Part shown: positions 1-64,000 of the stretch, one piece after another
Layout of the letters: each line of letters opens with the position of its first letter
Numbering within the stretch: position 1 is the first letter of the stretch
Origin: Pseudomonadota bacterium
GTDB taxonomy: Bacteria > Pseudomonadota > Alphaproteobacteria > Rhodobacterales > Rhodobacteraceae
NCBI GenBank assembly: GCA_020161615.1
Contig: JAIUPD010000002.1
Span: 186,001 to 250,000 of the forward strand
Direction of reading: 5' to 3'
DNA length: 64,000 nucleotides
Notes under the pieces: model-generated
Told to the model about the DNA's origin: nothing
The model's database searches: none
What the model saw: only the letters and a program-made list of their open reading frames with translations
Position numbers and translations under genes: made by a program

Positions 1-507
1 TGGGCGGTGGCGATGCCGGGTTACACGCTGGCGCCCGAGGCGCGGATCGAACAGATGACGGCCGAAGTCGAGGCGGCGATCGGCGCCGCCGCCGCCATCA
101 TCGAGGGGCCCATCGTGGTGACCGGCCATTCGGCGGGCGGGCATCTGTCGGCGCGGATGGCCTGCTCCGACCGCAGGCCGGATTGGGGCGACCGTCTGAC
201 CCGCGTCGTGCCGATCTCGCCGCTGTCGGATCTGAATCCGCTCAGGCAGACGGGCATGAACGCCACGCTGGGCCTCGACGCGGCCGAGGCGCAACGCGAA
301 AGCCCCGCGCTTCTGGCGAAACGCGGGGATGTCGATTGCACAATCTGGGTCGGCGGGCAGGAACGGCCCAGCTTCCTGTGGCAGGCACGGGCGCTCAGCG
401 AGGCCTGGGACTGCCCCTGGCATGTCGCACCGGGGCGGCACCATTTCGACGTGATCGACGATCTGGCCGATCCCGAGAGCCTGCTGATCCAGACCCTGCT
501 GGATTAG
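1..507 (+). CDS. alpha/beta hydrolase, C-terminal part (kynurenine formamidase-like)
   Basis: The reading frame is open from the first base, so the N-terminus lies outside the window. The visible 168 residues contain the nucleophile elbow GHSAGG (Ser codon at 130-132) and a C-terminal GRHHFDVID motif that probably supplies the catalytic His (codon 442-444). This pairing resembles bacterial alpha/beta hydrolases annotated as kynurenine formamidase-like, which hydrolyse N-formylkynurenine, but the true substrate is not provable here. No tryptophan-degradation gene is visible next to it. The stop codon overlaps the convergent ohr stop by a few bases. Confidence 0.75.
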   Translation, partial: WAVAMPGYTLAPEARIEQMTAEVEAAIGAAAAIIEGPIVVTGHSAGGHLSARMACSDRRPDWGDRLTRVVPISPLSDLNPLRQTGMNATLGLDAAEAQRESPALLAKRGDVDCTIWVGGQERPSFLWQARALSEAWDCPWHVAPGRHHFDVIDDLADPESLLIQTLLD

Positions 508-932
508 ACCAAGGTCAGGGTCACGTCGATATTGCCCTTGGTCGCGTGCGAATAGGGGCAGACGAAATGCCCGGCATCGACCATCTTCTGCGCCAGCTCG
601 GGCTCGACCCCCGGCAGGGCGATCTTCAGCTCGACGGCGATGCCGAAACCGCCATCGCCCCGCGGGCCGATTCCGACATTGGCGGTGACCGTCGCGTCGT
701 CGGGGACGGTGCCCAGCTTCTGCATGTTGGCCGCGGCGCGCATCGCGCCCAGGAAACAGGCGGCATAGCCCAGCGCGAACAATTCTTCCGGGTTGTGGCC
801 CTTGCCGGAACCGCCCAGCTCCTTGGGCGTTGCCATGGTCATGGTGAGCATGCCGCTGGCGAGGCTGGCGCTGCCGTTGCGGCCGCCGCCGGTGGCCGTG
901 GCTTCGGTGCGGTATTTGACGTCGACGCTCAT
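504..932 (-). CDS. ohr: organic hydroperoxide resistance protein Ohr
   Basis: Ohr/OsmC-family thiol peroxidase of 142 residues, the normal length. It reduces fatty-acid and other organic hydroperoxides in the cytoplasm. The two reactive cysteines are visible: C59 in the AACF context and C125 in the VCPYS motif that marks Ohr rather than OsmC. The GHNPEELFALGYAACF segment is typical. It is divergent from the MarR-type gene ohrR, with three copies of an operator-like motif between them, so peroxide-induced derepression by OhrR is the expected control. Confidence 0.95.
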   Translation of the reverse strand: MSVDVKYRTEATATGGGRNGSASLASGMLTMTMATPKELGGSGKGHNPEELFALGYAACFLGAMRAAANMQKLGTVPDDATVTANVGIGPRGDGGFGIAVELKIALPGVEPELAQKMVDAGHFVCPYSHATKGNIDVTLTLV

Positions 933-958
933 CGCTCTCTCCTATCGTTTCCGATTAT

Positions 959-1026
959 GTCGTGTGCGATACTTCTAGCGCGACTCGGCCGGTCTGTCAA
1001 TCGCTTGCGTTTCTATCGCGTGCGAT
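959..1026. promoter_or_regulatory. putative OhrR operator region, three motif copies
   Basis: Three related 12-mers lie between ohr and ohrR: GTCGTGTGCGAT (959-970), ATCGCTTGCGTT (1000-1011) and ATCGCGTGCGAT (1015-1026). The last is a near-perfect dyad with arms ATCGC and GCGAT. Repetition of one dyad in the intergenic region of a divergent ohr/ohrR pair fits OhrR autoregulation and repression of ohr. Binding itself is inferred. Confidence 0.65.
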
Positions 1027-1039
1027 TTATCTCTGGGCC

Positions 1040-1474
1040 ATGCCCATCGCCCCCGTCGACATGCTCTGTTTCTCGCTCTACTCGGCCCAGCACGCGATGC
1101 AGGCGGCCTACAAGCCGCTGCTGGATCCGCTCGGGCTGACCTATCCGCAATATCTGGTGCTCTCGGCGCTCTGGGCGCAGGATGACCAGACAGTGGGCGC
1201 GCTGGGCGCGCAGCTAGCACTGGAGACGAACACGCTGACGCCGCTTCTGAAGCGGATGGAGGGCGCCGGGCTGATCGCCCGCCGCCGCGACAAGGCCGAT
1301 GAGCGGCAAGTCCGCATCACGCTGGCGCCGGGGGGCGAGGCGCTGCGCCAGAAAGCGGCGCATGTCCCGGCCTGTTTCCTGGAAGCGACGGGCATGAGCC
1401 TGCCCGAGGTCGTGGCGCTGCGCGATCAGGTGAAGGGGCTGAGGGACCGGCTGAAGCTCAAAGCCTCGAGCTGA
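1040..1474 (+). CDS. ohrR: MarR-family organic peroxide sensor OhrR
   Basis: MarR-family repressor of 144 residues. The start at 1040 is chosen because it begins MPIAPVDMLCFSLYSAQHAMQ, matching OhrR N-termini; upstream in-frame codons would run through the putative operators. C10 sits where the peroxidatic sensor cysteine of OhrR lies, and a second cysteine, C112 in the HVPACF context, fits the two-cysteine OhrR class that senses by disulfide formation. The winged helix lies at about residues 30-100. It is divergent from ohr. The 3' end overlaps the convergent CoA-binding protein gene by 17 bp. Confidence 0.92.
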   Translation: MPIAPVDMLCFSLYSAQHAMQAAYKPLLDPLGLTYPQYLVLSALWAQDDQTVGALGAQLALETNTLTPLLKRMEGAGLIARRRDKADERQVRITLAPGGEALRQKAAHVPACFLEATGMSLPEVVALRDQVKGLRDRLKLKASS

Positions 1475-1937
1475 TCACGCCGGTGTTGAACCCGCCCATG
1501 CGCAATTCGCCGAAGAGGCGCTGATATTCGATCTTGGGGCAGCGGTTCTGCACGAAGGCGACGCCGCGCTCGGCGCACATCGCCCGCGCCTCGTCGCTGG
1601 TGACGCCGATCTGCAGCCAGACCAGCTTCAGCCCCGGCAGATGGTCCAGGGCCTCGCGCACGATGGGCGCGACATGCTCGGACCGGCGGAAAACATCGAG
1701 GGTATCCACCTCGGCCGGCAGGTCGCGCACACCGGCCACCACCGTGGCGCCCAGCAATTGCTCGCCGGCATGGCCGGGATTGACCGGGATCACCCGCATG
1801 CCGCGCAGCCCCAGATAGCGCGCCACGAAATAGCTGGGCCGCACCGGGTTGGGCGAGACGCCGACCACGCCGACGACGCGCATTCCCGTCAGCAGACGGC
1901 GCAATTCGGTATCGTCGGGGGCATCGGCAATCGTCAT
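1458..1937 (-). CDS. CoA-binding domain protein (YccU-like)
   Basis: Single-domain Rossmann-fold protein of 159 residues. The N-terminal VVGVVGVSPNPVRPSYFVARYL segment is the CoA/nucleotide-binding loop of the CoA_binding_2 family. The C-terminal half carries the LVWLQIGV and NRCPKIEYQR signatures of stand-alone members. The biological role of these proteins is unknown. The start at 1937 is preferred over an upstream ATG because the domain begins directly after it and GGAGA precedes it. It is convergent with ohrR, and its own promoter must lie within 1938-2000. Confidence 0.85.
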   Translation of the reverse strand: MTIADAPDDTELRRLLTGMRVVGVVGVSPNPVRPSYFVARYLGLRGMRVIPVNPGHAGEQLLGATVVAGVRDLPAEVDTLDVFRRSEHVAPIVREALDHLPGLKLVWLQIGVTSDEARAMCAERGVAFVQNRCPKIEYQRLFGELRMGGFNTGVISSRL

Positions 1938-1993
1938 GCGGCTCTCCTTGGTTCCGGCAAGACTTAGCGTCATGCAAAATGCAAACAAGGGGA

Positions 1994-2024
1994 AAGAAAA
2001 GGCGCCCGGCACGGAGCCGGGCGC
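1994..2024 (-). terminator. rho-independent terminator of map
   Basis: Perfect 9-bp stem GCGCCCGGC/GCCGGGCGC with a 5-nt loop (2002-2024), followed in the minus direction by CTTTTCTTT. It lies about 90 bp past the map stop codon. Confidence 0.85.
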
Positions 2025-2112
2025 AGAGGGACGAGGGGGACAGTGCCGACAGCGCATCGTCCGGGGACGCGCCGTCACACCGATCCTGCCCGCGCGACGC
2101 GACGATTCGGTG

Positions 2113-2862
2113 TCAGCCCGGGATCGTCAGCACCAGGGGGCCGCGATCTGTGGCCACCACGGTATGCTCATATTGCACCACGGCCGCGCGCGGCTCGCTG
2201 TAAAGCGTCCAGCCGTCCCGCCCCTCGCTGGCCCAGAGGCCGCCGCGCGACAGGAAGGGTTCGACCGTCAGCACCAGGCCCCGGTTGATGCGACGACGCT
2301 CGCCCTTGACCGGCCATGTCGGGATCTCGCCCGGTTCCTCGTGCAGCGAGCGGCCGACGCCGTGGCTGGCGAGGTTGCGGATCAGCGTATAGCCGCGCGC
2401 CTCGGCGAAACGGCCGATGGCCTGTCCGATCCCGGCCAGGGGCCGGCCGCTCGCCACCTGGGCCACGCCGATCTGCATCGCCTTGCGCCCGTCGCGGCAG
2501 AGTTTCTCCAGCGAGGGCGCCACGCGGCCCACCCGGAAACTGGCGCCGGTATCGGCGAAATACCCGTCCTTCGAGGCCGAGACGTCGATATTCACCAGAT
2601 CCCCGGCCTTGATCACCCGCGCGCCCGGGATGCCATGGGCGATTTCCTCGTTGACGCTGATGCAGGTGGCGCCGGGGAAGTCATAGAGGGCCTCGGGCGC
2701 GGGCAGGGCGCCCTCGCGCTCCAGCAGCGCGCGGCCGATGGCGTCCAGCTCGGCCGTGGTCATCCCCGGCTCCAGCGCCCGGCCCATAGCCTGCAGGGTA
2801 TCGGCAACGATCCGGCCGATGACCTTCAGCGCCTCAAGCTCTTCGTCCCGCGTGATGGTCAT
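2113..2862 (-). CDS. map: type I methionine aminopeptidase
   Basis: Cytoplasmic metalloprotease of 249 residues that removes the initiator Met from nascent proteins. All five metal ligands of the pita-bread fold are visible: D93, D104, H167, E201 and E232. H76 in AHGIPG is the usual substrate-binding His. There is no N-terminal zinc finger, as is normal for bacterial type Ia enzymes. The start at 2862 (MTITRDEE) is chosen by family length and removes an unlikely 25-residue extension. Intrinsic terminators lie on both sides, so the gene is probably monocistronic. Confidence 0.95.
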   Translation of the reverse strand: MTITRDEELEALKVIGRIVADTLQAMGRALEPGMTTAELDAIGRALLEREGALPAPEALYDFPGATCISVNEEIAHGIPGARVIKAGDLVNIDVSASKDGYFADTGASFRVGRVAPSLEKLCRDGRKAMQIGVAQVASGRPLAGIGQAIGRFAEARGYTLIRNLASHGVGRSLHEEPGEIPTWPVKGERRRINRGLVLTVEPFLSRGGLWASEGRDGWTLYSEPRAAVVQYEHTVVATDRGPLVLTIPG

Positions 2863-2951
2863 GCAATCCCCGTCCGTCTGGTTCCCGTTGCCACACAAGC
2901 TATCTATGTGGCAGCGCCGGGCAAGGGCAGGGGACAAACCGCACCCTCGTC

Positions 2952-2985
2952 AAAGAAAAAGCGCCCGGTCGTCGGGACCGGGCGC
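2952..2985 (-). terminator. rho-independent terminator of rlmB
   Basis: Perfect 10-bp stem GCGCCCGGTC/GACCGGGCGC with a GTCGG loop, followed in the minus direction by TTTTTCTTTG. It lies 120 bp downstream of rlmB and is nearly the same sequence as the map terminator. Confidence 0.85.
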
Positions 2986-3105
2986 AAGGTGGGAACGAGG
3001 GACAGTGGAGGAAACGCGAGAGTTCCGGCTCAACGCTTCATGTGACAATATGAGCGCATTTGCGGGAAAAAAAAGACCTGTCGCGATTTCGTGATAATGG
3101 AACGG

Positions 3106-3894
3106 TTAACGCGCGAAGCGTCCCGTAGTCGCCGCATAGAGCGACACCGCCGCCGCGTTGGACACGTTGAGCGAGCCGAAAGCCCCCCCGAAGGGGATCC
3201 GCACCAGCGCGTCGCAGGTCTCGCGGGTCTTTTCCCGCAGGCCCGGCCCCTCGGCCCCCAGCACCAGCGCCACCGGCCGCGTCCCCGCCTGTTCCAGCCC
3301 GGCCTCCAGCGTCAATTCGGCTTCGCCATCCAGGCCAAGGATATGAAATCCCATACGCTTCAGGCTTTCCATCGCCTCGGCCAGGTTGGTCACCCGCAGA
3401 TAGGGCTGCCGCTCCAGCGCGCCCGAGGCGGTCTTGGCCAGCGCCCCGGTTTCCGGCGCCGAATGGTGGCGCGGCGCGATCACCGCCCGGGCGCCGAACA
3501 CCTCGGCCGAGCGCAGGATGGCGCCCACGTTATGCGGATCCGTCACCCGGTCCAGCAGCACGACCACCGGCGCCCCGGCCCCGGCGGCGCAGACATCCTC
3601 GAACCGGCCCCAGTCCAGCGCCTTGACTTCCAGCGCCGCGCCCTGGTGCACCGAATCACTGGCGATGGGCGCCGAGAATTTGCGCGCATCCTCGATCTCA
3701 GGCGTCATGCCGCTTTCGGCGATGGCATCGGCCAGCTTGTCGGCGGCGTTCTTGGTCACCAAGAGGCGCAGCTTGACCCGCGCCGGGTTCACCAGCGCAT
3801 CGCGCACGGCGTGCAGGCCGAAGAGCCACACGGTTTCCGCCGCCGCCGCCCGTTTGGCGCGTTCCTTGTCGATCACCCAGGTCGGTTTCTTCAT
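3106..3894 (-). CDS. rlmB: 23S rRNA 2'-O-ribose methyltransferase RlmB (TrmH/SpoU family)
   Basis: SPOUT-class methyltransferase of 262 residues. The family methylates the 2'-OH of G2251 in the P-loop of 23S rRNA using SAM. An N-terminal substrate-binding domain (about 20-95) precedes the catalytic domain. The three SpoU motifs are intact: DPHNVGAILRSAEVFG (119-134), LGAEGPGLR (212-220) and SLNVSNAAAVSLY (241-253), which form the knotted SAM site. It is divergent from tRNA-Tyr and terminated by the hairpin at 2961-2985. Another TrmH paralogue is the main alternative, but length and motifs fit RlmB. Confidence 0.92.
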   Translation of the reverse strand: MKKPTWVIDKERAKRAAAAETVWLFGLHAVRDALVNPARVKLRLLVTKNAADKLADAIAESGMTPEIEDARKFSAPIASDSVHQGAALEVKALDWGRFEDVCAAGAGAPVVVLLDRVTDPHNVGAILRSAEVFGARAVIAPRHHSAPETGALAKTASGALERQPYLRVTNLAEAMESLKRMGFHILGLDGEAELTLEAGLEQAGTRPVALVLGAEGPGLREKTRETCDALVRIPFGGAFGSLNVSNAAAVSLYAATTGRFAR

Positions 3895-4021
3895 GGCCAG
3901 CCCCTCGTTTTCCCTTCTCTGCGCCGCCCCGGCGGCTGGCGCAACCCGCCCCCTGCCATTCTGCTGAAAATACGGGTCCCGGCGGCCGTGTCACCGGTCC
4001 GATTTCCCCGTTCGACAGCCC

Positions 4022-4050
4022 TTGACGCCCCCCCGCCCCTTCGCTATTCC
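4022..4050 (+). promoter_or_regulatory. sigma-70 promoter of tRNA-Tyr
   Basis: TTGACG (4022-4027) and TATTCC (4045-4050) are separated by exactly 17 bp. The -10 box ends 13 bp before the tRNA 5' end. Confidence 0.7.
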
Positions 4051-4062
4051 CCGGCCAGCGTC

Positions 4063-4146
4063 GGGCGACGAGCTGCAAGGTGCGGCAGCGGACTGTAACT
4101 CCGCCGGGGAGACCCACGCCTGGTTCGATTCCAGGGTCGCCCACCA
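4063..4146 (+). tRNA. tRNA-Tyr (GTA anticodon)
   Basis: Type II tRNA of 84 nt with encoded CCA. The acceptor stem is GGGCGAC/GTCGCCC with discriminator A. The anticodon stem GCGGA/TCCGC encloses loop CTGTAAC, giving anticodon GTA. The long variable arm (CGGGGAGACCCACG) is typical of bacterial tRNA-Tyr, and the T-arm is CCTGG-TTCGATT-CCAGG. The D-stem pairs with one G-U. Confidence 0.97.
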
Positions 4147-4183
4147 TTTCCTTCGTTTCTTCACTGAAAACCAAGGGAATGGT
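4143..4183. repeat. inverted repeat starting in the tRNA-Tyr 3' end
   Basis: ACCATTTCCTT (4143-4153) pairs with AAGGGAATGGT (4173-4183) over 11 positions with one G-U; the loop is 19 nt. It begins at the discriminator base and CCA of tRNA-Tyr, so it may be a 3' processing or termination structure. No U-tract follows. The rest of 4184-4426 shows no convincing gene. Confidence 0.5.
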
Positions 4184-4426
4184 GTCCCGCCTCCGGCGCA
4201 GCGGTGTTCCATGATTATCATGAGGTCGGCGCGGCAGGCGGCAGCGGGTGAAAGCTGCGTCTCGCGATTCGACGCGACCTCTGCCGGCCTGAGCCCCGTT
4301 CCACTGCTCGCGGCGGGATCGGGAGCGCACCCGACCGGCGTCCCATAACCGCCCAGCCCATACGGCCTTTATCGTTGCCCTTGGGTCCGGTCGCGACGCG
4401 CGTCATCCCGAGAGCCGGGATTCCCC

Positions 4427-5926
4427 TCACGCGAGCCGTCCTGCCCGGTCCTCCCAGAGGCGCGTCGCCTCGGCCTGATGCGTGGCGAAGGGCTGGGCCG
4501 GGCGCAGCGCCATGAGGGCCAGCGCGGCGCTGTCGCGGATGATCGCGGTGACGCCGGGGTCGCGCTCGCGCCCCTGCCAGAGGGCGGTCAGCATGGCTTC
4601 CGGGCCATAGCCCGGCGGCAATCCCTCGGGCGCGCTGGTCAGGCTGGGGGGCACATGGGTGAGCGTCTCGCCTTCTGCCCCCGACAAGACCAGCGTCATC
4701 CAGCGGTGCGGCGTCGCCTGGGCCACGTCGCGCTGGCTGAGGACGCTGAGCAGGCGCCCGTCCCCGAGGTGCGTGAGGGCCGAGGTCATCAGCCCGCCGC
4801 CCCCGCTGAACGGCACCCCGGCCAGCGTCACCCCGAAGCGCAGCGGATCGAGCAGCCGCAGGCCGATCTGCGCCACGGTCCGCATGCCCAGCACGGCGTA
4901 GAGGTTGCACAGGGCGGCCATTTGCGGCGCGACCGTCTCGATGCGCAGAAAGGCGATGCCGCTGCGGTCGAGCGCCGCCTCGGCTTCGGGCAACGTCTCG
5001 ACCTGGGGGATCTGCAGCGCGCTCAGCAGCGTGGCCACGGGTCCGGGCTGCGGGGTGAAGCCGTGCAGCAGGATCGGCGTTCCGGCATCGGCCAGCAGCC
5101 TGGCCGCGGCCAGGAACCAGGCGGGGCGCCGCTGGCGGGGCGAGGGATAGACCGGCCAGTCGAGCCCCGGTGCCTGGCCCTGCCAGCCGGGGCCGGGGCG
5201 CTGGGCCCGCGCTGCCGCCACCAGCCCGGCCAGTTCGGGACCGGCAACACCGCGCTGCTGGATCCCGGCCAGCAGGGCGCCGATCTGCACCGCATCGGCC
5301 TCGCCTCGCAACACGATCTCGAAAGCGTCCCGCGCCTGGCCGGCGCTGAGCGAAGGGGCGGGTCCGGCCCCGCCCGAAAGCCGCGCGATATGCGCCGCCA
5401 GCCGGTGCCGCGGGCAGCCGCTGTCATCCGCGCCGTCCAGCCGCCGCAACAGCGTGTCGGCACCGGGCTCGCCCTCGGCGCGGGTCGGCTCGCTGACGCG
5501 CAGCGGCAGGCGCGGTGCCTCGGGGAAGGGCACAAGCGCCGAGGGAGGATCGGCGCGGTCAAGGCCACTCTCTGCCTGAGGCAGACGGTCGGCCGACAAC
5601 AACAGCCGTGCTTCGCGGCTCAGGGCCGCGACACGGCGCCGCAGGGTGGCGGCGAGGGGCGAAGGGACCATGCGCCGCCCCTCGCGGATCAGGATCGGAT
5701 CGGCGTAATGCGCACGCAGCTGTGCCAGCAGGCGGCTGGCGGCCGGAACCGACATCTGCAACTCGGCCGCCGCGCCCGAGACCGAGCCCGCCCTGAGCAT
5801 GGCGTCCAGCGCCACCAGAAGGCGCAGTTGCGACAGCGTGGCGCCGCCGCCGTCCGTGCGGTTTTTCGGTTTGTTATTAACGGATTGCGGGACGTCCGAT
5901 TGCAGGTTCCGGTCCAGGCGGGTCAT
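4427..5926 (-). CDS. LysR-type HTH fused to TrpD2/YbiB-like domain
   Basis: Protein of 499 residues with two modules. Residues about 29-95 form a LysR-type winged helix (LRLLVALDAMLRAGSVSGAA and on to DPILIREGRRMVPSPLA). After a Pro/Glu-rich linker, residues about 160-495 resemble the anthranilate phosphoribosyltransferase fold of the glycosyltransferase-3/TrpD2 (YbiB) group, including a DWPVYPSPRQRRPAWFLAAA segment. The substrate-binding domain of ordinary LysR regulators is absent, and the TrpD glycine-rich GTGGD phosphate loop is not seen. E. coli YbiB binds nucleic acid without known catalysis. A regulatory role is inferred. It is divergent from the siderophore operon. Confidence 0.75.
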   Translation of the reverse strand: MTRLDRNLQSDVPQSVNNKPKNRTDGGGATLSQLRLLVALDAMLRAGSVSGAAAELQMSVPAASRLLAQLRAHYADPILIREGRRMVPSPLAATLRRRVAALSREARLLLSADRLPQAESGLDRADPPSALVPFPEAPRLPLRVSEPTRAEGEPGADTLLRRLDGADDSGCPRHRLAAHIARLSGGAGPAPSLSAGQARDAFEIVLRGEADAVQIGALLAGIQQRGVAGPELAGLVAAARAQRPGPGWQGQAPGLDWPVYPSPRQRRPAWFLAAARLLADAGTPILLHGFTPQPGPVATLLSALQIPQVETLPEAEAALDRSGIAFLRIETVAPQMAALCNLYAVLGMRTVAQIGLRLLDPLRFGVTLAGVPFSGGGGLMTSALTHLGDGRLLSVLSQRDVAQATPHRWMTLVLSGAEGETLTHVPPSLTSAPEGLPPGYGPEAMLTALWQGRERDPGVTAIIRDSAALALMALRPAQPFATHQAEATRLWEDRAGRLA

Positions 5927-5980
5927 GGGCGCAGCCCCCGGCGACCTGTCCCCGGCGCCCGGCTTTTCACTTTCCTGAAT

Positions 5981-5996
5981 TTGGAATCGTTCTCAA
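5981..5996. promoter_or_regulatory. putative Fur-like box
   Basis: TTGGAATCGTTCTCAA (reverse strand TTGAGAACGATTCCAA) resembles the GAGAATNATTCTC core of Fur sites. It is centred about 80 bp before the TonB receptor start, in front of an iron-siderophore operon. The assignment rests on similarity and context only. Confidence 0.5.
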
Positions 5997-6028
5997 TCAT
6001 CGCGGTTGTCCCTGTCCGCCCCTCGTAT

Positions 6029-6049
6029 AGCTGATCGAAATAGTCAGCT
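6029..6049. promoter_or_regulatory. 6-bp dyad upstream of TonB receptor
   Basis: AGCTGA (6029-6034) and TCAGCT (6044-6049) are perfectly inverted with a 9-bp spacer, 20 bp before the receptor start codon. It could be an operator or a leader hairpin. Confidence 0.4.
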
Positions 6050-6068
6050 TTACCTGGGGGACAAGGAA

Positions 6069-8216
6069 ATGTCGCAGCATCGACGCACAACGCCCGCTCA
6101 CGGGCTCCGCATCGGCCGCCGGGCCGGGCGGGCGGGCCTTTCGGCGGGTTGCGCCCTTGCGGCCCTGGCCGTGGCCTTTCCCGCGGCGCTTGCGGCGCAG
6201 ACCCGGCCCGGCGCCGGTTCGGGCGTTGTCGATCTGGGCCGTATCGTGGTGACCGCTGCGGGGGTGGAGCAGAACATCGCCGACGCGCCCGCCTCGATCA
6301 CCGTGATCTCGCGCGAGGAGCTGGAATCGGGCGCCTATCGCGACCTGTCGGATGCCCTGCGCGAGGTGCAGGGGCTGGTCACCACCGGTGTCGCCAACGA
6401 ACAGGACATCCAGATCCGCGGCTTGCCCGGCGAATACACGCTGATGCTGATCGACGGCCGCCGCGTCTCGACCCGCGAATCGCGCCCCAACGGCAGCTCG
6501 GGTTTCGAGCAGCGCCATTTCCCGCCGCTCAACATGATCGAGCGGATCGAGGTGGTGCGGGGGCCGATGTCCTCGCTTTATGGCGCGGATGCGATGGGGG
6601 GCGTGATCAACGTGATCACCCGTCCGGTCGCGGTCACCTGGTCGGGCAGCGTGACGACCGAAGGCACCGTGCAGCAGCACAGCGACTACGGCAATTCCGC
6701 CGCGCTCTCGTTCGAGGCGAGCGGGCCGATCATCGCCGACCGGCTGGGCGTGCAGCTCTGGGGGCGGCTCTACCGGCGGGCCGAGGACAGCCTTCTGGGC
6801 GGTATCCAGCGCGCCGAGGACAGCAATCTGGGCGTCCGCTTCAGCTTCACGCCCAGCGACGACCATGAATTCACGGTCGAGGCCGGGCGCTCGCGGCTCA
6901 GTTCCCGCGGGACCGCCGACCGCACCCTGGCCCCGGGCAGCGACGGCAGCGAACGCGAGAACGACCGGGACTACGTGGCGCTGGGCCATACCGGGCAATT
7001 CGGCGCGGTCGAGACGCAGCTCACCCTCCAGCACGAGGAAGCCGCGCGCTTCACCTATGGCGAGCCCTTCGGCACCGGGACCCGCGTCCTGAACCCGCGC
7101 ATCCCGCGGCTGGCGAATACCACGCTGGACGGGCAGATCACCGTGCCCTGGGATCTGGCGGGCGCCCATCGCACCGTCGCCGGGTTCCAGTTCAGCCAGG
7201 CCCGGCTGACCGACCGGGGCCATACCACCACCGACCAGACGATGGAGGTGCAGCAATGGGCCCTCTTCGCCGAGGATGAATGGCGCATTACCGACAGCTT
7301 CGCCCTGACCGGCGGTCTGCGGTTTGACCGGCACTCGATTTATGGCGGCCATTTCAGCCCGCGCCTCTATGCCGTCTGGCACGCGACCGAGGCGCTGACC
7401 CTCAAGGGCGGCGTCTCGACCGGCTTCACCGCGCCGGGGATCCGCTCGATTGCGCCGGGCTACTACTATCCCACGCAGCGCGGGGCCGGGCTGATCGCGC
7501 CGAACCCCGGGCTCAGCCCCGAGACCAGCGTCAGCTTCGAGCTGGGCGCGGTCTGGGAAAGCGGGCCGCTCAGCTTCAGCGCCACCGCCTTCCGCACCGA
7601 GTTCGAGGACAAGATCTCGAACATGAACACCGGGATGCTGGTCAATCCCACGACCGGCTCTATCATCGATCCGCTGGGCGGGGCTGCCTGCGACGCCGCG
7701 GCGATTGCCGCTTATCCGGGATATTCCTGCCTCTGGCAGGCGTTCAACATCGACGATGCGGTGATTCAGGGGCTGGAACTGGCCGGGTCCTGGCAGATGG
7801 ACGATACCTGGTCGCTGCGCGGCACCTATGCCTTCACCGACAGCGAGCAGCGTACCGGCACTTATGCGGGCTTCCCGCTGCAGCGCACGCCGCGCCACCG
7901 CGCTACGCTGCGCCTTGATTGGGAGCCGGTGGACAGCGCGCTCTCGCTCTGGGCGGCGGCCACCTATCATGGCGAGGAGATCGCCGCCGGGCCGCGGATC
8001 GGCAGCAACGGGCGGCCGGTGGTCATCAACGGCGTCACGGGCCGGGCCTACGACCCCTATGCGACCGTGGATATCGGCGGCTCCTATGCCATCAACCGCA
8101 CGATCAGCCTGAACGCAGCGGTCTACAACCTCTTCGACGAGATCGTGGACGCCACCGACAACAACGCCGCCGGCGAGGGCCGCAGGCTCTGGCTGGGCCT
8201 GACCGCGACCTTCTGA
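6069..8216 (+). CDS. TonB-dependent siderophore receptor (FepA/CirA/VctA-like)
   Basis: Outer-membrane receptor of 715 residues. The start at 6069 (MSQHRR) has AAGGA just upstream. A signal peptide ends near the AAQT stretch (about 45). The plug domain (about 55-190) carries ITVISREELE, IQIRGLPGEYTLMLIDGRR and IERIEVVRGPMSSLYGADAM, typical of FepA/CirA-group catecholate receptors. A 22-strand barrel ends in the C-terminal aromatic F required for assembly. It is followed in operon order by a FatB/CeuE-type binding protein, two permeases and an ATPase, so it is the outer-membrane entry point of the same siderophore pathway. Confidence 0.92.
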   Translation: MSQHRRTTPAHGLRIGRRAGRAGLSAGCALAALAVAFPAALAAQTRPGAGSGVVDLGRIVVTAAGVEQNIADAPASITVISREELESGAYRDLSDALREVQGLVTTGVANEQDIQIRGLPGEYTLMLIDGRRVSTRESRPNGSSGFEQRHFPPLNMIERIEVVRGPMSSLYGADAMGGVINVITRPVAVTWSGSVTTEGTVQQHSDYGNSAALSFEASGPIIADRLGVQLWGRLYRRAEDSLLGGIQRAEDSNLGVRFSFTPSDDHEFTVEAGRSRLSSRGTADRTLAPGSDGSERENDRDYVALGHTGQFGAVETQLTLQHEEAARFTYGEPFGTGTRVLNPRIPRLANTTLDGQITVPWDLAGAHRTVAGFQFSQARLTDRGHTTTDQTMEVQQWALFAEDEWRITDSFALTGGLRFDRHSIYGGHFSPRLYAVWHATEALTLKGGVSTGFTAPGIRSIAPGYYYPTQRGAGLIAPNPGLSPETSVSFELGAVWESGPLSFSATAFRTEFEDKISNMNTGMLVNPTTGSIIDPLGGAACDAAAIAAYPGYSCLWQAFNIDDAVIQGLELAGSWQMDDTWSLRGTYAFTDSEQRTGTYAGFPLQRTPRHRATLRLDWEPVDSALSLWAAATYHGEEIAAGPRIGSNGRPVVINGVTGRAYDPYATVDIGGSYAINRTISLNAAVYNLFDEIVDATDNNAAGEGRRLWLGLTATF

Positions 8217-8247
8217 TCCTTCCCGTGTCCCTGTCTGAAAGGACGAT

Positions 8248-9144
8248 ATGATGGCGATCCGCCTTCTTTGCACCGCCGCCGCGCTGGCGCTGACCCTCTC
8301 GCCCGCGCTGGCCGAGACCGTGACCCATGCCCAGGGCCAGACCGAGATCACCGGCACGCCCGAAACCGTTCTGGTCTACGACATCGCCACGCTCGACAAC
8401 CTCGACGCGCTGGGCGTGCCGGTGGCCGGGGCCCCCGGCGCCGCGCTGCCCCCGTATCTGGCCCGCTATGCCGCGCCGATCGGCACGCTCTTCGAGCCCG
8501 ATTTCGAAGCGGTGAACGCGGCCGAGCCCGACCTCGTGCTGGTCGGCGGCCGCTCGGCCGCGCAATATGCCGCGCTCTCGGCTCTGGTGCCGACGCTGGA
8601 CCTGACCGTGGCGCGTGAGGGCTATATCGACAACGTGGCGGCCAACCTGCGCCTTCTGGGCGGGATCTTCGACCGCGAGGCCGAGGCCGAGACGCTGGTC
8701 GAGGGCCTGCGCGCCGATGTCGCTGCGCTGCATGCCGAGGCCGCCGAGGCGGGCCGCGTGCTGGTCGTGCTGACCACCGGCGGGCGGATGAGCGCCCATG
8801 GCCCGGGCTCGCGCTTTGCGGTTGTGTACGACGATTACGGCTTCACCCCGGCGGTCGAGGGACTGGATACCGGCACCCATGGCCAGGCCATCTCGTTCGA
8901 ATTCATCCGCGAGACAAACCCCGACTGGCTCTTCGTCGTCGACCGCGACGCGGCCATCGGGCGCGAGGGGGAATCGGCGGCGGAATACCTCGACAACCCG
9001 CTGGTGCAGGCGACCACCGCCTGGCAGCAGGGGCAGGTCGTCTATCTGGACGCGCAGGCCTGGTATCTGACCGGCGCGGGTGTGCAGGCGCTGCGCTCGA
9101 GCATCGCCCAGCTGCGCGACGCCCTCGCCGCGGCGCGGAACTGA
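8248..9144 (+). CDS. siderophore-binding periplasmic protein (FatB/CeuE/YclQ type)
   Basis: Class III substrate-binding protein of 298 residues with a cleavable signal peptide (cleavage after ALA, about 23). Motifs shared with the YclQ/CeuE/FatB group are visible: EPDLVLVGGRSA, then GRMSAHGPGSRFAVVYDDYG and an NPDWLFVVDRD segment. Known members bind ferric petrobactin, anguibactin or tetradentate catecholates. It lies 31 bp after the receptor and 12 bp before the first permease. The exact siderophore is not predictable from sequence alone. Confidence 0.9.
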   Translation: MMAIRLLCTAAALALTLSPALAETVTHAQGQTEITGTPETVLVYDIATLDNLDALGVPVAGAPGAALPPYLARYAAPIGTLFEPDFEAVNAAEPDLVLVGGRSAAQYAALSALVPTLDLTVAREGYIDNVAANLRLLGGIFDREAEAETLVEGLRADVAALHAEAAEAGRVLVVLTTGGRMSAHGPGSRFAVVYDDYGFTPAVEGLDTGTHGQAISFEFIRETNPDWLFVVDRDAAIGREGESAAEYLDNPLVQATTAWQQGQVVYLDAQAWYLTGAGVQALRSSIAQLRDALAAARN

Positions 9145-9156
9145 CGGATCGCTCCC

Positions 9157-10173
9157 TTGCCTGAGCCGCATTCGCCAAGGCCATCCTCCCAGCAGCCGGG
9201 CCCCGCCGCCCGGCTGCTGTTTCCGCTTGCGCTGGGGCTGACGCTGGCGATGGGGCTGGCCAGCCTTTTCGTCGGGGTCAGCTCGGTAAGCCCCACGCTC
9301 CTCTGGGCCGAGGGCGGGACCGGTCCCGCGACCGAGGTGTTCCTCACCTCGCGCCTGCCCCGCACGCTGGCGCTGGCGCTGGCCGGAACCGGGCTCGCGC
9401 TCGCCGGGCTGGTGCTGCAGGTGCTGGTCCGCAACCGCTTCGTCGAACCCTCGACCGTGGGAACCACCGAAAGCGCCTCGCTGGGCATCCTGTTGGTCAT
9501 GCTGCTGGCGCCGGGGCTGCCGGTGCCCGGGCGGATGGCGGTGGCGGCGGGTTTCGGCCTGGCCGGGACCGGGCTTTTCCTGCTGGTCCTGCGCGCCGTG
9601 CCGCAACGCTCGGCACTGATGGTGCCGCTGATCGGGCTGCTGCTGTCGGGGGTGATCGGCGCCGTCACCACCTTCATCGCCTATCGCACCGACATGCTGC
9701 AAAGCCTCGGCGCCTGGAGCACCGGCGATTTCTCGGTCGTGCTTCAGGGCCGCTACGAGTTGCTCTGGATCGTCGCCGGTCTGACGCTGGTGAGCGCGCT
9801 TTTCGCCGACCAGATCACCGTCGCCGGGCTGGGCCGCGACATGGCCATCGGGCTGGGCGTCAATCACCGGGCGGTCCGGGCGCTGGGGCTGGTGCTGGTC
9901 GCGCTGCTGAGTGCGGCGGTGATCGTCACCGTCGGCATCGTGCCCTTCCTGGGTCTTGTCGTGCCGAACGTGGTCAGCCTGCTGATGGGTGACAACCTGC
10001 GCCGGACGCTGCCCGTTGTCTGCCTGACCGGCGCCGCGCTGGTCATGGCCTGCGACATCGTCGGCCGGCTGGTCGTGCGCCCCTATGAGATGCCGATCGG
10101 CCTGACCATGGGCATTGTCGGCAGCGCCGCCTTCCTGTGGCTGCTGACCCGGAGGCGCGGCCATGTCGCCTGA
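9157..10173 (+). CDS. iron-siderophore ABC permease (FatD/CeuB type)
   Basis: FecCD-family inner-membrane permease of 338 residues with about nine membrane segments. A TTG start is inferred: no ATG or GTG fits before the first helix, and TTG lies 12 bp after the previous stop. Family landmarks are the RLPRTLALALAG entry, ALAGLVLQVLVRNRFVEP and the VGIVPFLGLVVPNV coupling region near 270. It forms a heterodimer with the next gene product, which overlaps it by 11 bp. Confidence 0.9.
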   Translation: MPEPHSPRPSSQQPGPAARLLFPLALGLTLAMGLASLFVGVSSVSPTLLWAEGGTGPATEVFLTSRLPRTLALALAGTGLALAGLVLQVLVRNRFVEPSTVGTTESASLGILLVMLLAPGLPVPGRMAVAAGFGLAGTGLFLLVLRAVPQRSALMVPLIGLLLSGVIGAVTTFIAYRTDMLQSLGAWSTGDFSVVLQGRYELLWIVAGLTLVSALFADQITVAGLGRDMAIGLGVNHRAVRALGLVLVALLSAAVIVTVGIVPFLGLVVPNVVSLLMGDNLRRTLPVVCLTGAALVMACDIVGRLVVRPYEMPIGLTMGIVGSAAFLWLLTRRRGHVA

Positions 10174-11131
10174 GATCCGCGCCCGCCAGATCACCCACCG
10201 GATGGCGCTGCTGGCGCTTCTGGCGCTGCTGGCCGCCGCCGCCTTCCTGCTTCTGAACGCGCGGGGCAGCTGGGATTTCCTGCTGCCCTTCCGCGGCCGG
10301 AAGCTGGCGGCGCTGGCCGTGGTGGCGGTGGCCATCGCGCTCTCCACCGTGGTTTTCCAGACCGTGACGCAGAACCGGATCCTGACCCCCGCCATCATGG
10401 GGTTCGACGCGCTCTATGTGCTGATCCAGACCGGGCTGGTGTTCGGCCTCGGCGCCGGGCGGGTCTCGGCGCTGGATGCGCGGCTGGTCTTCGGTCTGGA
10501 ACTGGGGGCGATGGTGGTTTTCGCGCTGCTCCTCTTCCGCTGGATGTTCGGACCCGCCGCGCGCAACCTGCACCTGCTGATGCTGGTGGGGATCGTGCTG
10601 GGGACGCTGTTCCGCTCGATCGCGGGCTTCCTGCAGCGGATCATCGACCCGGACAGCTTCACCGTGCTGCAAGACCGGCTCTTCGCCAGCTTCAACGCCG
10701 TCGATCCCGGGCTGCTGACCCTGTCGGCGCTGATCGTCGCGGGGCTGGCGCTGATCCTGTGGCGGCTGGTGCCGGAACTCGACGTTCTGGCCCTCGGGCG
10801 CGAGGCGGCGGTTGGCCTCGGGGTCCCGCAGGAGCGGCTGGTTCTGGGCCTTCTGGTCATCGTCACGCTGCTGGTCGCGCTGTCGACGGCGCTGGTCGGG
10901 CCTGTCACCTTCCTGGGGCTTCTGGTCGCCAACCTGGCCTATCTGCTGCTGCCGACCGGGCGCCATGCCGTGCTCCTGCCCGCCGCGGCGCTGATCGCGC
11001 TCATCACCCTGATCGGCGGGCAGGCGCTGCTGGAGCGGGTCCTCCATTACGACACGGCGCTGGCCGTGGTGGTCGAATTCGCCGGGGGGCTGGTCTTCAT
11101 CCTCCTGGTCATCAGAGGAGTGGCACGATGA
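10163..11131 (+). CDS. iron-siderophore ABC permease (FatC/CeuC type)
   Basis: Second FecCD-family permease of 322 residues with about nine hydrophobic segments. The STVVFQTVTQNRILTPAIMG segment and GPVTFLGLLVANLAY coupling loop match the YclO/FatC/CeuC side of the heterodimer. The start ATG lies inside the end of the preceding permease gene, and the stop overlaps the ATPase start as ATGA, so the three genes are translationally coupled. Confidence 0.9.
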   Translation: MSPEIRARQITHRMALLALLALLAAAAFLLLNARGSWDFLLPFRGRKLAALAVVAVAIALSTVVFQTVTQNRILTPAIMGFDALYVLIQTGLVFGLGAGRVSALDARLVFGLELGAMVVFALLLFRWMFGPAARNLHLLMLVGIVLGTLFRSIAGFLQRIIDPDSFTVLQDRLFASFNAVDPGLLTLSALIVAGLALILWRLVPELDVLALGREAAVGLGVPQERLVLGLLVIVTLLVALSTALVGPVTFLGLLVANLAYLLLPTGRHAVLLPAAALIALITLIGGQALLERVLHYDTALAVVVEFAGGLVFILLVIRGVAR

Positions 11132-11880
11132 TCGAGGTCGAAGGGGTCGAGCGTCGCTATGACGGCGTTGCCGTCCTGTCCGAGGTCACGCTGAGCCTGC
11201 CCAAGGGCGGGCTCACGGCGATCATCGGGCCGAACGGCGCGGGCAAGTCGACGCTGCTGTCGGTGATGGGGCGCTTGCAGAAACCCGATGCCGGGCGCGT
11301 GACGTTGGAGGGGATGCACCTGGCCCAGGCCCCGGGTCGCGCGGTGGCCAAGAAGCTGGCGATGCTGCGGCAGGACAACCACACGGCGGCCCGGCTTACC
11401 GTGCGCGACCTCGTGGCCTTTGGCCGCTACCCCCATTGCCGCGGCAACCCCGGACCCGAGGATCAGGCCCAGATCGACCGGGCGCTGGCCATTCTGGGGC
11501 TGGAGCCGCTGGCCGACCGGTTCCTGGACCAGCTGTCGGGCGGACAGCGGCAGCGGGCGCATATCGCCATGGTGCTGGCTCAGGACACCGGCTGCATCCT
11601 GCTGGACGAGCCGCTCAACAACCTCGACATCAGCCATGCGGTGCGGATCATCACCCTGGTGCGCGAGGCGGCGCAGGCGCTGGGCAAGACGGTGGTCGTG
11701 GTGCTGCATGACATCAACATGGCCGCCGCGCATTGCGACCGGATCGTGGTGATGAAGGGCGGCCGTATCCTGCGCCACGGCACCCCGGCCGAACTGATGC
11801 AGGCCGATTTCCTCTCTGCGGTCTACGAGACACCCATCAGCGTGCACGAACTCGCCGGCCGGCTGGTCGCGGTCTACTGA
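11128..11880 (+). CDS. iron-siderophore ABC transporter ATP-binding protein
   Basis: FepC/CeuD-like ATPase of 250 residues. Walker A GPNGAGKST (34-42), signature LSGGQ (136-140), Walker B CILLDEP (156-162) and switch H194 are all intact. A start at 11128 with ATGA overlap is chosen over longer in-frame extensions that run back into the permease gene. It powers the two preceding permeases. No terminator is evident, and the next gene begins 96 bp later. Confidence 0.93.
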   Translation: MIEVEGVERRYDGVAVLSEVTLSLPKGGLTAIIGPNGAGKSTLLSVMGRLQKPDAGRVTLEGMHLAQAPGRAVAKKLAMLRQDNHTAARLTVRDLVAFGRYPHCRGNPGPEDQAQIDRALAILGLEPLADRFLDQLSGGQRQRAHIAMVLAQDTGCILLDEPLNNLDISHAVRIITLVREAAQALGKTVVVVLHDINMAAAHCDRIVVMKGGRILRHGTPAELMQADFLSAVYETPISVHELAGRLVAVY

Positions 11881-11976
11881 CGGGCCGCGCCACGGATCGC
11901 ATTGCGGCACCGCGCGGAATCGGTCACCTTGCGCGCCACCAAGCCTCGCGGCCCGCCCCAGCATCCGGAAGATTCC

Positions 11977-13014
11977 ATGAAAGCCGTCCTGTTCGAGAAA
12001 TTTCAGGAAACCCCGAAATTGGTCACGCTGCCCGATCCGACGCCCGCCCCGCATGGCGTGGTGCTGCGGGTTGCCGCCACTGGCGTCTGCCGCAGCGACT
12101 GGCACGGCTGGATGGGCCACGACAGCGATATCGAACTGCCGCATGTGCCCGGGCACGAACTGGCCGGCGTGGTCGAGGCGGTGGGCCGCGACGTCACCCG
12201 CTGGAAGGTCGGCGACAAGGTGACCGTGCCCTTCATCTGCGGCTGCGGCGCCTGCCCGGAATGCCATGCGGGCCATCAGCAGGTGTGCCTGAATCAGGAG
12301 CAGCCGGGCTTCACGCATTGGGGCTCTTTCGCGGAATATGTCGCACTGCATCAGGCCGACCTGAACCTCGTGGCGCTGCCCGAGGGGATGGATTTCGCCA
12401 CCGCCGCCAGCCTCGGCTGCCGCTTTGCCACCTCGTTCCGGGCGGTGATCGACCAGGGCCAGGTGCGCGCCGGGCAATGGGTGGCGGTGCATGGCTGCGG
12501 CGGCGTCGGCCTCTCGGCGGTGATGATCGCCTCGGCGGCCGGGGCCAATGTGATCGGCGTGGACCTCGATCCTGCCAAGCTGCAACTGGCCCGTGATCTG
12601 GGCGCCGTGGCGGTGATCAACGGGCGCGAGGCCGATGTGCCCGGCGCGATCCGCGAGATCACGCGGGGCGGGGCGCATGTCTCGCTCGATGCGCTGGGCC
12701 ATCCGGTGACGATGACCAATTCCATCCTCTGCCTGCGGCCGCGCGGCAAGCATATCCAGGTGGGTCTGATGCTGGGCGAGCATGCCGCGCCCTCAATCCC
12801 GATGCCCAAGATCGTCGGCCAGGAGATCGAGATCCTCGGCTCGCACGGGATGCAGGCGCATCGCTATGGCGCGATGCTGGACATGGTGGCGAGCGGCAAG
12901 GTCGATCCCTCGCGGCTGGTCGGCAAGCAGATCAGCCTGGCCGAAGCGCCCGAGGCACTGATGGCCATGGACCGCTTCCAGTCGGTCGGCGCCACCGTCA
13001 TCACCCGGTTCTGA
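11977..13014 (+). CDS. zinc-dependent alcohol dehydrogenase (MDR family)
   Basis: Medium-chain dehydrogenase of 345 residues. Catalytic zinc ligands C38, H60 and E61 (GVCRSDW, PGHELAG) and structural zinc cysteines C90, C93, C96 and C104 are present. The NAD(P) site is near 171 ([10 protein letters not shown] followed by GVDLD). The acidic GVDLD end suggests NAD preference. It likely oxidises a primary alcohol or reduces an aldehyde; the substrate is unknown. It lies 3 bp from the aminotransferase gene. An Ehrlich-type amino acid route (transamination, then aldehyde reduction) is possible but speculative. Confidence 0.88.
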
Positions 13015-13017
13015 GCC

Positions 13018-14202
13018 ATGTTCGAACGTGTCGAGGGCTATCCCGTCGATCCGATCATGATCGGCGCCGAGTATTTCGCCCAGGACCCGCGGTCGGACAA
13101 GCTGAACCTGACGGTCGGGATCTATCAGGACGCCCAGAGCCGGACTCCGGTGCTGGAGGCGGTGAAGCGGGCCGAGGCGCGGCTGGTCGAGACGCAGGCG
13201 ACGAAATCCTACCTCGCCCTGACCGGCGACGCGGACTATGGCCGGCTTCTGGGGGCCGAGATCCTGGGCCCCGCGCACGGGCCGGGCTGGGTCACGGCGC
13301 AGACCTCGGGCGGAGCGGTGGCGCTGAGGGTCATGGCGGAATTGCTGGCGCAGATGCCGGAGCCGGCGACCATCTGGCTGCAGACCCCGACCTACGGCAA
13401 TTACGTCCCGATCCTGACCGCCGCCCGGGCCCGCTTTGCTTCGGTGCCCTATTACGATCCGCTCCGGCGCGAGATCACCTTTGAGCGGATGCTCGACGGG
13501 CTGAAATCCGCCAAGCCCGGCGATGTCTTCCTGTTCCAGGGCGTGTGCCACAACCCGACCGGCGCCGACATGAGCCCGGACCAGCTGGCAGCGCTGCTGG
13601 ATGTGCTGGACGAGCGCGGGATCGTGCCTTGGCTAGACCTCGCCTATCTGGGTTTCGCCGAAGGGTTCGAAGCCGATTGCGCCGTCGCCCGGCAGATCGC
13701 CGAGCGGTTCGAGGAATGCGTGGTCTGCGTCACGCTGTCGAAATCCTTCGGCATCTACCGTGACCGGGCCGGGGCGCTGTTCGTCAAGACCCGGGCGGCC
13801 GATCGCGAGCGGATGCACCGCGCCGTTTCGGCCATCGTCCGGGCGGGCTCGTCCCATGCGCCAGACCATGGCGCCTCGGTCGTGCGGGTGATCCTGGGCG
13901 ATCCGGCGCTGAAGGCGCTGTGGCTGGGGGAGCTGGACGCGATGCGCGCCCGGGTCGCCGGGGTCCGCGCCCGGATCGTGGCGGTCGAGCGCGATCTCTT
14001 CGGCAGCGGGACGCTGGATTACCTCGGCGGTCAGCGCGGCATGTTCTCCTTGCTGCCGCTGACCGAGGCGCAGGAACTGGCCCTGACCCGTGTCCACGGC
14101 ATCCATGTGGTGAAGGGCGGGCGGGTCAATGTGGCGCGGCTGGGCGAGGGGGATATTCCCTGGCTGATCCGCGCGGTGCGGGAGGTGACCCGCGCCCCCT
14201 GA
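13018..14202 (+). CDS. aromatic/aspartate aminotransferase (class I, TyrB type)
   Basis: Fold-type I PLP enzyme of 394 residues. K242 in TLSKSFG forms the Schiff base. HNPTG (178-182) with N179, D207 and Y210 are the expected cofactor contacts. Length and the GIYRDRAGALF stretch fit the TyrB/AspC Ib group that transaminates aromatic amino acids and aspartate with 2-oxoglutarate. It directly follows the alcohol dehydrogenase gene and ends in a strong terminator, suggesting a two-gene unit. Confidence 0.92.
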   Translation: MFERVEGYPVDPIMIGAEYFAQDPRSDKLNLTVGIYQDAQSRTPVLEAVKRAEARLVETQATKSYLALTGDADYGRLLGAEILGPAHGPGWVTAQTSGGAVALRVMAELLAQMPEPATIWLQTPTYGNYVPILTAARARFASVPYYDPLRREITFERMLDGLKSAKPGDVFLFQGVCHNPTGADMSPDQLAALLDVLDERGIVPWLDLAYLGFAEGFEADCAVARQIAERFEECVVCVTLSKSFGIYRDRAGALFVKTRAADRERMHRAVSAIVRAGSSHAPDHGASVVRVILGDPALKALWLGELDAMRARVAGVRARIVAVERDLFGSGTLDYLGGQRGMFSLLPLTEAQELALTRVHGIHVVKGGRVNVARLGEGDIPWLIRAVREVTRAP

Positions 14203-14208
14203 TCGACG

Positions 14209-14239
14209 CCCCGCCCGGATCGCCTCCGGGCGGGGTTTT
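14209..14239 (+). terminator. rho-independent terminator after the aminotransferase gene
   Basis: Perfect 11-bp stem CCCCGCCCGGA/TCCGGGCGGGG with a 5-nt loop, then TTTT. It begins 6 bp after the stop codon. Confidence 0.9.
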
Positions 14240-14247
14240 CGCTTGCC

Positions 14248-15234
14248 TCAGCCCAGCTTGAACAGCTTCTGCGCATTGGTGCGGCCGATCTTGCGGCGGT
14301 CGGCTTCGGCGATGCTGGCGGCGTTGAACCAGTCGCTCGCGTGATCCACATTCTCGAACGGCCAGTCGGTCGAGAACAGGATCCGGTCCGCGCCCAGTTC
14401 CAGGATCGCGTCGATCAGCGTCTGGGTGCGGAAATTGCCCGAGGTGGTGATGTGGAAGTTCTCGGTGAAATACTCCGCGAACTTGCGCTTGGCCGGGTAT
14501 TTCGGCGGGGTCTTGACCCAGGCGTTGCGATGGTCGAGCCGCCAGAGCATGTAGGGGATGCCCTCGCCCATATGGCCCAGCACGATCTGCAGCGAGGGGT
14601 GGTCGTCGAACAGCCCCGAGGCCATCAGCCGCAGCGCATGGACGGCGGTTTCCTGCGCGAAGGCCCAGGTCGGTCCCAGCAGCCAGGGGTGGCCGTCATA
14701 GATCCGCGCGTCGCGGGGCAGCGGGTTGCGGGGGTGCAGGTAGAAGGGCACGTCCAGCTTGGCGACCTCGGCCCAGAACGGGCGGTATTGCGGCAGGTCG
14801 TAATAGAGGAGTTCCTCGCCGCCGCCCTGTTCGGCGTCCTGCGAGAAGCCGTTGATCAGCGCGCCGACGAAGCCGAGGTCGGTGACACAGCGGTTCAACT
14901 CCGCCGCGGCGGCGTCGGGGTCCTGAAGCGGCAGGGCGGCGAAGGCGCGGAAGCGGTCGGGCCGCTTGGCGCATTCCTCGGCCAGCACGTCATTGGCGCG
15001 CCGCGCGATCTCGATGGCGCGCTTGCGGTCGGTGATCGCCTGCACCGCCGGGGCGTTCAGCGACAGGATCATCGTCTCGATCCCGTGCTTGTCCATTTCC
15101 TTCAGGCGGGTGTCCTGGATGTCGAGCAGCCGGTGTTCCAGCTCCTTCCAATACGAGGGCGGCACGAAGCCCGCCGAATCCATCAGGGTTTCGGGGATGG
15201 CGAAATGCTCTTCGAGCGCGATCTTGCCTTGCAT
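14248..15234 (-). CDS. graF: gamma-resorcylate (2,6-dihydroxybenzoate) decarboxylase
   Basis: Amidohydrolase-superfamily decarboxylase of 328 residues, converting gamma-resorcylate to resorcinol plus CO2. From memory the sequence is very close throughout to the Rhizobium enzyme (GraF, about 327 residues), including the MQGK-ALEEHFAIPETL start. Metal ligands are visible: E8, H10, H167 and D290, with H221 near the active site. It lies downstream of an MhpA-like hydroxylase and a TRAP transporter on the same strand. 2,3-Dihydroxybenzoate or salicylate decarboxylase are alternatives within the family but less likely given this similarity. Confidence 0.92.
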   Translation of the reverse strand: MQGKIALEEHFAIPETLMDSAGFVPPSYWKELEHRLLDIQDTRLKEMDKHGIETMILSLNAPAVQAITDRKRAIEIARRANDVLAEECAKRPDRFRAFAALPLQDPDAAAAELNRCVTDLGFVGALINGFSQDAEQGGGEELLYYDLPQYRPFWAEVAKLDVPFYLHPRNPLPRDARIYDGHPWLLGPTWAFAQETAVHALRLMASGLFDDHPSLQIVLGHMGEGIPYMLWRLDHRNAWVKTPPKYPAKRKFAEYFTENFHITTSGNFRTQTLIDAILELGADRILFSTDWPFENVDHASDWFNAASIAEADRRKIGRTNAQKLFKLG

Positions 15235-15262
15235 GGTCTCTCTCCGGTCTCGGTCTTTGGGG

Positions 15263-16804
15263 TCAGGCGGTGGGTTGCAGCGCGCCGAGGGCGGCGAGCA
15301 ATTGGGTCAGCAGGGCGGGCAGATCCCCGGCCGTGGCGGCCAGGCCATAGACATGGCTGTCCGGCCGGACGATGGCCGCCTGCGCGCCGGTCGCGTCGAA
15401 CCAGCGCTTGTAGACGCCGTTGGTGTCCGAAATGGGCGCGCCGCCGACCATCTGGCCAATGGCGAAATGCAGGCAGCGGCCGCCGAGCGCGGCGAAAGCC
15501 TTGCGCTCGGCCTCGCCCAGCGCAGCCAGCGCGGCCTCGTTCCGCGCCACGATCAGCCAGCCGGTGCCGGCGATCTCATCGAAAAGCGCGGTGCGCTCGG
15601 CGGTGGAGACCAAGCCCTGCGGCAGCAGCGCGCCATGATTGGCGATGAGCCCGCCGGTCAGCGCCGGATAGACCAGCTTGTCGGGCTTCTGGTTGGCCTT
15701 GCGCGCGGCGATCATCCTGGCGTCGCGGGCGCGGGCCTGTTCGGGGTCGCGCATGGTCTGGGCGCGGCCCAGCTCGATGGCGCGGCCGGTGATGAAGCGC
15801 ACATGCGGTTCGCGTTCGGGCTGGTAGCTGTCCAGGAGCGACTCGGGCGCGCCGTCCAGCACCATGCCCAGCTTCCACGCCAGATTGCGCGCGTCGCGGA
15901 TGCCCGAGACCATGCCCTGCGCCAGGAACGGCGGCATCTCATGCGCGGCGTCGCCCGCCAGCAGCACCCGGCCCTTGCGCCACTGACCCACGATGCGCGA
16001 GCGGAAGGTGTAATTGGCGACGCGGATCAGATCGGCATCTTCGGGGCTGAGGAAGGCCGCGACCCGGCGCCAGACGCCCTCGGCCGCGGTGACGGAATCG
16101 CGGGTGTCGTCCGCTTCCAGCCGGAACGAGAAGCGGTGGTGATGCGGGCCGATATTGACGATGGAGACGGGCTGCTCCGGGCGGCACACCTGCCGGAACG
16201 AGGGCAGGGTCGGCACCTCGCGCTTCATCGCGAAATCGCAGACCAGCCAGTTTTCGTGGAAGCCGAGGTCTTCCAGCGGGCCGCCCAGATGGCCGCGCAC
16301 GAAGCCGTTGCCGCCGTCGCAGCCGATGACATAGCGCGCCTTGACCTCGACCGGGGCGCCGCCCTCGGTTTCATGGCCGGTGACGGTCACGCTGCCGTCG
16401 CTCTCGGCCAGGCCGGTGACGGTGACGCCGTGGCGCAGCTCGACCCCCGGCGTGCGGCGGACCAGCGCGTCCAGCGTGTCCTCCAGATGCGGCTGGTACA
16501 TCATGTATTGCGCGGGCCAGCCGCAGGGTCCGGGATTGTCGTATTCGATGTCGAGCAGCACCTCGTCCTGCCCGTTCACCCAGACATAGCCCGCCTGGAT
16601 GTTGGTCCCGGGCAGCACGGTCTCGGCGATGCCGAGCTTCTGAAAGGTGCGCATCGTCTCGTCGTCGAAGGCGGCGGCGCGCGGCAGGTTGTAGAGGCCG
16701 GCGTAGCGCTCCAGCACCACGACCTTGCGCCCGGCCTGCCCCAGCAGCGCCGCCAGCACCATCCCCGTGGGGCCATAGCCCACGATGGCTACATCGAATG
16801 TCAT
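15263..16804 (-). CDS. MhpA-like FAD-dependent aromatic hydroxylase
   Basis: Class A flavoprotein monooxygenase of 513 residues. The start at 16804 (MTFDVAIVG) is preferred because GGAGGAGG precedes it. FAD motifs are clear: GYGPTG near 9-14, the DG motif (VIGCDGGNGFVR, about 155-166) and the GD motif (RVLLAGDAAHEMPPFLAQG, about 280). Family members use NAD(P)H to ortho-hydroxylate phenols such as 3-(3-hydroxyphenyl)propionate. Its position directly before graF suggests it hydroxylates resorcinol to hydroxyquinol. This is inference; the characterised Rhizobium resorcinol hydroxylase is a two-component enzyme. Confidence 0.82.
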   Translation of the reverse strand: MTFDVAIVGYGPTGMVLAALLGQAGRKVVVLERYAGLYNLPRAAAFDDETMRTFQKLGIAETVLPGTNIQAGYVWVNGQDEVLLDIEYDNPGPCGWPAQYMMYQPHLEDTLDALVRRTPGVELRHGVTVTGLAESDGSVTVTGHETEGGAPVEVKARYVIGCDGGNGFVRGHLGGPLEDLGFHENWLVCDFAMKREVPTLPSFRQVCRPEQPVSIVNIGPHHHRFSFRLEADDTRDSVTAAEGVWRRVAAFLSPEDADLIRVANYTFRSRIVGQWRKGRVLLAGDAAHEMPPFLAQGMVSGIRDARNLAWKLGMVLDGAPESLLDSYQPEREPHVRFITGRAIELGRAQTMRDPEQARARDARMIAARKANQKPDKLVYPALTGGLIANHGALLPQGLVSTAERTALFDEIAGTGWLIVARNEAALAALGEAERKAFAALGGRCLHFAIGQMVGGAPISDTNGVYKRWFDATGAQAAIVRPDSHVYGLAATAGDLPALLTQLLAALGALQPTA

Positions 16805-16842
16805 GAGGTCCTCCTCCATCCCGATTGTCTTGCGTTGGCAAG

Positions 16843-16861
16843 TTTTGAAAATGCAAATGTT
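16843..16861. promoter_or_regulatory. putative MarR operator, site 1 (upstream of hydroxylase gene)
   Basis: TTTTGAAAATGCAAATGTT matches site 2 (19800-19818) at 17 of 19 positions and contains the dyad TTTG-N6-CAAA. It lies 39 bp before the hydroxylase start, in the 98-bp gap after dctM. Confidence 0.65.
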
Positions 16862-16902
16862 AGCCGGTGCGCGGGCCCCGACCGGGCCCGTGCGGTGGCC
16901 CC

Positions 16903-18186
16903 TCAGGGGCCGATGAGCAGGCGCACGCCAGAGAGCGAAATCGCTGGGATATAGGTGATGAGCAGCAGCGCGATCAGATAGATCGCCAGGAACGGCACGA
17001 TCCCGCGGTAGATCTGTTTCAGCGGGATGCCCGACATCGTCTGCATGACGAAGAGGTTGATGCCGAAGGGCGGGGTGAACAGCCCGATGGCCAGGTTCAC
17101 CGTGACGATGATGCCGAAATGCACCGGATCGACGCCGATGGCGCCGGCCAGCGGGACCAGCAGCGGGGTCAGCAGCAGGATGGCCGACAGCGGGTCGATC
17201 AGGCAGCCGACCAGCAGCAACAACAGGTTGATCGCCAGCAGCAGCAGCCAGCCGGGCAGGGCCATCGCCTCGATCAGCGCGACCAACTGGACCGAGACCT
17301 GGTTGACGGTGATCAGCCAGGAAAAGACGCCCGCGCAGGCCATCACCACCAGGATCTGCGCGGTGAAGGAGACGGTGCTGGCCGCGGCGCCCAGCAGGTC
17401 GCGCAAGGTCATCTCGCGCATCACCGCCCAGGAGACGATGAAGGCGTAAAGGCAGGCGACGGCGGCGGCCTCGGTCGGCGAGAAGACCCCGCCATAGATC
17501 CCGCCCAGGATCAGCACCGGCACGCCCGCCGCCCAGACGCCCCGGCGGAAGGCCGTGCCAAAGCCGCGGAGCGTGAAGCGGTCAGCCTCGGAGCCCCGGT
17601 TGCCGCGCCCGACCCAGAGCGCGTGCAGCGCCATCAGACCGACGATCAGCAGCCCCGGCACGATGCCAGCAGCGTAAAGGCGCGGGATCGATTCATCGGC
17701 CGCCGCGGCATAGACGATCATCGGGATCGACGGCGGCAGGATCACCCCCACCGCGCCGACCGAAACCATGAGCCCGCCGGAATAGCGGTCGGTATAGCCC
17801 TCCGCACGCATGGCGGGCAGCATGACCTTGCTGATCGTCGCGACCGAGGCGGCGCCGACCCCGGTGATCGCGCCGAAGACCGCGCCCGCGCCGATGGCGG
17901 TCAGCGGCACCTTGCCCGGCACCCGGCCCATGCTGGCGCGCATCAGCCCGACCAGCCGTCCGGCCACGCCGCCCCGGTCCATGATCTCGCCGGCGAAGAT
18001 GAAGAAGGGCAGCGCCAGCAGGGCATAGGCGTTGATCGAGGAAAACAGGTACTGGTGCAGCGCCATCAGCGGCACCTGCATGGTCAGCGCCATGGTCGCG
18101 GCCGAGGCGGCGAGCAGGATCAGATAGATCGGGAACCCGGCCAGCATCAGCACCAGCGGCAGGCCCACGAGGGTCAGGATCATCAT
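16903..18186 (-). CDS. dctM: TRAP transporter large permease (DctM)
   Basis: TRAP-family 12-TM permease of 427 residues that drives sodium-coupled substrate import with the DctQ and DctP partners. Typical segments are visible: LPFFIFAGEIMDRGGVAGRL (about 60), GAVFGAITGVGAASVATISK, GVILPPSIPMIVYA and LLTPLLVPLAGAIGVDPVHFG. The start is 1 bp from the end of dctQ. Its location next to the graF and hydroxylase genes suggests an aromatic carboxylate, such as gamma-resorcylate, as cargo. Confidence 0.93.
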   Translation of the reverse strand: MMILTLVGLPLVLMLAGFPIYLILLAASAATMALTMQVPLMALHQYLFSSINAYALLALPFFIFAGEIMDRGGVAGRLVGLMRASMGRVPGKVPLTAIGAGAVFGAITGVGAASVATISKVMLPAMRAEGYTDRYSGGLMVSVGAVGVILPPSIPMIVYAAAADESIPRLYAAGIVPGLLIVGLMALHALWVGRGNRGSEADRFTLRGFGTAFRRGVWAAGVPVLILGGIYGGVFSPTEAAAVACLYAFIVSWAVMREMTLRDLLGAAASTVSFTAQILVVMACAGVFSWLITVNQVSVQLVALIEAMALPGWLLLLAINLLLLLVGCLIDPLSAILLLTPLLVPLAGAIGVDPVHFGIIVTVNLAIGLFTPPFGINLFVMQTMSGIPLKQIYRGIVPFLAIYLIALLLITYIPAISLSGVRLLIGP

Positions 18187-18187
18187 C

Positions 18188-18679
18188 TCACTTGCGTCCC
18201 TGCATCAGATGGCCGACCAGCTGCGCCAGCGCGACCAGCGCCATCCCGGTCAGCCCCACCAGCACCGCGCCGTTGATCAGCCACAGCGGCACCTCGGCCA
18301 TGTTGCTCAGCGTGCCCCGGGTCCAGAGCCGCCGCGTGACGGCCAGCGAATACCAGGCCGTGAAGCCCAGCACGCCCGCGGTGACCACCAGCTCGACCAG
18401 CCGCAGCGCCCATGCGGCGCGGCCGGACAGGGCGCGGGTCAGCAGTTCCATGCGCAGGTGGCGGTTCTGGATGGACACGGTGATCGTGCCCAGAAAGGCC
18501 AGCACGATCATGCCGAAGACCAGCGTCTCATCGGCCCAGAGGAGCGAGACCTGCCAGATGTAGCGCAGCGCGACATTGACGCAGGCCAGCAGCACCATGG
18601 CGACCAGCGCCAGCGACAGGAGCAGCGTGAACCCCGCGGCGAGGCGCGAGAGGGGGCGGGAAGCTTTGGCGGTGTTCAT
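18188..18679 (-). CDS. dctQ: TRAP transporter small permease (DctQ)
   Basis: Four-TM protein of 163 residues. Features typical of DctQ are the central NVALRYIWQVSLLWADETLVFGMI segment and the following RHLRMELL amphipathic stretch. It bridges DctM in the membrane. It is followed immediately by dctM and lies 55 bp after dctP. Confidence 0.9.
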   Translation of the reverse strand: MNTAKASRPLSRLAAGFTLLLSLALVAMVLLACVNVALRYIWQVSLLWADETLVFGMIVLAFLGTITVSIQNRHLRMELLTRALSGRAAWALRLVELVVTAGVLGFTAWYSLAVTRRLWTRGTLSNMAEVPLWLINGAVLVGLTGMALVALAQLVGHLMQGRK

Positions 18680-18734
18680 GGCTCAAGGGGGGCGGGGCAG
18701 GGGCCCGGGGGCCGCGTGTCCCGCCCCGTCTCCG

Positions 18735-19742
18735 TCACTCGGTGGCGTGGCGCTGGGCGACGCCGCGCAGGAAGGACAGCTCTTCGGCCAGCGCGGGGTT
18801 CTGCGCCTCGGCGTCAGGAAGCACGGCGGCCACGGCGTCGAGATAGGCCTGCGTATCGGCCTCGGGCAGGGTCACGAGGCGCCCGCCATTCTCTTCCCAG
18901 ATGCCCTGCACCGCATCCACCGCGCCGAGGTTCCAGCTGTTGGTATCCTCAAGCGCCCCGCGCGCGGCGGTGCGGACGGCACCGGCGAGTTCCTCGCCGA
19001 TCGTCTCGAGGAAGGCGCCGGAGGCCACGGCGGTGACGATCAGGTAGCTTTCGGGCAGCACGGTCAGGTCCTGCGCCACGTCATAGTAGCGGCCGGTGGT
19101 GAAGACCGGCAGACCGGCGATCAGCCCGTCCACGACGCCGTTCTGCATGGCGGGCAGCACTTCGCCCAACGGCAGCGAGATGGGCGAGGCGCCCAGCGCC
19201 GACAGCGGCCCGGTGGCCAGCACCGTCGGCCCGGCCACCCGGATCCGCTGGCCCTGCAGCGCGGCGGCGCTGTCGACCGCGCGCACGCTGACGATGCCGA
19301 GGGGGCCGTGCGGGAAGGCGGCGATGGTCTCCAGCCCCTGATCCTGGGCATAGGTGGCCAGACGGTCCAGCACGTCGGGGTCGGCGAGGGTGGCCTGGGC
19401 ATGGGCCAGGTTCTGGAACAGGCCCGGCACGTCCAGCACCTCGAACCGGCGGTCGTATTGCACGAAGAAGCTGGACGCGGGCGCCGTCACCTCGATGGTG
19501 CCCATCGCCGCGCCTTCGATGGTGGCGGGGATCTGGCCCAGCTGGTTGGCGGGGAAAAGCTGCACGTCGATGGCGCCGTCGGTCGCGGCCTCGAGCCGCG
19601 TCTCGAAGCCCTGCATCCAGCGCAGGATGGCGTCGTTGTTGGTGGGCGACGACACCTTGAGCGTGAAATCGGCGGCGAGCAGCGGCGTGGCAAGCGTGCA
19701 GGGCAGCGCCAGGCACAGGGCCGCGAAAGTCGGTCTGAACAT
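18735..19742 (-). CDS. dctP: TRAP transporter substrate-binding protein (DctP)
   Basis: Periplasmic DctP-family protein of 335 residues with a signal peptide ending near LLAA (about 24). The TNNDAILRWMQGFETRLEAAT start, LFPANQLGQIPATIEG and IRVAGPTVLATGPLSALGASP segments are family landmarks. The Arg of the IRVAG segment is where DctP proteins usually bind a ligand carboxylate. GGGAGG precedes the ATG. It heads a TRAP operon that leads into the gamma-resorcylate genes. Confidence 0.9.
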   Translation of the reverse strand: MFRPTFAALCLALPCTLATPLLAADFTLKVSSPTNNDAILRWMQGFETRLEAATDGAIDVQLFPANQLGQIPATIEGAAMGTIEVTAPASSFFVQYDRRFEVLDVPGLFQNLAHAQATLADPDVLDRLATYAQDQGLETIAAFPHGPLGIVSVRAVDSAAALQGQRIRVAGPTVLATGPLSALGASPISLPLGEVLPAMQNGVVDGLIAGLPVFTTGRYYDVAQDLTVLPESYLIVTAVASGAFLETIGEELAGAVRTAARGALEDTNSWNLGAVDAVQGIWEENGGRLVTLPEADTQAYLDAVAAVLPDAEAQNPALAEELSFLRGVAQRHATE

Positions 19743-19799
19743 CCAATCCTCCCAGATGATGTGGCGCGGGGCAGCGCGACTCGAACGGTATCAGACGGC

Positions 19800-19818
19800 T
19801 TTTGCAAATACAAATGTT
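19800..19818. promoter_or_regulatory. putative MarR operator, site 2 (upstream of dctP)
   Basis: TTTTGCAAATACAAATGTT, nearly identical to site 1 at 16843-16861, with dyad TTTG-N6-CAAA. It is 58 bp before the dctP start codon, a plausible promoter-overlapping position. Confidence 0.65.
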
Positions 19819-19924
19819 TCGTAGGCATCTTTTGTGAGGGAAAACTTTGGTGTGGAAAATATTGATTTCCCTTGCCCCGGCTGGTTGCCGGCCCTTGCGC
19901 CCTGCGCCGCATCCGCCGTAAATA

Positions 19925-19943
19925 CTTGCAACTGAAACATTTG
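19925..19943. promoter_or_regulatory. degenerate related site 3 (upstream of marR)
   Basis: CTTGCAACTGAAACATTTG shares the TTGCAA and AAA positions of site 2 and, on the other strand, a CAAATGTTTC block. It lies 49 bp before the MarR start and may serve autoregulation. It is weaker than sites 1 and 2. Confidence 0.4.
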
Positions 19944-19991
19944 CGCGCCGACAGATCTCGCCGTCGCGCAGGGCGCCATCCTTGGGGACGC

Positions 19992-20423
19992 ATGGACTAT
20001 TGGTTCACCGATTCGCTGCCCTATCTGCTCAACCGGGCAGGTGTCGCACTGGGCGAGACCTTCTCGAAGCGCATCGCGCGCTATGACGTGACGCTGCCGA
20101 TGTACCGGGTGCTGGCCATCCTGCGCCAGACCGGGCCCAAGTCGCTGGGCGAATTGTCCTCGCTGGTCTCGGTCGAGATGTCCACCCTGTCGCGGATGAT
20201 CGGCACGATGACCAAGGCCGGACTGGTCACGCGCATCCGCCCGCCGGAAAACGGGCGCGTCGTCTCGATCGAGATCACCGACAAGGGCGCGGCGCTGGCC
20301 GATGAGCTGATGCAGATCGCCATGCGGTTCGAGCGCGGGATCCTTGGCGACATGGATGCGGCGGCGGCGCATGAGCTGAAGACGCTGCTGCGGCAGATCA
20401 GCCAGCGGATCGACCGGCTTTAG
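19992..20423 (+). CDS. MarR-family regulator of the gamma-resorcylate island
   Basis: Winged-helix MarR protein of 143 residues: DNA-recognition helix near SVEMSTLSRMIGTMTKAGLV (about 60-79) and wing near RPPENGRVVSIEIT. It is divergent from dctP, with sites 2 and 3 in the 249-bp gap. GraR of Rhizobium, controlling gamma-resorcylate genes, is also MarR type, so the same role is likely; the ligand would be the aromatic substrate. Local function is inferred from position and the repeated operator. Confidence 0.85.
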   Translation: MDYWFTDSLPYLLNRAGVALGETFSKRIARYDVTLPMYRVLAILRQTGPKSLGELSSLVSVEMSTLSRMIGTMTKAGLVTRIRPPENGRVVSIEITDKGAALADELMQIAMRFERGILGDMDAAAAHELKTLLRQISQRIDRL

Positions 20424-20483
20424 GGAGGGTGCCGCGGGTGGCGTCCCGGCAAGGCTGCGCGGGACGCCGTTTTCAGTGCGGGT

Positions 20484-21701
20484 TCAGTGGGTGTGGCCGC
20501 TCGCCGCCACCACGGCGATGTTGTAGGGCGCACCACCGACCGCGATGCTGCCGCGATCTTCCAGCGTTGCCGCGTCGATCCGGCGCACCAGCCCCTCGCG
20601 CGGGTCGGTGATCAGGATCTCGGCGCCCGCCATGGCCAGCCGGGGCCGGGGGTCGTTCCAATGACCATCCATCGAGTAAGGCTGCGTCACGGCGGCGCTG
20701 CCGTCGAGGCCGGCGGCCAGCAGGTCGATCCGGTGCAGCGTGCCGTCCTCGGTCAGCACGAAGCCCCGGGCCGGCTGCATCGGGTCCAGCACGAAATCGA
20801 CACGGCGGAAGGGCAGCGCGATGGGCCGGAAATGCGGCGCCTCTTCCGGATCGATGACCACCAGCCCGTCGCGCCCGTAATTGCCCAGGAAGACCTGCAT
20901 CCCGGTCGCGCCGAGCAGCGTCCCGGTGGTGTTACCGGCAGGCAGATCGGCAGGATAGGGCAGCATCTCGAAGACGATGCCGTCATCGCCGCTGCGGGCG
21001 GTCAACACGCCTTCGGCGCAACCCGCAGCCAGATAGAGGCCCGAGAAGGCCTCGCCATGGATGCCGGTGCAGGTCGCCAGATCCCCGGCAGGCGTGCCCT
21101 CGGCGGTGAAGGCCTGCAAGCCCAGACGCGGCGCGGGCTCGGCGCCTTCCTCGGGCTCAGGCGCGACGCTGCTCAGCCAGAACCCGCCCAGCGGCGCGAC
21201 GAACCCGTGATGCGCCACCGATTGCGGGAAGCGGCGGCTTTCCAGCCTGCCCTGGGCCAGTGCCGCGCCGTCCAGGATCTCGGCATAGCCGCCCTGATCG
21301 AGGTTGATGGCGATCTGCTGGCCGTGATCGACCAGATGGAAGGGGCGCGGGCCGTCCAGCCGGTGCGGCAGGGCGGCGGGCTCGGTGATCTCGATGTCTT
21401 GATGATCGCCATGATCCTCCAGCCGGATCCCGCTGGACAGGAACTGCACGGTCCCGGCGTCCGATTGCACGGCGGCGACGGCACTGCCTTGGGCGACGGC
21501 ATAGAGCTTGGCCTGACCGATGGTGTCGAAGACCCAGCGGCTCTCGGGCGCGGAAAGGTCGAAAGCGGTGATCCGCGGCGCGGCATGGTCGCCGATGAAG
21601 ACGCGGAATACCGTCTCGCCGCCGGGTGCCTCCGCCTGCGCCAGGGCGGCGGGTGCAAGCAGCAGGGCCAGCGCGGTTGCGCTGGTGAGGGTTTTCAGCA
21701 T
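20484..21701 (-). CDS. aztD: zinc metallochaperone AztD
   Basis: Periplasmic beta-propeller protein of 405 residues with a signal peptide (cleavage after LAQA, about 23). In Paracoccus, AztD passes zinc to the binding protein AztC of the AztABC importer. His/Asp-rich loops suitable for zinc are visible: LEDHGDHQD (94-102), FHLVDHGQ (121-128) and a C-terminal SGHTH. The start at 21701 (MLKTLTSA) gives the family length and a normal signal peptide. No aztABC lies in this window; the gene is instead divergent from zevAB, with a Zur-like box between. Confidence 0.9.
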   Translation of the reverse strand: MLKTLTSATALALLLAPAALAQAEAPGGETVFRVFIGDHAAPRITAFDLSAPESRWVFDTIGQAKLYAVAQGSAVAAVQSDAGTVQFLSSGIRLEDHGDHQDIEITEPAALPHRLDGPRPFHLVDHGQQIAINLDQGGYAEILDGAALAQGRLESRRFPQSVAHHGFVAPLGGFWLSSVAPEPEEGAEPAPRLGLQAFTAEGTPAGDLATCTGIHGEAFSGLYLAAGCAEGVLTARSGDDGIVFEMLPYPADLPAGNTTGTLLGATGMQVFLGNYGRDGLVVIDPEEAPHFRPIALPFRRVDFVLDPMQPARGFVLTEDGTLHRIDLLAAGLDGSAAVTQPYSMDGHWNDPRPRLAMAGAEILITDPREGLVRRIDAATLEDRGSIAVGGAPYNIAVVAASGHTH

Positions 21702-21790
21702 GGCAAGGTCTCCTTGATGGGCTGCGTTTCTGCATCCGGTTCCGCGGGATGCGCGGAGAACCGCAGGGTTCCGTGGTCCGGGCTTGCAGT

Positions 21791-21807
21791 ATGTTATGAT
21801 ATTACAT
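21791..21807. promoter_or_regulatory. putative Zur box between aztD and zevAB
   Basis: ATGTTATGATATTACAT is a 17-bp dyad with 6 of 8 paired positions complementary, and closely resembles alphaproteobacterial Zur sites (ATGTTATNNTATAACAT type). It sits 90 bp before aztD and 115 bp before zevA, so one site could repress both directions when zinc is ample. Confidence 0.75.
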
Positions 21808-21921
21808 ATCAAAACGAGGGTGACAACCGCGCCCCGGGCAAAAACGGCACCCGGTCGGCGCCTTGTGTGGAAAACCATGATGTGATTGGAATAGGCCCCC
21901 GTTCCGACCGAAGCCAAATGC

Positions 21922-22584
21922 ATGCCCCGCGCGGTGTCCTTTCTGACGGCCCTGGCCTTGCTGGTGGTGCTGCCGCTCCGCGCGGGGGCGCATCCGCATG
22001 AATTCGTCGATACCTCCCTCACCTTCGAGATGGATGCCGAGGGGCGTCTGGCCGCGGTCCATGTCGTCTGGCACTGGGACGAGCTGATGTCGCTGCTGAC
22101 GCTCGAGGATCTGGGCCTCGACCCCGACCATGACGGCGCGCTGTCGGCCAGGGAACGCGCGACCCTGGCGCAGCGCTTCAGCGACTGGCCCGAGGATTTC
22201 GCCGGCGACATGCAGCTGCAGCACGCGGGGCAGGTCGTCGCCCTGCGCCGCCCTCACGGCATGGATGTCGATCTGCGCGAGGGGCGCTTCGTGCTGGATT
22301 TCCGCCGGGCGCTGGCCGATCCGATCCCGATGGCGGGTGCCTCGGTGCGGCTGCAGGCCTTCGATCCCACCTATTTCGTCTATTACGAGGTGCCGGAGCT
22401 GCCGGGCGTCATCGGCCCGACCGCCTGCGACGTCACCCGGATCACGGCCGATCTCGGCGCCGCGCGCAGCCTTTATGAGCGGCTGGTGGGCGATCTGACC
22501 GAAGAGCAGCTCATGGAACCGGGGCAGGAGCCGCTGGTCGGCAGCGCCTTCGCCGATACGTTCGTGCTGACATGCCCCGGATAG
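21922..22584 (+). CDS. zevA: DUF1007 protein, ZevA-like zinc uptake component
   Basis: Periplasmic DUF1007 protein of 220 residues with a signal peptide and a metal-ligand-like mature start (AHPHEFVDTSL). The family is HI1249/ZevA, which with ZevB was shown in Haemophilus influenzae to support zinc acquisition. The VVWHWDELMSLLTLEDLGLDPDHDG region is typical. The start overlaps nothing upstream; the end overlaps zevB by 13 bp. The Zur-like box upstream supports zinc over nickel or cobalt. Confidence 0.8.
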   Translation: MPRAVSFLTALALLVVLPLRAGAHPHEFVDTSLTFEMDAEGRLAAVHVVWHWDELMSLLTLEDLGLDPDHDGALSARERATLAQRFSDWPEDFAGDMQLQHAGQVVALRRPHGMDVDLREGRFVLDFRRALADPIPMAGASVRLQAFDPTYFVYYEVPELPGVIGPTACDVTRITADLGAARSLYERLVGDLTEEQLMEPGQEPLVGSAFADTFVLTCPG

Positions 22585-23468
22585 CGGGCTGGGCCCTGGC
22601 CGTGCTGGCGCTGATCGCGCTGGGGTTGGCGGCCCTTGGCCTTCAGGGCTGGATGGCCGAGGCCGCGCTGGGCGCCCAGCGGCAGGCGCAGGACGCGCTG
22701 GCCGGCGCGCTCCGCGCGCTGCGCAACGGCGAACCGGGGGCGGTGGCGGGGTTCCTGACGATCTGTTTCCTGCACGGTTTCCTGCATGCGTTAGGGCCGG
22801 GACATGGCAAGGGGGTGATCGCCGCCTATGCCGTGGCGGCCCCGGTCCCCGCCGCGCGGCTTGTCGTCATCGCCGGTCTTTCCAGCCTGGCGCAGGCGGT
22901 TACCGCGATCCTTGTGGTCTATGCTGGCGTCTGGCTGCTGGACGGCGCCCGTGAGGGCGTCGAGGGGTTGGCCGCAGCGATCGAGCCCCTGTCCTTCGGT
23001 TTCGTCGCCCTTCTGGGTCTGATGCTGTGCATCCGGGCCTGGCGCCGCTTCCCGCGTGAGCAGGCCGGGCACGGCCATCACCACGATCACGACCACGGGC
23101 CGGAATGCGGCTGCGGCCACAGCCACGCCCCGGACCCGGCTGAACTGGCCAGCGCGCGCTCGGTGCGCGAAGTCGCGGCACTGGTCGCGGGTGTGGCGCT
23201 GCGGCCCTGCACCAGTGCGCTGTTCCTCCTGATCCTGACCTGGCAGCTGGGGCTCGATGCGCTGGGCATCCTGGGCGCGCTGGTCATGGGCGTGGGGACG
23301 ATGGCGGTCACGCTTTCGTCCGGCCTTGTCGCGGGCATGGCCCGGCGGGGGCTGATCGGCCTCGCCCAAGACGGCAGCGCGCTGGCCCGCGGGCTGGTTG
23401 CGGCCGAGTTCCTGCTGGGCGCGGCGATCCTTGTCTTTGCCGGATCGGCGGCGCTGCGGCTCCTCTGA
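22572..23468 (+). CDS. zevB: NicO/RcnA-family metal transporter, ZevB-like
   Basis: Inner-membrane NicO-family protein of 298 residues with about six helices. The HALGPGHGKGV motif (72-82) is the family signature. A His-rich cytoplasmic loop (167-186: HGHHHDHDHGPECGCGHSH) is the likely metal-binding segment. Relatives carry Ni, Co or Zn. Coupling to zevA and the shared Zur-like box favour zinc. It is convergent with the CopC-CopD gene 7 bp away. Confidence 0.82.
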   Translation: MPRIAGWALAVLALIALGLAALGLQGWMAEAALGAQRQAQDALAGALRALRNGEPGAVAGFLTICFLHGFLHALGPGHGKGVIAAYAVAAPVPAARLVVIAGLSSLAQAVTAILVVYAGVWLLDGAREGVEGLAAAIEPLSFGFVALLGLMLCIRAWRRFPREQAGHGHHHDHDHGPECGCGHSHAPDPAELASARSVREVAALVAGVALRPCTSALFLLILTWQLGLDALGILGALVMGVGTMAVTLSSGLVAGMARRGLIGLAQDGSALARGLVAAEFLLGAAILVFAGSAALRLL

Positions 23469-23475
23469 CCGCCGG

Positions 23476-25032
23476 TCAATTCGCCAGCGTCAGCGTCTCC
23501 CGCAGCAAGACGCTTTCGAAATCGCTGACCAGCACCCGGACGCTCACCACCCAATCGCCGCCGAAGGGCAGGACCGCCGCCTCGGTGCGCCAGATCCCGT
23601 CCGCCCCGGCCCGGGCGGACAGGCGCAGGGGCTCCAGCCGTCCATCGGCGGGGGCCAGGGCCAGCGCCACCTCCCGCGGCTCAAGCGGCGCGAAATCGCC
23701 GGTCTGAAAGGCCAGTTCCAGAACAACCGGCCCCGCGGTGCCCGGGCTCAGACGAAGATCGGCCATCACCCGGTCGGTGTGCAGATGCGCCAGGACCGGC
23801 GGGACCGCCTCGATCATGGTCCGGGGGGGCGGCGTCAGGCGGAAAAGCGCGGCGATCAGCAGGACACCCAGACCCAGCAGGATCTCGGCGCGGACCGACC
23901 GCGCCAGCGGCCGCACGCGGCCCCGGGCCAGGGCGGGCGTCAGCCGGAGTCGATTCAGCCCGGCCAGCGCCAGCAGCCCCATCACCAGGGCCAGTTTCAC
24001 CAGCAGCAGCTGGCCCCAGCCGGTTTCGGTCAAACGCGACGGCACGCCGCCGCTTTGCGCCCAGGTCAGCCAGGCGCCGCTCAGCACCAGCAGCGCGACC
24101 AGACCCAGCGCGGGCGTCGAGAATCGGCGCAGCCGCAGCCCGGCCTCGGGATGGCGCAGATCCGCCAGAAGGGTCGGCAGCAGGCCCATCCACCAGACCA
24201 ACGCCAGGCCGTGAACCGCGACGGCGACGGTGGAAAGCGCGGCGGGCGGGGCGGTGACGGCATGGCCGGACCCCGCGAAGGAGAGCCCGGCGCAAAGCCA
24301 GGCGAGAAGGGCGAGGCCACGCGGCGGATGCGGTTGCCGCAATGCCAGCGCCGCCAGCAGCAGCGCCAGAACGCTCAGCGCGATGGTCCGGGCCAGCGGC
24401 GCCAGCAGCGCCGCACGGAACGGCGCGCCGCTTAGCCCTTCGCCCGGGGCAAGGCCCAGAAGGTCGAGGCCATGGCTCCACAGGAAGACCCCGGCGAGGC
24501 CCAGACCGGCGAGCGCGGCGCCCAGCCCCAGGCGCCGCCGCCCCAAGGGCGCGGCGGTCCGGGCAATGAAGGCCGCATGCAGGGCGAGGCCGATGGCGCC
24601 CAGCATCGCCAGCGTCAGGCCAAAGCGCGCGGCGGCGGCAAGCCGGGCACCGGCGGCCGCAGGCGGGGCCGCGCTGTGCAGCGACGGGGCGCCCAGATGC
24701 AGCGTCAGCACCCCGCCGACCGGGTGACCGTCGCCGGACATGACCCGCCAGGACAACAGATAACTGCCCCGGGCCGAGCCTTGGGGGGCCGGGATCGCGA
24801 GGCCGGTGTCGCGCGCTTCGCCCTGCACCTCCTCGGCGCTGCCGTCCGGGGCGACCCAGCGCAGCATCAGCGGCGCCACGGCCTCGCTGAAGGTCAGGGT
24901 GACCGACGGCGGGAAGGCCTCGACGATGCTGCCGTCGCCGGGCGTCGCGGTCACCAGCTGGGCATGACCGAAGGCGGCCAGAGGCGACAGGATCAGGAGC
25001 AGGGACAGGCACAGGGTGCGAAAACGGGGCAT
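23476..25032 (-). CDS. CopC-CopD fusion copper protein (YcnJ-like)
   Basis: Protein of 518 residues. After a signal peptide, the mature end starts with H23 (GHAQLVTATPGDG), the N-terminal Cu(II) ligand of CopC; DGHPVGG near 100 supplies further ligand candidates. Residues about 130-400 contain eight or so helices of the CopD family, and a soluble C-terminal domain (about 410-518) follows. YcnJ/CopCD proteins bind periplasmic copper and import it. It is last of a four-gene minus-strand copper cluster. Confidence 0.88.
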   Translation of the reverse strand: MPRFRTLCLSLLLILSPLAAFGHAQLVTATPGDGSIVEAFPPSVTLTFSEAVAPLMLRWVAPDGSAEEVQGEARDTGLAIPAPQGSARGSYLLSWRVMSGDGHPVGGVLTLHLGAPSLHSAAPPAAAGARLAAAARFGLTLAMLGAIGLALHAAFIARTAAPLGRRRLGLGAALAGLGLAGVFLWSHGLDLLGLAPGEGLSGAPFRAALLAPLARTIALSVLALLLAALALRQPHPPRGLALLAWLCAGLSFAGSGHAVTAPPAALSTVAVAVHGLALVWWMGLLPTLLADLRHPEAGLRLRRFSTPALGLVALLVLSGAWLTWAQSGGVPSRLTETGWGQLLLVKLALVMGLLALAGLNRLRLTPALARGRVRPLARSVRAEILLGLGVLLIAALFRLTPPPRTMIEAVPPVLAHLHTDRVMADLRLSPGTAGPVVLELAFQTGDFAPLEPREVALALAPADGRLEPLRLSARAGADGIWRTEAAVLPFGGDWVVSVRVLVSDFESVLLRETLTLAN

Positions 25033-25105
25033 CAGGCCTCTCTCGGGGTCAGGTCGGGCATCGGGACCGCGCCGGGCGCGCAGCCGTCGCGGGCGGATCC
25101 GGTTG

Positions 25106-25561
25106 TCAATGGCCAGCCGGGGGGTGGTGCCCCTCGCCGGGGCCGATCAGGACCACGCCCTCGAACGCGTCGAGGCGGGCGATGAGTGCGGCGCCCAGGC
25201 CGCTTTCCGCCCCGCGCGCGGCCTCGGTCAGGCTCTGGGCGGCCGAGCCGTCGATACCGTGATGCGCCAGAAAATGCGGATCGAGCACCTCCTCCCCGGC
25301 GCAGAGAACGATGGCCCAGCCCTCGGCCCCCCGCCGCAGCAGCGCGCGGCCCGCCATGTCGCCCTGCCGCCATCCGGCAATCGCGGTGTCGCCGCGGATG
25401 GTGATGGGCTCGACAGTCAGGGGGGCCTCGGGACGGTCGAACTGGGCCATCATCAGATGGGTGATCGCGCCGGTTTCGGCGCTGGATATCGGGCCATCGG
25501 CCAGAACGGGCGTGGCAAGGCTCAGCGCGGCGACCAACGCGATGCGGGGCATGAAGGGCAT
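25106..25561 (-). CDS. copper uptake system-associated small secreted protein
   Basis: Secreted protein of 151 residues: signal peptide to about LADG, then a compact domain with DRPEAPLTVEPITIRGDTAIAGW, GRALLRR and WAIVLCAGE. This pattern fits proteins annotated as copper uptake system-associated, whose molecular role is unknown. A C-terminal GHHPPAGH tail could bind metal. The start at 25561 is chosen because GGAGG lies 6 bp upstream. It sits between the CopC-CopD and YcnI-type genes. Confidence 0.7.
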   Translation of the reverse strand: MPFMPRIALVAALSLATPVLADGPISSAETGAITHLMMAQFDRPEAPLTVEPITIRGDTAIAGWRQGDMAGRALLRRGAEGWAIVLCAGEEVLDPHFLAHHGIDGSAAQSLTEAARGAESGLGAALIARLDAFEGVVLIGPGEGHHPPAGH

Positions 25562-25622
25562 GGGCTTCCTCCGAGGGACAAGGGAAGGCGCCACCGCCGA
25601 AAGGGGCGGTGGCGCGGAAGGA

Positions 25623-26150
25623 TCAGTGGCCGTGGCCGGCCGAGGGCGCGACGACCATCACGCCCGGCGCGGGGCCTTCCAGGTCATGGGCATCCTGCCC
25701 CTCGGCCGGGATCTCGATCCAGCGCTCGGCCCCATTCGCGCATTCCTGCACCACGGGGATGTAAAGCATCTGGTCCAACGGCACGGTGTCGGTGACGCGG
25801 GCGCGGAACACGAATTCGTCGTAATGGGCGTTGGGCAACTCGCCCGACCAGACGATCTCGCGCACGCCCTCGGTCAGGGTCCGGCCGTAATATTCGTAGG
25901 GCTGGGCATAGGCGCCCGTCACCGTTTCGAGCTGCCATCCGGCATGGACCATGGGTTGGGCCGCGATCAGTCCTTCAGGGATCTGCACGCGGACACGCAG
26001 GGTCGCCTCGCCCTCGCAGCCATGGCCGACGCGGATGGTCAGGCGGGCGGTTTCGCCCTGGACGACCTGCGTTTCGGCAAAGGTCGCATGGGCCGAGGCC
26101 TGGGTCGCGAGCGACAGACTCAGGGCGGCGGCGGTCATCAGGAGTTTCAT
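25623..26150 (-). CDS. YcnI/DUF1775 copper-binding protein
   Basis: DUF1775 (YcnI-like) periplasmic protein of 175 residues. Signal cleavage after ASA leaves H20 at the mature N-terminus (HATFAETQV), as in the Bacillus YcnI domain, where this His is a copper ligand. The VRVQIPEGLIAAQPMVHAGWQLE and DEFVFRARVTDTV segments are family signatures. The C-terminus ends in GHGH. YcnI proteins act as periplasmic copper chaperones beside CopC-CopD proteins, as here. No membrane anchor is seen. Confidence 0.85.
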   Translation of the reverse strand: MKLLMTAAALSLSLATQASAHATFAETQVVQGETARLTIRVGHGCEGEATLRVRVQIPEGLIAAQPMVHAGWQLETVTGAYAQPYEYYGRTLTEGVREIVWSGELPNAHYDEFVFRARVTDTVPLDQMLYIPVVQECANGAERWIEIPAEGQDAHDLEGPAPGVMVVAPSAGHGH

Positions 26151-26307
26151 TGGTGGGTCCTTGTTGCTGTGCGGAAGGGCGCCCGGGGACCGGGCGACGC
26201 CGTTGAGGGGGGAAAGGGCCCGCCCGACGCTGCGGCGCAGCCGTGCCCGGGCGGGCAGTGACAGCGGATCCAAGGGAACGCAGAAAGATCCGCCGTGACG
26301 GCGCGGT

Positions 26308-26386
26308 CCCGCAACGCGGGAAGGCGCCGGCATGCCATCGCTGCCGAAGGGTGCCGGCAGCGCGTCCGCCACCGGAAAACCGGTGG
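26308..26386. other. cluster of GC-rich hairpins in the DUF2946-YcnI gap
   Basis: The 252-bp gap (26151-26402) has no convincing gene. It contains TCCCGC-AAC-GCGGGA (26307-26321), CGCTGCCG/CGGCAGCG with an 8-nt loop (26339-26362), and CCACCGG-AAAA-CCGGTGG (26369-26386). On the minus strand these lie after the DUF2946 stop and before YcnI. They may end or stabilise one transcript, or form a structured leader. Confidence 0.5.
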
Positions 26387-26402
26387 GGCGGGGTAGACGG
26401 GA

Positions 26403-26756
26403 TCAGGCGGAGGGTGGCCCGCGCGAGGGGGGCGGCGCGGCCTCGGTCGAGGCCAGAAGATGGCGCGCCGCGACCGGGGGCTGCACACGGAAGGTCAGCT
26501 CGGCCGGGGCGGCGGCGCCCTCGATTGCCGCTGCCAGATAGAGCCCGGCGACCAGATGGCAGACCGGGCACGAGGCATCGGCGCGGGGCGCGCCTTCATC
26601 GTCAGTGACGCAGAATTCGGCGCCATAAAGCTGGGCGAATTGCGCCCGCTCCAGGTCGCTGGCCGATGCGAAGCGATGCCCGAACCCCGCCATGGCCAGC
26701 GCCATCGCGAAGACAAGAACCAGCCCGCGGGCCAGAAGGGGGACGCGCCGCATCAT
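26403..26756 (-). CDS. DUF2946-type small membrane/secreted protein
   Basis: Protein of 117 residues with an N-terminal hydrophobic signal or anchor (LARGLVLVFAMALAMAGFGH), a CPVC pair (63-66) in an ASCPVCHL context, and a Pro/Ala-rich tail. This layout matches DUF2946, often found beside copper-transport genes. The start at 26756 is chosen; a start seven codons upstream is possible. It heads the copper cluster and is divergent from the cobalamin riboswitch. Confidence 0.7.
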   Translation of the reverse strand: MMRRVPLLARGLVLVFAMALAMAGFGHRFASASDLERAQFAQLYGAEFCVTDDEGAPRADASCPVCHLVAGLYLAAAIEGAAAPAELTFRVQPPVAARHLLASTEAAPPPSRGPPSA

Positions 26757-26889
26757 GCGCCTTCTTACCGCGCCCATCGGGTCGCGCAAGCCGTGATCTG
26801 CCGCCTGCGCCGTCCCGCCGCATCGGGCGATGCCCGGCGGCGCCGGGCCATCGAGGGCTTGCCAAGCCCATTCCCGACCGCTACGCATC

Positions 26890-27068
26890 GCCTGTCGGTT
26901 CCCGCAAGGGATCAAAAGGGAATTCGCCGCCGGTCCGCCGGCGAACCGAAACTGCCCCCGCAACTGTAGGCGGTGAGCGCGCAGCAACGAGCCACTGTGA
27001 TCCGGTCCGCCGGGACATGGGAAGGCGCTGCAAGCCACGATCCGCCAGTCAGGAGACCTGCCGACATC
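26890..27068 (+). promoter_or_regulatory. cobalamin (adenosylcobalamin-type) riboswitch
   Basis: All conserved blocks are present in order: AACTGCCCCCGCAACTGTA (26949-26967), GCCACTG (26991-26997), GGGAAGGCG (27019-27027) and the B12 box AGTCAGGAGACCTGCC (27047-27062). The 5' limit is approximate. It lies about 200 nt upstream of an ABC substrate-binding protein start on the same strand, so corrinoid excess should repress this operon. Confidence 0.95.
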
Positions 27069-27162
27069 GTCAGCAACGCGGCCCGGGCGGGGTGTCCGGG
27101 GAGATGTCTCATGGTGTTTTCCCCCGCGCACGCGAGCCGGCGTGCCATTGCCAGCCCCGAAC

Positions 27163-27255
27163 CCTCTGCCCCCGGGGCAGAGGCGGGGGTCAGCCACGGG
27201 ACGGGCCAGGTGCTCTGCCCCTTCGATCGCCCTCCGGCCCTTTTCCCAACCGGAG
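27163..27255 (+). promoter_or_regulatory. expression-platform hairpins with Shine-Dalgarno sequestration
   Basis: CCTCTGCCCC/GGGGCAGAGG (27163-27183) is a 10-bp snap-back stem. CTCCGG (27232-27237) pairs with CCGGAG (27250-27255), which contains the GGAG ribosome-binding site 7 nt before the ATG at 27263. No U-tract follows, so translational rather than transcriptional control by the riboswitch is suggested. Confidence 0.6.
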
Positions 27256-27262
27256 ACATTCC

Positions 27263-28294
27263 ATGCCGATCCTTCCCCTGATCCATCGCCGCACCTTGCG
27301 CGTGGCGCTCATGGCGGCCCCCCTTGTCGCGACGCTGCCCGCGCTGGCTCAGACGGCCTATCCGCTGCATCTGTCGAATTGCGGCGTCGACCTGACTTTC
27401 GAGGCGGCGCCGCAGAGCGTGGTGAGCGTGGGCCAGGCCGCCACCGAAATCCTCTATGCCCTGGATCTGGGCGACCGGGTGCTCGGCACCTCGGTCTGGT
27501 TCTCGTCCGTGCTGCCGCAGTTCGAGGCGGTGAACGCCAGCGTGCCGCGCCTTGCCGACAACGATCCCAGCTTTGAGAGCGTGGTCTCGCTGCGCCCGGG
27601 GCTGGTGGCGGTGCAATACGAATGGCACATCGGCCCGCAAGGCATCGTCGCCACCCGTGAGCAATTCGCCGATCTCGGCATCCCGACCTATACGCTGCCC
27701 TCGGATTGCGTCGGCAAGGACAATTCCACCGGATCCGACGGAACGCGGCTGGATCTGTACAGCATGGACAGCCTCTATCAGGGCATCGAGGAACTGGCGC
27801 AGATCTTCGACGTGCCCGAGCGTGGCACGGCGATGGTCGCCGCCCTGCGCGAGCGCGAGGCGGCGGCCATCGCCGCGGCCGAGGCGCTGGCGCTCGAGGA
27901 TGCCTCGGCGGTTTTCTGGTTCTCCTCGGCCGAGATGGATATCGACCCCTATGTCGCGGGCCAGGGTGGCGCGCCGGCCTACATGATGCAGGCGCTCGGC
28001 CTGCGCAATGTGGTGGAAAGCAACGAGGAATGGCCCGTGGTCGCCTGGGAGACCATCGCCCGCGCCAACCCTTCGGTCATCGTGCTGGCCCGCATGGATC
28101 GCCGCCGGTTCGAGGCCGACGACATCGAGCGCAAGCTGGAGTTCCTGCGCACCGATCCGGTGGCGAGCCAAATGGAGGCGGTGCGCGAGGGCCGGATCGT
28201 GATCCTTGACGCGCATGGCATGGACCCGTCGATCCGCAACATCGACGCGCTGGAAACCCTCTCTGCCGCGCTGGCCGGGTTCGATCTGCAATGA
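27263..28294 (+). CDS. FecB/BtuF-type ABC substrate-binding protein
   Basis: Class III periplasmic binding protein of 343 residues. The signal peptide ends after LAQT (about 30). The SVVSVGQAATEILYALDLGDRVLGT and PNPSVIVLARMDRR-like segments are typical of iron-chelate or cobalamin binders; an NDPSFESVVSLRPGLVAV block lies between. The riboswitch upstream argues for a corrinoid, cobalt or functionally linked ligand, but the protein is not close enough to classical BtuF to be sure. Its stop overlaps the permease start (ATGA). Confidence 0.85.
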   Translation: MPILPLIHRRTLRVALMAAPLVATLPALAQTAYPLHLSNCGVDLTFEAAPQSVVSVGQAATEILYALDLGDRVLGTSVWFSSVLPQFEAVNASVPRLADNDPSFESVVSLRPGLVAVQYEWHIGPQGIVATREQFADLGIPTYTLPSDCVGKDNSTGSDGTRLDLYSMDSLYQGIEELAQIFDVPERGTAMVAALREREAAAIAAAEALALEDASAVFWFSSAEMDIDPYVAGQGGAPAYMMQALGLRNVVESNEEWPVVAWETIARANPSVIVLARMDRRRFEADDIERKLEFLRTDPVASQMEAVREGRIVILDAHGMDPSIRNIDALETLSAALAGFDLQ

Positions 28295-29331
28295 CCCGCC
28301 GGGCCGCCCTTTCGGCGCTGGCTGTCCCCGTGCTGGCACACGCGGGGCTGGGGGCGGTCCTTCTGGCGCTGGCGGTCCTCGTCGGTGTCACCATCGGCGA
28401 GGTGGCGCTGCCGCTGGGGCTGGTCGGCGACCTGCTGGCGGTGAAGCTGCTGGGGGCCGAGCGCGCGCTCGATCCCATCGACGCGGGCATCCTGTGGAGC
28501 TATCGCCTGCCCCGCACGCTGGTCGCCGCCGCCTGCGGCGCGGGGCTGGCGCTGTCGGGCGTGGTGCTGCAGGCCCTGGTCCGCAACGCGCTGGCCGATC
28601 CCTATCTTCTGGGCGTCTCGGCCGGGGCGGGGGCGGGGGCGGTTGCCGTCACGCTGCTGGGCCTCGGCGGCGGCGCCATCGGACTTTCGGCCGGGGCCTT
28701 CGGCGGCGCGGCTTCGGCCTTCCTGATCGTGGCGCTGCTGGCAAAGGCGGCGGGCGGCGGACCCGCCCAACTGGTGCTGGCGGGCATCGCCGGATCGCAG
28801 CTGTTCAACGCGCTGACCTCGTTCTTCATCGCCAAATCGGCCAATGCCGAACAGGCGCGGGGTCTGATGTTCTGGCTGCTGGGCAACCTGTCGGGCGTGC
28901 GATGGCCCGATGTCTCGCTGGCGCTGCCGGTGGTGGGTCTGGGTTTCCTCGTCTGCCTGGCCCATGTCCGCCCGCTCGATGCCTTTTCCTTCGGCTCGGG
29001 CGCCGCAGCTTCGCTGGGCATCGCCGTGCGCCGGGTGCAACTGGTGCTGATCGCGGCTGTCACGCTGATGACCGCGACGCTGGTCAGCCTGGTCGGATCC
29101 ATCGGCTTCGTGGGACTGGTGATCCCGCATGCCATGCGCTTTCTCGTCGGCCCGCGGCACGCCCGGCTCATCCCGGCCTCGGCGCTGGCCGGCGCGGTGT
29201 TCCTGATCGCCGCCGATATCGCCTCGCGCGTGCTGATCCCGGGTCAGGTCGTGCCGATCGGCGTGGTCACCGCCCTGGTCGGTGCCCCCGGCTTCGCCCT
29301 GATCCTGATCCGCAACCGGAGGCGATCATGA
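28291..29331 (+). CDS. FecCD/BtuC-type ABC permease
   Basis: Permease of 346 residues with about ten hydrophobic helices. Key segments are SYRLPRTLVAAACGAGLALSG, ALADPYLLGVSAGAGAGAV and VGSIGFVGLVIPHAMRFLVG, the last being the ATPase-coupling loop. A single permease gene implies a homodimer, as in BtuCD and FhuB-less systems. It overlaps both neighbours by four bases. Confidence 0.92.
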   Translation: MTRRAALSALAVPVLAHAGLGAVLLALAVLVGVTIGEVALPLGLVGDLLAVKLLGAERALDPIDAGILWSYRLPRTLVAAACGAGLALSGVVLQALVRNALADPYLLGVSAGAGAGAVAVTLLGLGGGAIGLSAGAFGGAASAFLIVALLAKAAGGGPAQLVLAGIAGSQLFNALTSFFIAKSANAEQARGLMFWLLGNLSGVRWPDVSLALPVVGLGFLVCLAHVRPLDAFSFGSGAAASLGIAVRRVQLVLIAAVTLMTATLVSLVGSIGFVGLVIPHAMRFLVGPRHARLIPASALAGAVFLIAADIASRVLIPGQVVPIGVVTALVGAPGFALILIRNRRRS

Positions 29332-30089
29332 GGATCGAGGCGCAGAACCTCGGCTGGCGCGAGATCGTGCAGGGCGTGTCGTGCGAGATCCGCCCGGGCG
29401 AGACTTTCGGGCTGGTCGGGCCGAACGGTTCGGGCAAATCGACGCTGCTGCGGCTTTTGGCCGGGCTGATGCCGCGGGCGGCGGGCGAGGTCAGGCTCGA
29501 TGGCGTGCCGCTGGCGCAGTTGAGCCGCCGCCAGATCGCCCAGCGCGTCGCCCTGGTCGAGCAATTCGCCGACACGGGCGAGGCGCTCAGCGTCCGCGAC
29601 GCGGTGGAGCTGGGCCGCACGCCCTGGCTGTCGCCGCTGTCGCCCTTCGGCCCCGAGGATACGCAGATCGTTGAACGGGCGCTGGCCGCCGTGGGCATGG
29701 AGGAGATGGCGGCGCGCGCCTGGGCCACGCTGTCGGGCGGCGAACGGCAGCGGGTGCATATCGCCCGGGCCCTGGCGCAAGAGCCGCGGGTGCTGATCCT
29801 CGACGAGCCGACCAATCACCTCGACATCCACCACCAGCTGGCGCTGCTGGGGCTGGTGGCAGGACTGCCGGTGACAGTGGTGATGGCACTCCACGACCTC
29901 AATCAGGCGATGATGTGCGACCGGCTGGGCGTCATGTCCGAGGGGCGGATGGTCGCCTGCGGCCCGCCCGCCGAGGTGCTGACGACCGACACGCTGGCCC
30001 GCATCTTCCGCGTCCGCGCGCAACCGATGATCGACCCGAGCGACGGCTCGACCCTGTTTCGCTTTCTGCCGATGGAGCCCTCCCCATGA
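29328..30089 (+). CDS. ABC transporter ATP-binding protein (BtuD/FepC type)
   Basis: ATPase of 253 residues: Walker A GPNGSGKST (31-39), signature LSGGERQR (about 139), Walker B VLILDEPTNHLD (about 160) and switch His in MALHDLNQAM (about 194). The start at 29328 is set by the ATGA overlap with the permease. The stop overlaps the pseudoazurin start in the same way. Confidence 0.93.
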   Translation: MRIEAQNLGWREIVQGVSCEIRPGETFGLVGPNGSGKSTLLRLLAGLMPRAAGEVRLDGVPLAQLSRRQIAQRVALVEQFADTGEALSVRDAVELGRTPWLSPLSPFGPEDTQIVERALAAVGMEEMAARAWATLSGGERQRVHIARALAQEPRVLILDEPTNHLDIHHQLALLGLVAGLPVTVVMALHDLNQAMMCDRLGVMSEGRMVACGPPAEVLTTDTLARIFRVRAQPMIDPSDGSTLFRFLPMEPSP

Positions 30090-30502
30090 TCCGTCTTGCC
30101 CTGCTGCTCAGCGCCCTCGCCGCGCCGGTTCTGGCCGAAACCCATGAGGTGCGGATGTACTCCCGCTCGGATTCCGGTCCGATGCTCTATGAACCCTCGT
30201 TCCTGCGCATCGAACCGGGCGACAGCGTGCGCTTCCTGCCCACCCAGCCCGGCCACAACGCGGCCACCATCGACGGCATGCTGCCCGAAGGCGCCGAGCC
30301 CTTCCGCAGCCGGATCAACGAGGATGTCACCGTGACCCTGACGGTACCCGGTCTTTACGGCATCAAATGCAGCCCGCATTTCGCGATGGGCATGGTCATG
30401 GTGATCGAGGTCGGCGAGGGCGCGGCGCGCGACCTGCCGGAGGACCTGCCGCCCCGCGCCCGCCAGCGGTTCGAGGCGATCCTGGAAGCGGCGGCGCCGT
30501 GA
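30086..30502 (+). CDS. pseudoazurin (blue copper protein)
   Basis: Type I copper protein of 138 residues with a signal peptide cleaved after LAE (about 18). The four copper ligands are present with pseudoazurin spacing: H57 (PGHN), then C95, H98 and M103 in KCSPHFAMGM. Pseudoazurin normally carries electrons to periplasmic nitrite or nitrous oxide reductases. Here it is the fourth gene of a riboswitch-led ABC importer, joined by an ATGA overlap, and no denitrification gene is in view, which is unusual. Confidence 0.92.
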   Translation: MIRLALLLSALAAPVLAETHEVRMYSRSDSGPMLYEPSFLRIEPGDSVRFLPTQPGHNAATIDGMLPEGAEPFRSRINEDVTVTLTVPGLYGIKCSPHFAMGMVMVIEVGEGAARDLPEDLPPRARQRFEAILEAAAP

Positions 30503-31263
30503 GAACGAACCACGATCTGATCGAGGATATCCGCGCCTATTGGTCGGAACGCTCGCGCAGTTTCGACGCGGATTTCGGCCATGGCATCGCCCCGGGGGCC
30601 GAGGCCCTCGCCTGGGCCGCCCCGATGCGCGCCCATCTGCCCCCGGCCCCGGCCGAGGTGCTGGAACTGGCCTGCGGCACGGGTGAGGTCACGCGGCTGG
30701 TGCATGACCTCGGCCATCATGTGACGGCGCTGGATTTCTCGGAGGCCATGCTGGGCGTCGCCCGGGCGAAGCACGCGGGCAAGCCGCGGCTCAGGTTCCT
30801 GATGGCCGATGCCGGGCGGACGATGGAGCCCGACGCGCGCTATGACGCGATCCTCTGCCGTCATCTGGTCTGGACCCTGAGCGAGCCCGAGGCGGCCTTT
30901 GCCGATTGGTTCAGGATCCTGACACCGGGCGGGCGGCTGCTGATCTATGACGGCAACTGGGCCCGGCCCGCGCCCGGCGGGCGCTGGGCGGCGGCGGCTC
31001 TCAGGGTGTGGGAGCGGGTCGCCGGGGGCTCGTCGCTCGATCCGCAGATGACGGCGGCGCATCAGGACATCATGCGCCGCCTGCCCTTCGGCGCGGGGCT
31101 GACCTATGACCGGCTCGCCCCGATGCTGGAGGCCGCAGGCTTTCGCGAGCTCCAGCGCCTCTCGCACGCCCCCATCGCCCGCGCCCAGCGGCAGGGCTGC
31201 GGGCTGAGGAACAACCTGAAGACCCGCGTCTACGACCGGTTCATCCTGGTGGCGCGGAAATAG
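30499..31263 (+). CDS. class I SAM-dependent methyltransferase
   Basis: Methyltransferase of 254 residues beginning with GTG that overlaps the pseudoazurin stop (GTGA). Motif I VLELACGTGEVT (54-65), motif II ALDFSEAM and motif III DAILCRHLVWTLSEPEAAF are the methyltransferase-11/25 pattern. A C-terminal region of about 60 residues is not diagnostic. The substrate is unknown; a small molecule linked to the imported ligand is a reasonable guess. The gene ends 1 bp from the convergent thioesterase. Confidence 0.85.
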   Translation: MRTNHDLIEDIRAYWSERSRSFDADFGHGIAPGAEALAWAAPMRAHLPPAPAEVLELACGTGEVTRLVHDLGHHVTALDFSEAMLGVARAKHAGKPRLRFLMADAGRTMEPDARYDAILCRHLVWTLSEPEAAFADWFRILTPGGRLLIYDGNWARPAPGGRWAAAALRVWERVAGGSSLDPQMTAAHQDIMRRLPFGAGLTYDRLAPMLEAAGFRELQRLSHAPIARAQRQGCGLRNNLKTRVYDRFILVARK

Positions 31264-31683
31264 TCACGCCCTGACGGGTTCCGGCGTGGCGGTGTTGAAC
31301 GTACCGCGGCCGAGCGCGTAGACACTGCCCTCGGCGTCGCGGATCGTGACATCGGCCACCCCCAGCGTGCGGCCGATGCGCCGGGCCTCGGCCTCGGCGT
31401 AAAGGTCGCAGCGGGCGGGGGATTTCAGGTAATCGACCCGCAGGTTCGCGGTGGGCGTGGGCTGACCCTTGACCACCGAACAGGCCATAGTCCCGGCCAC
31501 GTCGATCAGGCTGGCGATGATCCCGCCGTGATAGGTGCCCGCCCTGGCGAAGAGCGTATAGGCCTCGCGATAGGGCAGTTTCAGGGTCAGGCGGCCGTCA
31601 GGCTCGACGCTCACCACCTCCATTTCCAGGAATTTGTGAAACTCGGCCCGGGCCAGCAGCGCCCGCAATTGATCGGCGTTCAT
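31264..31683 (-). CDS. PaaI-family hotdog thioesterase
   Basis: Hotdog-fold protein of 139 residues. The core GTYHGGIIASLIDVAGTMA (about 49-67) carries the usual helix with H and D of PaaI/YdiI-type acyl-CoA thioesterases. The start at 31683 (MNADQLRAL) is 17 bp after dctM and gives the family length. As the last gene of the catabolic operon it may recycle CoA from dead-end acyl-CoAs. Confidence 0.85.
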   Translation of the reverse strand: MNADQLRALLARAEFHKFLEMEVVSVEPDGRLTLKLPYREAYTLFARAGTYHGGIIASLIDVAGTMACSVVKGQPTPTANLRVDYLKSPARCDLYAEAEARRIGRTLGVADVTIRDAEGSVYALGRGTFNTATPEPVRA

Positions 31684-31700
31684 GGTGTCTTTCTCGTTGG

Positions 31701-33002
31701 TCAGTTTGACAGGGTTTGCGGCAGCCACAGCACGACGCCGGGGAAGAGGATCAGCACCGCCATCACGCCCATCTCGGCCAGCAGGAACCAGCCGACGCCG
31801 CGGAAGATGGTGGTCAGGGGAATGTGCGGCGGCGTCACCGATTTGGCAGCGAAGACATTGAGGCCCACGGGCGGGGTCAGCAGCCCGATCTCGATCAGCT
31901 TGACGATGATGATCCCCAGCCAGATCAGATCGAAGCCCTGCTGCTCGAAGGTCGGCAGAAGCACCGCGACCGACAGCAGCATGACGCCGAACGGATCCAG
32001 TACCATTCCCATGAGGACGAACAGCAGGGTCGAGCCCAGGATCAGCAGGAGCGGCGAGACCGACCAGCCATCGACCAGCGCCGCCAGCGCATCGGGCATG
32101 CCAGTCAGCGCCATGGTCCGGGTCAGCAGGAAGGCGGCCATGGCGACGGCGATGATCGCCGCCGTCTGCCGTGTCGCCTCGGCCAGCGCGTCGACAAGGC
32201 CGCCCCAGCCGAAGTCCTTCTGCGGCAGGGCCAGGATCAGCGCGCAGATCATGCCGACCGCCCCCGCCTCGTTCGGCGAGAAGAGGCCGCGGTAAATCCC
32301 CGCCAGGATCACCAGCGCCAGCAGCGGCAGCGCCAGCACCCGCCAGCTGAGCGGCGGACGCGGCTGGTTGCGGGCGGGCGGTGGCGCCAGGCTTGGGTTC
32401 AGATGGCAGCGGATCATGATCATCGCCGCATAGGCGAAGGCGGTCAGCAGCCCCGGCACGATCCCGGCGAAAAAGAGCTTCGCCACCGAGGTTTCCGACA
32501 GGATCCCGTAGACGATCAGCGGGATCGAGGGCGGGATCAGCGCGGCCAGCGTCCCGGCCGAGGCGACGGTCGCCGTGGCCAGCCCCGGGTCGTAGCCGCT
32601 GCGCAGCATCTGCGGCACCGCCATCCGGCCCAAAGCCACGGTCGAAGCCATGCTCGACCCCGACACCGCGCCGAAGCCCGCGCCGGTGAGGTTCGTGGCG
32701 ACCGCCAGCCCCCCGGGCGCCCGGCGCAGCCAATGCTCGGCCAGCGCCATGATCTCCTCGGCCAGGCCCGAGCGGGTGATCACCGCGCCCATGGCCAGGA
32801 ACAGCGGCACGGCGGCGAATTCCCAGCTGGCGGCGAATTCGAAGGGCAGCCGCGCGGTCAGGGACAGGGCGGCGGGCAGGGGCAGGATGGCAGCGGCGCC
32901 CGCGAAGGCGGCCAGACCCAGCGCCAGCGCGACGGGCAGGCGCAGCAGCGTCAGCCCTACCGCGCCCAGAAGGACGGCGACGCCGATCTCAACGGGGGAC
33001 AT
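31701..33002 (-). CDS. dctM: TRAP transporter large permease (DctM), second system
   Basis: TRAP 12-TM permease of 433 residues. Family segments include AAVPLFLAMGAVITRSGLAEEIM, GAGFGAVSGSSMASTVALG, LAALIPPSIPLIVYGIL and LIEIGLLTPPVGLNVFAAKS. It starts inside the end of dctQ (14-bp overlap). Its binding protein gene lies 5 kb away at the head of the same operon, with four enzyme genes between. Confidence 0.92.
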   Translation of the reverse strand: MSPVEIGVAVLLGAVGLTLLRLPVALALGLAAFAGAAAILPLPAALSLTARLPFEFAASWEFAAVPLFLAMGAVITRSGLAEEIMALAEHWLRRAPGGLAVATNLTGAGFGAVSGSSMASTVALGRMAVPQMLRSGYDPGLATATVASAGTLAALIPPSIPLIVYGILSETSVAKLFFAGIVPGLLTAFAYAAMIMIRCHLNPSLAPPPARNQPRPPLSWRVLALPLLALVILAGIYRGLFSPNEAGAVGMICALILALPQKDFGWGGLVDALAEATRQTAAIIAVAMAAFLLTRTMALTGMPDALAALVDGWSVSPLLLILGSTLLFVLMGMVLDPFGVMLLSVAVLLPTFEQQGFDLIWLGIIIVKLIEIGLLTPPVGLNVFAAKSVTPPHIPLTTIFRGVGWFLLAEMGVMAVLILFPGVVLWLPQTLSN

Positions 33003-33474
33003 GGCGGCCTCCGCGGAACAGGCGGATCAGCGCGGCCATCGCCAGCAGGGCGAAACCCGCCGTCACCGCGACCTTGCCGGGCCAGCCGGGGATCGCGATG
33101 CTGCCGATCTCGATCCGTTCGCCGATGCGCAGGGCGCGGGCGGCAAGGCCGGCGGTCTTCCAGGCCAGCGCCCCGGCGGTGAGCGCCAGCGCCAGTTCGA
33201 TCAGCCGGTCGAGGAGGCGCAGCGCCCCGGGCGGCAGCCAATGCGCGATCAGGTCGACGCGGATCTCGGCGCCCGCGTGGTAATGGCCCGCCAGCGCGCC
33301 GAAGACGATCAGCGGCATGTAGAGCTTGGCCACCATCTCGGCCGCGCCGCTGATGCCGATCCCGGCCAGTTCGCGCAGCAGGATCGTGGCGCCGACCTGC
33401 AGGATCATCGCCGTCAGCGCCAGGATCGCCACCCCGTCGGCGGCGCGGATCAGCCCGTCCCCCAGCTTATGCAT
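32989..33474 (-). CDS. dctQ: TRAP transporter small permease (DctQ), second system
   Basis: Four-TM protein of 161 residues with the DctQ core GISGAAEMVAKLYMPLIVFGAL and HAGAEIRVDLIAHWLP. Its start overlaps the VOC gene by 8 bp, and its end overlaps dctM by 14 bp, giving tight translational coupling with an enzyme gene upstream. Confidence 0.88.
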   Translation of the reverse strand: MHKLGDGLIRAADGVAILALTAMILQVGATILLRELAGIGISGAAEMVAKLYMPLIVFGALAGHYHAGAEIRVDLIAHWLPPGALRLLDRLIELALALTAGALAWKTAGLAARALRIGERIEIGSIAIPGWPGKVAVTAGFALLAMAALIRLFRGGRHVPR

Positions 33475-34318
33475 CGGTGCCCTCCGAATAGAGCAGGAAG
33501 CACCCGGCCGCCTGCGGGGCGGGGATCAGCGACCCCTCGGGCGTCTCGACGGGCGTGAACCCCGCCGCCCGGGCGATTGCCGCCGCGCGCCCGGCATCCG
33601 TAACCCGGATCGTCATGCCCTTGATCCCCGGCGCAGCACTGCTGCCGCTGCCGGGCAGCGCCGCCTCCAGCGCCTCGGGCGTCAGCAGGCGCAGGGCGGG
33701 GCCGTGGCGCAGCCGGACGTCGGTGCCGTCCCAGTCCGCGCCCCAGTACGCGACATAATGGCGGGCGGCGGCTTCGGGGTCGGGATCGGTGGCCCAGACC
33801 CGGGCGATGGCCAGCGCGCCGTTCGGATGGGCGGTAAACTCGGGGCGCACGTAAAGTTCGGGCGTTTTGTGCTGGCAGAAGTTCCAATAGACCGGCGCCT
33901 GGCCGATCTCGGGGATGGCGACGCGGAAGCTGGGGGTGATCGTGGTGCCATCGGGCAGATGCCAGTCGCGGGCCAGATCCAGCGCCGGGCCCAGCCGCAG
34001 GCCCTGCCCGCGCAGCCGATCGACCACCGCCGCCGCGTCGGTGACGCTGAGCACGGTCGAGACGGCGCCCGGCGTGACCAGCAGCTGCGGCATGGGCGGC
34101 GGCGCGCGCAGCGGATCCTCCAGCTGCATCAGCTCGACATAATTGCAGATGCCTGCGCCGGTGTCGGTCCGGGGGAAGCAGAGCAGCCGGTTCGACAGCC
34201 CCGGCATGCCGCTTTTCGGCGTGGCGACGAAGCCCAGCCGTTCGAACAGGGCGCCGGCGGCTTCGGAATCGGGGACATGGACCATCACGTGGTCGAGGGC
34301 GAGCATTCGGTCGGTCAT
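33467..34318 (-). CDS. VOC-fold protein (glyoxalase-like domain)
   Basis: Protein of 283 residues with two vicinal-oxygen-chelate half-domains. The N-terminal LDHVMVHVPDSEAAGALFERLGF and central YWNFCQHKTPELYVRPEFTAHPNGA segments match the glyoxalase_3-like family. Such proteins often act on oxidised or CoA-derived catabolites, but no reaction is established. It overlaps the ligase gene by ATGA and dctQ by 8 bp, so it is embedded in the operon. Confidence 0.78.
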   Translation of the reverse strand: MTDRMLALDHVMVHVPDSEAAGALFERLGFVATPKSGMPGLSNRLLCFPRTDTGAGICNYVELMQLEDPLRAPPPMPQLLVTPGAVSTVLSVTDAAAVVDRLRGQGLRLGPALDLARDWHLPDGTTITPSFRVAIPEIGQAPVYWNFCQHKTPELYVRPEFTAHPNGALAIARVWATDPDPEAAARHYVAYWGADWDGTDVRLRHGPALRLLTPEALEAALPGSGSSAAPGIKGMTIRVTDAGRAAAIARAAGFTPVETPEGSLIPAPQAAGCFLLYSEGTDA

Positions 34319-36117
34319 TCTGTGGCTTTCGTCTCTGTCAGAAGGTCGAGGCCCAGGTCGGCCAGCATCCGGGCGGCCTGGGGCGGGAGGGGGGAGAGCG
34401 CGACGGCGATGCGCCCGCCCGCGCGGGTCTCAGCCCGCATCTGATGGCCGGGGTAGAGGGCGCGCAGCACATCGAGCGCCGCGTCCCGGCGCAGCGCCAG
34501 CCTGTCGATCTTGCCCACCGCCGTCAGCGGCAGGCGCTCCAGCACCTTGATCGCCCTGGGCCGCGCGGCCCGTTCGGCGATGGCGGGCAGGGCGCGGGTG
34601 GCCAGATCCTCGGGCGTGGCCCGGGCGCCTGGGACCAGCGCGACGTAGCAGACCGGCAACTCGCCCAGCCTTGCGTCAGGGGCACCGACGGCGGCGGCGG
34701 CCTGCACCTCGGGCAGGGCCATGAAGGCCTCCTCGATGACCGCCGGGTCGATGTTGTGACCGCCGCGCAGGATCAGATCCTTGGCCCGCCCGGTCAGGAA
34801 CAGGTAGCCGTCGGTGTCGATCTGCCCGACGTCGCCGGTGTCGAGCCAGCGGCCCGGTCCCAGATGCGGCGCTTCGCAAAGCCCGTCGCCCGGCGGGTCC
34901 AGATATCCCGCGAACAGCCCCGGCGATTGTGCCAGCACCAGGCCGGGCTCGCCCGGCGCGGCGGCGCGGGTCGGGTCGCTCAGCGACTGGACGCCCAGCC
35001 GGCACCAGGGCAGCGCCAGACCGACCGAGCCGGGGCGGCTTTCGCCGCCGGGCGGGGTGAAGGTCAGCACGAGCGAGGCTTCGGTCAGGCCCCAGGCCTC
35101 CTTGATCGGCAGGCCGGTGACCTCGGTGAAACGGCGATGCGCGGCAGCGGGCAGCGGCGCGGCCGACGAGACCCAGTGCCTGAGCCGGGGCGGCGCGGGG
35201 GCGGTGAAGCCCTCGAGCGCGGCCATGGCGATGGTCGGCGGGGCAAAGAGGATATCGGCCCCCTCCCGCGCCGCGATCTGCCAGAGCGCGGCGACCACCG
35301 CCGGGTCGCGATAGCCCATGCGCCCCAGCTGCACGACGCTGGCCCCGGCCCAGAGCGGCGCCAGCCCGCCAAAGATCAGCCCGCCGACGTGGAACAGCGG
35401 CATGCCGCAGGGGATCGTGCTGCCTTCGCGGATGCCGCCGCCAAAGGCGGTGAGGAAGGCCATATAGGCCAGGTTCGCATGGGTCAGGCGGGCGATCTTC
35501 GGCAGGCCGGTGGTGCCGCCGGTGTGGAAACAGGCGGCGATGTCGTCGGGCCGGGGCAGCGGCGCCGCGGGCGCATCCGCGTGGGCGGCCAGCCAATCCT
35601 CGACCCTTTCCGCCTGCCCTTCGGGCTCGCCGCAGATCAGGATCGTCAGGTCGGGCAGCGCCGCCCGGATCGCGGGCAGCTTCTCCCACACGCCCTGGGC
35701 GCCTGAAGGCCCCTCCGCCAGCAGGAAACGCGTGCCGGTGCGGCTCAGCATATGGATGATCGCACCGGCTTCCAGGAAGGGATTGACCGGCAGGCAGGCG
35801 CCCGCTGCCATGGCCCCCAGCAGCAGCGGCAGGGTCAGCGGCATCCCCGGCAGCAGGCTGGCGACAATGGGGCGCGGGGTTTCGGCGGCAAAGGCCGCGG
35901 CGATCCGTTCGGTGCGTGCCGCAACTTCCGCAAAGCTCTGGTCCACCGGCGCAGCCTCCGGCGTCGCAAGGAAACGGTGCGCGCGTTGCCCGCCATAACG
36001 CTGCGCCGCGCCGCTCACCAGCTCGGCGATGGTGCGCCCGTGCAGCCAGTCGCCCAGCGGGCGCGCCTCGATGGCACGCACCGCCGCGGGGCCGTCGAAC
36101 AGGGGCAGATCGCTCAT
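34315..36117 (-). CDS. acyl-CoA ligase (AMP-binding, FadD-like)
   Basis: ANL-superfamily ligase of 600 residues. The P-loop HTGGTTGLPK (198-207), an EAWGLTEAS core, the DTGDVG hinge region and a C-terminal VGKIDRLALRRD with the catalytic Lys are all visible. It activates a carboxylate as acyl-AMP and then acyl-CoA. The substrate is unknown; the operon suggests the acid brought in by the linked TRAP system. It overlaps the genes on both sides by four bases. Confidence 0.88.
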   Translation of the reverse strand: MSDLPLFDGPAAVRAIEARPLGDWLHGRTIAELVSGAAQRYGGQRAHRFLATPEAAPVDQSFAEVAARTERIAAAFAAETPRPIVASLLPGMPLTLPLLLGAMAAGACLPVNPFLEAGAIIHMLSRTGTRFLLAEGPSGAQGVWEKLPAIRAALPDLTILICGEPEGQAERVEDWLAAHADAPAAPLPRPDDIAACFHTGGTTGLPKIARLTHANLAYMAFLTAFGGGIREGSTIPCGMPLFHVGGLIFGGLAPLWAGASVVQLGRMGYRDPAVVAALWQIAAREGADILFAPPTIAMAALEGFTAPAPPRLRHWVSSAAPLPAAAHRRFTEVTGLPIKEAWGLTEASLVLTFTPPGGESRPGSVGLALPWCRLGVQSLSDPTRAAAPGEPGLVLAQSPGLFAGYLDPPGDGLCEAPHLGPGRWLDTGDVGQIDTDGYLFLTGRAKDLILRGGHNIDPAVIEEAFMALPEVQAAAAVGAPDARLGELPVCYVALVPGARATPEDLATRALPAIAERAARPRAIKVLERLPLTAVGKIDRLALRRDAALDVLRALYPGHQMRAETRAGGRIAVALSPLPPQAARMLADLGLDLLTETKATE

Positions 36118-37142
36118 GCAGCGCCCCTGAGACTGTCCGGCACGACGATGATCTTGCCGAAGACCTTGCGGTCCCGCAGCATTGCCACGCCCTCGGCCGC
36201 GCGGCTCAGGGGCAGGGTCAGGTCGATCACCGGATCGAGCCGCCCCTCGGCCACCAGCGCCAGACAGGCGGCGATATCCTCGGTGGTGAATCCGGTCGAG
36301 CCGCGCACATCCATCTCGGCGGTGAAGATGAAGCGCAGGTCGGTCTTGGGGTCATAGCCCGCGGTCGCGCCGCAGGTCAGAAGCCGCCCGCCGCGCTTCA
36401 CCGCCCTGAGCGAGGGCGCCCAGGTCTCGCCGCCGGTGAAATTCACCACGACGTCGAAGCCGCCGCCCCGGAAGAGCGAGCCGGTGGTGCGGCGCGAATA
36501 GGCGTCGACCGGCTCTTGCGCGTAATCATAGCCGTGGTCCGCCCCCAGCGCGATCAGCCGCTCGCATTTGGCGGCCGATCCGGCACCCGCTGTAACCGTC
36601 AGGCCAAAGAGCTTGGCCAGCAGCACGCAGGCCGTCCCCACCCCGCCGCTGGCGCCGAGGATCAGGATCGACTCGCCCGCCGCGATCCGCCCGCGCGTCA
36701 CCAGCATGCGGTAAGCGGTGCCATAGGCCACCGGAAGGGCGGCCGCCTGCGCATCCGTCACCTGGTCGGGGATCGGGATCAGCTGGCTGACCCTTGCCAC
36801 GACATATTCGGCCAGCGCCCCGGGCCGCGTTTCGCCCAGCATCTTTAAATGGCCCGAACGGTCGTCGATATGGGCGGGATTGACCAGCACCCGCTGCCCG
36901 GGCGCGAAGCCCTGCGCCTCGCCGTTGATCTCAACGATCTCGGCCGCGCAATCGCCGCCGGTGACCATCGGGAAGGGCACCTTGATCCCCGGCATCCCGC
37001 GCAGGGTGAAGACGTCGAGGTAATTCAGCGCCGCCGCACGGACCTTGAGCAGCGCCCAACCGGGCGGGGGCGCGGGGCGCTCCATCTCGCCGTGGATCAG
37101 CGCGTCGGCATCGCCATGCGCGGTGAAATAAAGGGCCTTCAT
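36114..37142 (-). CDS. zinc-free MDR oxidoreductase (quinone oxidoreductase / acyl-CoA reductase-like)
   Basis: Medium-chain reductase of 342 residues. The nucleotide site is LILGASGGVGTACVLLAKLFG (about 173-193). The catalytic-zinc cysteine of alcohol dehydrogenases is absent (ALNYLDVFTLRG), as are the structural cysteines, so it belongs with NADPH quinone oxidoreductases and enoyl or acryloyl-CoA reductases. Next to an acyl-CoA ligase, reduction of an enoyl-CoA is plausible. It overlaps both neighbours by four bases. Confidence 0.85.
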   Translation of the reverse strand: MKALYFTAHGDADALIHGEMERPAPPPGWALLKVRAAALNYLDVFTLRGMPGIKVPFPMVTGGDCAAEIVEINGEAQGFAPGQRVLVNPAHIDDRSGHLKMLGETRPGALAEYVVARVSQLIPIPDQVTDAQAAALPVAYGTAYRMLVTRGRIAAGESILILGASGGVGTACVLLAKLFGLTVTAGAGSAAKCERLIALGADHGYDYAQEPVDAYSRRTTGSLFRGGGFDVVVNFTGGETWAPSLRAVKRGGRLLTCGATAGYDPKTDLRFIFTAEMDVRGSTGFTTEDIAACLALVAEGRLDPVIDLTLPLSRAAEGVAMLRDRKVFGKIIVVPDSLRGAA

Positions 37143-37849
37143 CGTGTCGTCTCCGTCAGGGATAGCGCCAGATCGAGGTGGGATTCGACCCCATCGATCA
37201 GGGGGATCGGGGAAGAGGGCCGCGGCAGCAGCAGCGGCAGTTCGGTACAGGCGAGGGCGGCGGCATCCGCCCCGGCTTTGGCCAGCGCCGCGACCGCCCG
37301 GTCGAGCGCCGCCCCTGCCTCAGGGGTCGCGCCCCTGAGCGTCAGGTCTTCGGCAATGGCGCGGTCGAGCGCTTCGGCTTCCTCGGCCGGCGGGGCGAGG
37401 ACCTCGATCCCCGCGCGCCGCAGGCTGGCGGCGATATGGCCCGCCCCGGTCATCCGCGCCGTGCCCAGGAGGCCGACGCGCCGCAAGCCCCCCGCGCGGC
37501 AGGTCCGGGCCAACGCCTCGCCCGCATCGACAAAGGGCACCGCCAGCACCGTCCGCAGCCTGTCGGCGGCGAAATGGGCGGTGAAGGCGGCCAGCATCAC
37601 CGACCCGGCCCCCGCCCGTTCCAGGCCCTGCGCCGCCTCGGCGATCACCGCGCTGGCGGCGTCGGTGCCCTCGGCCTCGACCCGCGCCAGCAGCGGACCG
37701 AAGGACAAGGACGCAATCAGGCATGCGGCGTTCATGTGAACTCCGTTCCGGGCTTCGCTGAGCTGGTTGAGAAGGCGGTAGTAATGGGCGGTCGAGTGCC
37801 AACTCATCCCGCCCACGATGCCGAGGGGCCGGGCAACCCCGCCCGTCAC
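37139..37849 (-). CDS. Asp/Glu racemase-fold protein with one catalytic Cys
   Basis: Protein of 236 residues of the Asp/Glu/hydantoin racemase superfamily (LGIVGGMSWHSTAHYYRLLN start). The GTG start at 37849 overlaps the dctP stop as GTGA; it is chosen because the fold's first strand lies before the first ATG. The second catalytic cysteine is present (C201, ACTELP), but the first position is Ala (A87 in MLAAFTAHF). Two-base racemisation is therefore unlikely in the usual way. Single-Cys members include arylmalonate decarboxylase, so a decarboxylase or isomerase is possible. Confidence 0.82.
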   Translation of the reverse strand: MTGGVARPLGIVGGMSWHSTAHYYRLLNQLSEARNGVHMNAACLIASLSFGPLLARVEAEGTDAASAVIAEAAQGLERAGAGSVMLAAFTAHFAADRLRTVLAVPFVDAGEALARTCRAGGLRRVGLLGTARMTGAGHIAASLRRAGIEVLAPPAEEAEALDRAIAEDLTLRGATPEAGAALDRAVAALAKAGADAAALACTELPLLLPRPSSPIPLIDGVESHLDLALSLTETTR

Positions 37850-39000
37850 AGGTCGATACGGTCGAAGATACGTTCGTTGGCGATGCGGATGAACGCCTCG
37901 CGGTCGCCGGCGAATTGCGGCAGCAAGTCTTCGTGCCAGACGCGGAAAGTCTCGATGATCCGGTCGATCAGCGCCTCGCTGTCCGCGATGCCGCGCGCCG
38001 CCGCCAACTCGCGCAGCGCCGCCGCCTCTCCGGCCGAGAAGGCGCGCCAGGCCTCGGCCAGCGCGGCGTCGCCGGGAACGAAGGCGATCCTGTCGGCCAG
38101 CGCGGCGCGGGTCTCCACGTCGGGCGTGATATAGGCGTTGCTGACGTAATCCCACAGCGTCGGCGCCATCAGCCCCCGGATCGCCGCGCGGTCCTCGGCG
38201 GCCACCGATGCCCAGCTGTCGGCATTGAAGGCCAGCGGCACGGCCCCGGCGATGATCCCCTGCGGCATCTCGATCACGCCCCTGATCGTATCCTCCAGCC
38301 CGTAGCTGCGGATCCACGAGGTGCCAATGACCGCGCAATCGGCCATGCCCAGTTGCAACGCCGACAGCAGGTCCGAGATCGCGGTCTGCACGGGCACCAT
38401 GCCGAGGGCCGTGGCCCAGCGCATCTCGGGCCGGCCGATGGTGGCGACGCGCAGCCCGGCCAGATCTTCGGCGGTGGCGACGGGCTGGGTGCATTGCATG
38501 GTCAAGGGCGCCGCCGATTGCAGCAGCGCGGGCACCACGCCCAGCGCTGCGAAATCTTCACGGCAGGCGGGGCAGTCGATGAAATAGGCCTCGTTCAGGG
38601 CGCCCATCGTCGCGTAGGGATCGGTGCCCAGCCCGGTCAGTTCCGACATCAGCGCCGCCGCCGGCAGTTCGGCCGGGTGGAATTGGGTGATCAGGAAGCC
38701 GCTGTCCACCACGCCGTCGGCGATCGCCTCCAGCGCGCCGGGGATCGAGACCAGTTGCCCGCCCAGGATCGGGGTGAACGAGACCCGCCCCGCGGTCGCG
38801 GCGGTGATCGCGTCCAGAAGCGGCAGCACGCCCTCGCGGTTCGCGGCCGAGCGTTCGGGCACGCCGGAACCGAAGGTCAACTCTTGCGCCGGGGCGCTGC
38901 CCGCGGACAGCGCGCCCGCCAGAACCAGCGACAGCGGCAGGGCCGCGCTGCCCGCCCGCCTGCGGTGCTTGCCTGCCTTGGTAATGGAATTCCCGGTCAT
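37846..39000 (-). CDS. dctP: TRAP transporter substrate-binding protein (DctP), second system
   Basis: DctP-family protein of 384 residues, longer than usual (about 330). The start at 39000 has GGAGG 6 bp upstream. A long signal peptide ends near APAQ (about 38). Landmarks are LTFGSGVPERS, FTPILGGQLVSIPGALEAIADG and LRVATIGRPEMRWATALGMVPV, where the Arg of LRVATIG should bind a carboxylate. It heads the operon, just downstream of the GTCAA-N5-TTGAC operator. Confidence 0.9.
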   Translation of the reverse strand: MTGNSITKAGKHRRRAGSAALPLSLVLAGALSAGSAPAQELTFGSGVPERSAANREGVLPLLDAITAATAGRVSFTPILGGQLVSIPGALEAIADGVVDSGFLITQFHPAELPAAALMSELTGLGTDPYATMGALNEAYFIDCPACREDFAALGVVPALLQSAAPLTMQCTQPVATAEDLAGLRVATIGRPEMRWATALGMVPVQTAISDLLSALQLGMADCAVIGTSWIRSYGLEDTIRGVIEMPQGIIAGAVPLAFNADSWASVAAEDRAAIRGLMAPTLWDYVSNAYITPDVETRAALADRIAFVPGDAALAEAWRAFSAGEAAALRELAAARGIADSEALIDRIIETFRVWHEDLLPQFAGDREAFIRIANERIFDRIDL

Positions 39001-39067
39001 GACATCCTCCTGTTCCCGGCGCTTTCTGCGCCTTGATGGGGGGACTGTGGCGGAGTTCCGGCAATCC

Positions 39068-39082
39068 GTCAACTATATTGAC
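39068..39082. promoter_or_regulatory. putative MarR operator upstream of dctP
   Basis: GTCAA-CTATA-TTGAC is a perfect 5-bp dyad with a 5-bp spacer, 67 bp before the dctP start codon. The core matches the palindrome at 40797-40817, including the CTNTA spacer. Confidence 0.7.
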
Positions 39083-39086
39083 AACA

Positions 39087-39617
39087 TCAGGCGCGACGAC
39101 GCCTCCAGCCGCCCGATTGTTCGGCGGGACGGTCCGTCTTGCGCAGGGCGCGGGCAAGAAGATCCCGCAGAATCTCGCGTTCTCCCGCGGAAAGGCCGGT
39201 GAAATAATCCTCCTCGGCCCGTTTCAGCGCGCCCAGACCCACGGCCAGCAGCTTGCGCCCTTCCGCCGTGGCGTGGACCAGCTTCATCCCCGTCCCCTCG
39301 ACCGGCCGCCATTCGACAAAGCCCTGTGATTCGAAATAGGCGACCAGCTTGCTCATCGCCTGTTTCGAGATCCCGGCGCGTTCCGACATCGCGGTCAGGC
39401 TTTCGCCCTCGACCTGCATCGTGCGCAGCACATGGGTATGGGCGGCGGACATGCCGGGATAGCCGGCCTCGTGCAGATAGCTCAGCGCCAGCCGGTCGAA
39501 GCCCACATGCACCTCGTCGAGCAGACGCCCGAGGTTGCGCAGGCGCAGCTCGGCCAGCGTCGCATCGTCCCAGCTTTCGGGCTCGTCCTGCGCGGGAAGG
39601 GAGGCAGGGTCACTCAT
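39087..39617 (-). CDS. MarR-family regulator
   Basis: Winged-helix MarR protein of 176 residues. Recognition region SERAGISKQAMSKLVAYFESQGFV (about 79-102) and wing PVEGTGMKLVHATAEG are clear. An N-terminal 25-residue Asp/Glu-rich extension precedes the fold. It is encoded after the M20 gene with an ATGA overlap and before the dctP operon. Palindromes at 40797 and 39068 flank the pair, so it probably represses both units and responds to an aromatic or acid substrate. Confidence 0.87.
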   Translation of the reverse strand: MSDPASLPAQDEPESWDDATLAELRLRNLGRLLDEVHVGFDRLALSYLHEAGYPGMSAAHTHVLRTMQVEGESLTAMSERAGISKQAMSKLVAYFESQGFVEWRPVEGTGMKLVHATAEGRKLLAVGLGALKRAEEDYFTGLSAGEREILRDLLARALRKTDRPAEQSGGWRRRRA

Positions 39618-40786
39618 GGTCTTTCCTTCGCCATGTCTGGGGCTGTCTCGGGCGCCAGAAGGGCGTCAAAGACCCCGAGCGCCAGCGGAATCAGCCGGTC
39701 GTTGAAATCGTATCCCGGATTGTGGACCATTTCACGGTGCTCGCCGTCCTGCTGGCCAAGCAGGACATAGGCGCCGGGGCAGGCGTCCAGCATATAGGCG
39801 AAATCCTCGGCCGCGAGGAGCGGCGGGAAATCGTCGCGCAGCGCCTGCGGACCCAGCGCTTTCTGCACGGCGCTGCGCAATTGCTCTGCCGCCGCCGGGT
39901 CGTTGACCAGAACCGGGAAGCCATGGTGCACCGCGACCTCGCAGGCCACGTTGCGCGCCGCCGCGATTCCCGCGCAGACGCGCCGCAGCCCGGCCTCGAG
40001 GCTGACCCGCGCCTCGCGGTCCAGCGTGCGGATCGTGCCCGAGATCCAGCTCTCGGCCGGGATCACGTTTTCGGTCGTGCCGGCATGGATCTGCGTGACG
40101 CTGAGGGCGGCGGCGACATGCGGCCCGACCTCGCGCGCGATGAGGCCCTGCAGCGAGACCGTCGCTTCGGCCGCCGCCAGCACCGGATCGCGCGACAGAT
40201 GCGGCATCGCGGCATGGCCGCCGATGCCCCGGAACTGCACGCGGAAATCGTCCTGCGAGGCCATCGAGGGCCCGCCCCGCACAGCCGCCGTGCCCAGGGG
40301 CAGCAGCGGCATGTTGTGGAAACCATAAACCCGCTCGCAGGGGAAGCGGTCGAAAAGCCCCTCCTCGACCATCACCCGGCCGCCGCCCAGCCCTTCTTCG
40401 GCCGGTTGGAAGATCAGCACGATGCGTCCGGCGAAACGGCGGTTGCGGACCAGATGCGCGGCCAGCGCCAGCAGGATCGTCGTATGCCCGTCATGCCCGC
40501 AGCCGTGGAACACCCCCGCCGTGGCCGAGGCCCAGGGGCGCCCGCTGGCCTCGGTCATCGGCAGGGCGTCCATATCGGCGCGAAGACCGGTCACCGGCCC
40601 CGGCCCGTTATCGAGCACGCCCACCACGCCGGTCCCGGCCAGCCCGGTCGTGACCGCCCAGCCCAGGGCCGCCAGCCGCTCGGCGACGATGGTCGCGGTG
40701 CGCTTTTCGGCGAAACCGAGTTCGGGATGGGCGTGCAGGTCGCGGCGCAGGGTCTGGAACGCGGCCAGATCGGAAGCGGAGAGCAT
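39614..40786 (-). CDS. M20D metallopeptidase (hippurate hydrolase/amidohydrolase type)
   Basis: M20 dipeptidase-family enzyme of 390 residues. The di-metal site is visible: GCGHDGHTT with C96, H98 and D99, and the QPAEEGLGGGRVMVEEGLF block with E130/E131. The dimerisation lid lies at about 180-290. These enzymes hydrolyse N-acyl amino acids such as hippurate or indoleacetyl-amino acids. Its co-transcription with the MarR regulator of an acyl-CoA ligase operon suggests it releases the acid that the ligase then activates. Confidence 0.88.
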   Translation of the reverse strand: MLSASDLAAFQTLRRDLHAHPELGFAEKRTATIVAERLAALGWAVTTGLAGTGVVGVLDNGPGPVTGLRADMDALPMTEASGRPWASATAGVFHGCGHDGHTTILLALAAHLVRNRRFAGRIVLIFQPAEEGLGGGRVMVEEGLFDRFPCERVYGFHNMPLLPLGTAAVRGGPSMASQDDFRVQFRGIGGHAAMPHLSRDPVLAAAEATVSLQGLIAREVGPHVAAALSVTQIHAGTTENVIPAESWISGTIRTLDREARVSLEAGLRRVCAGIAAARNVACEVAVHHGFPVLVNDPAAAEQLRSAVQKALGPQALRDDFPPLLAAEDFAYMLDACPGAYVLLGQQDGEHREMVHNPGYDFNDRLIPLALGVFDALLAPETAPDMAKERP

Positions 40787-40796
40787 GGCGGGATCC

Positions 40797-40817
40797 TATG
40801 TCAACTTTATTGACATA
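40797..40817. promoter_or_regulatory. putative MarR operator upstream of the M20-marR unit
   Basis: Perfect 8-bp arms TATGTCAA (40797-40804) and TTGACATA (40810-40817) with spacer CTTTA, starting 11 bp before the M20 start codon. It would block transcription or early elongation of the M20-marR pair. Confidence 0.75.
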
Positions 40818-40877
40818 GGCCTAGCCGCGTGCCCGGGCGAGGTCAACTGCATGCTTCGCCCCCGCGATTCGTCCCCC

Positions 40878-42536
40878 CTACAGATCCGTGAGGCTCCCCA
40901 GATGCGCCTCGGCGGCGAAGCCGATGGTTTCCGACAGTGTCGGATGGGGATGGATCGTCAGGGCGATGTCATGGGCATCGGCCCGCATCTCGATGGCCAG
41001 CGCGATCTCGGCGATCAGGTCGCCCGCATTGGGGCCGGTGATGGCGCCGCCCAGCACCCGGCCGCTTTCGGGATCGAAAAGCAGCTTGGTCAGCCCCTCG
41101 CCGCGCCCCATCGACAGCGCCCGGCCGGACGCCATCCACGGGAAACTCGCCTTGCCGACCTTGATACCGTCCTGTTTCGCCTGTGCCTCGGTCAGGCCGA
41201 CCCAGGCGATTTCGGGATCGGTATAGGCGACCGAGGGGATGCAGGCGGGTTCGAAGGCGACCTTCTCGCCACAGGCCACCTCGGCCGCGACCTTGGCCTC
41301 ATGCGTGGCCTTGTGGGCGAGCATCGGCTGGCCCACGACATCGCCGATGGCGAAGATATGCGGCTGGCTGGTGCGCATCTGCGCATCAACCGACAGGAAG
41401 CCCTGGGCCGAGACGGTGATGCCCGCGGCCTCTGCCCCGATCCGGTCGCCATTGGGTCGGCGTCCCACGGCCACCAGGATCCGGTCATAGCTTTCGGTGA
41501 AATCGCCCTTGGCCGAGGCGAAACTCACCGCCAGCCGTTCGCCCGCGCCGACTGCCGTCACCTTGGTATCGGTATGGATCACGATCCCCTTCTCGCGCAG
41601 CCGCTTGGTCAGGGGCGCCACGATATCCTTGTCGGCGCCCGGGATGATCTGGCCGGTGGCCTCGACAACCTCGATCCGGGTTCCCAGCGCGTGATAGACC
41701 TGCGCCATCTCCAGCCCGATGATGCCGCCGCCGATCACCAGCATCCGCGCTGGCACCTCGGCCAGTGCCAGCGCGCCGGTGCTGTCGATAATCCGCGGAT
41801 CGTCCGGCAGGAAGGGCAGGCGGACGGGTTCCGACCCCACGGCGATGATCGCCTGATCGAAGCCCAGGCTCTGCGTCCCGGCTTCGGTCTCGACGCTCAG
41901 CCGGTTCGGCCCAGTGAAGCGTGCGGTGCCCCGGATGACCCGCACCTTGCGCCGCTTGGCCAGCCCTTCGAGCCCCGAGGTCAGCCGCCCGACCACCCCG
42001 TCCTTGAAAGCGCGGATCTTGCCAAGGTCGATCTCGGGCGGGGCGAAGCCCAGCCCGTGCGCGCGCGCGGCTTCGGCTTCGTCCAGCACCCTGGCGATAT
42101 GCAGCAGCGACTTTGACGGGATGCAGCCGACGTTCAGGCAGACCCCACCCAGGGTGGCGCGCGGGTCGATCAGCGTCACCTCCCGCCCCAGATCGGCGGC
42201 GCGGAAGGCGGCGGTATACCCGCCCGGCCCCGCGCCGATCACCACCAGCCCTGCGTGATCCCCGGCAGGCGCTGGCACGGCGGGCGCGGGGCTGACCCCT
42301 GCCTCTGCCTCGATCCGCAGGATCAGGTCGCCGGCGCTGATCCGGCCCCCCAGCGTCACCAGCACCTCGCGCACGATGCCGGATGCGGGGCTGGGCACAT
42401 CGAGCGTCGCCTTGTCGCTTTCCAGCACCAGGATCGAGTCGTTCTCGGCGATGCGATCGCCGGGCGCGACCAGGATCTCGACCACCGGCACATCGGTGAA
42501 ATCGCCGATGGCGGGCAGGGTGATGTCCTTGATCAT
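40878..42536 (-). CDS. lpdA: dihydrolipoyl dehydrogenase with N-terminal lipoyl domain (PDH E3)
   Basis: E3 flavoprotein of 552 residues. An N-terminal lipoyl domain (1-80, lipoyl-lysine K42 in ESDKATLDVP) precedes the dehydrogenase. The FAD site is VVIGAGPGGYTAA (98-110), redox cysteines are C133 and C138 (GGVCLNVGCIPSKSLL), and the C-terminal HPHPTLSE holds the active-site His. It reoxidises dihydrolipoamide with NAD. It is last of the aceE-aceF-lpdA unit, with an 8-bp gap to aceF. Confidence 0.95.
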   Translation of the reverse strand: MIKDITLPAIGDFTDVPVVEILVAPGDRIAENDSILVLESDKATLDVPSPASGIVREVLVTLGGRISAGDLILRIEAEAGVSPAPAVPAPAGDHAGLVVIGAGPGGYTAAFRAADLGREVTLIDPRATLGGVCLNVGCIPSKSLLHIARVLDEAEAARAHGLGFAPPEIDLGKIRAFKDGVVGRLTSGLEGLAKRRKVRVIRGTARFTGPNRLSVETEAGTQSLGFDQAIIAVGSEPVRLPFLPDDPRIIDSTGALALAEVPARMLVIGGGIIGLEMAQVYHALGTRIEVVEATGQIIPGADKDIVAPLTKRLREKGIVIHTDTKVTAVGAGERLAVSFASAKGDFTESYDRILVAVGRRPNGDRIGAEAAGITVSAQGFLSVDAQMRTSQPHIFAIGDVVGQPMLAHKATHEAKVAAEVACGEKVAFEPACIPSVAYTDPEIAWVGLTEAQAKQDGIKVGKASFPWMASGRALSMGRGEGLTKLLFDPESGRVLGGAITGPNAGDLIAEIALAIEMRADAHDIALTIHPHPTLSETIGFAAEAHLGSLTDL

Positions 42537-42544
42537 GGCGGTCC

Positions 42545-43810
42545 TCAGATCGAAACGCGCCGGAAATCGCTGAGGATCCGGCAGATGTGTTGCAGGAAGC
42601 GCGCGGCGGCGACGCCATCGACCACGCGGTGATCCCAGCTCAGGCTCAGGGGCTGGATCAGGCGCGGCTGCACGCTGTCGTCGCGCCAGACCGGCTGGAT
42701 TTCGGCGCGCGTCATGCCCAGGATCGCCACCTGCGGCGCGTTGATGATCGGCGTGAAACCCGTTCCGCCGATCCCGCCCAGCGACGAGATGGTGAAACTC
42801 GCCCCCGACATGGACGCAGGCGAAAGTTTCCCAGCCCGCGCCTGCGCGGCGAGGTCGGCCATCTCGGCGGCGATCTCGGCGATGCCCTTCTGGTCGGCGG
42901 CCTTGATCACCGGCACCACCAGCCCCTCGGGCGTGTCGGCCGCGACGCCAATGTTCCAGTAGCGTTTCAGCACCAGTTCCTCGCCGTCGAGCGAACTGTT
43001 GAACTTCGGGTAGGCCTGCAGGGCCGAGACGACGGCCTTCACGGTGAAGGCCAGCATGGTGATCTTCGCTGCCTCCGGTCTGGCCTCGGCGTTGATTTCC
43101 TTGCGGAAGGCTTCCAGCTCGGTCACGTCCGCCTTGTCGAAATTGCAGACATGCGGGATGACCATGGCGTTGCGGGCCAGCGCCGGGCCCGAGATCCTGA
43201 CGATCCGGCTGAGGGGCTGGCGGTCGATCGGGCCGTGCTTGGCGAAATCCTCCCTGGGCCAGTCGGGCAGCCCGGCGACGGGCGAGGCGGCACCCGCCGT
43301 CGGGGCGCTGAGCTGCGCCTTGACGAAGCCCTCCACATCCTCGCGCAGGATGCGGCCTTTCGGGCCGGTGCCCCCGACCTTGCCCAGCGCCACGCCCAGC
43401 GTCCGCGCATAGCGCCGGATCGAGGGCGAGGCATGGACCGAGACGTCGGCGGGCGGCATGGCGGCGGGCGTGGGAACCGGCGACGGTGCCGGCGCCGGGG
43501 TCGCGACGGGGGCGGGGGCCGCGGCGGGCGGCGCCTGCTCAGCCGCTGCGGGCGGCGCGCCCGCGCTTTCGGCAACCTCCAGCCTTGCCACCAGCGTTCC
43601 CGCGCTGACCCGGCTGCCTTCGCTAACCAGCAATTCCACCAGCCGCCCGGCCTCGGTCGCGGGCACGTCGAGCGTCGCCTTGTCCGATTCCAGCACCAGG
43701 AGCGTGTCGTCGATCTGCACCAGATCGCCCGCCCCGACCGGTATTTCCACGATGGGCACGTCCTTGAAATCGCCGATATCGGGAACGCGAATGTCGATGA
43801 TCCTGCTCAT
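42545..43810 (-). CDS. aceF: dihydrolipoamide acetyltransferase (PDH E2)
   Basis: E2 core protein of 421 residues. One lipoyl domain (1-80, K44 in ESDKATLDVP), a Pro/Ala hinge, a peripheral-subunit-binding domain (VHASPSIRRYARTLGV, about 125-160) and the catalytic domain with DHRVVDG near the C-terminus are present. It transfers acetyl from lipoamide to CoA. The start at 43810 (MSRIIDIRVPDIGD) is set by the lipoyl-domain N-terminus. A single lipoyl domain, against up to three in E. coli, is common in alphaproteobacteria. Confidence 0.95.
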   Translation of the reverse strand: MSRIIDIRVPDIGDFKDVPIVEIPVGAGDLVQIDDTLLVLESDKATLDVPATEAGRLVELLVSEGSRVSAGTLVARLEVAESAGAPPAAAEQAPPAAAPAPVATPAPAPSPVPTPAAMPPADVSVHASPSIRRYARTLGVALGKVGGTGPKGRILREDVEGFVKAQLSAPTAGAASPVAGLPDWPREDFAKHGPIDRQPLSRIVRISGPALARNAMVIPHVCNFDKADVTELEAFRKEINAEARPEAAKITMLAFTVKAVVSALQAYPKFNSSLDGEELVLKRYWNIGVAADTPEGLVVPVIKAADQKGIAEIAAEMADLAAQARAGKLSPASMSGASFTISSLGGIGGTGFTPIINAPQVAILGMTRAEIQPVWRDDSVQPRLIQPLSLSWDHRVVDGVAAARFLQHICRILSDFRRVSI

Positions 43811-43823
43811 GTCAGCCCCCCGC

Positions 43824-46505
<2,682 letters not shown>

Positions 46506-46582
46506 GGGCGTCTCCTTTGCGCGAAGCGTAAGACAAGTGCCGCGCCGGATGTTGCCAAAGAGGCCAAGATTGGTAGATTATT

Positions 46583-46602
46583 TAGCTGATAGTTGGCAGC
46601 TA
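46583..46602. promoter_or_regulatory. putative Lrp operator between aceE and lrp-like gene
   Basis: TAGCTG (46583-46588) and CAGCTA (46597-46602) form a perfect 6-bp dyad with an 8-bp spacer in an AT-rich stretch. It is 78 bp before aceE and 26 bp before the Lrp start. Confidence 0.6.
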
Positions 46603-46627
46603 TGAAAACTTCTTGGCGGAAACCACC

Positions 46628-47095
46628 ATGAATTCACCGATCATTGATGCAATCGACCGGAGGATTCTTGCCGAGCTGCAACGCGACGCACGGATCTCGG
46701 TGCAGGATCTCAGCGCCCGCGTCGGCCTCTCGCCCAGCCCCTGCGCGCGGCGGGTGCGGATCCTTGAACAGGCCGGTGTCGTCCGGGGCTATACGCTGGT
46801 TCTGGACGAGGCGAAGATGGGGTTCCCGATCAGCGTCTTCGTCTCGGTCAAGCTGGACCACCAGATCGACGACCGGCTGCGCAGCTTCGAGGAAGCGATC
46901 CGCAAATTCCCCGAGGTGACGGATTGCTGGCTGATGACCGGCGACCGGGATTATCTGGTGCGGGTGGCGGTCGCCGACCTGCATGAATTCGAGCATTTCC
47001 TGACCGGCAAACTGACCAAGGTGCAGGGCGTGGCTTCGCTCGAATCCTCGCTGCCGATCCGGCGGGTGAAGGAGAATTCGGCGCGGCTGGTCTGA
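46628..47095 (+). CDS. Lrp/AsnC-family regulator of the PDH unit (PdhR-like role)
   Basis: Lrp-family protein of 155 residues: HTH at about 8-50 (IDRRILAELQRDARISVQDLSARVGLSPSPCARRV) and the RAM ligand-binding domain at about 65-145 (VFVSVKLDHQ, TDCWLMTGDRDYLVRV). The ATG at 46628 is chosen over an upstream TTG. Divergence from aceE and the dyad between suggest direct control of PDH genes. The effector is unknown. Confidence 0.88.
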   Translation: MNSPIIDAIDRRILAELQRDARISVQDLSARVGLSPSPCARRVRILEQAGVVRGYTLVLDEAKMGFPISVFVSVKLDHQIDDRLRSFEEAIRKFPEVTDCWLMTGDRDYLVRVAVADLHEFEHFLTGKLTKVQGVASLESSLPIRRVKENSARLV

Positions 47096-47100
47096 CGCGG

Positions 47101-47370
47101 CTATTTCAGCTGGCTGTCCTTGCTGCCGCGCCGGTTGATGCCGGGGCGGTGCCGGAAGGCGCGGTCGCGCTCGTCCTGGCAGTCGCGACAGAGCGTGACG
47201 CCGGGGATCGCTTCGCGCCTTGCCTCCGGGATCGGCTCGTCGCAATCGACGCAATGGGTCCGGCTTTCGCCGCCCGCGCGGTTGCGCAGCCTGAGGCGGG
47301 CCAGTTCCTCGCCGATCGAGGCCTCGATCTGCTCGTTGACCGCGCCGTCCTTCGCCCAGCCGCCTGCCAT
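47101..47370 (-). CDS. DksA/TraR-type C4 zinc finger protein (YbiI-like)
   Basis: Small protein of 89 residues. An N-terminal helix (VNEQIEASIGEELARLRL) is followed by the C4 zinc finger C40-X2-C43-X17-C61-X2-C64 of the DksA/TraR family. It lacks the long coiled coil of DksA proper, as in YbiI or TraR, so RNA polymerase secondary-channel binding is possible but unproved. GGAGGA lies 4 bp before the ATG. It is convergent with the Lrp gene. Confidence 0.85.
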   Translation of the reverse strand: MAGGWAKDGAVNEQIEASIGEELARLRLRNRAGGESRTHCVDCDEPIPEARREAIPGVTLCRDCQDERDRAFRHRPGINRRGSKDSQLK

Positions 47371-47424
47371 GTTGTCCTCCTGCCCCGACGGGCCTAGCCT
47401 GCCCTGAATGTAGGGAGACAGGAT

Positions 47425-48105
47425 ATGAGCTTGCAAGACTTCGGCCCGGGGATCTGGCTGGCGGAGGGTACGCCGGTCACCGGGGCGGCGGGGTTCCGCT
47501 TTCCGATCCGCATGGCCGTGCTGCGGCTGGCGGAGGGCGGGCTGGTCCTCTGGTCGCCGGTTCAGGCCGCGCCCGGGCTGGTCGCCGCCGTGGCCGCGCT
47601 GGGGCCGGTCCGGGCGCTGGTCGCGCCGAACCGGCTGCATCACAGCTTCCTTTCCGACTGGGCCGCGGCTTTCCCGGACGCCGCGATCCTCGCCGCGCCG
47701 GGGCTGGCGGTGAAGCGGCCGGATCTGAGGATCGCGGCCGAGATCGGGGAGAGCCTGCCGCCCGACTGGGCCGGGCACATCGAGGGGGTGCTGGTCGGCA
47801 ATTCCATCGCGCCCGAGGTGGTCCTTTATCATCGGGAAAGCCGGACGGTCCTGATCTGCGATCTGTTGCAGAACATGGCCCGGGACTGGTTCCACGGCTG
47901 GCGCGGGCTGGTCGCGCGGCTCGACCGGATGGTCGGCCCGGAACCGGCCATGCCGCGGAAGTTCCGGCTGGCGAGCCGGGGGGCCGGGGCGGCGCTGCAG
48001 CGGGTGGCGGATTGGCCGGCCGAGCGGGTCGTGGTGGCGCATGGAACCCCGGTGGCACGGGACGGGCAGGCCTTTCTGCGCCGGGCCTTGGCGGGGATCG
48101 GCTGA
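47425..48105 (+). CDS. DUF4336 protein (metallo-beta-lactamase-like)
   Basis: Protein of 226 residues of the DUF4336 family, distant relatives of metallo-beta-lactamases. The APNRLHHSFLSDWAAAFPDA segment (about 71-90) and the later VLICDLLQNMARDWFHGWRGL are typical. The HXHXDH zinc motif of true members is reduced to LHHS, so catalysis is doubtful. Function unknown. It is divergent from the DksA-like gene and followed at once by a perfect 22-bp palindrome. Confidence 0.78.
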   Translation: MSLQDFGPGIWLAEGTPVTGAAGFRFPIRMAVLRLAEGGLVLWSPVQAAPGLVAAVAALGPVRALVAPNRLHHSFLSDWAAAFPDAAILAAPGLAVKRPDLRIAAEIGESLPPDWAGHIEGVLVGNSIAPEVVLYHRESRTVLICDLLQNMARDWFHGWRGLVARLDRMVGPEPAMPRKFRLASRGAGAALQRVADWPAERVVVAHGTPVARDGQAFLRRALAGIG

Positions 48106-48127
48106 GCTGTCCCACGCGTGGGACAGC
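48106..48127. repeat. perfect 22-bp palindrome after DUF4336 gene
   Basis: GCTGTCCCACG (48106-48116) is followed with no spacer by its reverse complement (48117-48127), directly after the TGA. No U-tract follows. It may act as a 3' stabilising hairpin or a cruciform. Confidence 0.7.
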
Positions 48128-48201
48128 CCGTCGACTCGAGAGAGTCCAAGGGGTTGCGACCTCCGATTCATCTTTCGTTATCATTGTCCCAGGGGTTGGT
48201 C

Positions 48202-48243
48202 GGGCCGAGAAAGCAGGGCCGAGAAAGCAGGGCTGGGAAAGCA
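48202..48243 (+). repeat. three tandem 14-bp units
   Basis: GGGCCGAGAAAGCA occurs at 48202-48215 and 48216-48229; a third variant GGGCTGGGAAAGCA follows at 48230-48243. Confidence 0.85.
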
Positions 48244-48282
48244 CGCTCCCGCCCGCCCCACCCCGCGCGCTTTCCCAGCCCT
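48229..48282. repeat. 14-bp perfect inverted repeat
   Basis: AGGGCTGGGAAAGC (48229-48242) is inverted at 48269-48282 across a 26-bp GC-rich loop. The left arm overlaps the third tandem unit and the right arm runs into the next repeat. Confidence 0.8.
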
Positions 48283-48408
48283 TTCATTCTGCCGCAAATA
48301 CGCCCTTCTGGTGCCGACACGCCCACCGGCCGAACGGTGTCATCCGAGCGGTACGGGGGAGGCAGCCGTGTTCCGAAGAGCGTATTTGCGGCAGAATGAA
48401 GAGGCTGG
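48275..48408. repeat. dispersed repeat, two inverted copies (A and B)
   Basis: Copy A (48275-48303, reverse orientation) and copy B (48380-48408, forward) are inverted 29-bp sequences with a 21-bp identical core (48283-48303 against 48380-48400; begins GCGTATTTGCGG, ends AGAATGAA). The spacer is 76 bp. Copy A similarity to copy C at 55553-55586 extends to GTCGGCA on the far side (48318). The 408-bp gap 48106-48513 holds only such repeats; no gene is seen. Confidence 0.85.
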
Positions 48409-48513
48409 CGTCCTGGCCCATCATGGGGCCGTGGGTTCCCCGTAGAAGGGGCGGTTCGCCCGTCCGGCGGGGGTGTGCTTGCCCAGGGGCGGCGGGGGTG
48501 CCACATAGGATCC

Positions 48514-49944
48514 ATGTTCCAGCGCGTCGAATTGCCCCTGTGGCTTCTGATCCTGATCCTCGTCTTCGCGGCGGTGGCTTTCCTGTCGCATTTCCTGTTC
48601 CCCTCGGTCCGCTGGTTCCTGCGCCGGCGGATGGAGCGCGCGGTCGAGGAGCTGAACAAGCGGCTGGAGCGGCCGATCCAGCCCTTCAAGCTGATGCGGC
48701 GCCACGACCAGATCATCCGCCTGGTCTATGATCCCAAGGTGATGCAGGCCGTCGCCGATTACGCCCGGGATGAGAAGATCCCCCGCTCGGTCGCCTTCGA
48801 ACGCGCCCGCAGCTATGCGCGCGAGATCGTGCCCAGCTTCTCGACCGCTACCTATTTCGGCTTCGCCATCAGGGTGGCGCGGGGCCTCAGCCGCCTGTTC
48901 TACGAGGTGCGGCTGGGTCCGGCCGAGGCGCGGACGCTGCGCGGGATCGACCCGAAATCGGCGGTGGTCTTTGTCATGAACCACCGATCGAACATGGATT
49001 ACGTGCTGGTCACCTGGCTGGCCGCCGACCGCTCGGCGCTGAGCTATGCGGTGGGGGAATGGGCGCGGGTCTGGCCGCTCAGGGCGCTGATCCGGGCCAT
49101 GGGCGCCTATTTCATCCGCCGCCGCTATTCCAGCGCGCTCTATCGGGCGGTGTTGGCGCGCTATGTGCAGATGTCGATCGCCGAGGGCGTCACGCAGGCC
49201 ATCTTCCCCGAGGGCGGGCTCAGCCTGGACGGGGCTGTGGGCTCGGCCAAGAAGGGGCTGCTGCATTACATCGTCCGCGATTTCGAGGTGACGGGAGAGC
49301 AGGATGTGGTCTTTGTCCCCGTCGCGCTGAACTACGACCGCGTGCTGGAGGACGAGGTGCTGGTCAAGGCGGGCCAGACCGGTGACCGGCGCTTCCGGCT
49401 GAAGGTGACCGAGGCCGCTGGCTGGTTCTTCTGGATCATCGGCCAGAAGCTGCTGCGCCGCCGCTCGACCTATGGGCATGCCGCGGTCTGTTATGGCGAG
49501 CCGCTGTCCCTGCGCCAGTATGTGACCGGCCAGCCCGGCGCCTCGACCGAGGCGCTGGCCGCGGATCTGATGGCGCGCATCCGGGCGGCGGTGCCGATCC
49601 TGCCGGTGCCGCTGGTCGCGGCGGCGCTGGTCCGGGCGGGCGGCGCCTTGTCCGCGCCCGATCTTGAGGCAGGCGTTGCCGGTCTGGTGGCCGAGGCGCG
49701 CGCCAAGGGGGCAAACCTGCATCTGCCGGGTGGCAGCGCCGAGGTCTCGGTACGATTCGCGACCGAGGCGCTGGTCCGCCATGGTATCCTGACCCGAGAG
49801 GCGGACGGGTTCCGCGTCGCCCCCGGACAGGAGGCGATGCTGGGCTATTACGCGGCCTCGGCCCTGCAAAGGCTGGGCGAACCGGGGGAGGAAGACGCCC
49901 CCGCGACCGAGAGCGTGACCTTGCCCGAAGTGACCGAGACATAA
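48514..49944 (+). CDS. PlsB-like glycerol-phosphate acyltransferase family protein
   Basis: Membrane-anchored acyltransferase of 476 residues: an N-terminal TM helix (9-29), acyltransferase motif I NHRSNMDY (156-163, H157-X4-D162), motif II region GAYFIRRRYSSALYRAVLA, motif III FPEGGLSLDGA and a later VPVALNYDR. The motif order is that of PlsB, but the protein is shorter than E. coli PlsB (about 800). It probably acylates glycerol-3-phosphate or lysophosphatidate for phospholipid synthesis. The start at 48514 (MFQRVELP) is set by the TM helix. Confidence 0.85.
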   Translation: MFQRVELPLWLLILILVFAAVAFLSHFLFPSVRWFLRRRMERAVEELNKRLERPIQPFKLMRRHDQIIRLVYDPKVMQAVADYARDEKIPRSVAFERARSYAREIVPSFSTATYFGFAIRVARGLSRLFYEVRLGPAEARTLRGIDPKSAVVFVMNHRSNMDYVLVTWLAADRSALSYAVGEWARVWPLRALIRAMGAYFIRRRYSSALYRAVLARYVQMSIAEGVTQAIFPEGGLSLDGAVGSAKKGLLHYIVRDFEVTGEQDVVFVPVALNYDRVLEDEVLVKAGQTGDRRFRLKVTEAAGWFFWIIGQKLLRRRSTYGHAAVCYGEPLSLRQYVTGQPGASTEALAADLMARIRAAVPILPVPLVAAALVRAGGALSAPDLEAGVAGLVAEARAKGANLHLPGGSAEVSVRFATEALVRHGILTREADGFRVAPGQEAMLGYYAASALQRLGEPGEEDAPATESVTLPEVTET

Positions 49945-50052
49945 AATTACAATTTCAGCGCTTGGGGGATTGCATTGTTGCGCGCCCGATTCTATTGATG
50001 CTGCAACTGCCGCATTCTTTCTGCGTTGCGGCGGCATGATCAGGAGAGACAG

Positions 50053-51342
50053 ATGGCCCTCGATGTGAACGCCGGAATCGTCAAGTACGACGCCCCCGAG
50101 AAAGACCTCTATGAGATCGGCGAGATGCCGCCCCTGGGCTATGTGCCGCCGAAGATGTACGCCTGGGCGATCCGCCGCGAGCGTCACGGCGAGCCGGACA
50201 AATCCTTCGAGGTCGAGGTCGTCGATACCTGGGAGATCGACAGCAACGAGGTGCTGGTCCTGGTGATGGCGGCGGGCGTCAATTACAACGGCGTCTGGGC
50301 CGGTCTGGGCGTGCCGATCAGCCCCTTCGACGGCCACAAGCAGCCCTATCACATCGCCGGCTCCGATGCCTCGGGGATCGTCTGGAAGGTCGGCGACAAG
50401 GTGAAGACCTGGAAGGTCGGCGACGAGGTCGTGATCCATTGCAACCAGGACGACGGCAACGACGAGGAATGCAACGGCGGCGATCCGATGTTCTCGCCCT
50501 CGCAGAGGATCTGGGGGTACGAGACGCCGGACGGCTCCTTCGCGCAATTCACCCGCGTGCAGGCGCAGCAATTGATGCCGCGGCCCAAGCATCTGACTTG
50601 GGAGGAATCGGCCTGCTACACGCTGACGCTGGCCACCGCCTACCGGATGCTGTTCGGCCACCACCCGCATGAACTGAAGCCCGGCCAGAACGTGCTGGTC
50701 TGGGGCGCTTCGGGCGGGCTGGGCTCCTTCGCGATCCAGCTGATCAACGCGGCGGGGGCCAATGCGGTCGGCGTCATTTCCGACGAATCGAAGCGCGACT
50801 TCGTGATGGCGCTGGGCGCCAAGGGCGTGATCAACCGCAACGATTTCAAGTGCTGGGGGCAGCTGCCGACCGTCAACAGCCCGGAATACAACGACTGGCT
50901 GAAGGAAGCGCGCAAGTTCGGCAAGGCGATCTGGGACATCACCGGCAAGGGCGTCAGCGTCGACATGGTGTTCGAGCATCCGGGCGAATCGACCTTCCCG
51001 GTCAGCGCGCTGGTCTGCAAGAAGGGCGGCATGGTGGTGATCTGCGCCGGCACCTCGGGGTTCAACTGCACCTTCGACGTGCGCTACATGTGGATGCACC
51101 AGAAGCGCCTGCAGGGCTCGCATTTCGCGCATCTGAAGCAGGCTTCGGCCGCCAACCGCCTGATGATCGAGCGCCGGATCGACCCCGCCATGTCCGAGGT
51201 CTTTCCCTGGGCGGAGATCCCGCAGGCGCATGTGAAGATGCGCAAGAACCAGCACAAGCCGGGCAACATGGCCGTGCTGGTGCAGGCGCCGCATACCGGC
51301 CTCAGGACCTTCGAGGATACGCTGGAAGCCAGCCGCCGCTGA
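50053..51342 (+). CDS. ccrA: crotonyl-CoA carboxylase/reductase
   Basis: MDR-family enzyme of 429 residues, the key step of the ethylmalonyl-CoA pathway: NADPH-dependent reductive carboxylation of crotonyl-CoA to ethylmalonyl-CoA, needed for growth on C1/C2 compounds. Strongly conserved segments are visible: VNYNGVWAGLGVPISPFDGHK, the IWGYETPDGSFAQF stretch, LVWGASGGLGSFAIQL nucleotide site and the SHFAHLKQASAANRLM C-terminus. GGAGAG lies 6 bp before the ATG. It stands alone except for a small ORF downstream. Confidence 0.97.
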   Translation: MALDVNAGIVKYDAPEKDLYEIGEMPPLGYVPPKMYAWAIRRERHGEPDKSFEVEVVDTWEIDSNEVLVLVMAAGVNYNGVWAGLGVPISPFDGHKQPYHIAGSDASGIVWKVGDKVKTWKVGDEVVIHCNQDDGNDEECNGGDPMFSPSQRIWGYETPDGSFAQFTRVQAQQLMPRPKHLTWEESACYTLTLATAYRMLFGHHPHELKPGQNVLVWGASGGLGSFAIQLINAAGANAVGVISDESKRDFVMALGAKGVINRNDFKCWGQLPTVNSPEYNDWLKEARKFGKAIWDITGKGVSVDMVFEHPGESTFPVSALVCKKGGMVVICAGTSGFNCTFDVRYMWMHQKRLQGSHFAHLKQASAANRLMIERRIDPAMSEVFPWAEIPQAHVKMRKNQHKPGNMAVLVQAPHTGLRTFEDTLEASRR

Positions 51343-51440
51343 CCCCTCGCAGCGCGCGCGGGAGACGGGGCTACCCTGAAAGGGGCGGCCCCGTTGCCCG
51401 TTTCCGGGGCGGGGGGACGGCCCGCAACGATTTCTCAACC

Positions 51441-51644
51441 ATGTCTGCCCACCCTGCTCCGGTCGCGGAAAGGAGCGCCGGGGTGACGCACGAAGGACTT
51501 ATTCGGGATCTTGAGGTCCTGCGGCACTATGCGCGGGAGAACGGGCTGCCGGCACTGGCCGAGCATCTGGATCAGGCGGTGCTGCTGGCGATGACCGAAA
51601 TCGCCAACCGGCAGGAGGCGGCGGCACAGGCCGCCCGGCATTGA
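51441..51644 (+). CDS. small hypothetical protein downstream of ccr
   Basis: Predicted 67-residue protein (MSAHPAPVAERSAG start), mainly helical: GLIRDLEVLRHYARENGLPALAEHLDQAVLLAMTEI. No motif is recognised. It lies 98 bp after ccr on the same strand. The amphipathic pattern and normal codon use support a real gene, but no ribosome-binding site is obvious. Confidence 0.55.
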   Translation: MSAHPAPVAERSAGVTHEGLIRDLEVLRHYARENGLPALAEHLDQAVLLAMTEIANRQEAAAQAARH

Positions 51645-51718
51645 GGCGTCAGGCGGCGATTGCAGCCGCTTCGGCCCGCGCATAGCCTGCGCGAAAACCC
51701 CCGTTCGAGGCCCCGGCG

Positions 51719-52975
51719 TTGCGCTATCCCGATACCTATTATTCCCGCACCCTGGCCGAGCGCCGCGAACGTCCGGTGTTGAGCGGACCCCTCCGCGTCG
51801 ATTGCGCGGTGGTGGGCGGGGGCTTTGCCGGGCTCTTCACCGCGCTGGGCCTGGCGCGGGGCGGGATGCGGGTGGCGGTGCTGGAGGCGGAGGCGGTGGG
51901 CTTCGGCGCCTCGGGCCGCAACGGCGGGTTCGTCAGCGACGGCTTCGCGGCGGGCGATGCCTCGATCCAACGGCGGGTGGGCGCGGCCCATGCAGCGGCC
52001 TTGCAGGACCTCTCGGTCGAGGGGGTGGAGATCATGCGCGGCCTGGTCGAAAGCGGCCGGATCCCCGGCGCGGCCAAGGTCGACGGGCTGCTGCGGCTGC
52101 GCCGCTTCGACCGGGGCGCGGATCTGGCGGCGCAGGCTGGGCCGGATCTGGCGTACCTGGACCGCGCCGCCATCGAAAAGCGGCTGGTCTCAACCCGTTA
52201 CCGGCACGGGCTGGAGGAGCGGCTGGCTTTCCACGTCCATCCCCTGAACGTGCTGCGCGGCCTCGCGGCCGAGGTCGAGCGCGCGGGTGGTCTGATCCAT
52301 GAAGGCAGCCGTGTCACCGGCTGCGATCTCTCGGGCGCGGTGAAGCATCTGACCACCGAGGCCGGCCGGGTCGAGGCGCGCGAGGTGGTGGTCGCCACCG
52401 GCGGCTATACTGGCGGGCTGGTCCCGGCACTGAGGCGGGCGATGCTGCCGATTGCCACCTATGTCATGGCCTCGGAACCCGCGCCCGAGCTGCTGGCCAG
52501 TGCCATCCGCACGCCGATGGGCGTCGGCGACGACCGGCGGGCGGGGGATTATTACCGGCTGGTCGAGGGCGGGGCGCGGCTGCTCTGGGGCGGGCGGATC
52601 ACCACGCGGGCGGCGGATGTGCCGGGGATCGTGCGGCAACTCCGGGCCGAGATGACCGGCGCCTATCCGCAATTGGCGGCGCTGAGGACCGAGGTCGCCT
52701 GGTCCGGCCTCATGTCCTATGCCCGGCACCGGATGCCGATCATCGGGCGGTTCGGGCCCGGGCTCTGGCATTGCTACGGCTTCGGCGGGCACGGGCTGAA
52801 CACCACGGCCATCGGCGGCACGGTGCTGGCCGAGGCGATGCTGGGGCAGAGTGACCGCCTGGCCCTCTTTGCGCCCTTCGGCCTCGACTGGGCGGGTGGG
52901 CCGGTCGGGCTGATGGCGGCGCAGGGCACCTATTGGGCGCTGCAGCTGCAGGATTGGTGGCGCGAGCGGCGCTAG
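51719..52975 (+). CDS. FAD-dependent amine oxidase-like protein (DAO family, PuuB-like)
   Basis: DAO-fold oxidoreductase of 418 residues. The FAD site VVGGGFAGL (31-39) and GASGRNGGFVSDGF (63-76) are typical of gamma-glutamylputrescine oxidase and related enzymes. The N-terminal YPDTYYSRTLAER is also characteristic. C-terminal GFGGHGLNTTAIGGTVLAEA is the second FAD contact. The start is TTG, with GAGG about 10 bp before; no ATG fits before the FAD motif. The substrate, probably a secondary amine, is unknown. Confidence 0.85.
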   Translation: MRYPDTYYSRTLAERRERPVLSGPLRVDCAVVGGGFAGLFTALGLARGGMRVAVLEAEAVGFGASGRNGGFVSDGFAAGDASIQRRVGAAHAAALQDLSVEGVEIMRGLVESGRIPGAAKVDGLLRLRRFDRGADLAAQAGPDLAYLDRAAIEKRLVSTRYRHGLEERLAFHVHPLNVLRGLAAEVERAGGLIHEGSRVTGCDLSGAVKHLTTEAGRVEAREVVVATGGYTGGLVPALRRAMLPIATYVMASEPAPELLASAIRTPMGVGDDRRAGDYYRLVEGGARLLWGGRITTRAADVPGIVRQLRAEMTGAYPQLAALRTEVAWSGLMSYARHRMPIIGRFGPGLWHCYGFGGHGLNTTAIGGTVLAEAMLGQSDRLALFAPFGLDWAGGPVGLMAAQGTYWALQLQDWWRERR

Positions 52976-53056
52976 GGATGGGCGAATGGCCCGTCCATAG
53001 AATGTTCCCTTTACGTTCCATTTAATCTAGGCTGTCCCGATCAGCGGGAGCGAGCC

Positions 53057-53908
53057 ATGGACCAGCGTACGAAATTCGAGACCTTCAAGGCGCTGCATGC
53101 GCGCGAAGGGGCCTTCGTGGTGGGGAATCCCTGGGACGCAGGCTCGGCCCGGCTGCTGGCCCATCTGGGGTTCGAGGCGCTGGCGACGACCAGTGCGGGC
53201 TATGCCTTTTCGGTCGGGCGGCGCGATTCCTTTGCCGGGCTCAGCCGCGACGAGTTGCTGGAGAATGCCCGGCAGATCGTCGAGTCCTGCGATCTGCCGG
53301 TCAGCGCCGATCTGGAGGACGGGTTCGGCGCCGCCCCCGAGACCTGCGCCGAGACGATCCGCCTGGCGGCGGGCATCGGGCTGGTCGGAGGCTCCATCGA
53401 GGATGCGACCGGCGATCCCGCCGCGCCGATCTTCGACCTGGCCCTGGCCGCCGACCGGGTGCGGGCGGCGGCCGAGGCGGCGCGGGACCTGCCCTTTCTG
53501 CTGACCGCGCGGGCCGAGAATTTCCTCTGGGGCCGCCCCGATCTGGGCGACACCATCGCGCGCCTGCAGGCGTTTTCCGAGGCCGGGGCGGCGGTACTCT
53601 ACGCCCCCGGCCTGCCGGATCTGGCGGCGATCCGTACCCTCTGCGCCGAGGTCGACAAGCCGGTGAATGTGGTGATGGGCCTCTCTGGCCCGCGCTATTC
53701 GGTGGCCCAACTGGCCGAGGCCGGGGTGCGGCGGATCAGCGTGGGCGGGTCCTTTGCCCGGGCGGCCTTTGGCGGTTTGCGCCGCGCCGCCGAGGAGGTG
53801 CTGGGCGCGGGCACCTTCTCCTATGCCGACGAGGCCATGCCGGGATCTGACCTGACCGCGCTGATGTCGGATGCCAGGCCGTCCGACCGGGCCGCCGGGC
53901 CGCGCTAG
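53057..53908 (+). CDS. isocitrate lyase/PEP mutase-family protein
   Basis: TIM-barrel protein of 283 residues. The NPWDAGSARLLAHLGFEALATTSAG start, metal-binding DLEDGFG (about 91-97), GSIEDATGD and TARAENFLWG segments match the PEP mutase-like subfamily. The KKCGH catalytic loop of isocitrate and methylisocitrate lyases is absent, so those activities are unlikely. Oxaloacetate decarboxylation or a C-C lyase on a 2-oxo acid is possible. GGGAGC precedes the ATG. It stands alone. Confidence 0.83.
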   Translation: MDQRTKFETFKALHAREGAFVVGNPWDAGSARLLAHLGFEALATTSAGYAFSVGRRDSFAGLSRDELLENARQIVESCDLPVSADLEDGFGAAPETCAETIRLAAGIGLVGGSIEDATGDPAAPIFDLALAADRVRAAAEAARDLPFLLTARAENFLWGRPDLGDTIARLQAFSEAGAAVLYAPGLPDLAAIRTLCAEVDKPVNVVMGLSGPRYSVAQLAEAGVRRISVGGSFARAAFGGLRRAAEEVLGAGTFSYADEAMPGSDLTALMSDARPSDRAAGPR

Positions 53909-54028
53909 GTCGGCGGCCGTCCGCGCGGGGCGGCGGAATGGCGCCGGGGCGATTGAACCATGCCGGAGGCCGGGGCGACCCAGAGGCACTCACGCTGTGA
54001 GTTTCATTTCAAACCAAGGATACTTTGC

Positions 54029-54340
54029 ATGATTCGTTACATTGCCATCGTCACCACCGCCACCCTCGGCATTTCCACGGGCGTCAACGCCGCGCATGCC
54101 GCGCCGATCACCACGCTGGAGGAATGCTATACGACCGTCATCAACTGGTGCACCGAGACCTTCCCCGATCATGCCGATCAATGCGGCAGTTCCTCGGGTC
54201 TGGATGCCTGCGACGAGGAATTCGGGAACCAGACGGCCTCGGCCCCGGCCCGTGCCTATCTGCGCAACGGTCCGACCGTGCCGCCCCGCACCTTCGAGCG
54301 CCTGCTGGCCGGGGCCCGGACGATGCGCGTTTCGCGCTGA
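54029..54340 (+). CDS. small secreted cysteine-containing protein
   Basis: Predicted 103-residue protein with a signal peptide (MIRYIAIVTTATLGISTGVN then AAHAAP; cleavage about 25). The mature part has four cysteines (ECYTTVINWC, QCGSSSGLDAC) that could form two disulfides. AAGGA lies 6 bp before the ATG. An intrinsic terminator follows at 54358. No family is recognised. Confidence 0.65.
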   Translation: MIRYIAIVTTATLGISTGVNAAHAAPITTLEECYTTVINWCTETFPDHADQCGSSSGLDACDEEFGNQTASAPARAYLRNGPTVPPRTFERLLAGARTMRVSR

Positions 54341-54357
54341 TCCCGGAGCTCTTTCCC

Positions 54358-54391
54358 GCCGCCGGATCCTGCGGTCCGGCGGCTTTACTTT
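54358..54391 (+). terminator. rho-independent terminator after the secreted protein gene
   Basis: Perfect 9-bp stem GCCGCCGGA/TCCGGCGGC with an 8-nt loop, followed by TTTACTTT. It supports 54029-54340 as a separate transcript. Confidence 0.85.
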
Positions 54392-54418
54392 GCCCTCCGG
54401 CCGGTGTCCAAAAGCGGG

Positions 54419-55030
54419 ATGATGACGCCCCTGCTCGCCGGCTATCTGACCGGCCTTTCCCTGATCGCGGCCATTGGCGCGCAGAATGCCTTCGTGCTGC
54501 GGCAGGGCCTCAGGCGCGAGCATGTCGGCGTGGTCGTCGCGCTCTGCGCGCTGTCCGACGCGCTGCTGATCGTGGCCGGGGTGGCGGGGTTCAACACCAT
54601 GGCCGAGCGGCTGCCCTGGCTGGAGCCGGTGATGCTCTGGGCCGGGGTGGTGTTCCTGCTGGTCTATGGGGCGCTCAGGTTCCGGGCGGCGCTGCGCGGG
54701 GGCGAGGGGTTGGCGGCCGGCGGCGGCGGGGCTGTGCCGCTGAAGCGGGTGGTGCTGACCTGCCTGGCGCTGACCTGGCTGAACCCGCATGTCTATCTGG
54801 ATACGCTGGCGCTGATCGGCGCGCTGTCGGCGCAATACGCGCCGTTCGAGGCCCGGTTCGGCCTGGGCGCGGTGCTGGCCTCGCTGAGCTTCTTCGCCGC
54901 GCTGGGCTATGGCGCGCGGCTGCTGGCGCCGGTTCTGGCGCGGCCGGGCGCCTGGGTGGCGGTCGAGGCGCTGATCGGGGCGGTGATGTGGATGATCGCG
55001 GCAAGCCTGGTGGTGCAGGCGCTGACCTAG
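54419..55030 (+). CDS. LysE/ArgO-family amino acid exporter
   Basis: Six-TM LysE-family exporter of 203 residues. The IGAQNAFVLRQGLRREHVG motif (about 20-38) is the ArgO/LysE signature, and TWLNPHVYLDTLALIG is the second conserved block. It likely exports arginine or lysine. Two adjacent ATG codons (54419 and 54422) are both possible starts. It is followed 9 bp later by an OsmC-family gene. Confidence 0.88.
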   Translation: MMTPLLAGYLTGLSLIAAIGAQNAFVLRQGLRREHVGVVVALCALSDALLIVAGVAGFNTMAERLPWLEPVMLWAGVVFLLVYGALRFRAALRGGEGLAAGGGGAVPLKRVVLTCLALTWLNPHVYLDTLALIGALSAQYAPFEARFGLGAVLASLSFFAALGYGARLLAPVLARPGAWVAVEALIGAVMWMIAASLVVQALT

Positions 55031-55039
55031 GAGGACGGG

Positions 55040-55519
55040 ATGGGTGAACACAGCTATGGCAGCCGGATCCGCTGGACCGGCAACACCGGCGAGGGCACGG
55101 CGCATTACCGCGCCTATGCCCGTGACTGGGAGGTGGCGGTGCCGGGCAAGCCCGCGATCCCCTGTTCCAACGATCCGCTGCTGGGGGGCAATCCCGGGCT
55201 GATGAACCCCGAGGACCTGCTCTTGAGCGCTTTGGCCGGGTGCCACATGCTGTGGTATCTGCATCTGGCCTCGGAGGCGGGGATCGTGGTCGTGGCCTAT
55301 GAGGACGATCCCGAGGGGATCGGCGAGGTCGGGCGCGGCGGCGCCGGGCGCTTCGTCAAGGCGGTGCTGAAGCCGCGGATCGTGGTGAAGCCGGGCGCCG
55401 ATCTGGCGGTAGCCGAGGCGATCCATCACCGAATCCACGAAGTCTGTTTCATCGCCCGTTCGGTGGCCTTCCCGGTCGAGATCGCGGCGACGTTTGTTGT
55501 CGAGGGGGCGGTGGGGTGA
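55040..55519 (+). CDS. OsmC-family protein
   Basis: OsmC/Ohr-fold protein of 159 residues. GLMNPEDLLLSALAGCHMLWYLHLA (about 53-77) holds the first Cys and HEVCFIARSVAFPV the second, the OsmC pair for hydroperoxide reduction. It lacks the VCPYS of Ohr and is distinct from the copy at 504-932. GGAGGA precedes the ATG. The stop codon lies inside the hairpin repeat at 55510-55532. Confidence 0.85.
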   Translation: MGEHSYGSRIRWTGNTGEGTAHYRAYARDWEVAVPGKPAIPCSNDPLLGGNPGLMNPEDLLLSALAGCHMLWYLHLASEAGIVVVAYEDDPEGIGEVGRGGAGRFVKAVLKPRIVVKPGADLAVAEAIHHRIHEVCFIARSVAFPVEIAATFVVEGAVG

Positions 55520-55532
55520 AACCCCACCCTAC
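55510..55532. repeat. dispersed hairpin repeat, copy 1
   Basis: GGTGGGGT-GAA-ACCCCACC followed by CTAC: perfect 8-bp stem with a GAA loop. The TGA of the OsmC gene is part of it. It matches copy 2 at 58126-58149 with a compensatory base-pair change. Confidence 0.8.
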
Positions 55533-55552
55533 GCGCGGTCGTGAGAGCGGGC

Positions 55553-55586
55553 GTCGGCAAGAAGGGCGTATTTGGGGCAGAATGAA
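55553..55586 (+). repeat. dispersed repeat, copy C
   Basis: The sequence from GTCGGCA through GCGTATTTGGGG to AGAATGAA matches copies A and B at 48.3-48.4 kb; the 21-bp core (55566-55586) differs at one position. It lies in the 127-bp gap before mobR. Confidence 0.8.
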
Positions 55587-55646
55587 GGGGCGGGCCGTCG
55601 GGTGAGGGGGCGGCGATTTCGGATAATTTGAGGCGAATTGCAGGGG

Positions 55647-56084
55647 TCAGGCGTCCGGCGCGGGGTCGACGGCGAGGGCCTTGCGGGCGAGGGCGAGGAA
55701 GGTGGCGCGTTCCCCGGGCGAGAGGGGGCCGAGGATCTCGTCCTGAAGGGCGCGGACCAGGGGCAGGAGGGCGGCGAAGACGGCCTCGCCCTCGGGCGTG
55801 AGCCGGACCTCGCGGGCTCGGCGGTCGCGGGCGCTGACGCTGCGGGCCACCCAGCCCTTGCCGATCAGCCGGTCGATCACCCCGCCGATCGTGGCGCGGT
55901 CATAGGCGATGAGCGCGGCCACCCCGGCCTGATCGATGCCGGGATGGCTGCGGATCGCGTCCATCGCCGCGAATTGTACCGAGGTCACGTCGAAACCTGC
56001 CTCGCGCGCGTGCTGGGCGAAGACCTGCGTCGATTGCTGGTGCAGGCGCCGGATCAGGTGACCGGCCATGCCATAGGCTTCCAT
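55647..56084 (-). CDS. mobR: MarR-family repressor of mobA (MobR)
   Basis: MarR protein of 145 residues from 56084 (MEAYGMAGHLIRR). Recognition helix region AYDRATIGGVIDRLIGKGWV (about 65-84) and wing SARDRRAREVRLT are typical. A start at 56147 is in frame but would overlap the operator dyad, so 56084 is preferred. It is divergent from mobA, as in Comamonas, where MobR represses 3-hydroxybenzoate hydroxylase and 3-hydroxybenzoate relieves repression. Confidence 0.87.
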   Translation of the reverse strand: MEAYGMAGHLIRRLHQQSTQVFAQHAREAGFDVTSVQFAAMDAIRSHPGIDQAGVAALIAYDRATIGGVIDRLIGKGWVARSVSARDRRAREVRLTPEGEAVFAALLPLVRALQDEILGPLSPGERATFLALARKALAVDPAPDA

Positions 56085-56143
56085 CCGCTTGCCGTCCTTC
56101 CTGGTTTGCCCCACCGAACCGTAGTTTGCGGGAGATAGAATGT

Positions 56144-56179
56144 ACACTTATCTTTTCCCTTGCCGGAAATGATAAGTGT
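56144..56179. promoter_or_regulatory. putative MobR operator
   Basis: ACACTTATC (56144-56152) and GATAAGTGT (56171-56179) are perfect 9-bp inverted arms with an 18-bp spacer, in the mobR-mobA gap 48 bp before mobA. The wide spacing suggests two half-sites or two dimers. Confidence 0.7.
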
Positions 56180-56226
56180 AGCTATTAATTCCCCAGCCGC
56201 CGTTCCGGCGTCGAGGGGAGAAAGAC

Positions 56227-58119
56227 ATGCAATACCACCGCAACGGATTTCGCGCCGGCGACCCGGACATCCTGGCCCCGGGGCCGCGGGTGCATGACCG
56301 TTCCAACGGATTGCCGCGCGAGGTGGATGTGCTGATCGCGGGTTGCGGTCCGGCGGGGCTGTGCCTGGCCGCGCAACTGGCGCTGGAGCCGTCGGTCCAT
56401 ACCATGATCGTCGAGCCCAAGTCGGGACCGATCGAGAAGGGGCAGGCGGACGGGATCTCGGTCCGGTCGATGGAGATGTTCGGCGCCTTCGGATTCGCCG
56501 AGAAGATCAGTCGGGAATCGGTCTGGATCAACGAGACGACCTTCTGGACGCCGGGGGGCGCGGGGATCCGGCGGGTGGCGCGGGTGCAGGACGTGCCCGA
56601 CGGCATGTCCGAAATGCCGCATGTCCTGATCAATCAGGCGCGCATCCACGACATGTATCTGGATATCATGAAGAACTCGCCGACCCGGCTGGTGCCCGAC
56701 TATGGCCTGAAGGTCGCCGATCTGGTGGTGGGCACCGAGGGCGCGTATCCGGTGACGGTGACGCTGGAACACACTGCCCCGGGGCGCGAGGGCGAGCGCG
56801 AGGTGGTGCGGGCCAAGTATGTGGTGGGCTGCGACGGGGCGCGGTCCTCGGTCCGGCGGGCCATCGGCGGGGCGCTGCACGGCGATGCGGCGCATCATGC
56901 CTGGGGCGTCATCGACCTGCTGGCGGTCACCGATTTTCCCGATTGGCGGATGAAGAGCTTCGTCCGCTCTGAGGCCGAAGGCACGCTGATGGTCCTGCCG
57001 CGCGAGGGCGGGCATCTGGTGCGGCTCTATGTGGAGCTGGACCGTCTGGGCGAGGATGAGCGGGCCGCCGACCGGGGGATGGACGAGAGCCACATCATCG
57101 CCAAGGCGCAGCGCATCTTCGCGCCCTATGCGCTTAAGGTGAAGGAGGTCGTCTGGTGGTCGATCTATGAGGTGGGCCACCGGTTGACCGATAAATTCGA
57201 CGATGTGCCGGAGGGCGAGGTCGCCACGCGCGCGCCCCGGGTCATGCTGGCCGGCGACGCCTGCCACACGCACAGCCCGAAGGCCGGGCAGGGGATGAAC
57301 GTGTCGATGGGCGACACGTTCAACATGGGCTGGAAGCTGCGCCACGTGCTGACCGGGCGGGCGGCGCCCTCGCTGTTGCATTCCTATACCGAGGAGCGGC
57401 GGGCAGCGGCCAAGGGCTTGGTGGATTTCGACCATGAATGGGCGCGGATCGTCGGGGCGAAGACCCATGACGACAAGGCGGGGGAATTGCCGGTGGTGGC
57501 GCAGGCCTTCGTCCACAACCTGCCCTTCACCTGCGGGCTGACCATCCAATACGCGCCCTCGGCCCTGACCGGCGGCGCGGCGCATCAGGCATTGGCGCCG
57601 GGGTTCGATCTGGGCAAGCGCTTCCATTCGGCGCCGGTGATCCGGCTGGCGGATGCGAAACCCATGGAACTGGGCCATTGCATCGAGGCCGATGCGCGCT
57701 GGCGGATCTTTGCCTTCGCGCCCGAGGGCGATGTCGGGCAGCCGGGCGGCCCGGTCGCCTCGCTGTGCGAATGGCTGGAGCATGACCCGGCCTCGCCCGT
57801 CTTGCGCCACCGGAAGGAGGGCGACGACATCGACGCGGTGATCGACGTCCGCGCGGTGTTCCAGCCGGGGTTCCGCGAGCTGGATTACGGGGCGATGCCC
57901 GCGCTGCTCAGGCCGCAGGGCGGGGCGCTGGGGCTGAGGGATTACGAGAAGGTTTTCTGCGTCGACCACAAGCGGGGCGTGAACATCTATGAGGCGCGGG
58001 GCATCGACAAGGCCCGGGGCTGTCTGGTGGTGGTGCGGCCCGATCAATATGTGGCGCAGGTGTTGCCGCTTTCGGCGCGGGAGGAATTGACGGCGTTCTT
58101 CGGCGGGTTCCTGGTGTGA
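56227..58119 (+). CDS. mobA: 3-hydroxybenzoate 4-monooxygenase
   Basis: Flavoprotein hydroxylase of 630 residues, the length of MobA (about 639). FAD motif VLIAGCGPAGL (35-45), DG motif VVGCDGARSSVRRAIGG (about 199-215), GD motif VMLAGDACHTHSPKAGQGMN (about 339-358), and a C-terminal thioredoxin-like domain (about 455-630) as in phenol hydroxylase and MobA. It converts 3-hydroxybenzoate to protocatechuate with NADPH and O2. GGAGAAAG lies 5 bp before the ATG. No protocatechuate ring-cleavage gene is in view. Confidence 0.93.
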   Translation: MQYHRNGFRAGDPDILAPGPRVHDRSNGLPREVDVLIAGCGPAGLCLAAQLALEPSVHTMIVEPKSGPIEKGQADGISVRSMEMFGAFGFAEKISRESVWINETTFWTPGGAGIRRVARVQDVPDGMSEMPHVLINQARIHDMYLDIMKNSPTRLVPDYGLKVADLVVGTEGAYPVTVTLEHTAPGREGEREVVRAKYVVGCDGARSSVRRAIGGALHGDAAHHAWGVIDLLAVTDFPDWRMKSFVRSEAEGTLMVLPREGGHLVRLYVELDRLGEDERAADRGMDESHIIAKAQRIFAPYALKVKEVVWWSIYEVGHRLTDKFDDVPEGEVATRAPRVMLAGDACHTHSPKAGQGMNVSMGDTFNMGWKLRHVLTGRAAPSLLHSYTEERRAAAKGLVDFDHEWARIVGAKTHDDKAGELPVVAQAFVHNLPFTCGLTIQYAPSALTGGAAHQALAPGFDLGKRFHSAPVIRLADAKPMELGHCIEADARWRIFAFAPEGDVGQPGGPVASLCEWLEHDPASPVLRHRKEGDDIDAVIDVRAVFQPGFRELDYGAMPALLRPQGGALGLRDYEKVFCVDHKRGVNIYEARGIDKARGCLVVVRPDQYVAQVLPLSAREELTAFFGGFLV

Positions 58120-58125
58120 GGCGCA

Positions 58126-58149
58126 GGGTGGGATGAAATCCCACCCTAC
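58126..58149. repeat. dispersed hairpin repeat, copy 2
   Basis: GGGTGGGAT-GAA-ATCCCACCC followed by TAC: perfect 9-bp stem, 6 bp after the mobA stop. Relative to copy 1 at 55510-55532, one G-C pair is replaced by A-T on both arms. Confidence 0.8.
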
Positions 58150-58314
58150 CCGGGCGCGGCGGGGAATGACCTCCCGCCCCGCCGGGGTGTTGGGCGCGTC
58201 GGACGGCGGGGATCGTGCGTCAGGGCACGCAGCCTCCGAGGTGGCGCACAGAGGGGTCGGTTGACCTTGGCCGCCCCCGGTGGCTTGCTGGCGGGGTCCA
58301 CAAGCCGAGGCCCC

Positions 58315-59031
58315 ATGTCCGACGATCCCTATCGCCATCACCCCGGCCTCAGGGGCAAGATCCGCCCCGCCGCCGAGAGCCTGTTCCGCACCCTGGACAT
58401 GGCGGATTTCGACGCACGCGCCGTCGAAGCGGGGATGCCTGCCGACTGGCGCACGCCCGATGAGCAGCGCGAGGCCGCGCGAGCCGCCTTTCTGGACGCC
58501 CGGCGCGGGCGGGATCTGTGGGTCTTCGCCTATGGCTCGCTGATGTGGGACCCGGGCTTCGAGTTCACCGAGGTGCGGCGGGCCTTCACCCCCGATTATG
58601 CCCGCAGCTTCTGCCTGTTCGATCAGGGCGGCCGGGGGTCCGTGGCGCAGCCGGGGCTGCAACTGGCCCTGGACAAGGGGGCGGGCTGCGAGGGGTTGGC
58701 GTTCCGTATTGATGCCGCGCTGCTGGACGGCGAGACTTTCGTCCTCTGGCGGCGCGAGATGATCGCGCCGGCCTATCGTCCGGTGATGCTGGCGCTGGAC
58801 ACGGCGCCGGGTCCGATCGAGGCCCTGGGCTTCGTCGCCGACCACGGGACCGAGCAGATCGTCACCGGCATCCCGATGGAGGAAAAGGCGCGGATGATCG
58901 CCACGGCCTCGGGCTTTCTGGGCAGCAATTTCGACTATCTCGCTGGGACGCGGGCGCAGTTGGCGGGGCTGGGGGTCAGCGATCCCTATGTCGAGGACCT
59001 TTATGCGCGGGTGATGGCGCTGCGGTCGTGA
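58315..59031 (+). CDS. gamma-glutamylcyclotransferase (ChaC-like)
   Basis: ChaC-family protein of 238 residues. The substrate loop VFAYGSLMWDPGFEFTE (about 71-87) holds the YGS motif of the cyclotransferase fold; the GEGLAFRID-like strand and VLWRREM contain the expected catalytic Glu position. ChaC enzymes degrade glutathione to 5-oxoproline and Cys-Gly. An N-terminal helical extension of about 65 residues is common in alphaproteobacterial forms. The TGA lies inside a 14-bp tandem repeat. Confidence 0.87.
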   Translation: MSDDPYRHHPGLRGKIRPAAESLFRTLDMADFDARAVEAGMPADWRTPDEQREAARAAFLDARRGRDLWVFAYGSLMWDPGFEFTEVRRAFTPDYARSFCLFDQGGRGSVAQPGLQLALDKGAGCEGLAFRIDAALLDGETFVLWRREMIAPAYRPVMLALDTAPGPIEALGFVADHGTEQIVTGIPMEEKARMIATASGFLGSNFDYLAGTRAQLAGLGVSDPYVEDLYARVMALRS

Positions 59032-59056
59032 CCGAGACTGCCTGACCGAGACTGCC
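59029..59056 (+). repeat. two tandem 14-bp units at the ChaC stop codon
   Basis: TGACCGAGACTGCC occurs twice in direct succession (59029-59042, 59043-59056). The first TGA is the stop codon of the upstream gene. The remaining gap to 59281 shows only a possible TGGCA-N8-TGCCA dyad at 59155-59172. Confidence 0.85.
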
Positions 59057-59281
59057 GGACCGATTCCCCGGGGAAAGCCGTCCGTCCCCGCGTGCCGCGC
59101 GGTGGCCTCGGCTTGTCGGCGGAATGGCAGTTTTTAGCACTTTTTTGTCCGCGTTGGCATAATCCATTGCCACATCTTCGATGTTACATTTTCACGACAA
59201 GCCCAAGGGAAGCGCCCGCCAGCCCATCGCCGGGCCGAACGACAGGGGCGCAGGGGTCCACCATCATCGGGGAATGCCGCC

Positions 59282-59803
59282 ATGACAGCCGTGCCATTGG
59301 ATGCCACCAACATCCGTATCCTGAACCAGCTTCAGCAAGACGCATCGCTTACCAATGTCGAACTGGCCTCGCGCATTCACCTGTCGCCCTCGCCCTGTCT
59401 GTCGCGGGTGAAATTCCTGGAACAGAACGGCGTGATCGAACGGCGCGTGGCGCTGCTGAACCCGCAGGCCCTGGGGCTGAGCGTCAATGCCTTCGTCCGG
59501 GTGCGGCTGTCGCGACACAACACCGATGCGGTCGAGCGCTTCGCGGCCGCGATCAGCGACATGGATGAGGTGATGGAACTCTACTTGATGTCCGATTTCG
59601 ATTATGTGCTGCGGGTGATGATGCGCGACATCGACGAGCTGGAACGTTTCGCCACCGCCCGCGTCTCACGCATCGAGGGCGTTGTGCAGGTGAAGACCGA
59701 TATCGTCCTGCGCAAGCAGCGCCACAAGACCGCGCTGCCCATTCATCGCACCGGGGCCGATCTGACCATGGTGTCGGACAATTATCCGCGCGCCGTCTAC
59801 TGA
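59282..59803 (+). CDS. Lrp/AsnC-family regulator
   Basis: Lrp-family protein of 173 residues. HTH at about 6-50 (TNIRILNQLQQDASLTNVELASRIHLSPSPCLSRV) and RAM domain at about 65-145 (NAFVRVRLSRHN, VMELYLMSDFDYVLRVMM). It precedes the enoyl-CoA hydratase gene by 6 bp on the same strand and may control this catabolic cluster. The effector is unknown. A dyad TGGCA-N8-TGCCA lies about 110 bp upstream. Confidence 0.87.
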   Translation: MTAVPLDATNIRILNQLQQDASLTNVELASRIHLSPSPCLSRVKFLEQNGVIERRVALLNPQALGLSVNAFVRVRLSRHNTDAVERFAAAISDMDEVMELYLMSDFDYVLRVMMRDIDELERFATARVSRIEGVVQVKTDIVLRKQRHKTALPIHRTGADLTMVSDNYPRAVY

Positions 59804-59809
59804 ACCGTC

Positions 59810-60580
59810 ATGAGTGTCAAGCATCCCTCCCTGCGGATCGAGGACCCGGCCGACCGGCTGTGCGTGCTGACCCTCGACCGGCCGCCGGCCAATGCCCTGA
59901 CCAGCGATCTGATCGAGGCGATCACCACCACCATCCGCGACCTCGCCCGGCGGTCCGAACCGCCGGTCGTCCTGCTGGCGGCCGAGGGCGAACGGTTCTT
60001 CTGTGCCGGCGGCGACATCAAGGAACTGGACGGCACCGAGCCGGAGCACGCCCTGCGCCGGATGGAGAGGTTCCACCACATGCTGCTGGCGCTGTCCGCC
60101 TATCCCTCGGCCATCGTCGTCGCCGTGCGGGGCTATGCCGCCGGGGGCGGGCTGGAACTGGCGTTGATGGGGGATGTGGTGATCGCGGGTGAAGGGGCGA
60201 AATTCGGTTTTCCCGAAATCCGCAACGGGCTGATGCCCGCGATCATGGGCATCCGCCGCGCGGTCGAGAGCCTCGGGCGGCAGGCGGCCTTCGACCTTCT
60301 GTCCAGCGGGCGGTTCCTGTCGGCGCCCGAGGCGCTGGCGCTGGGGCTGGCGCAGACGGTCGTTCCCGATACGGCGGTCCTGACCCGGGCCACCGAGGCC
60401 GCGACGGAACTGGCGGCGAAGGACCCGTTGATCCTGGGCATCCTGAAACGCGCGGTGCAGGGCGGCGATGCCGGACCCGAGGCGATGCGGCGCCGGACGC
60501 TTACCGAATTCCGCAAGATCCTGACCCGGCCCGCGGCGGTCGAGGCCCGGCAGCGGTTCCTGGCCAAGGACAGGGTCTGA
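59810..60580 (+). CDS. enoyl-CoA hydratase/isomerase family protein
   Basis: Crotonase-fold protein of 256 residues. The first oxyanion-hole segment is GERFFCAGGDIKEL (about 62-75) and the second YAAGGGLELALMGDVVIA (about 107-124). The catalytic Glu of the second Glu site is at the GFPEIRNG stretch (about 133-140); the first Glu is not obvious, so isomerase, hydratase or hydrolase activity is open. It is coupled to the creatininase gene by a 3-bp gap. Confidence 0.87.
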   Translation: MSVKHPSLRIEDPADRLCVLTLDRPPANALTSDLIEAITTTIRDLARRSEPPVVLLAAEGERFFCAGGDIKELDGTEPEHALRRMERFHHMLLALSAYPSAIVVAVRGYAAGGGLELALMGDVVIAGEGAKFGFPEIRNGLMPAIMGIRRAVESLGRQAAFDLLSSGRFLSAPEALALGLAQTVVPDTAVLTRATEAATELAAKDPLILGILKRAVQGGDAGPEAMRRRTLTEFRKILTRPAAVEARQRFLAKDRV

Positions 60581-60583
60581 GCC

Positions 60584-61342
60584 ATGGACGCGCCGGTTTA
60601 CCCCCTTGAACGCATGACCTCGCCCGAGATTGCCGAGGCGATCCGCGCCGGTTGCACCCGCGTCCTCGTGCCCTGTGGCGCCGTCGAGCAGCACGGCCCC
60701 CATATGGCGCTGCGCATGGATGCCGATCATGCCGAGGCGCTGGCGCCGCTGATCGCGCGGGGCCTGGGCGGCGCCTTCGTCGCCCCCACCATCGCCGTGG
60801 GGTGCTCCAGCCATCACCTTGCCTTCAGCGGTACGATCTCGCTGTCCGAGGCGACCTTCACCGCGATCTGCCGCGAGTATTGCACCAGTCTGGTGCGCCA
60901 TGGCATCACGGAAATCTTCTTTTATTCCGGGCATATCGGCAATTTTCCGGTGCTGGAAAACGCCCTGCCCGGGTTGCGGCGAGCGGTGCCCGGCGTGCGT
61001 GTCGAGGCCTTCACCGATTCGACGGCCTGGCTGGCCTGCTGGGCCGAGGCAGTTGCCGCGGCCGGCGGTGCCGCTGCCAGTGTCGGCGGTCACGCCGATA
61101 TCGCCGAGACCTCGGTCATGCTGCATATCAAGCCCGAGGCGGTGCGCCCCGCGCGGATCGAGGCCGGGCGCCTTGGTCTGATGACCCGGGCGGAACTGGA
61201 GGTCATGTGGCGCGACGGCCTGCCCGCGGTCAGCCCCAACGGCATTCTGGGCGATGCCCGCGGCGCCAGCGCCGGGATCGGCGCCGCCTGCCTGGCAGCG
61301 ATCGCCGGGCTGATCCTGGCCGATTTCACGGCGAGCGCCTGA
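60584..61342 (+). CDS. creatininase-family amidohydrolase
   Basis: Creatininase-fold protein of 252 residues. Metal ligands are present: E35 and H37 (GAVEQHGPH), D46, H117 (YSGHIGNF) and E175 (GHADIAETS). The family opens cyclic amides, as in creatinine amidohydrolase, and includes MftE and FAPy deformylase. Given the flanking enoyl-CoA hydratases and flavin oxidoreductase, an amide-bearing catabolic intermediate is plausible. True creatininase is unlikely without creatinase nearby. Confidence 0.85.
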   Translation: MDAPVYPLERMTSPEIAEAIRAGCTRVLVPCGAVEQHGPHMALRMDADHAEALAPLIARGLGGAFVAPTIAVGCSSHHLAFSGTISLSEATFTAICREYCTSLVRHGITEIFFYSGHIGNFPVLENALPGLRRAVPGVRVEAFTDSTAWLACWAEAVAAAGGAAASVGGHADIAETSVMLHIKPEAVRPARIEAGRLGLMTRAELEVMWRDGLPAVSPNGILGDARGASAGIGAACLAAIAGLILADFTASA

Positions 61343-61454
61343 TCGGGCGAGGCCGCGCGCGGCGGAAGATCGACCGACCGGGCCCGCCTGTGCTACAAGG
61401 AGGGGCGCAGCGGCAGACGACGCGTCCCCTAGGCCAACCCGCGGAGGTCGCCCG

Positions 61455-62339
61455 ATGGACAGCTACCGGCAGCAGGAGATCGAGCATGAGAACCATGTCT
61501 GGTCCCTTCGTGAGCGCAACCCGTCGCTCACCCTCAGTTATCCCAATGTCGACCCCGACCGCATCGACACGCCGGTCTTCGCCATCCGGCTGGGGCGTGG
61601 TCCGGCCGATGACGAATTGCCGCTGCACAGCCACCGCAAGGGCCAGCTGGTCATCGCCGAGAACGGCTCGGTCACCTGCCGGGTCGAGAACGGGATCTGG
61701 ATGGTGCCGACCTTCGGCGCCTTCTGGGTGCCCGGCGGCATCGCGCATTCCAACTCCGTCTCGCCCAATGGCAGCGTGATCTGCGTCTTTGTCGATGGCG
61801 AGGTGTCGGGCCTGCCGCGGAAATGCTGCACGCTGGGGGTGACGCCGCTGATGCGGGTCATTACCGAGGCGCTGACCCAGCGCTCGGTCCGCTATACGCC
61901 GGACAGCCCCTCGGGCCGCCTGGCGCAGGTGCTGATGGACGAATTCGCCAAGGCCCCGACCAGTGACCAGCATCTGCCGATGTCCTCGGATCCGCGGCTG
62001 GTCGAGGTGGCCGAGCATCTGCTCGCCGATCCGGCCGACCGGCGGACGGTGGCCGAATGGGCGGCGGAACTGGCGATGAGCGAGCGCAGCTTCGCCCGCT
62101 GGGTGGTGCGCGAGACGGGGCTGACCTTCGGCCAGTGGCGGCGCCAACTGCACGGGCTGGTCGCGCTGGAGCGGCTGTCGGCGGGCAGCAGCGTGCATAT
62201 CATCGCCCAGGACCTGGGGTATGAATCGACCAGCGCCTTCATCACCATGTTCAAGAAGGTCTTCGGCGATTCCCCCCGGCGCTATCTGCGGCGCATCGAG
62301 GCGACCGGCGATCTGGGTGGCAGCACGCCTTTGGCGTGA
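61455..62339 (+). CDS. AraC-family regulator with cupin sensor domain
   Basis: Regulator of 294 residues. The N-terminal cupin (about 45-135: HSHRKGQLVIAENGSVTCRV to WVPGGIAHSN) is followed by the double HTH (about 190-280: RTVAEWAAELAMSERSFARWV, then IAQDLGYESTSAFITMFKKVFGDSPRRY). The layout resembles NimR-type regulators of exporters, but here it lies inside a catabolic gene cluster. It starts 112 bp after the creatininase gene. Confidence 0.88.
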   Translation: MDSYRQQEIEHENHVWSLRERNPSLTLSYPNVDPDRIDTPVFAIRLGRGPADDELPLHSHRKGQLVIAENGSVTCRVENGIWMVPTFGAFWVPGGIAHSNSVSPNGSVICVFVDGEVSGLPRKCCTLGVTPLMRVITEALTQRSVRYTPDSPSGRLAQVLMDEFAKAPTSDQHLPMSSDPRLVEVAEHLLADPADRRTVAEWAAELAMSERSFARWVVRETGLTFGQWRRQLHGLVALERLSAGSSVHIIAQDLGYESTSAFITMFKKVFGDSPRRYLRRIEATGDLGGSTPLA

Positions 62340-62574
62340 GCCCCGTCTGACCCCCCCATTTTCCCCAGGGAAGGCTGCGCTTCCGGCCGACCGATTCGCC
62401 CTGCGGCGGGCCGTGCGGCAGGCCCGTTTCGGGACCCGGTACATTCCGCTTCACCCCCCGCGCCTTGCCCTTTTTTGTGCTGCGGTCTGCCGGGTCGGGC
62501 CGGGAGTTCGGCAGCACCTGCGGCGCGCTCGGGCGTAGCATCTGACCAACGGAATAACGCTTGGAAGGTGCGCC

Positions 62575-63702
62575 ATGACGCTAAAATTCGGTTTCTGGTC
62601 AGAGCAGGAGACGCAGGTCGGCCATAGCTACGCGCGGCGGCTGCACGAGTTGGTCGACGAGGCGGTCTTCGCCGAGAAGATGGGCTTCGACTTCGTGTCG
62701 CTCTCGGAGCAGCATGTGGCGCTGGGCGGCATTTCCAGCTCGGCGCCCGAGGTGGTCTATGGCTATCTGGCCGCGAAAACCTCGCGCATCCGGCTTCGCC
62801 CGGCCGTCACGCTGATGCCCAAGAACTTCAACCACGCCCTGCGCTCGGCCGAGCGGCTGGCGGTGACCGATATCCTGTCGAACGGGCGGATGGAATTCTT
62901 CGCCGGACGCTCGAACACCACCATCGCCATGCGCGCCTTCAACGTCGAGGCTGCCGAAACCCTGTCGCAGATGGAAGAGGGGCTGGCGCTGATGAAGGAG
63001 GCGATGTCGAAGGACATCTTCAAGTTCAGCGGCAAGCATTACAACGTGCCGCCCCGAATGCTGGTGCCGAAGCCGCTGCAAAAGCCCTATCCGATCATGG
63101 GCATCGCCGCGACCAGCCCGCGCAGCCATGTCTATGCCGCCGAACAGGGCATGGCCTGCCTGTCGAACAACTTCTATTCGGGCTGGGAAAAGCAGGCGGA
63201 GTACATCGCCCTCTACAAGGACAATTGGAAGCGCGACGAGAACGGGCCGCTGACCCGTCCCAGCCTGGGCATTCCGCTTTTCCTTGGCATCGGCAAGACC
63301 GATCAGGAGGCGAAGGACAATTACGCCGAACCGCTGATGAACTACGCCAGGATCTCGACCGACGCCTATCCGCGGCTGGCCAAGATCGCCGACGATTACA
63401 ATTACTTCTCCGAGGGGCTGGAAGGGCTGCAACGCGCGGCGACCGACTGGGACTATCTGGTCAACGAATCCGGGACCACGCTCTGCGGCAGCCCCGATAC
63501 GGTGATCCGGCAGCTGGAGCGGATCGTGGACATGGGCGTCGACGAGGTGCTGTTCCACCTCGATTCCGTGTCGCACGAGATGATCATGGACGCCATCGAC
63601 ATGGTGGGCAAATACATCATCCCGCATTTCAACGACCGCAACAACGTGGTCCGTCCGACCGACGAAATCCTCAACACCATCCGGGGGATGCGCGATGCGT
63701 AA
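62575..63702 (+). CDS. LLM-class flavin-dependent monooxygenase
   Basis: Luciferase-like TIM-barrel oxidoreductase of 375 residues using reduced FMN. The FVSLSEQHVALGGISSSAPEVVYG block (about 38-61), LSNGRMEFFAGRSN (about 100-113) and LCGSPDTVIRQLERIVDMGVDEVLFHLD (about 303-330) are family signatures. It is two-component, so it needs a flavin reductase not seen here. The substrate is unknown. A 235-bp gap before it has no gene. It overlaps the next gene by 8 bp. Confidence 0.88.
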   Translation: MTLKFGFWSEQETQVGHSYARRLHELVDEAVFAEKMGFDFVSLSEQHVALGGISSSAPEVVYGYLAAKTSRIRLRPAVTLMPKNFNHALRSAERLAVTDILSNGRMEFFAGRSNTTIAMRAFNVEAAETLSQMEEGLALMKEAMSKDIFKFSGKHYNVPPRMLVPKPLQKPYPIMGIAATSPRSHVYAAEQGMACLSNNFYSGWEKQAEYIALYKDNWKRDENGPLTRPSLGIPLFLGIGKTDQEAKDNYAEPLMNYARISTDAYPRLAKIADDYNYFSEGLEGLQRAATDWDYLVNESGTTLCGSPDTVIRQLERIVDMGVDEVLFHLDSVSHEMIMDAIDMVGKYIIPHFNDRNNVVRPTDEILNTIRGMRDA

Positions 63703-64000
63703 GGAACCCGAATTCATCACCATCGAGCACCGGGCCGAAGGCGTGGCGGTGCTGACCCTGAACCGCCCCGAGATCCTGAATGCCATCAACTGGCAGATGC
63801 ACGAGGAGATCGAGCTGGCGCTTTACGACCTCGACATGGACCCCAGCGTCAAGGCGGTCGTGCTGACCGGCGCCGGGCGCGGGTTCTGTTCGGGCGGGGA
63901 CCAGAAGGCGGTCGATACCGGCATGCCCTCGGTCACCCGGGGCGGGCGGCATATCGTGCGCAACATGCTGGAGCTGGAAGTGCCGATCATCGCCGCGGTC
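63695..64000 (+). CDS. enoyl-CoA hydratase/isomerase family protein, N-terminal part
   Basis: The frame starts at ATG 63695, inside the end of the luciferase-like gene, and is open to the last base (102 residues visible). VAVLTLNRPEILNAINWQMHEEI and VVLTGAGRGFCSGGDQKAV are the crotonase N-terminal signatures including the first oxyanion-hole element. The rest lies outside the window. It is the second crotonase-fold gene of the cluster. Confidence 0.88.
   Translation, partial: MRKEPEFITIEHRAEGVAVLTLNRPEILNAINWQMHEEIELALYDLDMDPSVKAVVLTGAGRGFCSGGDQKAVDTGMPSVTRGGRHIVRNMLELEVPIIAAV

Follow-up and report, generated by a model that had tools for sequence, protein, structure and literature searches.

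Why should a blue copper protein be encoded behind a cobalamin (B12) riboswitch, in one operon with an ABC importer? B12 production is limited by cobalt, and little is understood of the ways in which bacteria acquire this scarce and often Co(III)-bound metal. The question is raised by a locus of a Pseudomonadota bacterium (Rhodobacteraceae; assembly GCA_020161615.1, contig JAIUPD010000002.1, positions 186,001-250,000, forward strand); the whole 64,000-nt stretch of DNA analysed is referred to as the window. In the reading that we favour, and consider rather probable, the locus encodes a cobalt importer of the CbtJKL type in a B12 producer and, with it, a dedicated pseudoazurin accessory.

A pseudoazurin gene belongs to a five-gene riboswitch operon

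The riboswitch is followed by genes for a substrate-binding protein (SBP), a permease, an ATPase, a pseudoazurin and a methyltransferase, in this order (Table 1), and each of the four gene junctions is a 4-nt overlap (ATGA, ATGA, ATGA and GTGA). A preliminary description of this DNA had already placed the pseudoazurin gene in a B12-riboswitch operon whose last two genes are joined by ATGA and GTGA overlaps. Both statements are confirmed, and its coordinates hold with trivial differences only (the riboswitch begins at 26880). The aptamer covers model positions 1-189 of 189, exceeds the RF00174 gathering score of 31.5 bits and is the only Rfam match at the gathering threshold in the window; it is one of five RF00174 matches in its own genome. 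The pseudoazurin scores over the TIGR02375 cut-off of 109.85 bits, matches the pseudoazurin 1adw (phmmer E 5.6e-36), contains the copper ligands H57, C95, H98 and M103 (H-C-H-M) and has an N-terminus that looks, by eye, like a signal peptide. A search for a sigma-70-like promoter in 26700-31400 found none, although such a scan says little in DNA of 69% GC.

Table 1. Features of the operon (positions within the window)
Feature	Coordinates	Strand	Evidence
Cobalamin (B12) riboswitch aptamer	26880..27079	+	RF00174 97.4 bits
Hairpin directly 3' of the aptamer	27083..27099	+	6 pairs, kept in relatives
Putative 56-aa leader ORF, overlapping the SBP start	27111..27281	+	ATG position in chosen relatives
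SBP, CbtJ-type	27263..28294	+	Peripla_BP_2 127.9 bits; 54% identity to S. meliloti 1021
FecCD-family permease, CbtK-type	28291..29331	+	FecCD 272 bits; 65% identity to S. meliloti
ABC ATPase, CbtL-type	29328..30089	+	ABC_tran 128.6 bits; 53% identity to S. meliloti
Pseudoazurin	30086..30502	+	TIGR02375 125.9 bits, over cut-off
Class I SAM-dependent methyltransferase, GTG start	30499..31263	+	Methyltransf_11; 60% identity to S. meliloti 1021 gene

An intrinsic terminator was considered as the output of the riboswitch and rejected, T-runs being found after 12 of 73 riboswitches and in 183 of 1600 random windows (the terminator scan gave one T-run match in the window). On these counts, and with a leader whose folding does not surpass that of shuffled sequences, a translational platform is the likelier mode of action. 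The 3' side of the hairpin runs into a Shine-Dalgarno-like GGGGAG, and its sequence is near-invariant across 35 aligned loci, with no compensatory change and thus no covariation support. Among 34 loci chosen for a visible ATG, the leader ATG follows the B12 box at an offset of 47-55 and the putative leader ORF has 36-56 aa in 29; several loci from Leisingera, Ruegeria and Pseudomonas have no ATG of this kind. Loci without a clear B12 box or ATG were left out of the T-run and leader-ORF counts.

The association recurs in relatives

The preliminary description had staked its proposal on finding the association in relatives, and it is found there. Among the best 80 of 552 candidate loci ranked by SBP similarity, 79 have a riboswitch ahead of the SBP gene. 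Behind the ATPase gene, 53 have a pseudoazurin gene or a remnant of one, and 19 a methyltransferase gene. The pseudoazurin is intact in 46 of the 53; one of the others ends at a contig edge, and in six a ligand residue or a stretch of the protein is missing. No pseudoazurin was found in the remaining 27 loci, two of which end too early to be scored, nor in any of the 15 other genomes with a CbtJ-type SBP in a sample of 398 genomes of the phylum. The reverse search, from pseudoazurin, recovered the riboswitch-cbtJKL-pseudoazurin arrangement in 11 of 12 chosen plasmid loci. Alpha-, Beta- and Gammaproteobacteria carry it; Rhodobacter capsulatus SB 1003 has the riboswitch and all five genes on plasmid pRCB133, and the operon also lies on a plasmid of Paracoccus denitrificans HAMBI_2443. 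One locus (L152) has a further riboswitch, which is followed by genes for an SBP, a pseudoazurin and a methyltransferase but by none for a permease or ATPase. The pseudoazurin is an accessory of the importer, often absent and sometimes decaying.

The importer resembles the cobalt importer CbtJKL

All three importer subunits are homologous to CbtJKL of Sinorhizobium meliloti, as established against the proteins at the cbtJKL site on pSymB of strain 1021 (Table 1). CbtJKL has been described as a cobalt ABC importer (Cheng et al. 2011), a review names Co(II) as its cargo and an adenosylcobalamin riboswitch as its control (PMC7689651), and a B12 riboswitch is listed upstream of smb20056 (PMC2245857). 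The pSymB site likewise contains a cobalamin riboswitch upstream and, directly downstream of cbtJKL, the gene of the same methyltransferase, and in the SBP tree S. meliloti CbtJ is placed on the side of the riboswitch-type proteins (SH-aLRT 87). The pSymB site differs in having no pseudoazurin match, and that the S. meliloti importer works without one at its site counts against the necessity of the protein. Sixteen paralogous loci (SBP identity 37-49%) gave neither a riboswitch nor a pseudoazurin match.

BtuFCD belongs to the same FecCD importer superfamily and shares B12-riboswitch control, but the present importer stays under the equivalog cut-offs of BtuC (219.8 of 461 and 207.5 of 334 bits for the permease) and BtuD (132.7 of 281 bits for the ATPase). 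The nearest named NCBIfam models, those of EitABC and of a putative F420-0 importer (NF052484, NF052485, TIGR03868/69/73), are all matched under cut-off, with 280.7 of 640 and 288.6 of 485 bits for EitA and EitC. The nearest folds to the predicted SBP model are two proteins without a ligand in their title, an Fe3+-hydroxamate-type protein and heme binders, with BtuF at rank 31, so that the fold does not single out a cargo.

Every genome of the phylum sample with a CbtJ-type SBP also has the cobaltochelatase CobN (16 of 16, our own included), versus 94 of the 382 others (Fisher p 5e-10, uncorrected for kinship); none of the 288 genomes in which CobN had no match at E 1e-100 has this SBP. CobN also scores over its cut-off in all 50 transporter genomes chosen from the 80 loci, and in the phylum sample it is carried by 6 of the 10 genomes in which the riboswitch-less paralogue stands alone. 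This co-occurrence, which is not independent of kinship, would also fit the import of a corrinoid precursor. The SBP gene lies about 5 kb from cobN in two genomes, cob genes are within the fetched stretch of 10 of the 80 loci (in one only via a 33% CobW-type match), and in two loci a cobF match starts 32 nt past the end of the pseudoazurin match.

The likeness to CbtJKL, the scores under BtuC and BtuD and the occurrence with CobN only make cobalt or a cobalt chelate likelier than a corrinoid, and we regard it as the likely cargo on these comparisons. A corrinoid cargo, which the preliminary description had raised beside a metal chelate, is set back by the same three observations. An importer of B12, cobinamide or another cobamide, whose pseudoazurin would change the oxidation state of the corrinoid cobalt in the periplasm, would suit the riboswitch control, the under-cut-off BtuC matches and the presence of BtuF in the SBP fold family. 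It is nonetheless improbable, because the best characterised relative is described as a cobalt importer and the CobN-less genomes lack the SBP, though non-producers need corrinoid uptake most. Moreover, the BtuB and BtuF of our genome have no match at E 1e-20 in the loci (80 + 39 + 12, of them 16 paralogue loci), and a separate riboswitch-led btuBFCD-like operon, named by eye, is present in the same genome. Together with CbtAB-like genes, also named by eye and under a riboswitch, the latter makes the need for the present importer doubtful.

The operon pseudoazurins form a clade of their own

The operon pseudoazurins resemble those of denitrifiers (TIGR02375; PDB 1adw, 1bqk) in family, in the four copper ligands, all kept in 52 of 59 operon copies, and in the signal-peptide-like N-terminus. 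They differ in forming one clade (55 rows, support 98/97) that excludes the 30 other family members, in a tree that omits four operon copies of less than 100 aa and draws the 30 only from the family of the window, and in substitutions that include D54 to Q, K55 to P and E60 to A. A contrast in charge between operon and other pseudoazurins was rejected as small (mean -5.0 versus -6.1, Mann-Whitney p 0.025). Distances of pseudoazurin and SBP track each other in 49 operons (r 0.78, reached in 0 of 999 permutations), as is expected from any joint inheritance.

The gene might also be a passenger, captured once beside cbtL and co-transcribed with no function in cobalt or B12 supply. Its patchiness, with at least 15 changes of presence on an SBP tree that scored remnants as present, and six damaged-looking copies would agree with this. 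We think it unlikely, since one clade with intact ligands extends through Rhodobacterales, Rhizobiales and Pseudomonas, the same gene order occurs in Roseomonas and Comamonadaceae, both outside the tree, and L152 has the gene re-packaged with those of the SBP and methyltransferase.

A role as copper buffer is about as doubtful: the pseudoazurin would keep copper from outcompeting cobalt for the chelator or for CbtJ, as the Irving-Williams order would have it, its redox activity being incidental. The conserved ligands are consistent with it, as are the divergent CopC-CopD and DUF1775 genes upstream of the operon in the window, but such a copper cluster lies near the importer in only 1 of the 80 loci and 0 of 39 others, and a conserved copper-uptake neighbourhood was rejected on these counts.

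The operon copies are also not tied to nosZ or nirK. In 50 genomes chosen from the 80 loci, nosZ is present in 11 of 32 with an operon pseudoazurin versus 6 of 18 without (p 1.0), and nirK in 11 of 32 versus 4 of 18; the 32 include two damaged copies, and the 18 include one remnant and L152, whose copy is in the second operon. Both nosZ and nirK are missing from 16 of the 32, and 14 of these 16 genomes have no pseudoazurin over the cut-off other than the operon copy. A respiratory carrier under B12 shortage, for instance one feeding NosZ to clear N2O (a reported B12 inactivator), is therefore very improbable, although N2O is reported to alter B12-riboswitch genes in P. denitrificans (PMC8390676, PMC5987163, PMC12848317), one strain of which has the operon on a plasmid. 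A published description of P. denitrificans PD1222 places the pseudoazurin of denitrification, Pden_4222, in a cluster with nos genes (PMC9409073), which also speaks against such a carrier here.

A possible role in cobalt uptake

Under the favoured reading of a cobalt-import operon, low cobalamin would permit expression through the riboswitch, the SBP would bind cobalt, probably as a small chelate, and the permease and ATPase would import it for CobN-dependent cobalamin synthesis. That the pseudoazurin serves this uptake, as a dedicated periplasmic accessory of the importer and not as a denitrification carrier, appears reasonably probable from gene context and phylogeny. How it would do so is a more tentative matter. 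An inert Co(III) chelate may take up an electron from reduced pseudoazurin and so yield labile Co(II) for CbtJ; this redox mechanism is the one that we find likeliest, although with the odds against it. The idea of a periplasmic reduction, which the preliminary description had raised for a corrinoid or a metal chelate, is thereby kept for a cobalt chelate; a corrinoid is now the less likely substrate in view of CbtJKL and CobN.

The methyltransferase (Methyltransf_11, 72.4 versus 21.2 bits) yielded a predicted model whose fold search gave generic small-molecule methyltransferases. It may act on a cytoplasmic small molecule, such as the chelator after its import; that it methylates the ligand brought in by the importer, as suggested earlier, is possible. 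A still more speculative combination of both parts would make the blue copper protein a periplasmic cobalt reductase and let the methyltransferase disarm or recycle the chelator, in a reductive scavenging route under B12 shortage. We know of no such cobalt reductase.

Cobalt import by S. meliloti CbtJKL is known from published work, and what seems to be new is the pairing of such an importer with its own kind of pseudoazurin. The literature searched held no description of a partnership between pseudoazurin and a cobalt-import operon, nor of a pseudoazurin under corrinoid control, which the preliminary description had thought undescribed. If the favoured reading is true, pseudoazurin gains a role outside denitrification, and copper, cobalt and B12 supply are linked across Alpha-, Beta- and Gammaproteobacteria.

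Genes flanking the operon

A conserved TonB receptor beside the operon was looked for and rejected, none being among the 40 commonest neighbour clusters obtained with rough gene calling. An OprD-family porin gene follows the pseudoazurin gene in two Comamonadaceae, and in a Diaphorobacter locus siderophore-receptor genes lie on both sides of the operon.

The riboswitch-led operon and its counterpart in Sinorhizobium meliloti

The preliminary description of a B12-riboswitch ABC importer operon ending in a pseudoazurin and a methyltransferase is borne out by a high-scoring riboswitch followed by five genes on the same strand, with a 4-nt overlap at each of their four junctions. The pseudoazurin scores 125.9 bits, above the curated cut-off of 109.85 for TIGR02375, and residues 19-133 of its 138 can be aligned to pseudoazurin 1adw. 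The host is near Pararhodobacter aggregans, as judged by 95% identity of the substrate-binding protein (SBP). Divergently upstream of the riboswitch operon lie two genes from copper-handling families, of which DUF1775 is YcnI-type; this copper cluster was matched near the importer in only 1 of 80 relatives.

Features of the window and of loci fetched for comparison
Feature	Sequence	Position	Strand	Remark
Cobalamin riboswitch, full	window	26880-27079	+	97.4 bits
SBP, FecCD permease, ABC ATPase, pseudoazurin, class I SAM methyltransferase, in that order	window	downstream of riboswitch	+	
CopC-CopD fusion and DUF1775 gene	window	23476-26150	-	
Hairpin, Shine-Dalgarno-like sequence and region of putative leader ORF	window	27063-27281		
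Cobalamin riboswitch match	S. meliloti 1021 pSymB, 64.5-72.5 kb (L244)	~66.3 kb		84.5 bits
Second riboswitch, SBP, pseudoazurin, methyltransferase	Chachezhania sediminis (L152)	13358-15975	-	no permease or ATPase matches
Guanidine-II riboswitch match	L070	4720-4766		

The NCBIfam matches of the importer (EitA, F420-0, BtuC, BtuD) were all sub-threshold. The pSymB stretch of S. meliloti 1021 encodes proteins identical to those of the window at 54% (SBP), 65% (permease), 53% (ATPase) and 60% (methyltransferase). We take cbtJ to be SMb20056. Given this gene identity, we assign the stretch to cbtJKL because the gap between SMb20055 and SMb20056 is placed at 66313-66506 in PMC2780559, and a B12 riboswitch is listed upstream of smb20056 in PMC2245857. 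According to PMC7689651, CbtJKL of pSymB imports Co(II) under the control of an adenosylcobalamin riboswitch and was at first taken for a cobalamin transporter; PMC12239276, PMC4207669 and PMC11236759 agree on cobalt as its cargo. The riboswitch-CbtJKL part of our finding is already known. Both sites share the riboswitch, SBP, permease, ATPase and methyltransferase, whereas the pseudoazurin of the window has no match at the S. meliloti site.

Distribution of the association

The association was found in other genomes. Among the best 80 of 552 candidate SBP loci, a riboswitch stands at most 600 nt upstream of the SBP in 79 (L105 is the sole miss), a pseudoazurin gene or remnant follows the ATPase in 53, and a methyltransferase (29-92% identity) occurs in 19, in 18 of them together with pseudoazurin. 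The pseudoazurin operon is present in eight Pseudomonas loci of this set (L136, L140-L143, L149, L156, L157). With the copies of the window, L068, L074, L075, L164 and the second operon of L152, 59 operon pseudoazurins were collected; 52 of these are 110 aa or longer and show each of the four ligand residues. The L086 copy is truncated by a contig end, and those of L091, L096, L129, L130, L133 and L159 are partial, frame-disrupted or without a ligand residue in the alignment; with these seven incomplete, 46 of the 80 loci therefore hold an intact pseudoazurin. A search starting from pseudoazurin matched 333 plasmid records, and 11 of 12 loci hand-picked among 50 listed carry riboswitch, cbtJKL and pseudoazurin, the exception being Martelella (L251). 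These 11 include Comamonas and Diaphorobacter (Betaproteobacteria), Roseomonas, P. denitrificans HAMBI_2443, P. pantotrophus and R. capsulatus SB 1003.

In the family sample (149 genomes, one per genus), a CbtJ-type SBP (E below 1e-120) occurs in nine genomes, four of them with pseudoazurin (own genome, G026, G038, G088); the five without it include G114, where the contig ends, and G051, whose fetched stretch is mostly N, as well as G091, where only the methyltransferase is present. In the phylum sample (398 genomes, evenly spread; profile E below 1e-130), 16 genomes have such an SBP, own genome counted. The other 15 show a riboswitch on the right strand in 13 cases (misses G526 and G380), no pseudoazurin match, and a methyltransferase only in G450.

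Additional SBP gene copies were seen within or beside the operon in L124, L125, L089, L129, L219 and L109. The proteobacterial operon also lies on a contig labelled as a Mesoflavibacter MAG (Bacteroidota; L131), which is probably mis-binned or mislabelled.

Operon pseudoazurins form a clade

In a tree of 85 sequences (55 operon copies and 30 others of the family), built on 149 columns, few for that many rows, a branch supported at 98/97 and recovered in 97% of 200 bootstrap trees separates all 55 operon pseudoazurins from the rest. The second pseudoazurin of the own genome is among the 30 non-operon copies. Read by eye, it lies beside a nirK-like gene (L066, contig C6); together with norCB-like genes, these two immediately precede a further btuBFCD-like operon that is also led by a riboswitch.

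Distances among operon pseudoazurins track those of their SBPs, with r 0.78 across 49 operons (0 of 999 permutations). On the SBP tree, 56 of the 99 riboswitch-type rows that were scored have the pseudoazurin, a distribution that requires at least 15 changes against 38.8 in shuffles; a single capture with later losses and transfers is the simplest, unproven reading. Changes that set the operon copies apart from the others include D54 to Q, K55 to P and E60 to A, adjoining ligand H57, on what we take to be the partner-docking face. As far as could be seen, the clade and its spread are new: among the mostly non-subscription papers searched, no description of a B12-controlled pseudoazurin was seen in work linking pseudoazurins or blue copper proteins to B12, to riboswitches, to the import of siderophores or to the uptake of cobalt, or in work on B12 riboswitches of Paracoccus, and papers naming both "pseudoazurin" and "vitamin B12" report none; co-mention of "blue copper protein" and "B12 riboswitch" was confined to a reference title.

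A denitrification role tied to nosZ or nirK looks unlikely: among 50 of the 80 genomes, counts over cut-off are similar with and without the operon pseudoazurin (nosZ 11/32 vs 6/18; nirK 11/32 vs 4/18). Sixteen of the 32 have neither gene; in 14 of these a single pseudoazurin passes the cut-off, each time the operon copy by coordinates.

Cobalt is the likelier cargo

The B12 riboswitch suits the corrinoid import first envisaged, but similarity to CbtJKL and co-occurrence with CobN make cobalt the likelier cargo. In the phylum sample, CobN (E 1e-100) is present in 16 of 16 CbtJ-type genomes vs 94 of 382 others (Fisher p 5e-10, uncorrected for kinship), and all 288 genomes that lack a CobN match also lack a CbtJ-type SBP. 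Each of the 50 named transporter genomes has a CobN above its cut-off, and the SBP lies ~5 kb from cobN in G198 and G526. The fetched stretch contains cob genes in 10 of the 80 loci, L105 only through a 33% CobW-type match. Neither BtuB nor BtuF of the own genome found a match in 80 + 39 + 12 loci at E 1e-20. At the 16 paralogue loci, where SBP identity is 37-49% and one of which belongs to the own genome, no riboswitch and no pseudoazurin was matched, and phylum-sample genomes with only this paralogue have CobN in 6 of 10.

Possible roles of the accessory genes

B12 shortage would open the operon, the importer would then bring in cobalt, and the pseudoazurin could reduce Co(III) chelates. Such a reduction is chemically possible, since potentials lie near +0.27 V for pseudoazurins and near +0.37 V for Co(III)EDTA, and the oxidation of blue copper proteins by Co(III) complexes is a classical in vitro reaction. 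An OprD-family porin gene directly 3' of the pseudoazurin on two Comamonadaceae plasmids (L247, Comamonas; L255, Diaphorobacter) is easier to reconcile with a small chelate than with a corrinoid. The C. sediminis unit suggests that pseudoazurin has the SBP as its partner.

The methyltransferase may have held this operon slot before the pseudoazurin did, because S. meliloti and G450 carry it without pseudoazurin. Distant homologues in L070 (43%) and L072 (34%), not that of L071, lie beside other FecCD-type importers that have no riboswitch match, suggesting that the enzyme may act on chelators generally.

Leader and regulation

Just 3' of the aptamer come a hairpin that hardly varies across 35 aligned loci and a Shine-Dalgarno-like GGGGAGG; in many loci an ATG follows at a fixed distance. 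This ATG would open a putative leader ORF of 36-56 aa in 29 of 34 loci chosen for a visible ATG, in frame with the SBP in L098, L101 and L114. Hairpin, Shine-Dalgarno and potential pairing of the last aptamer strand with downstream bases fit translational control, perhaps via a leader ORF overlapping the SBP start. This pairing reaches a perfect match of at least 6 in 38 of 73 riboswitches, with a mean longest match of 5.3 vs 4.4 in single-base shuffles.
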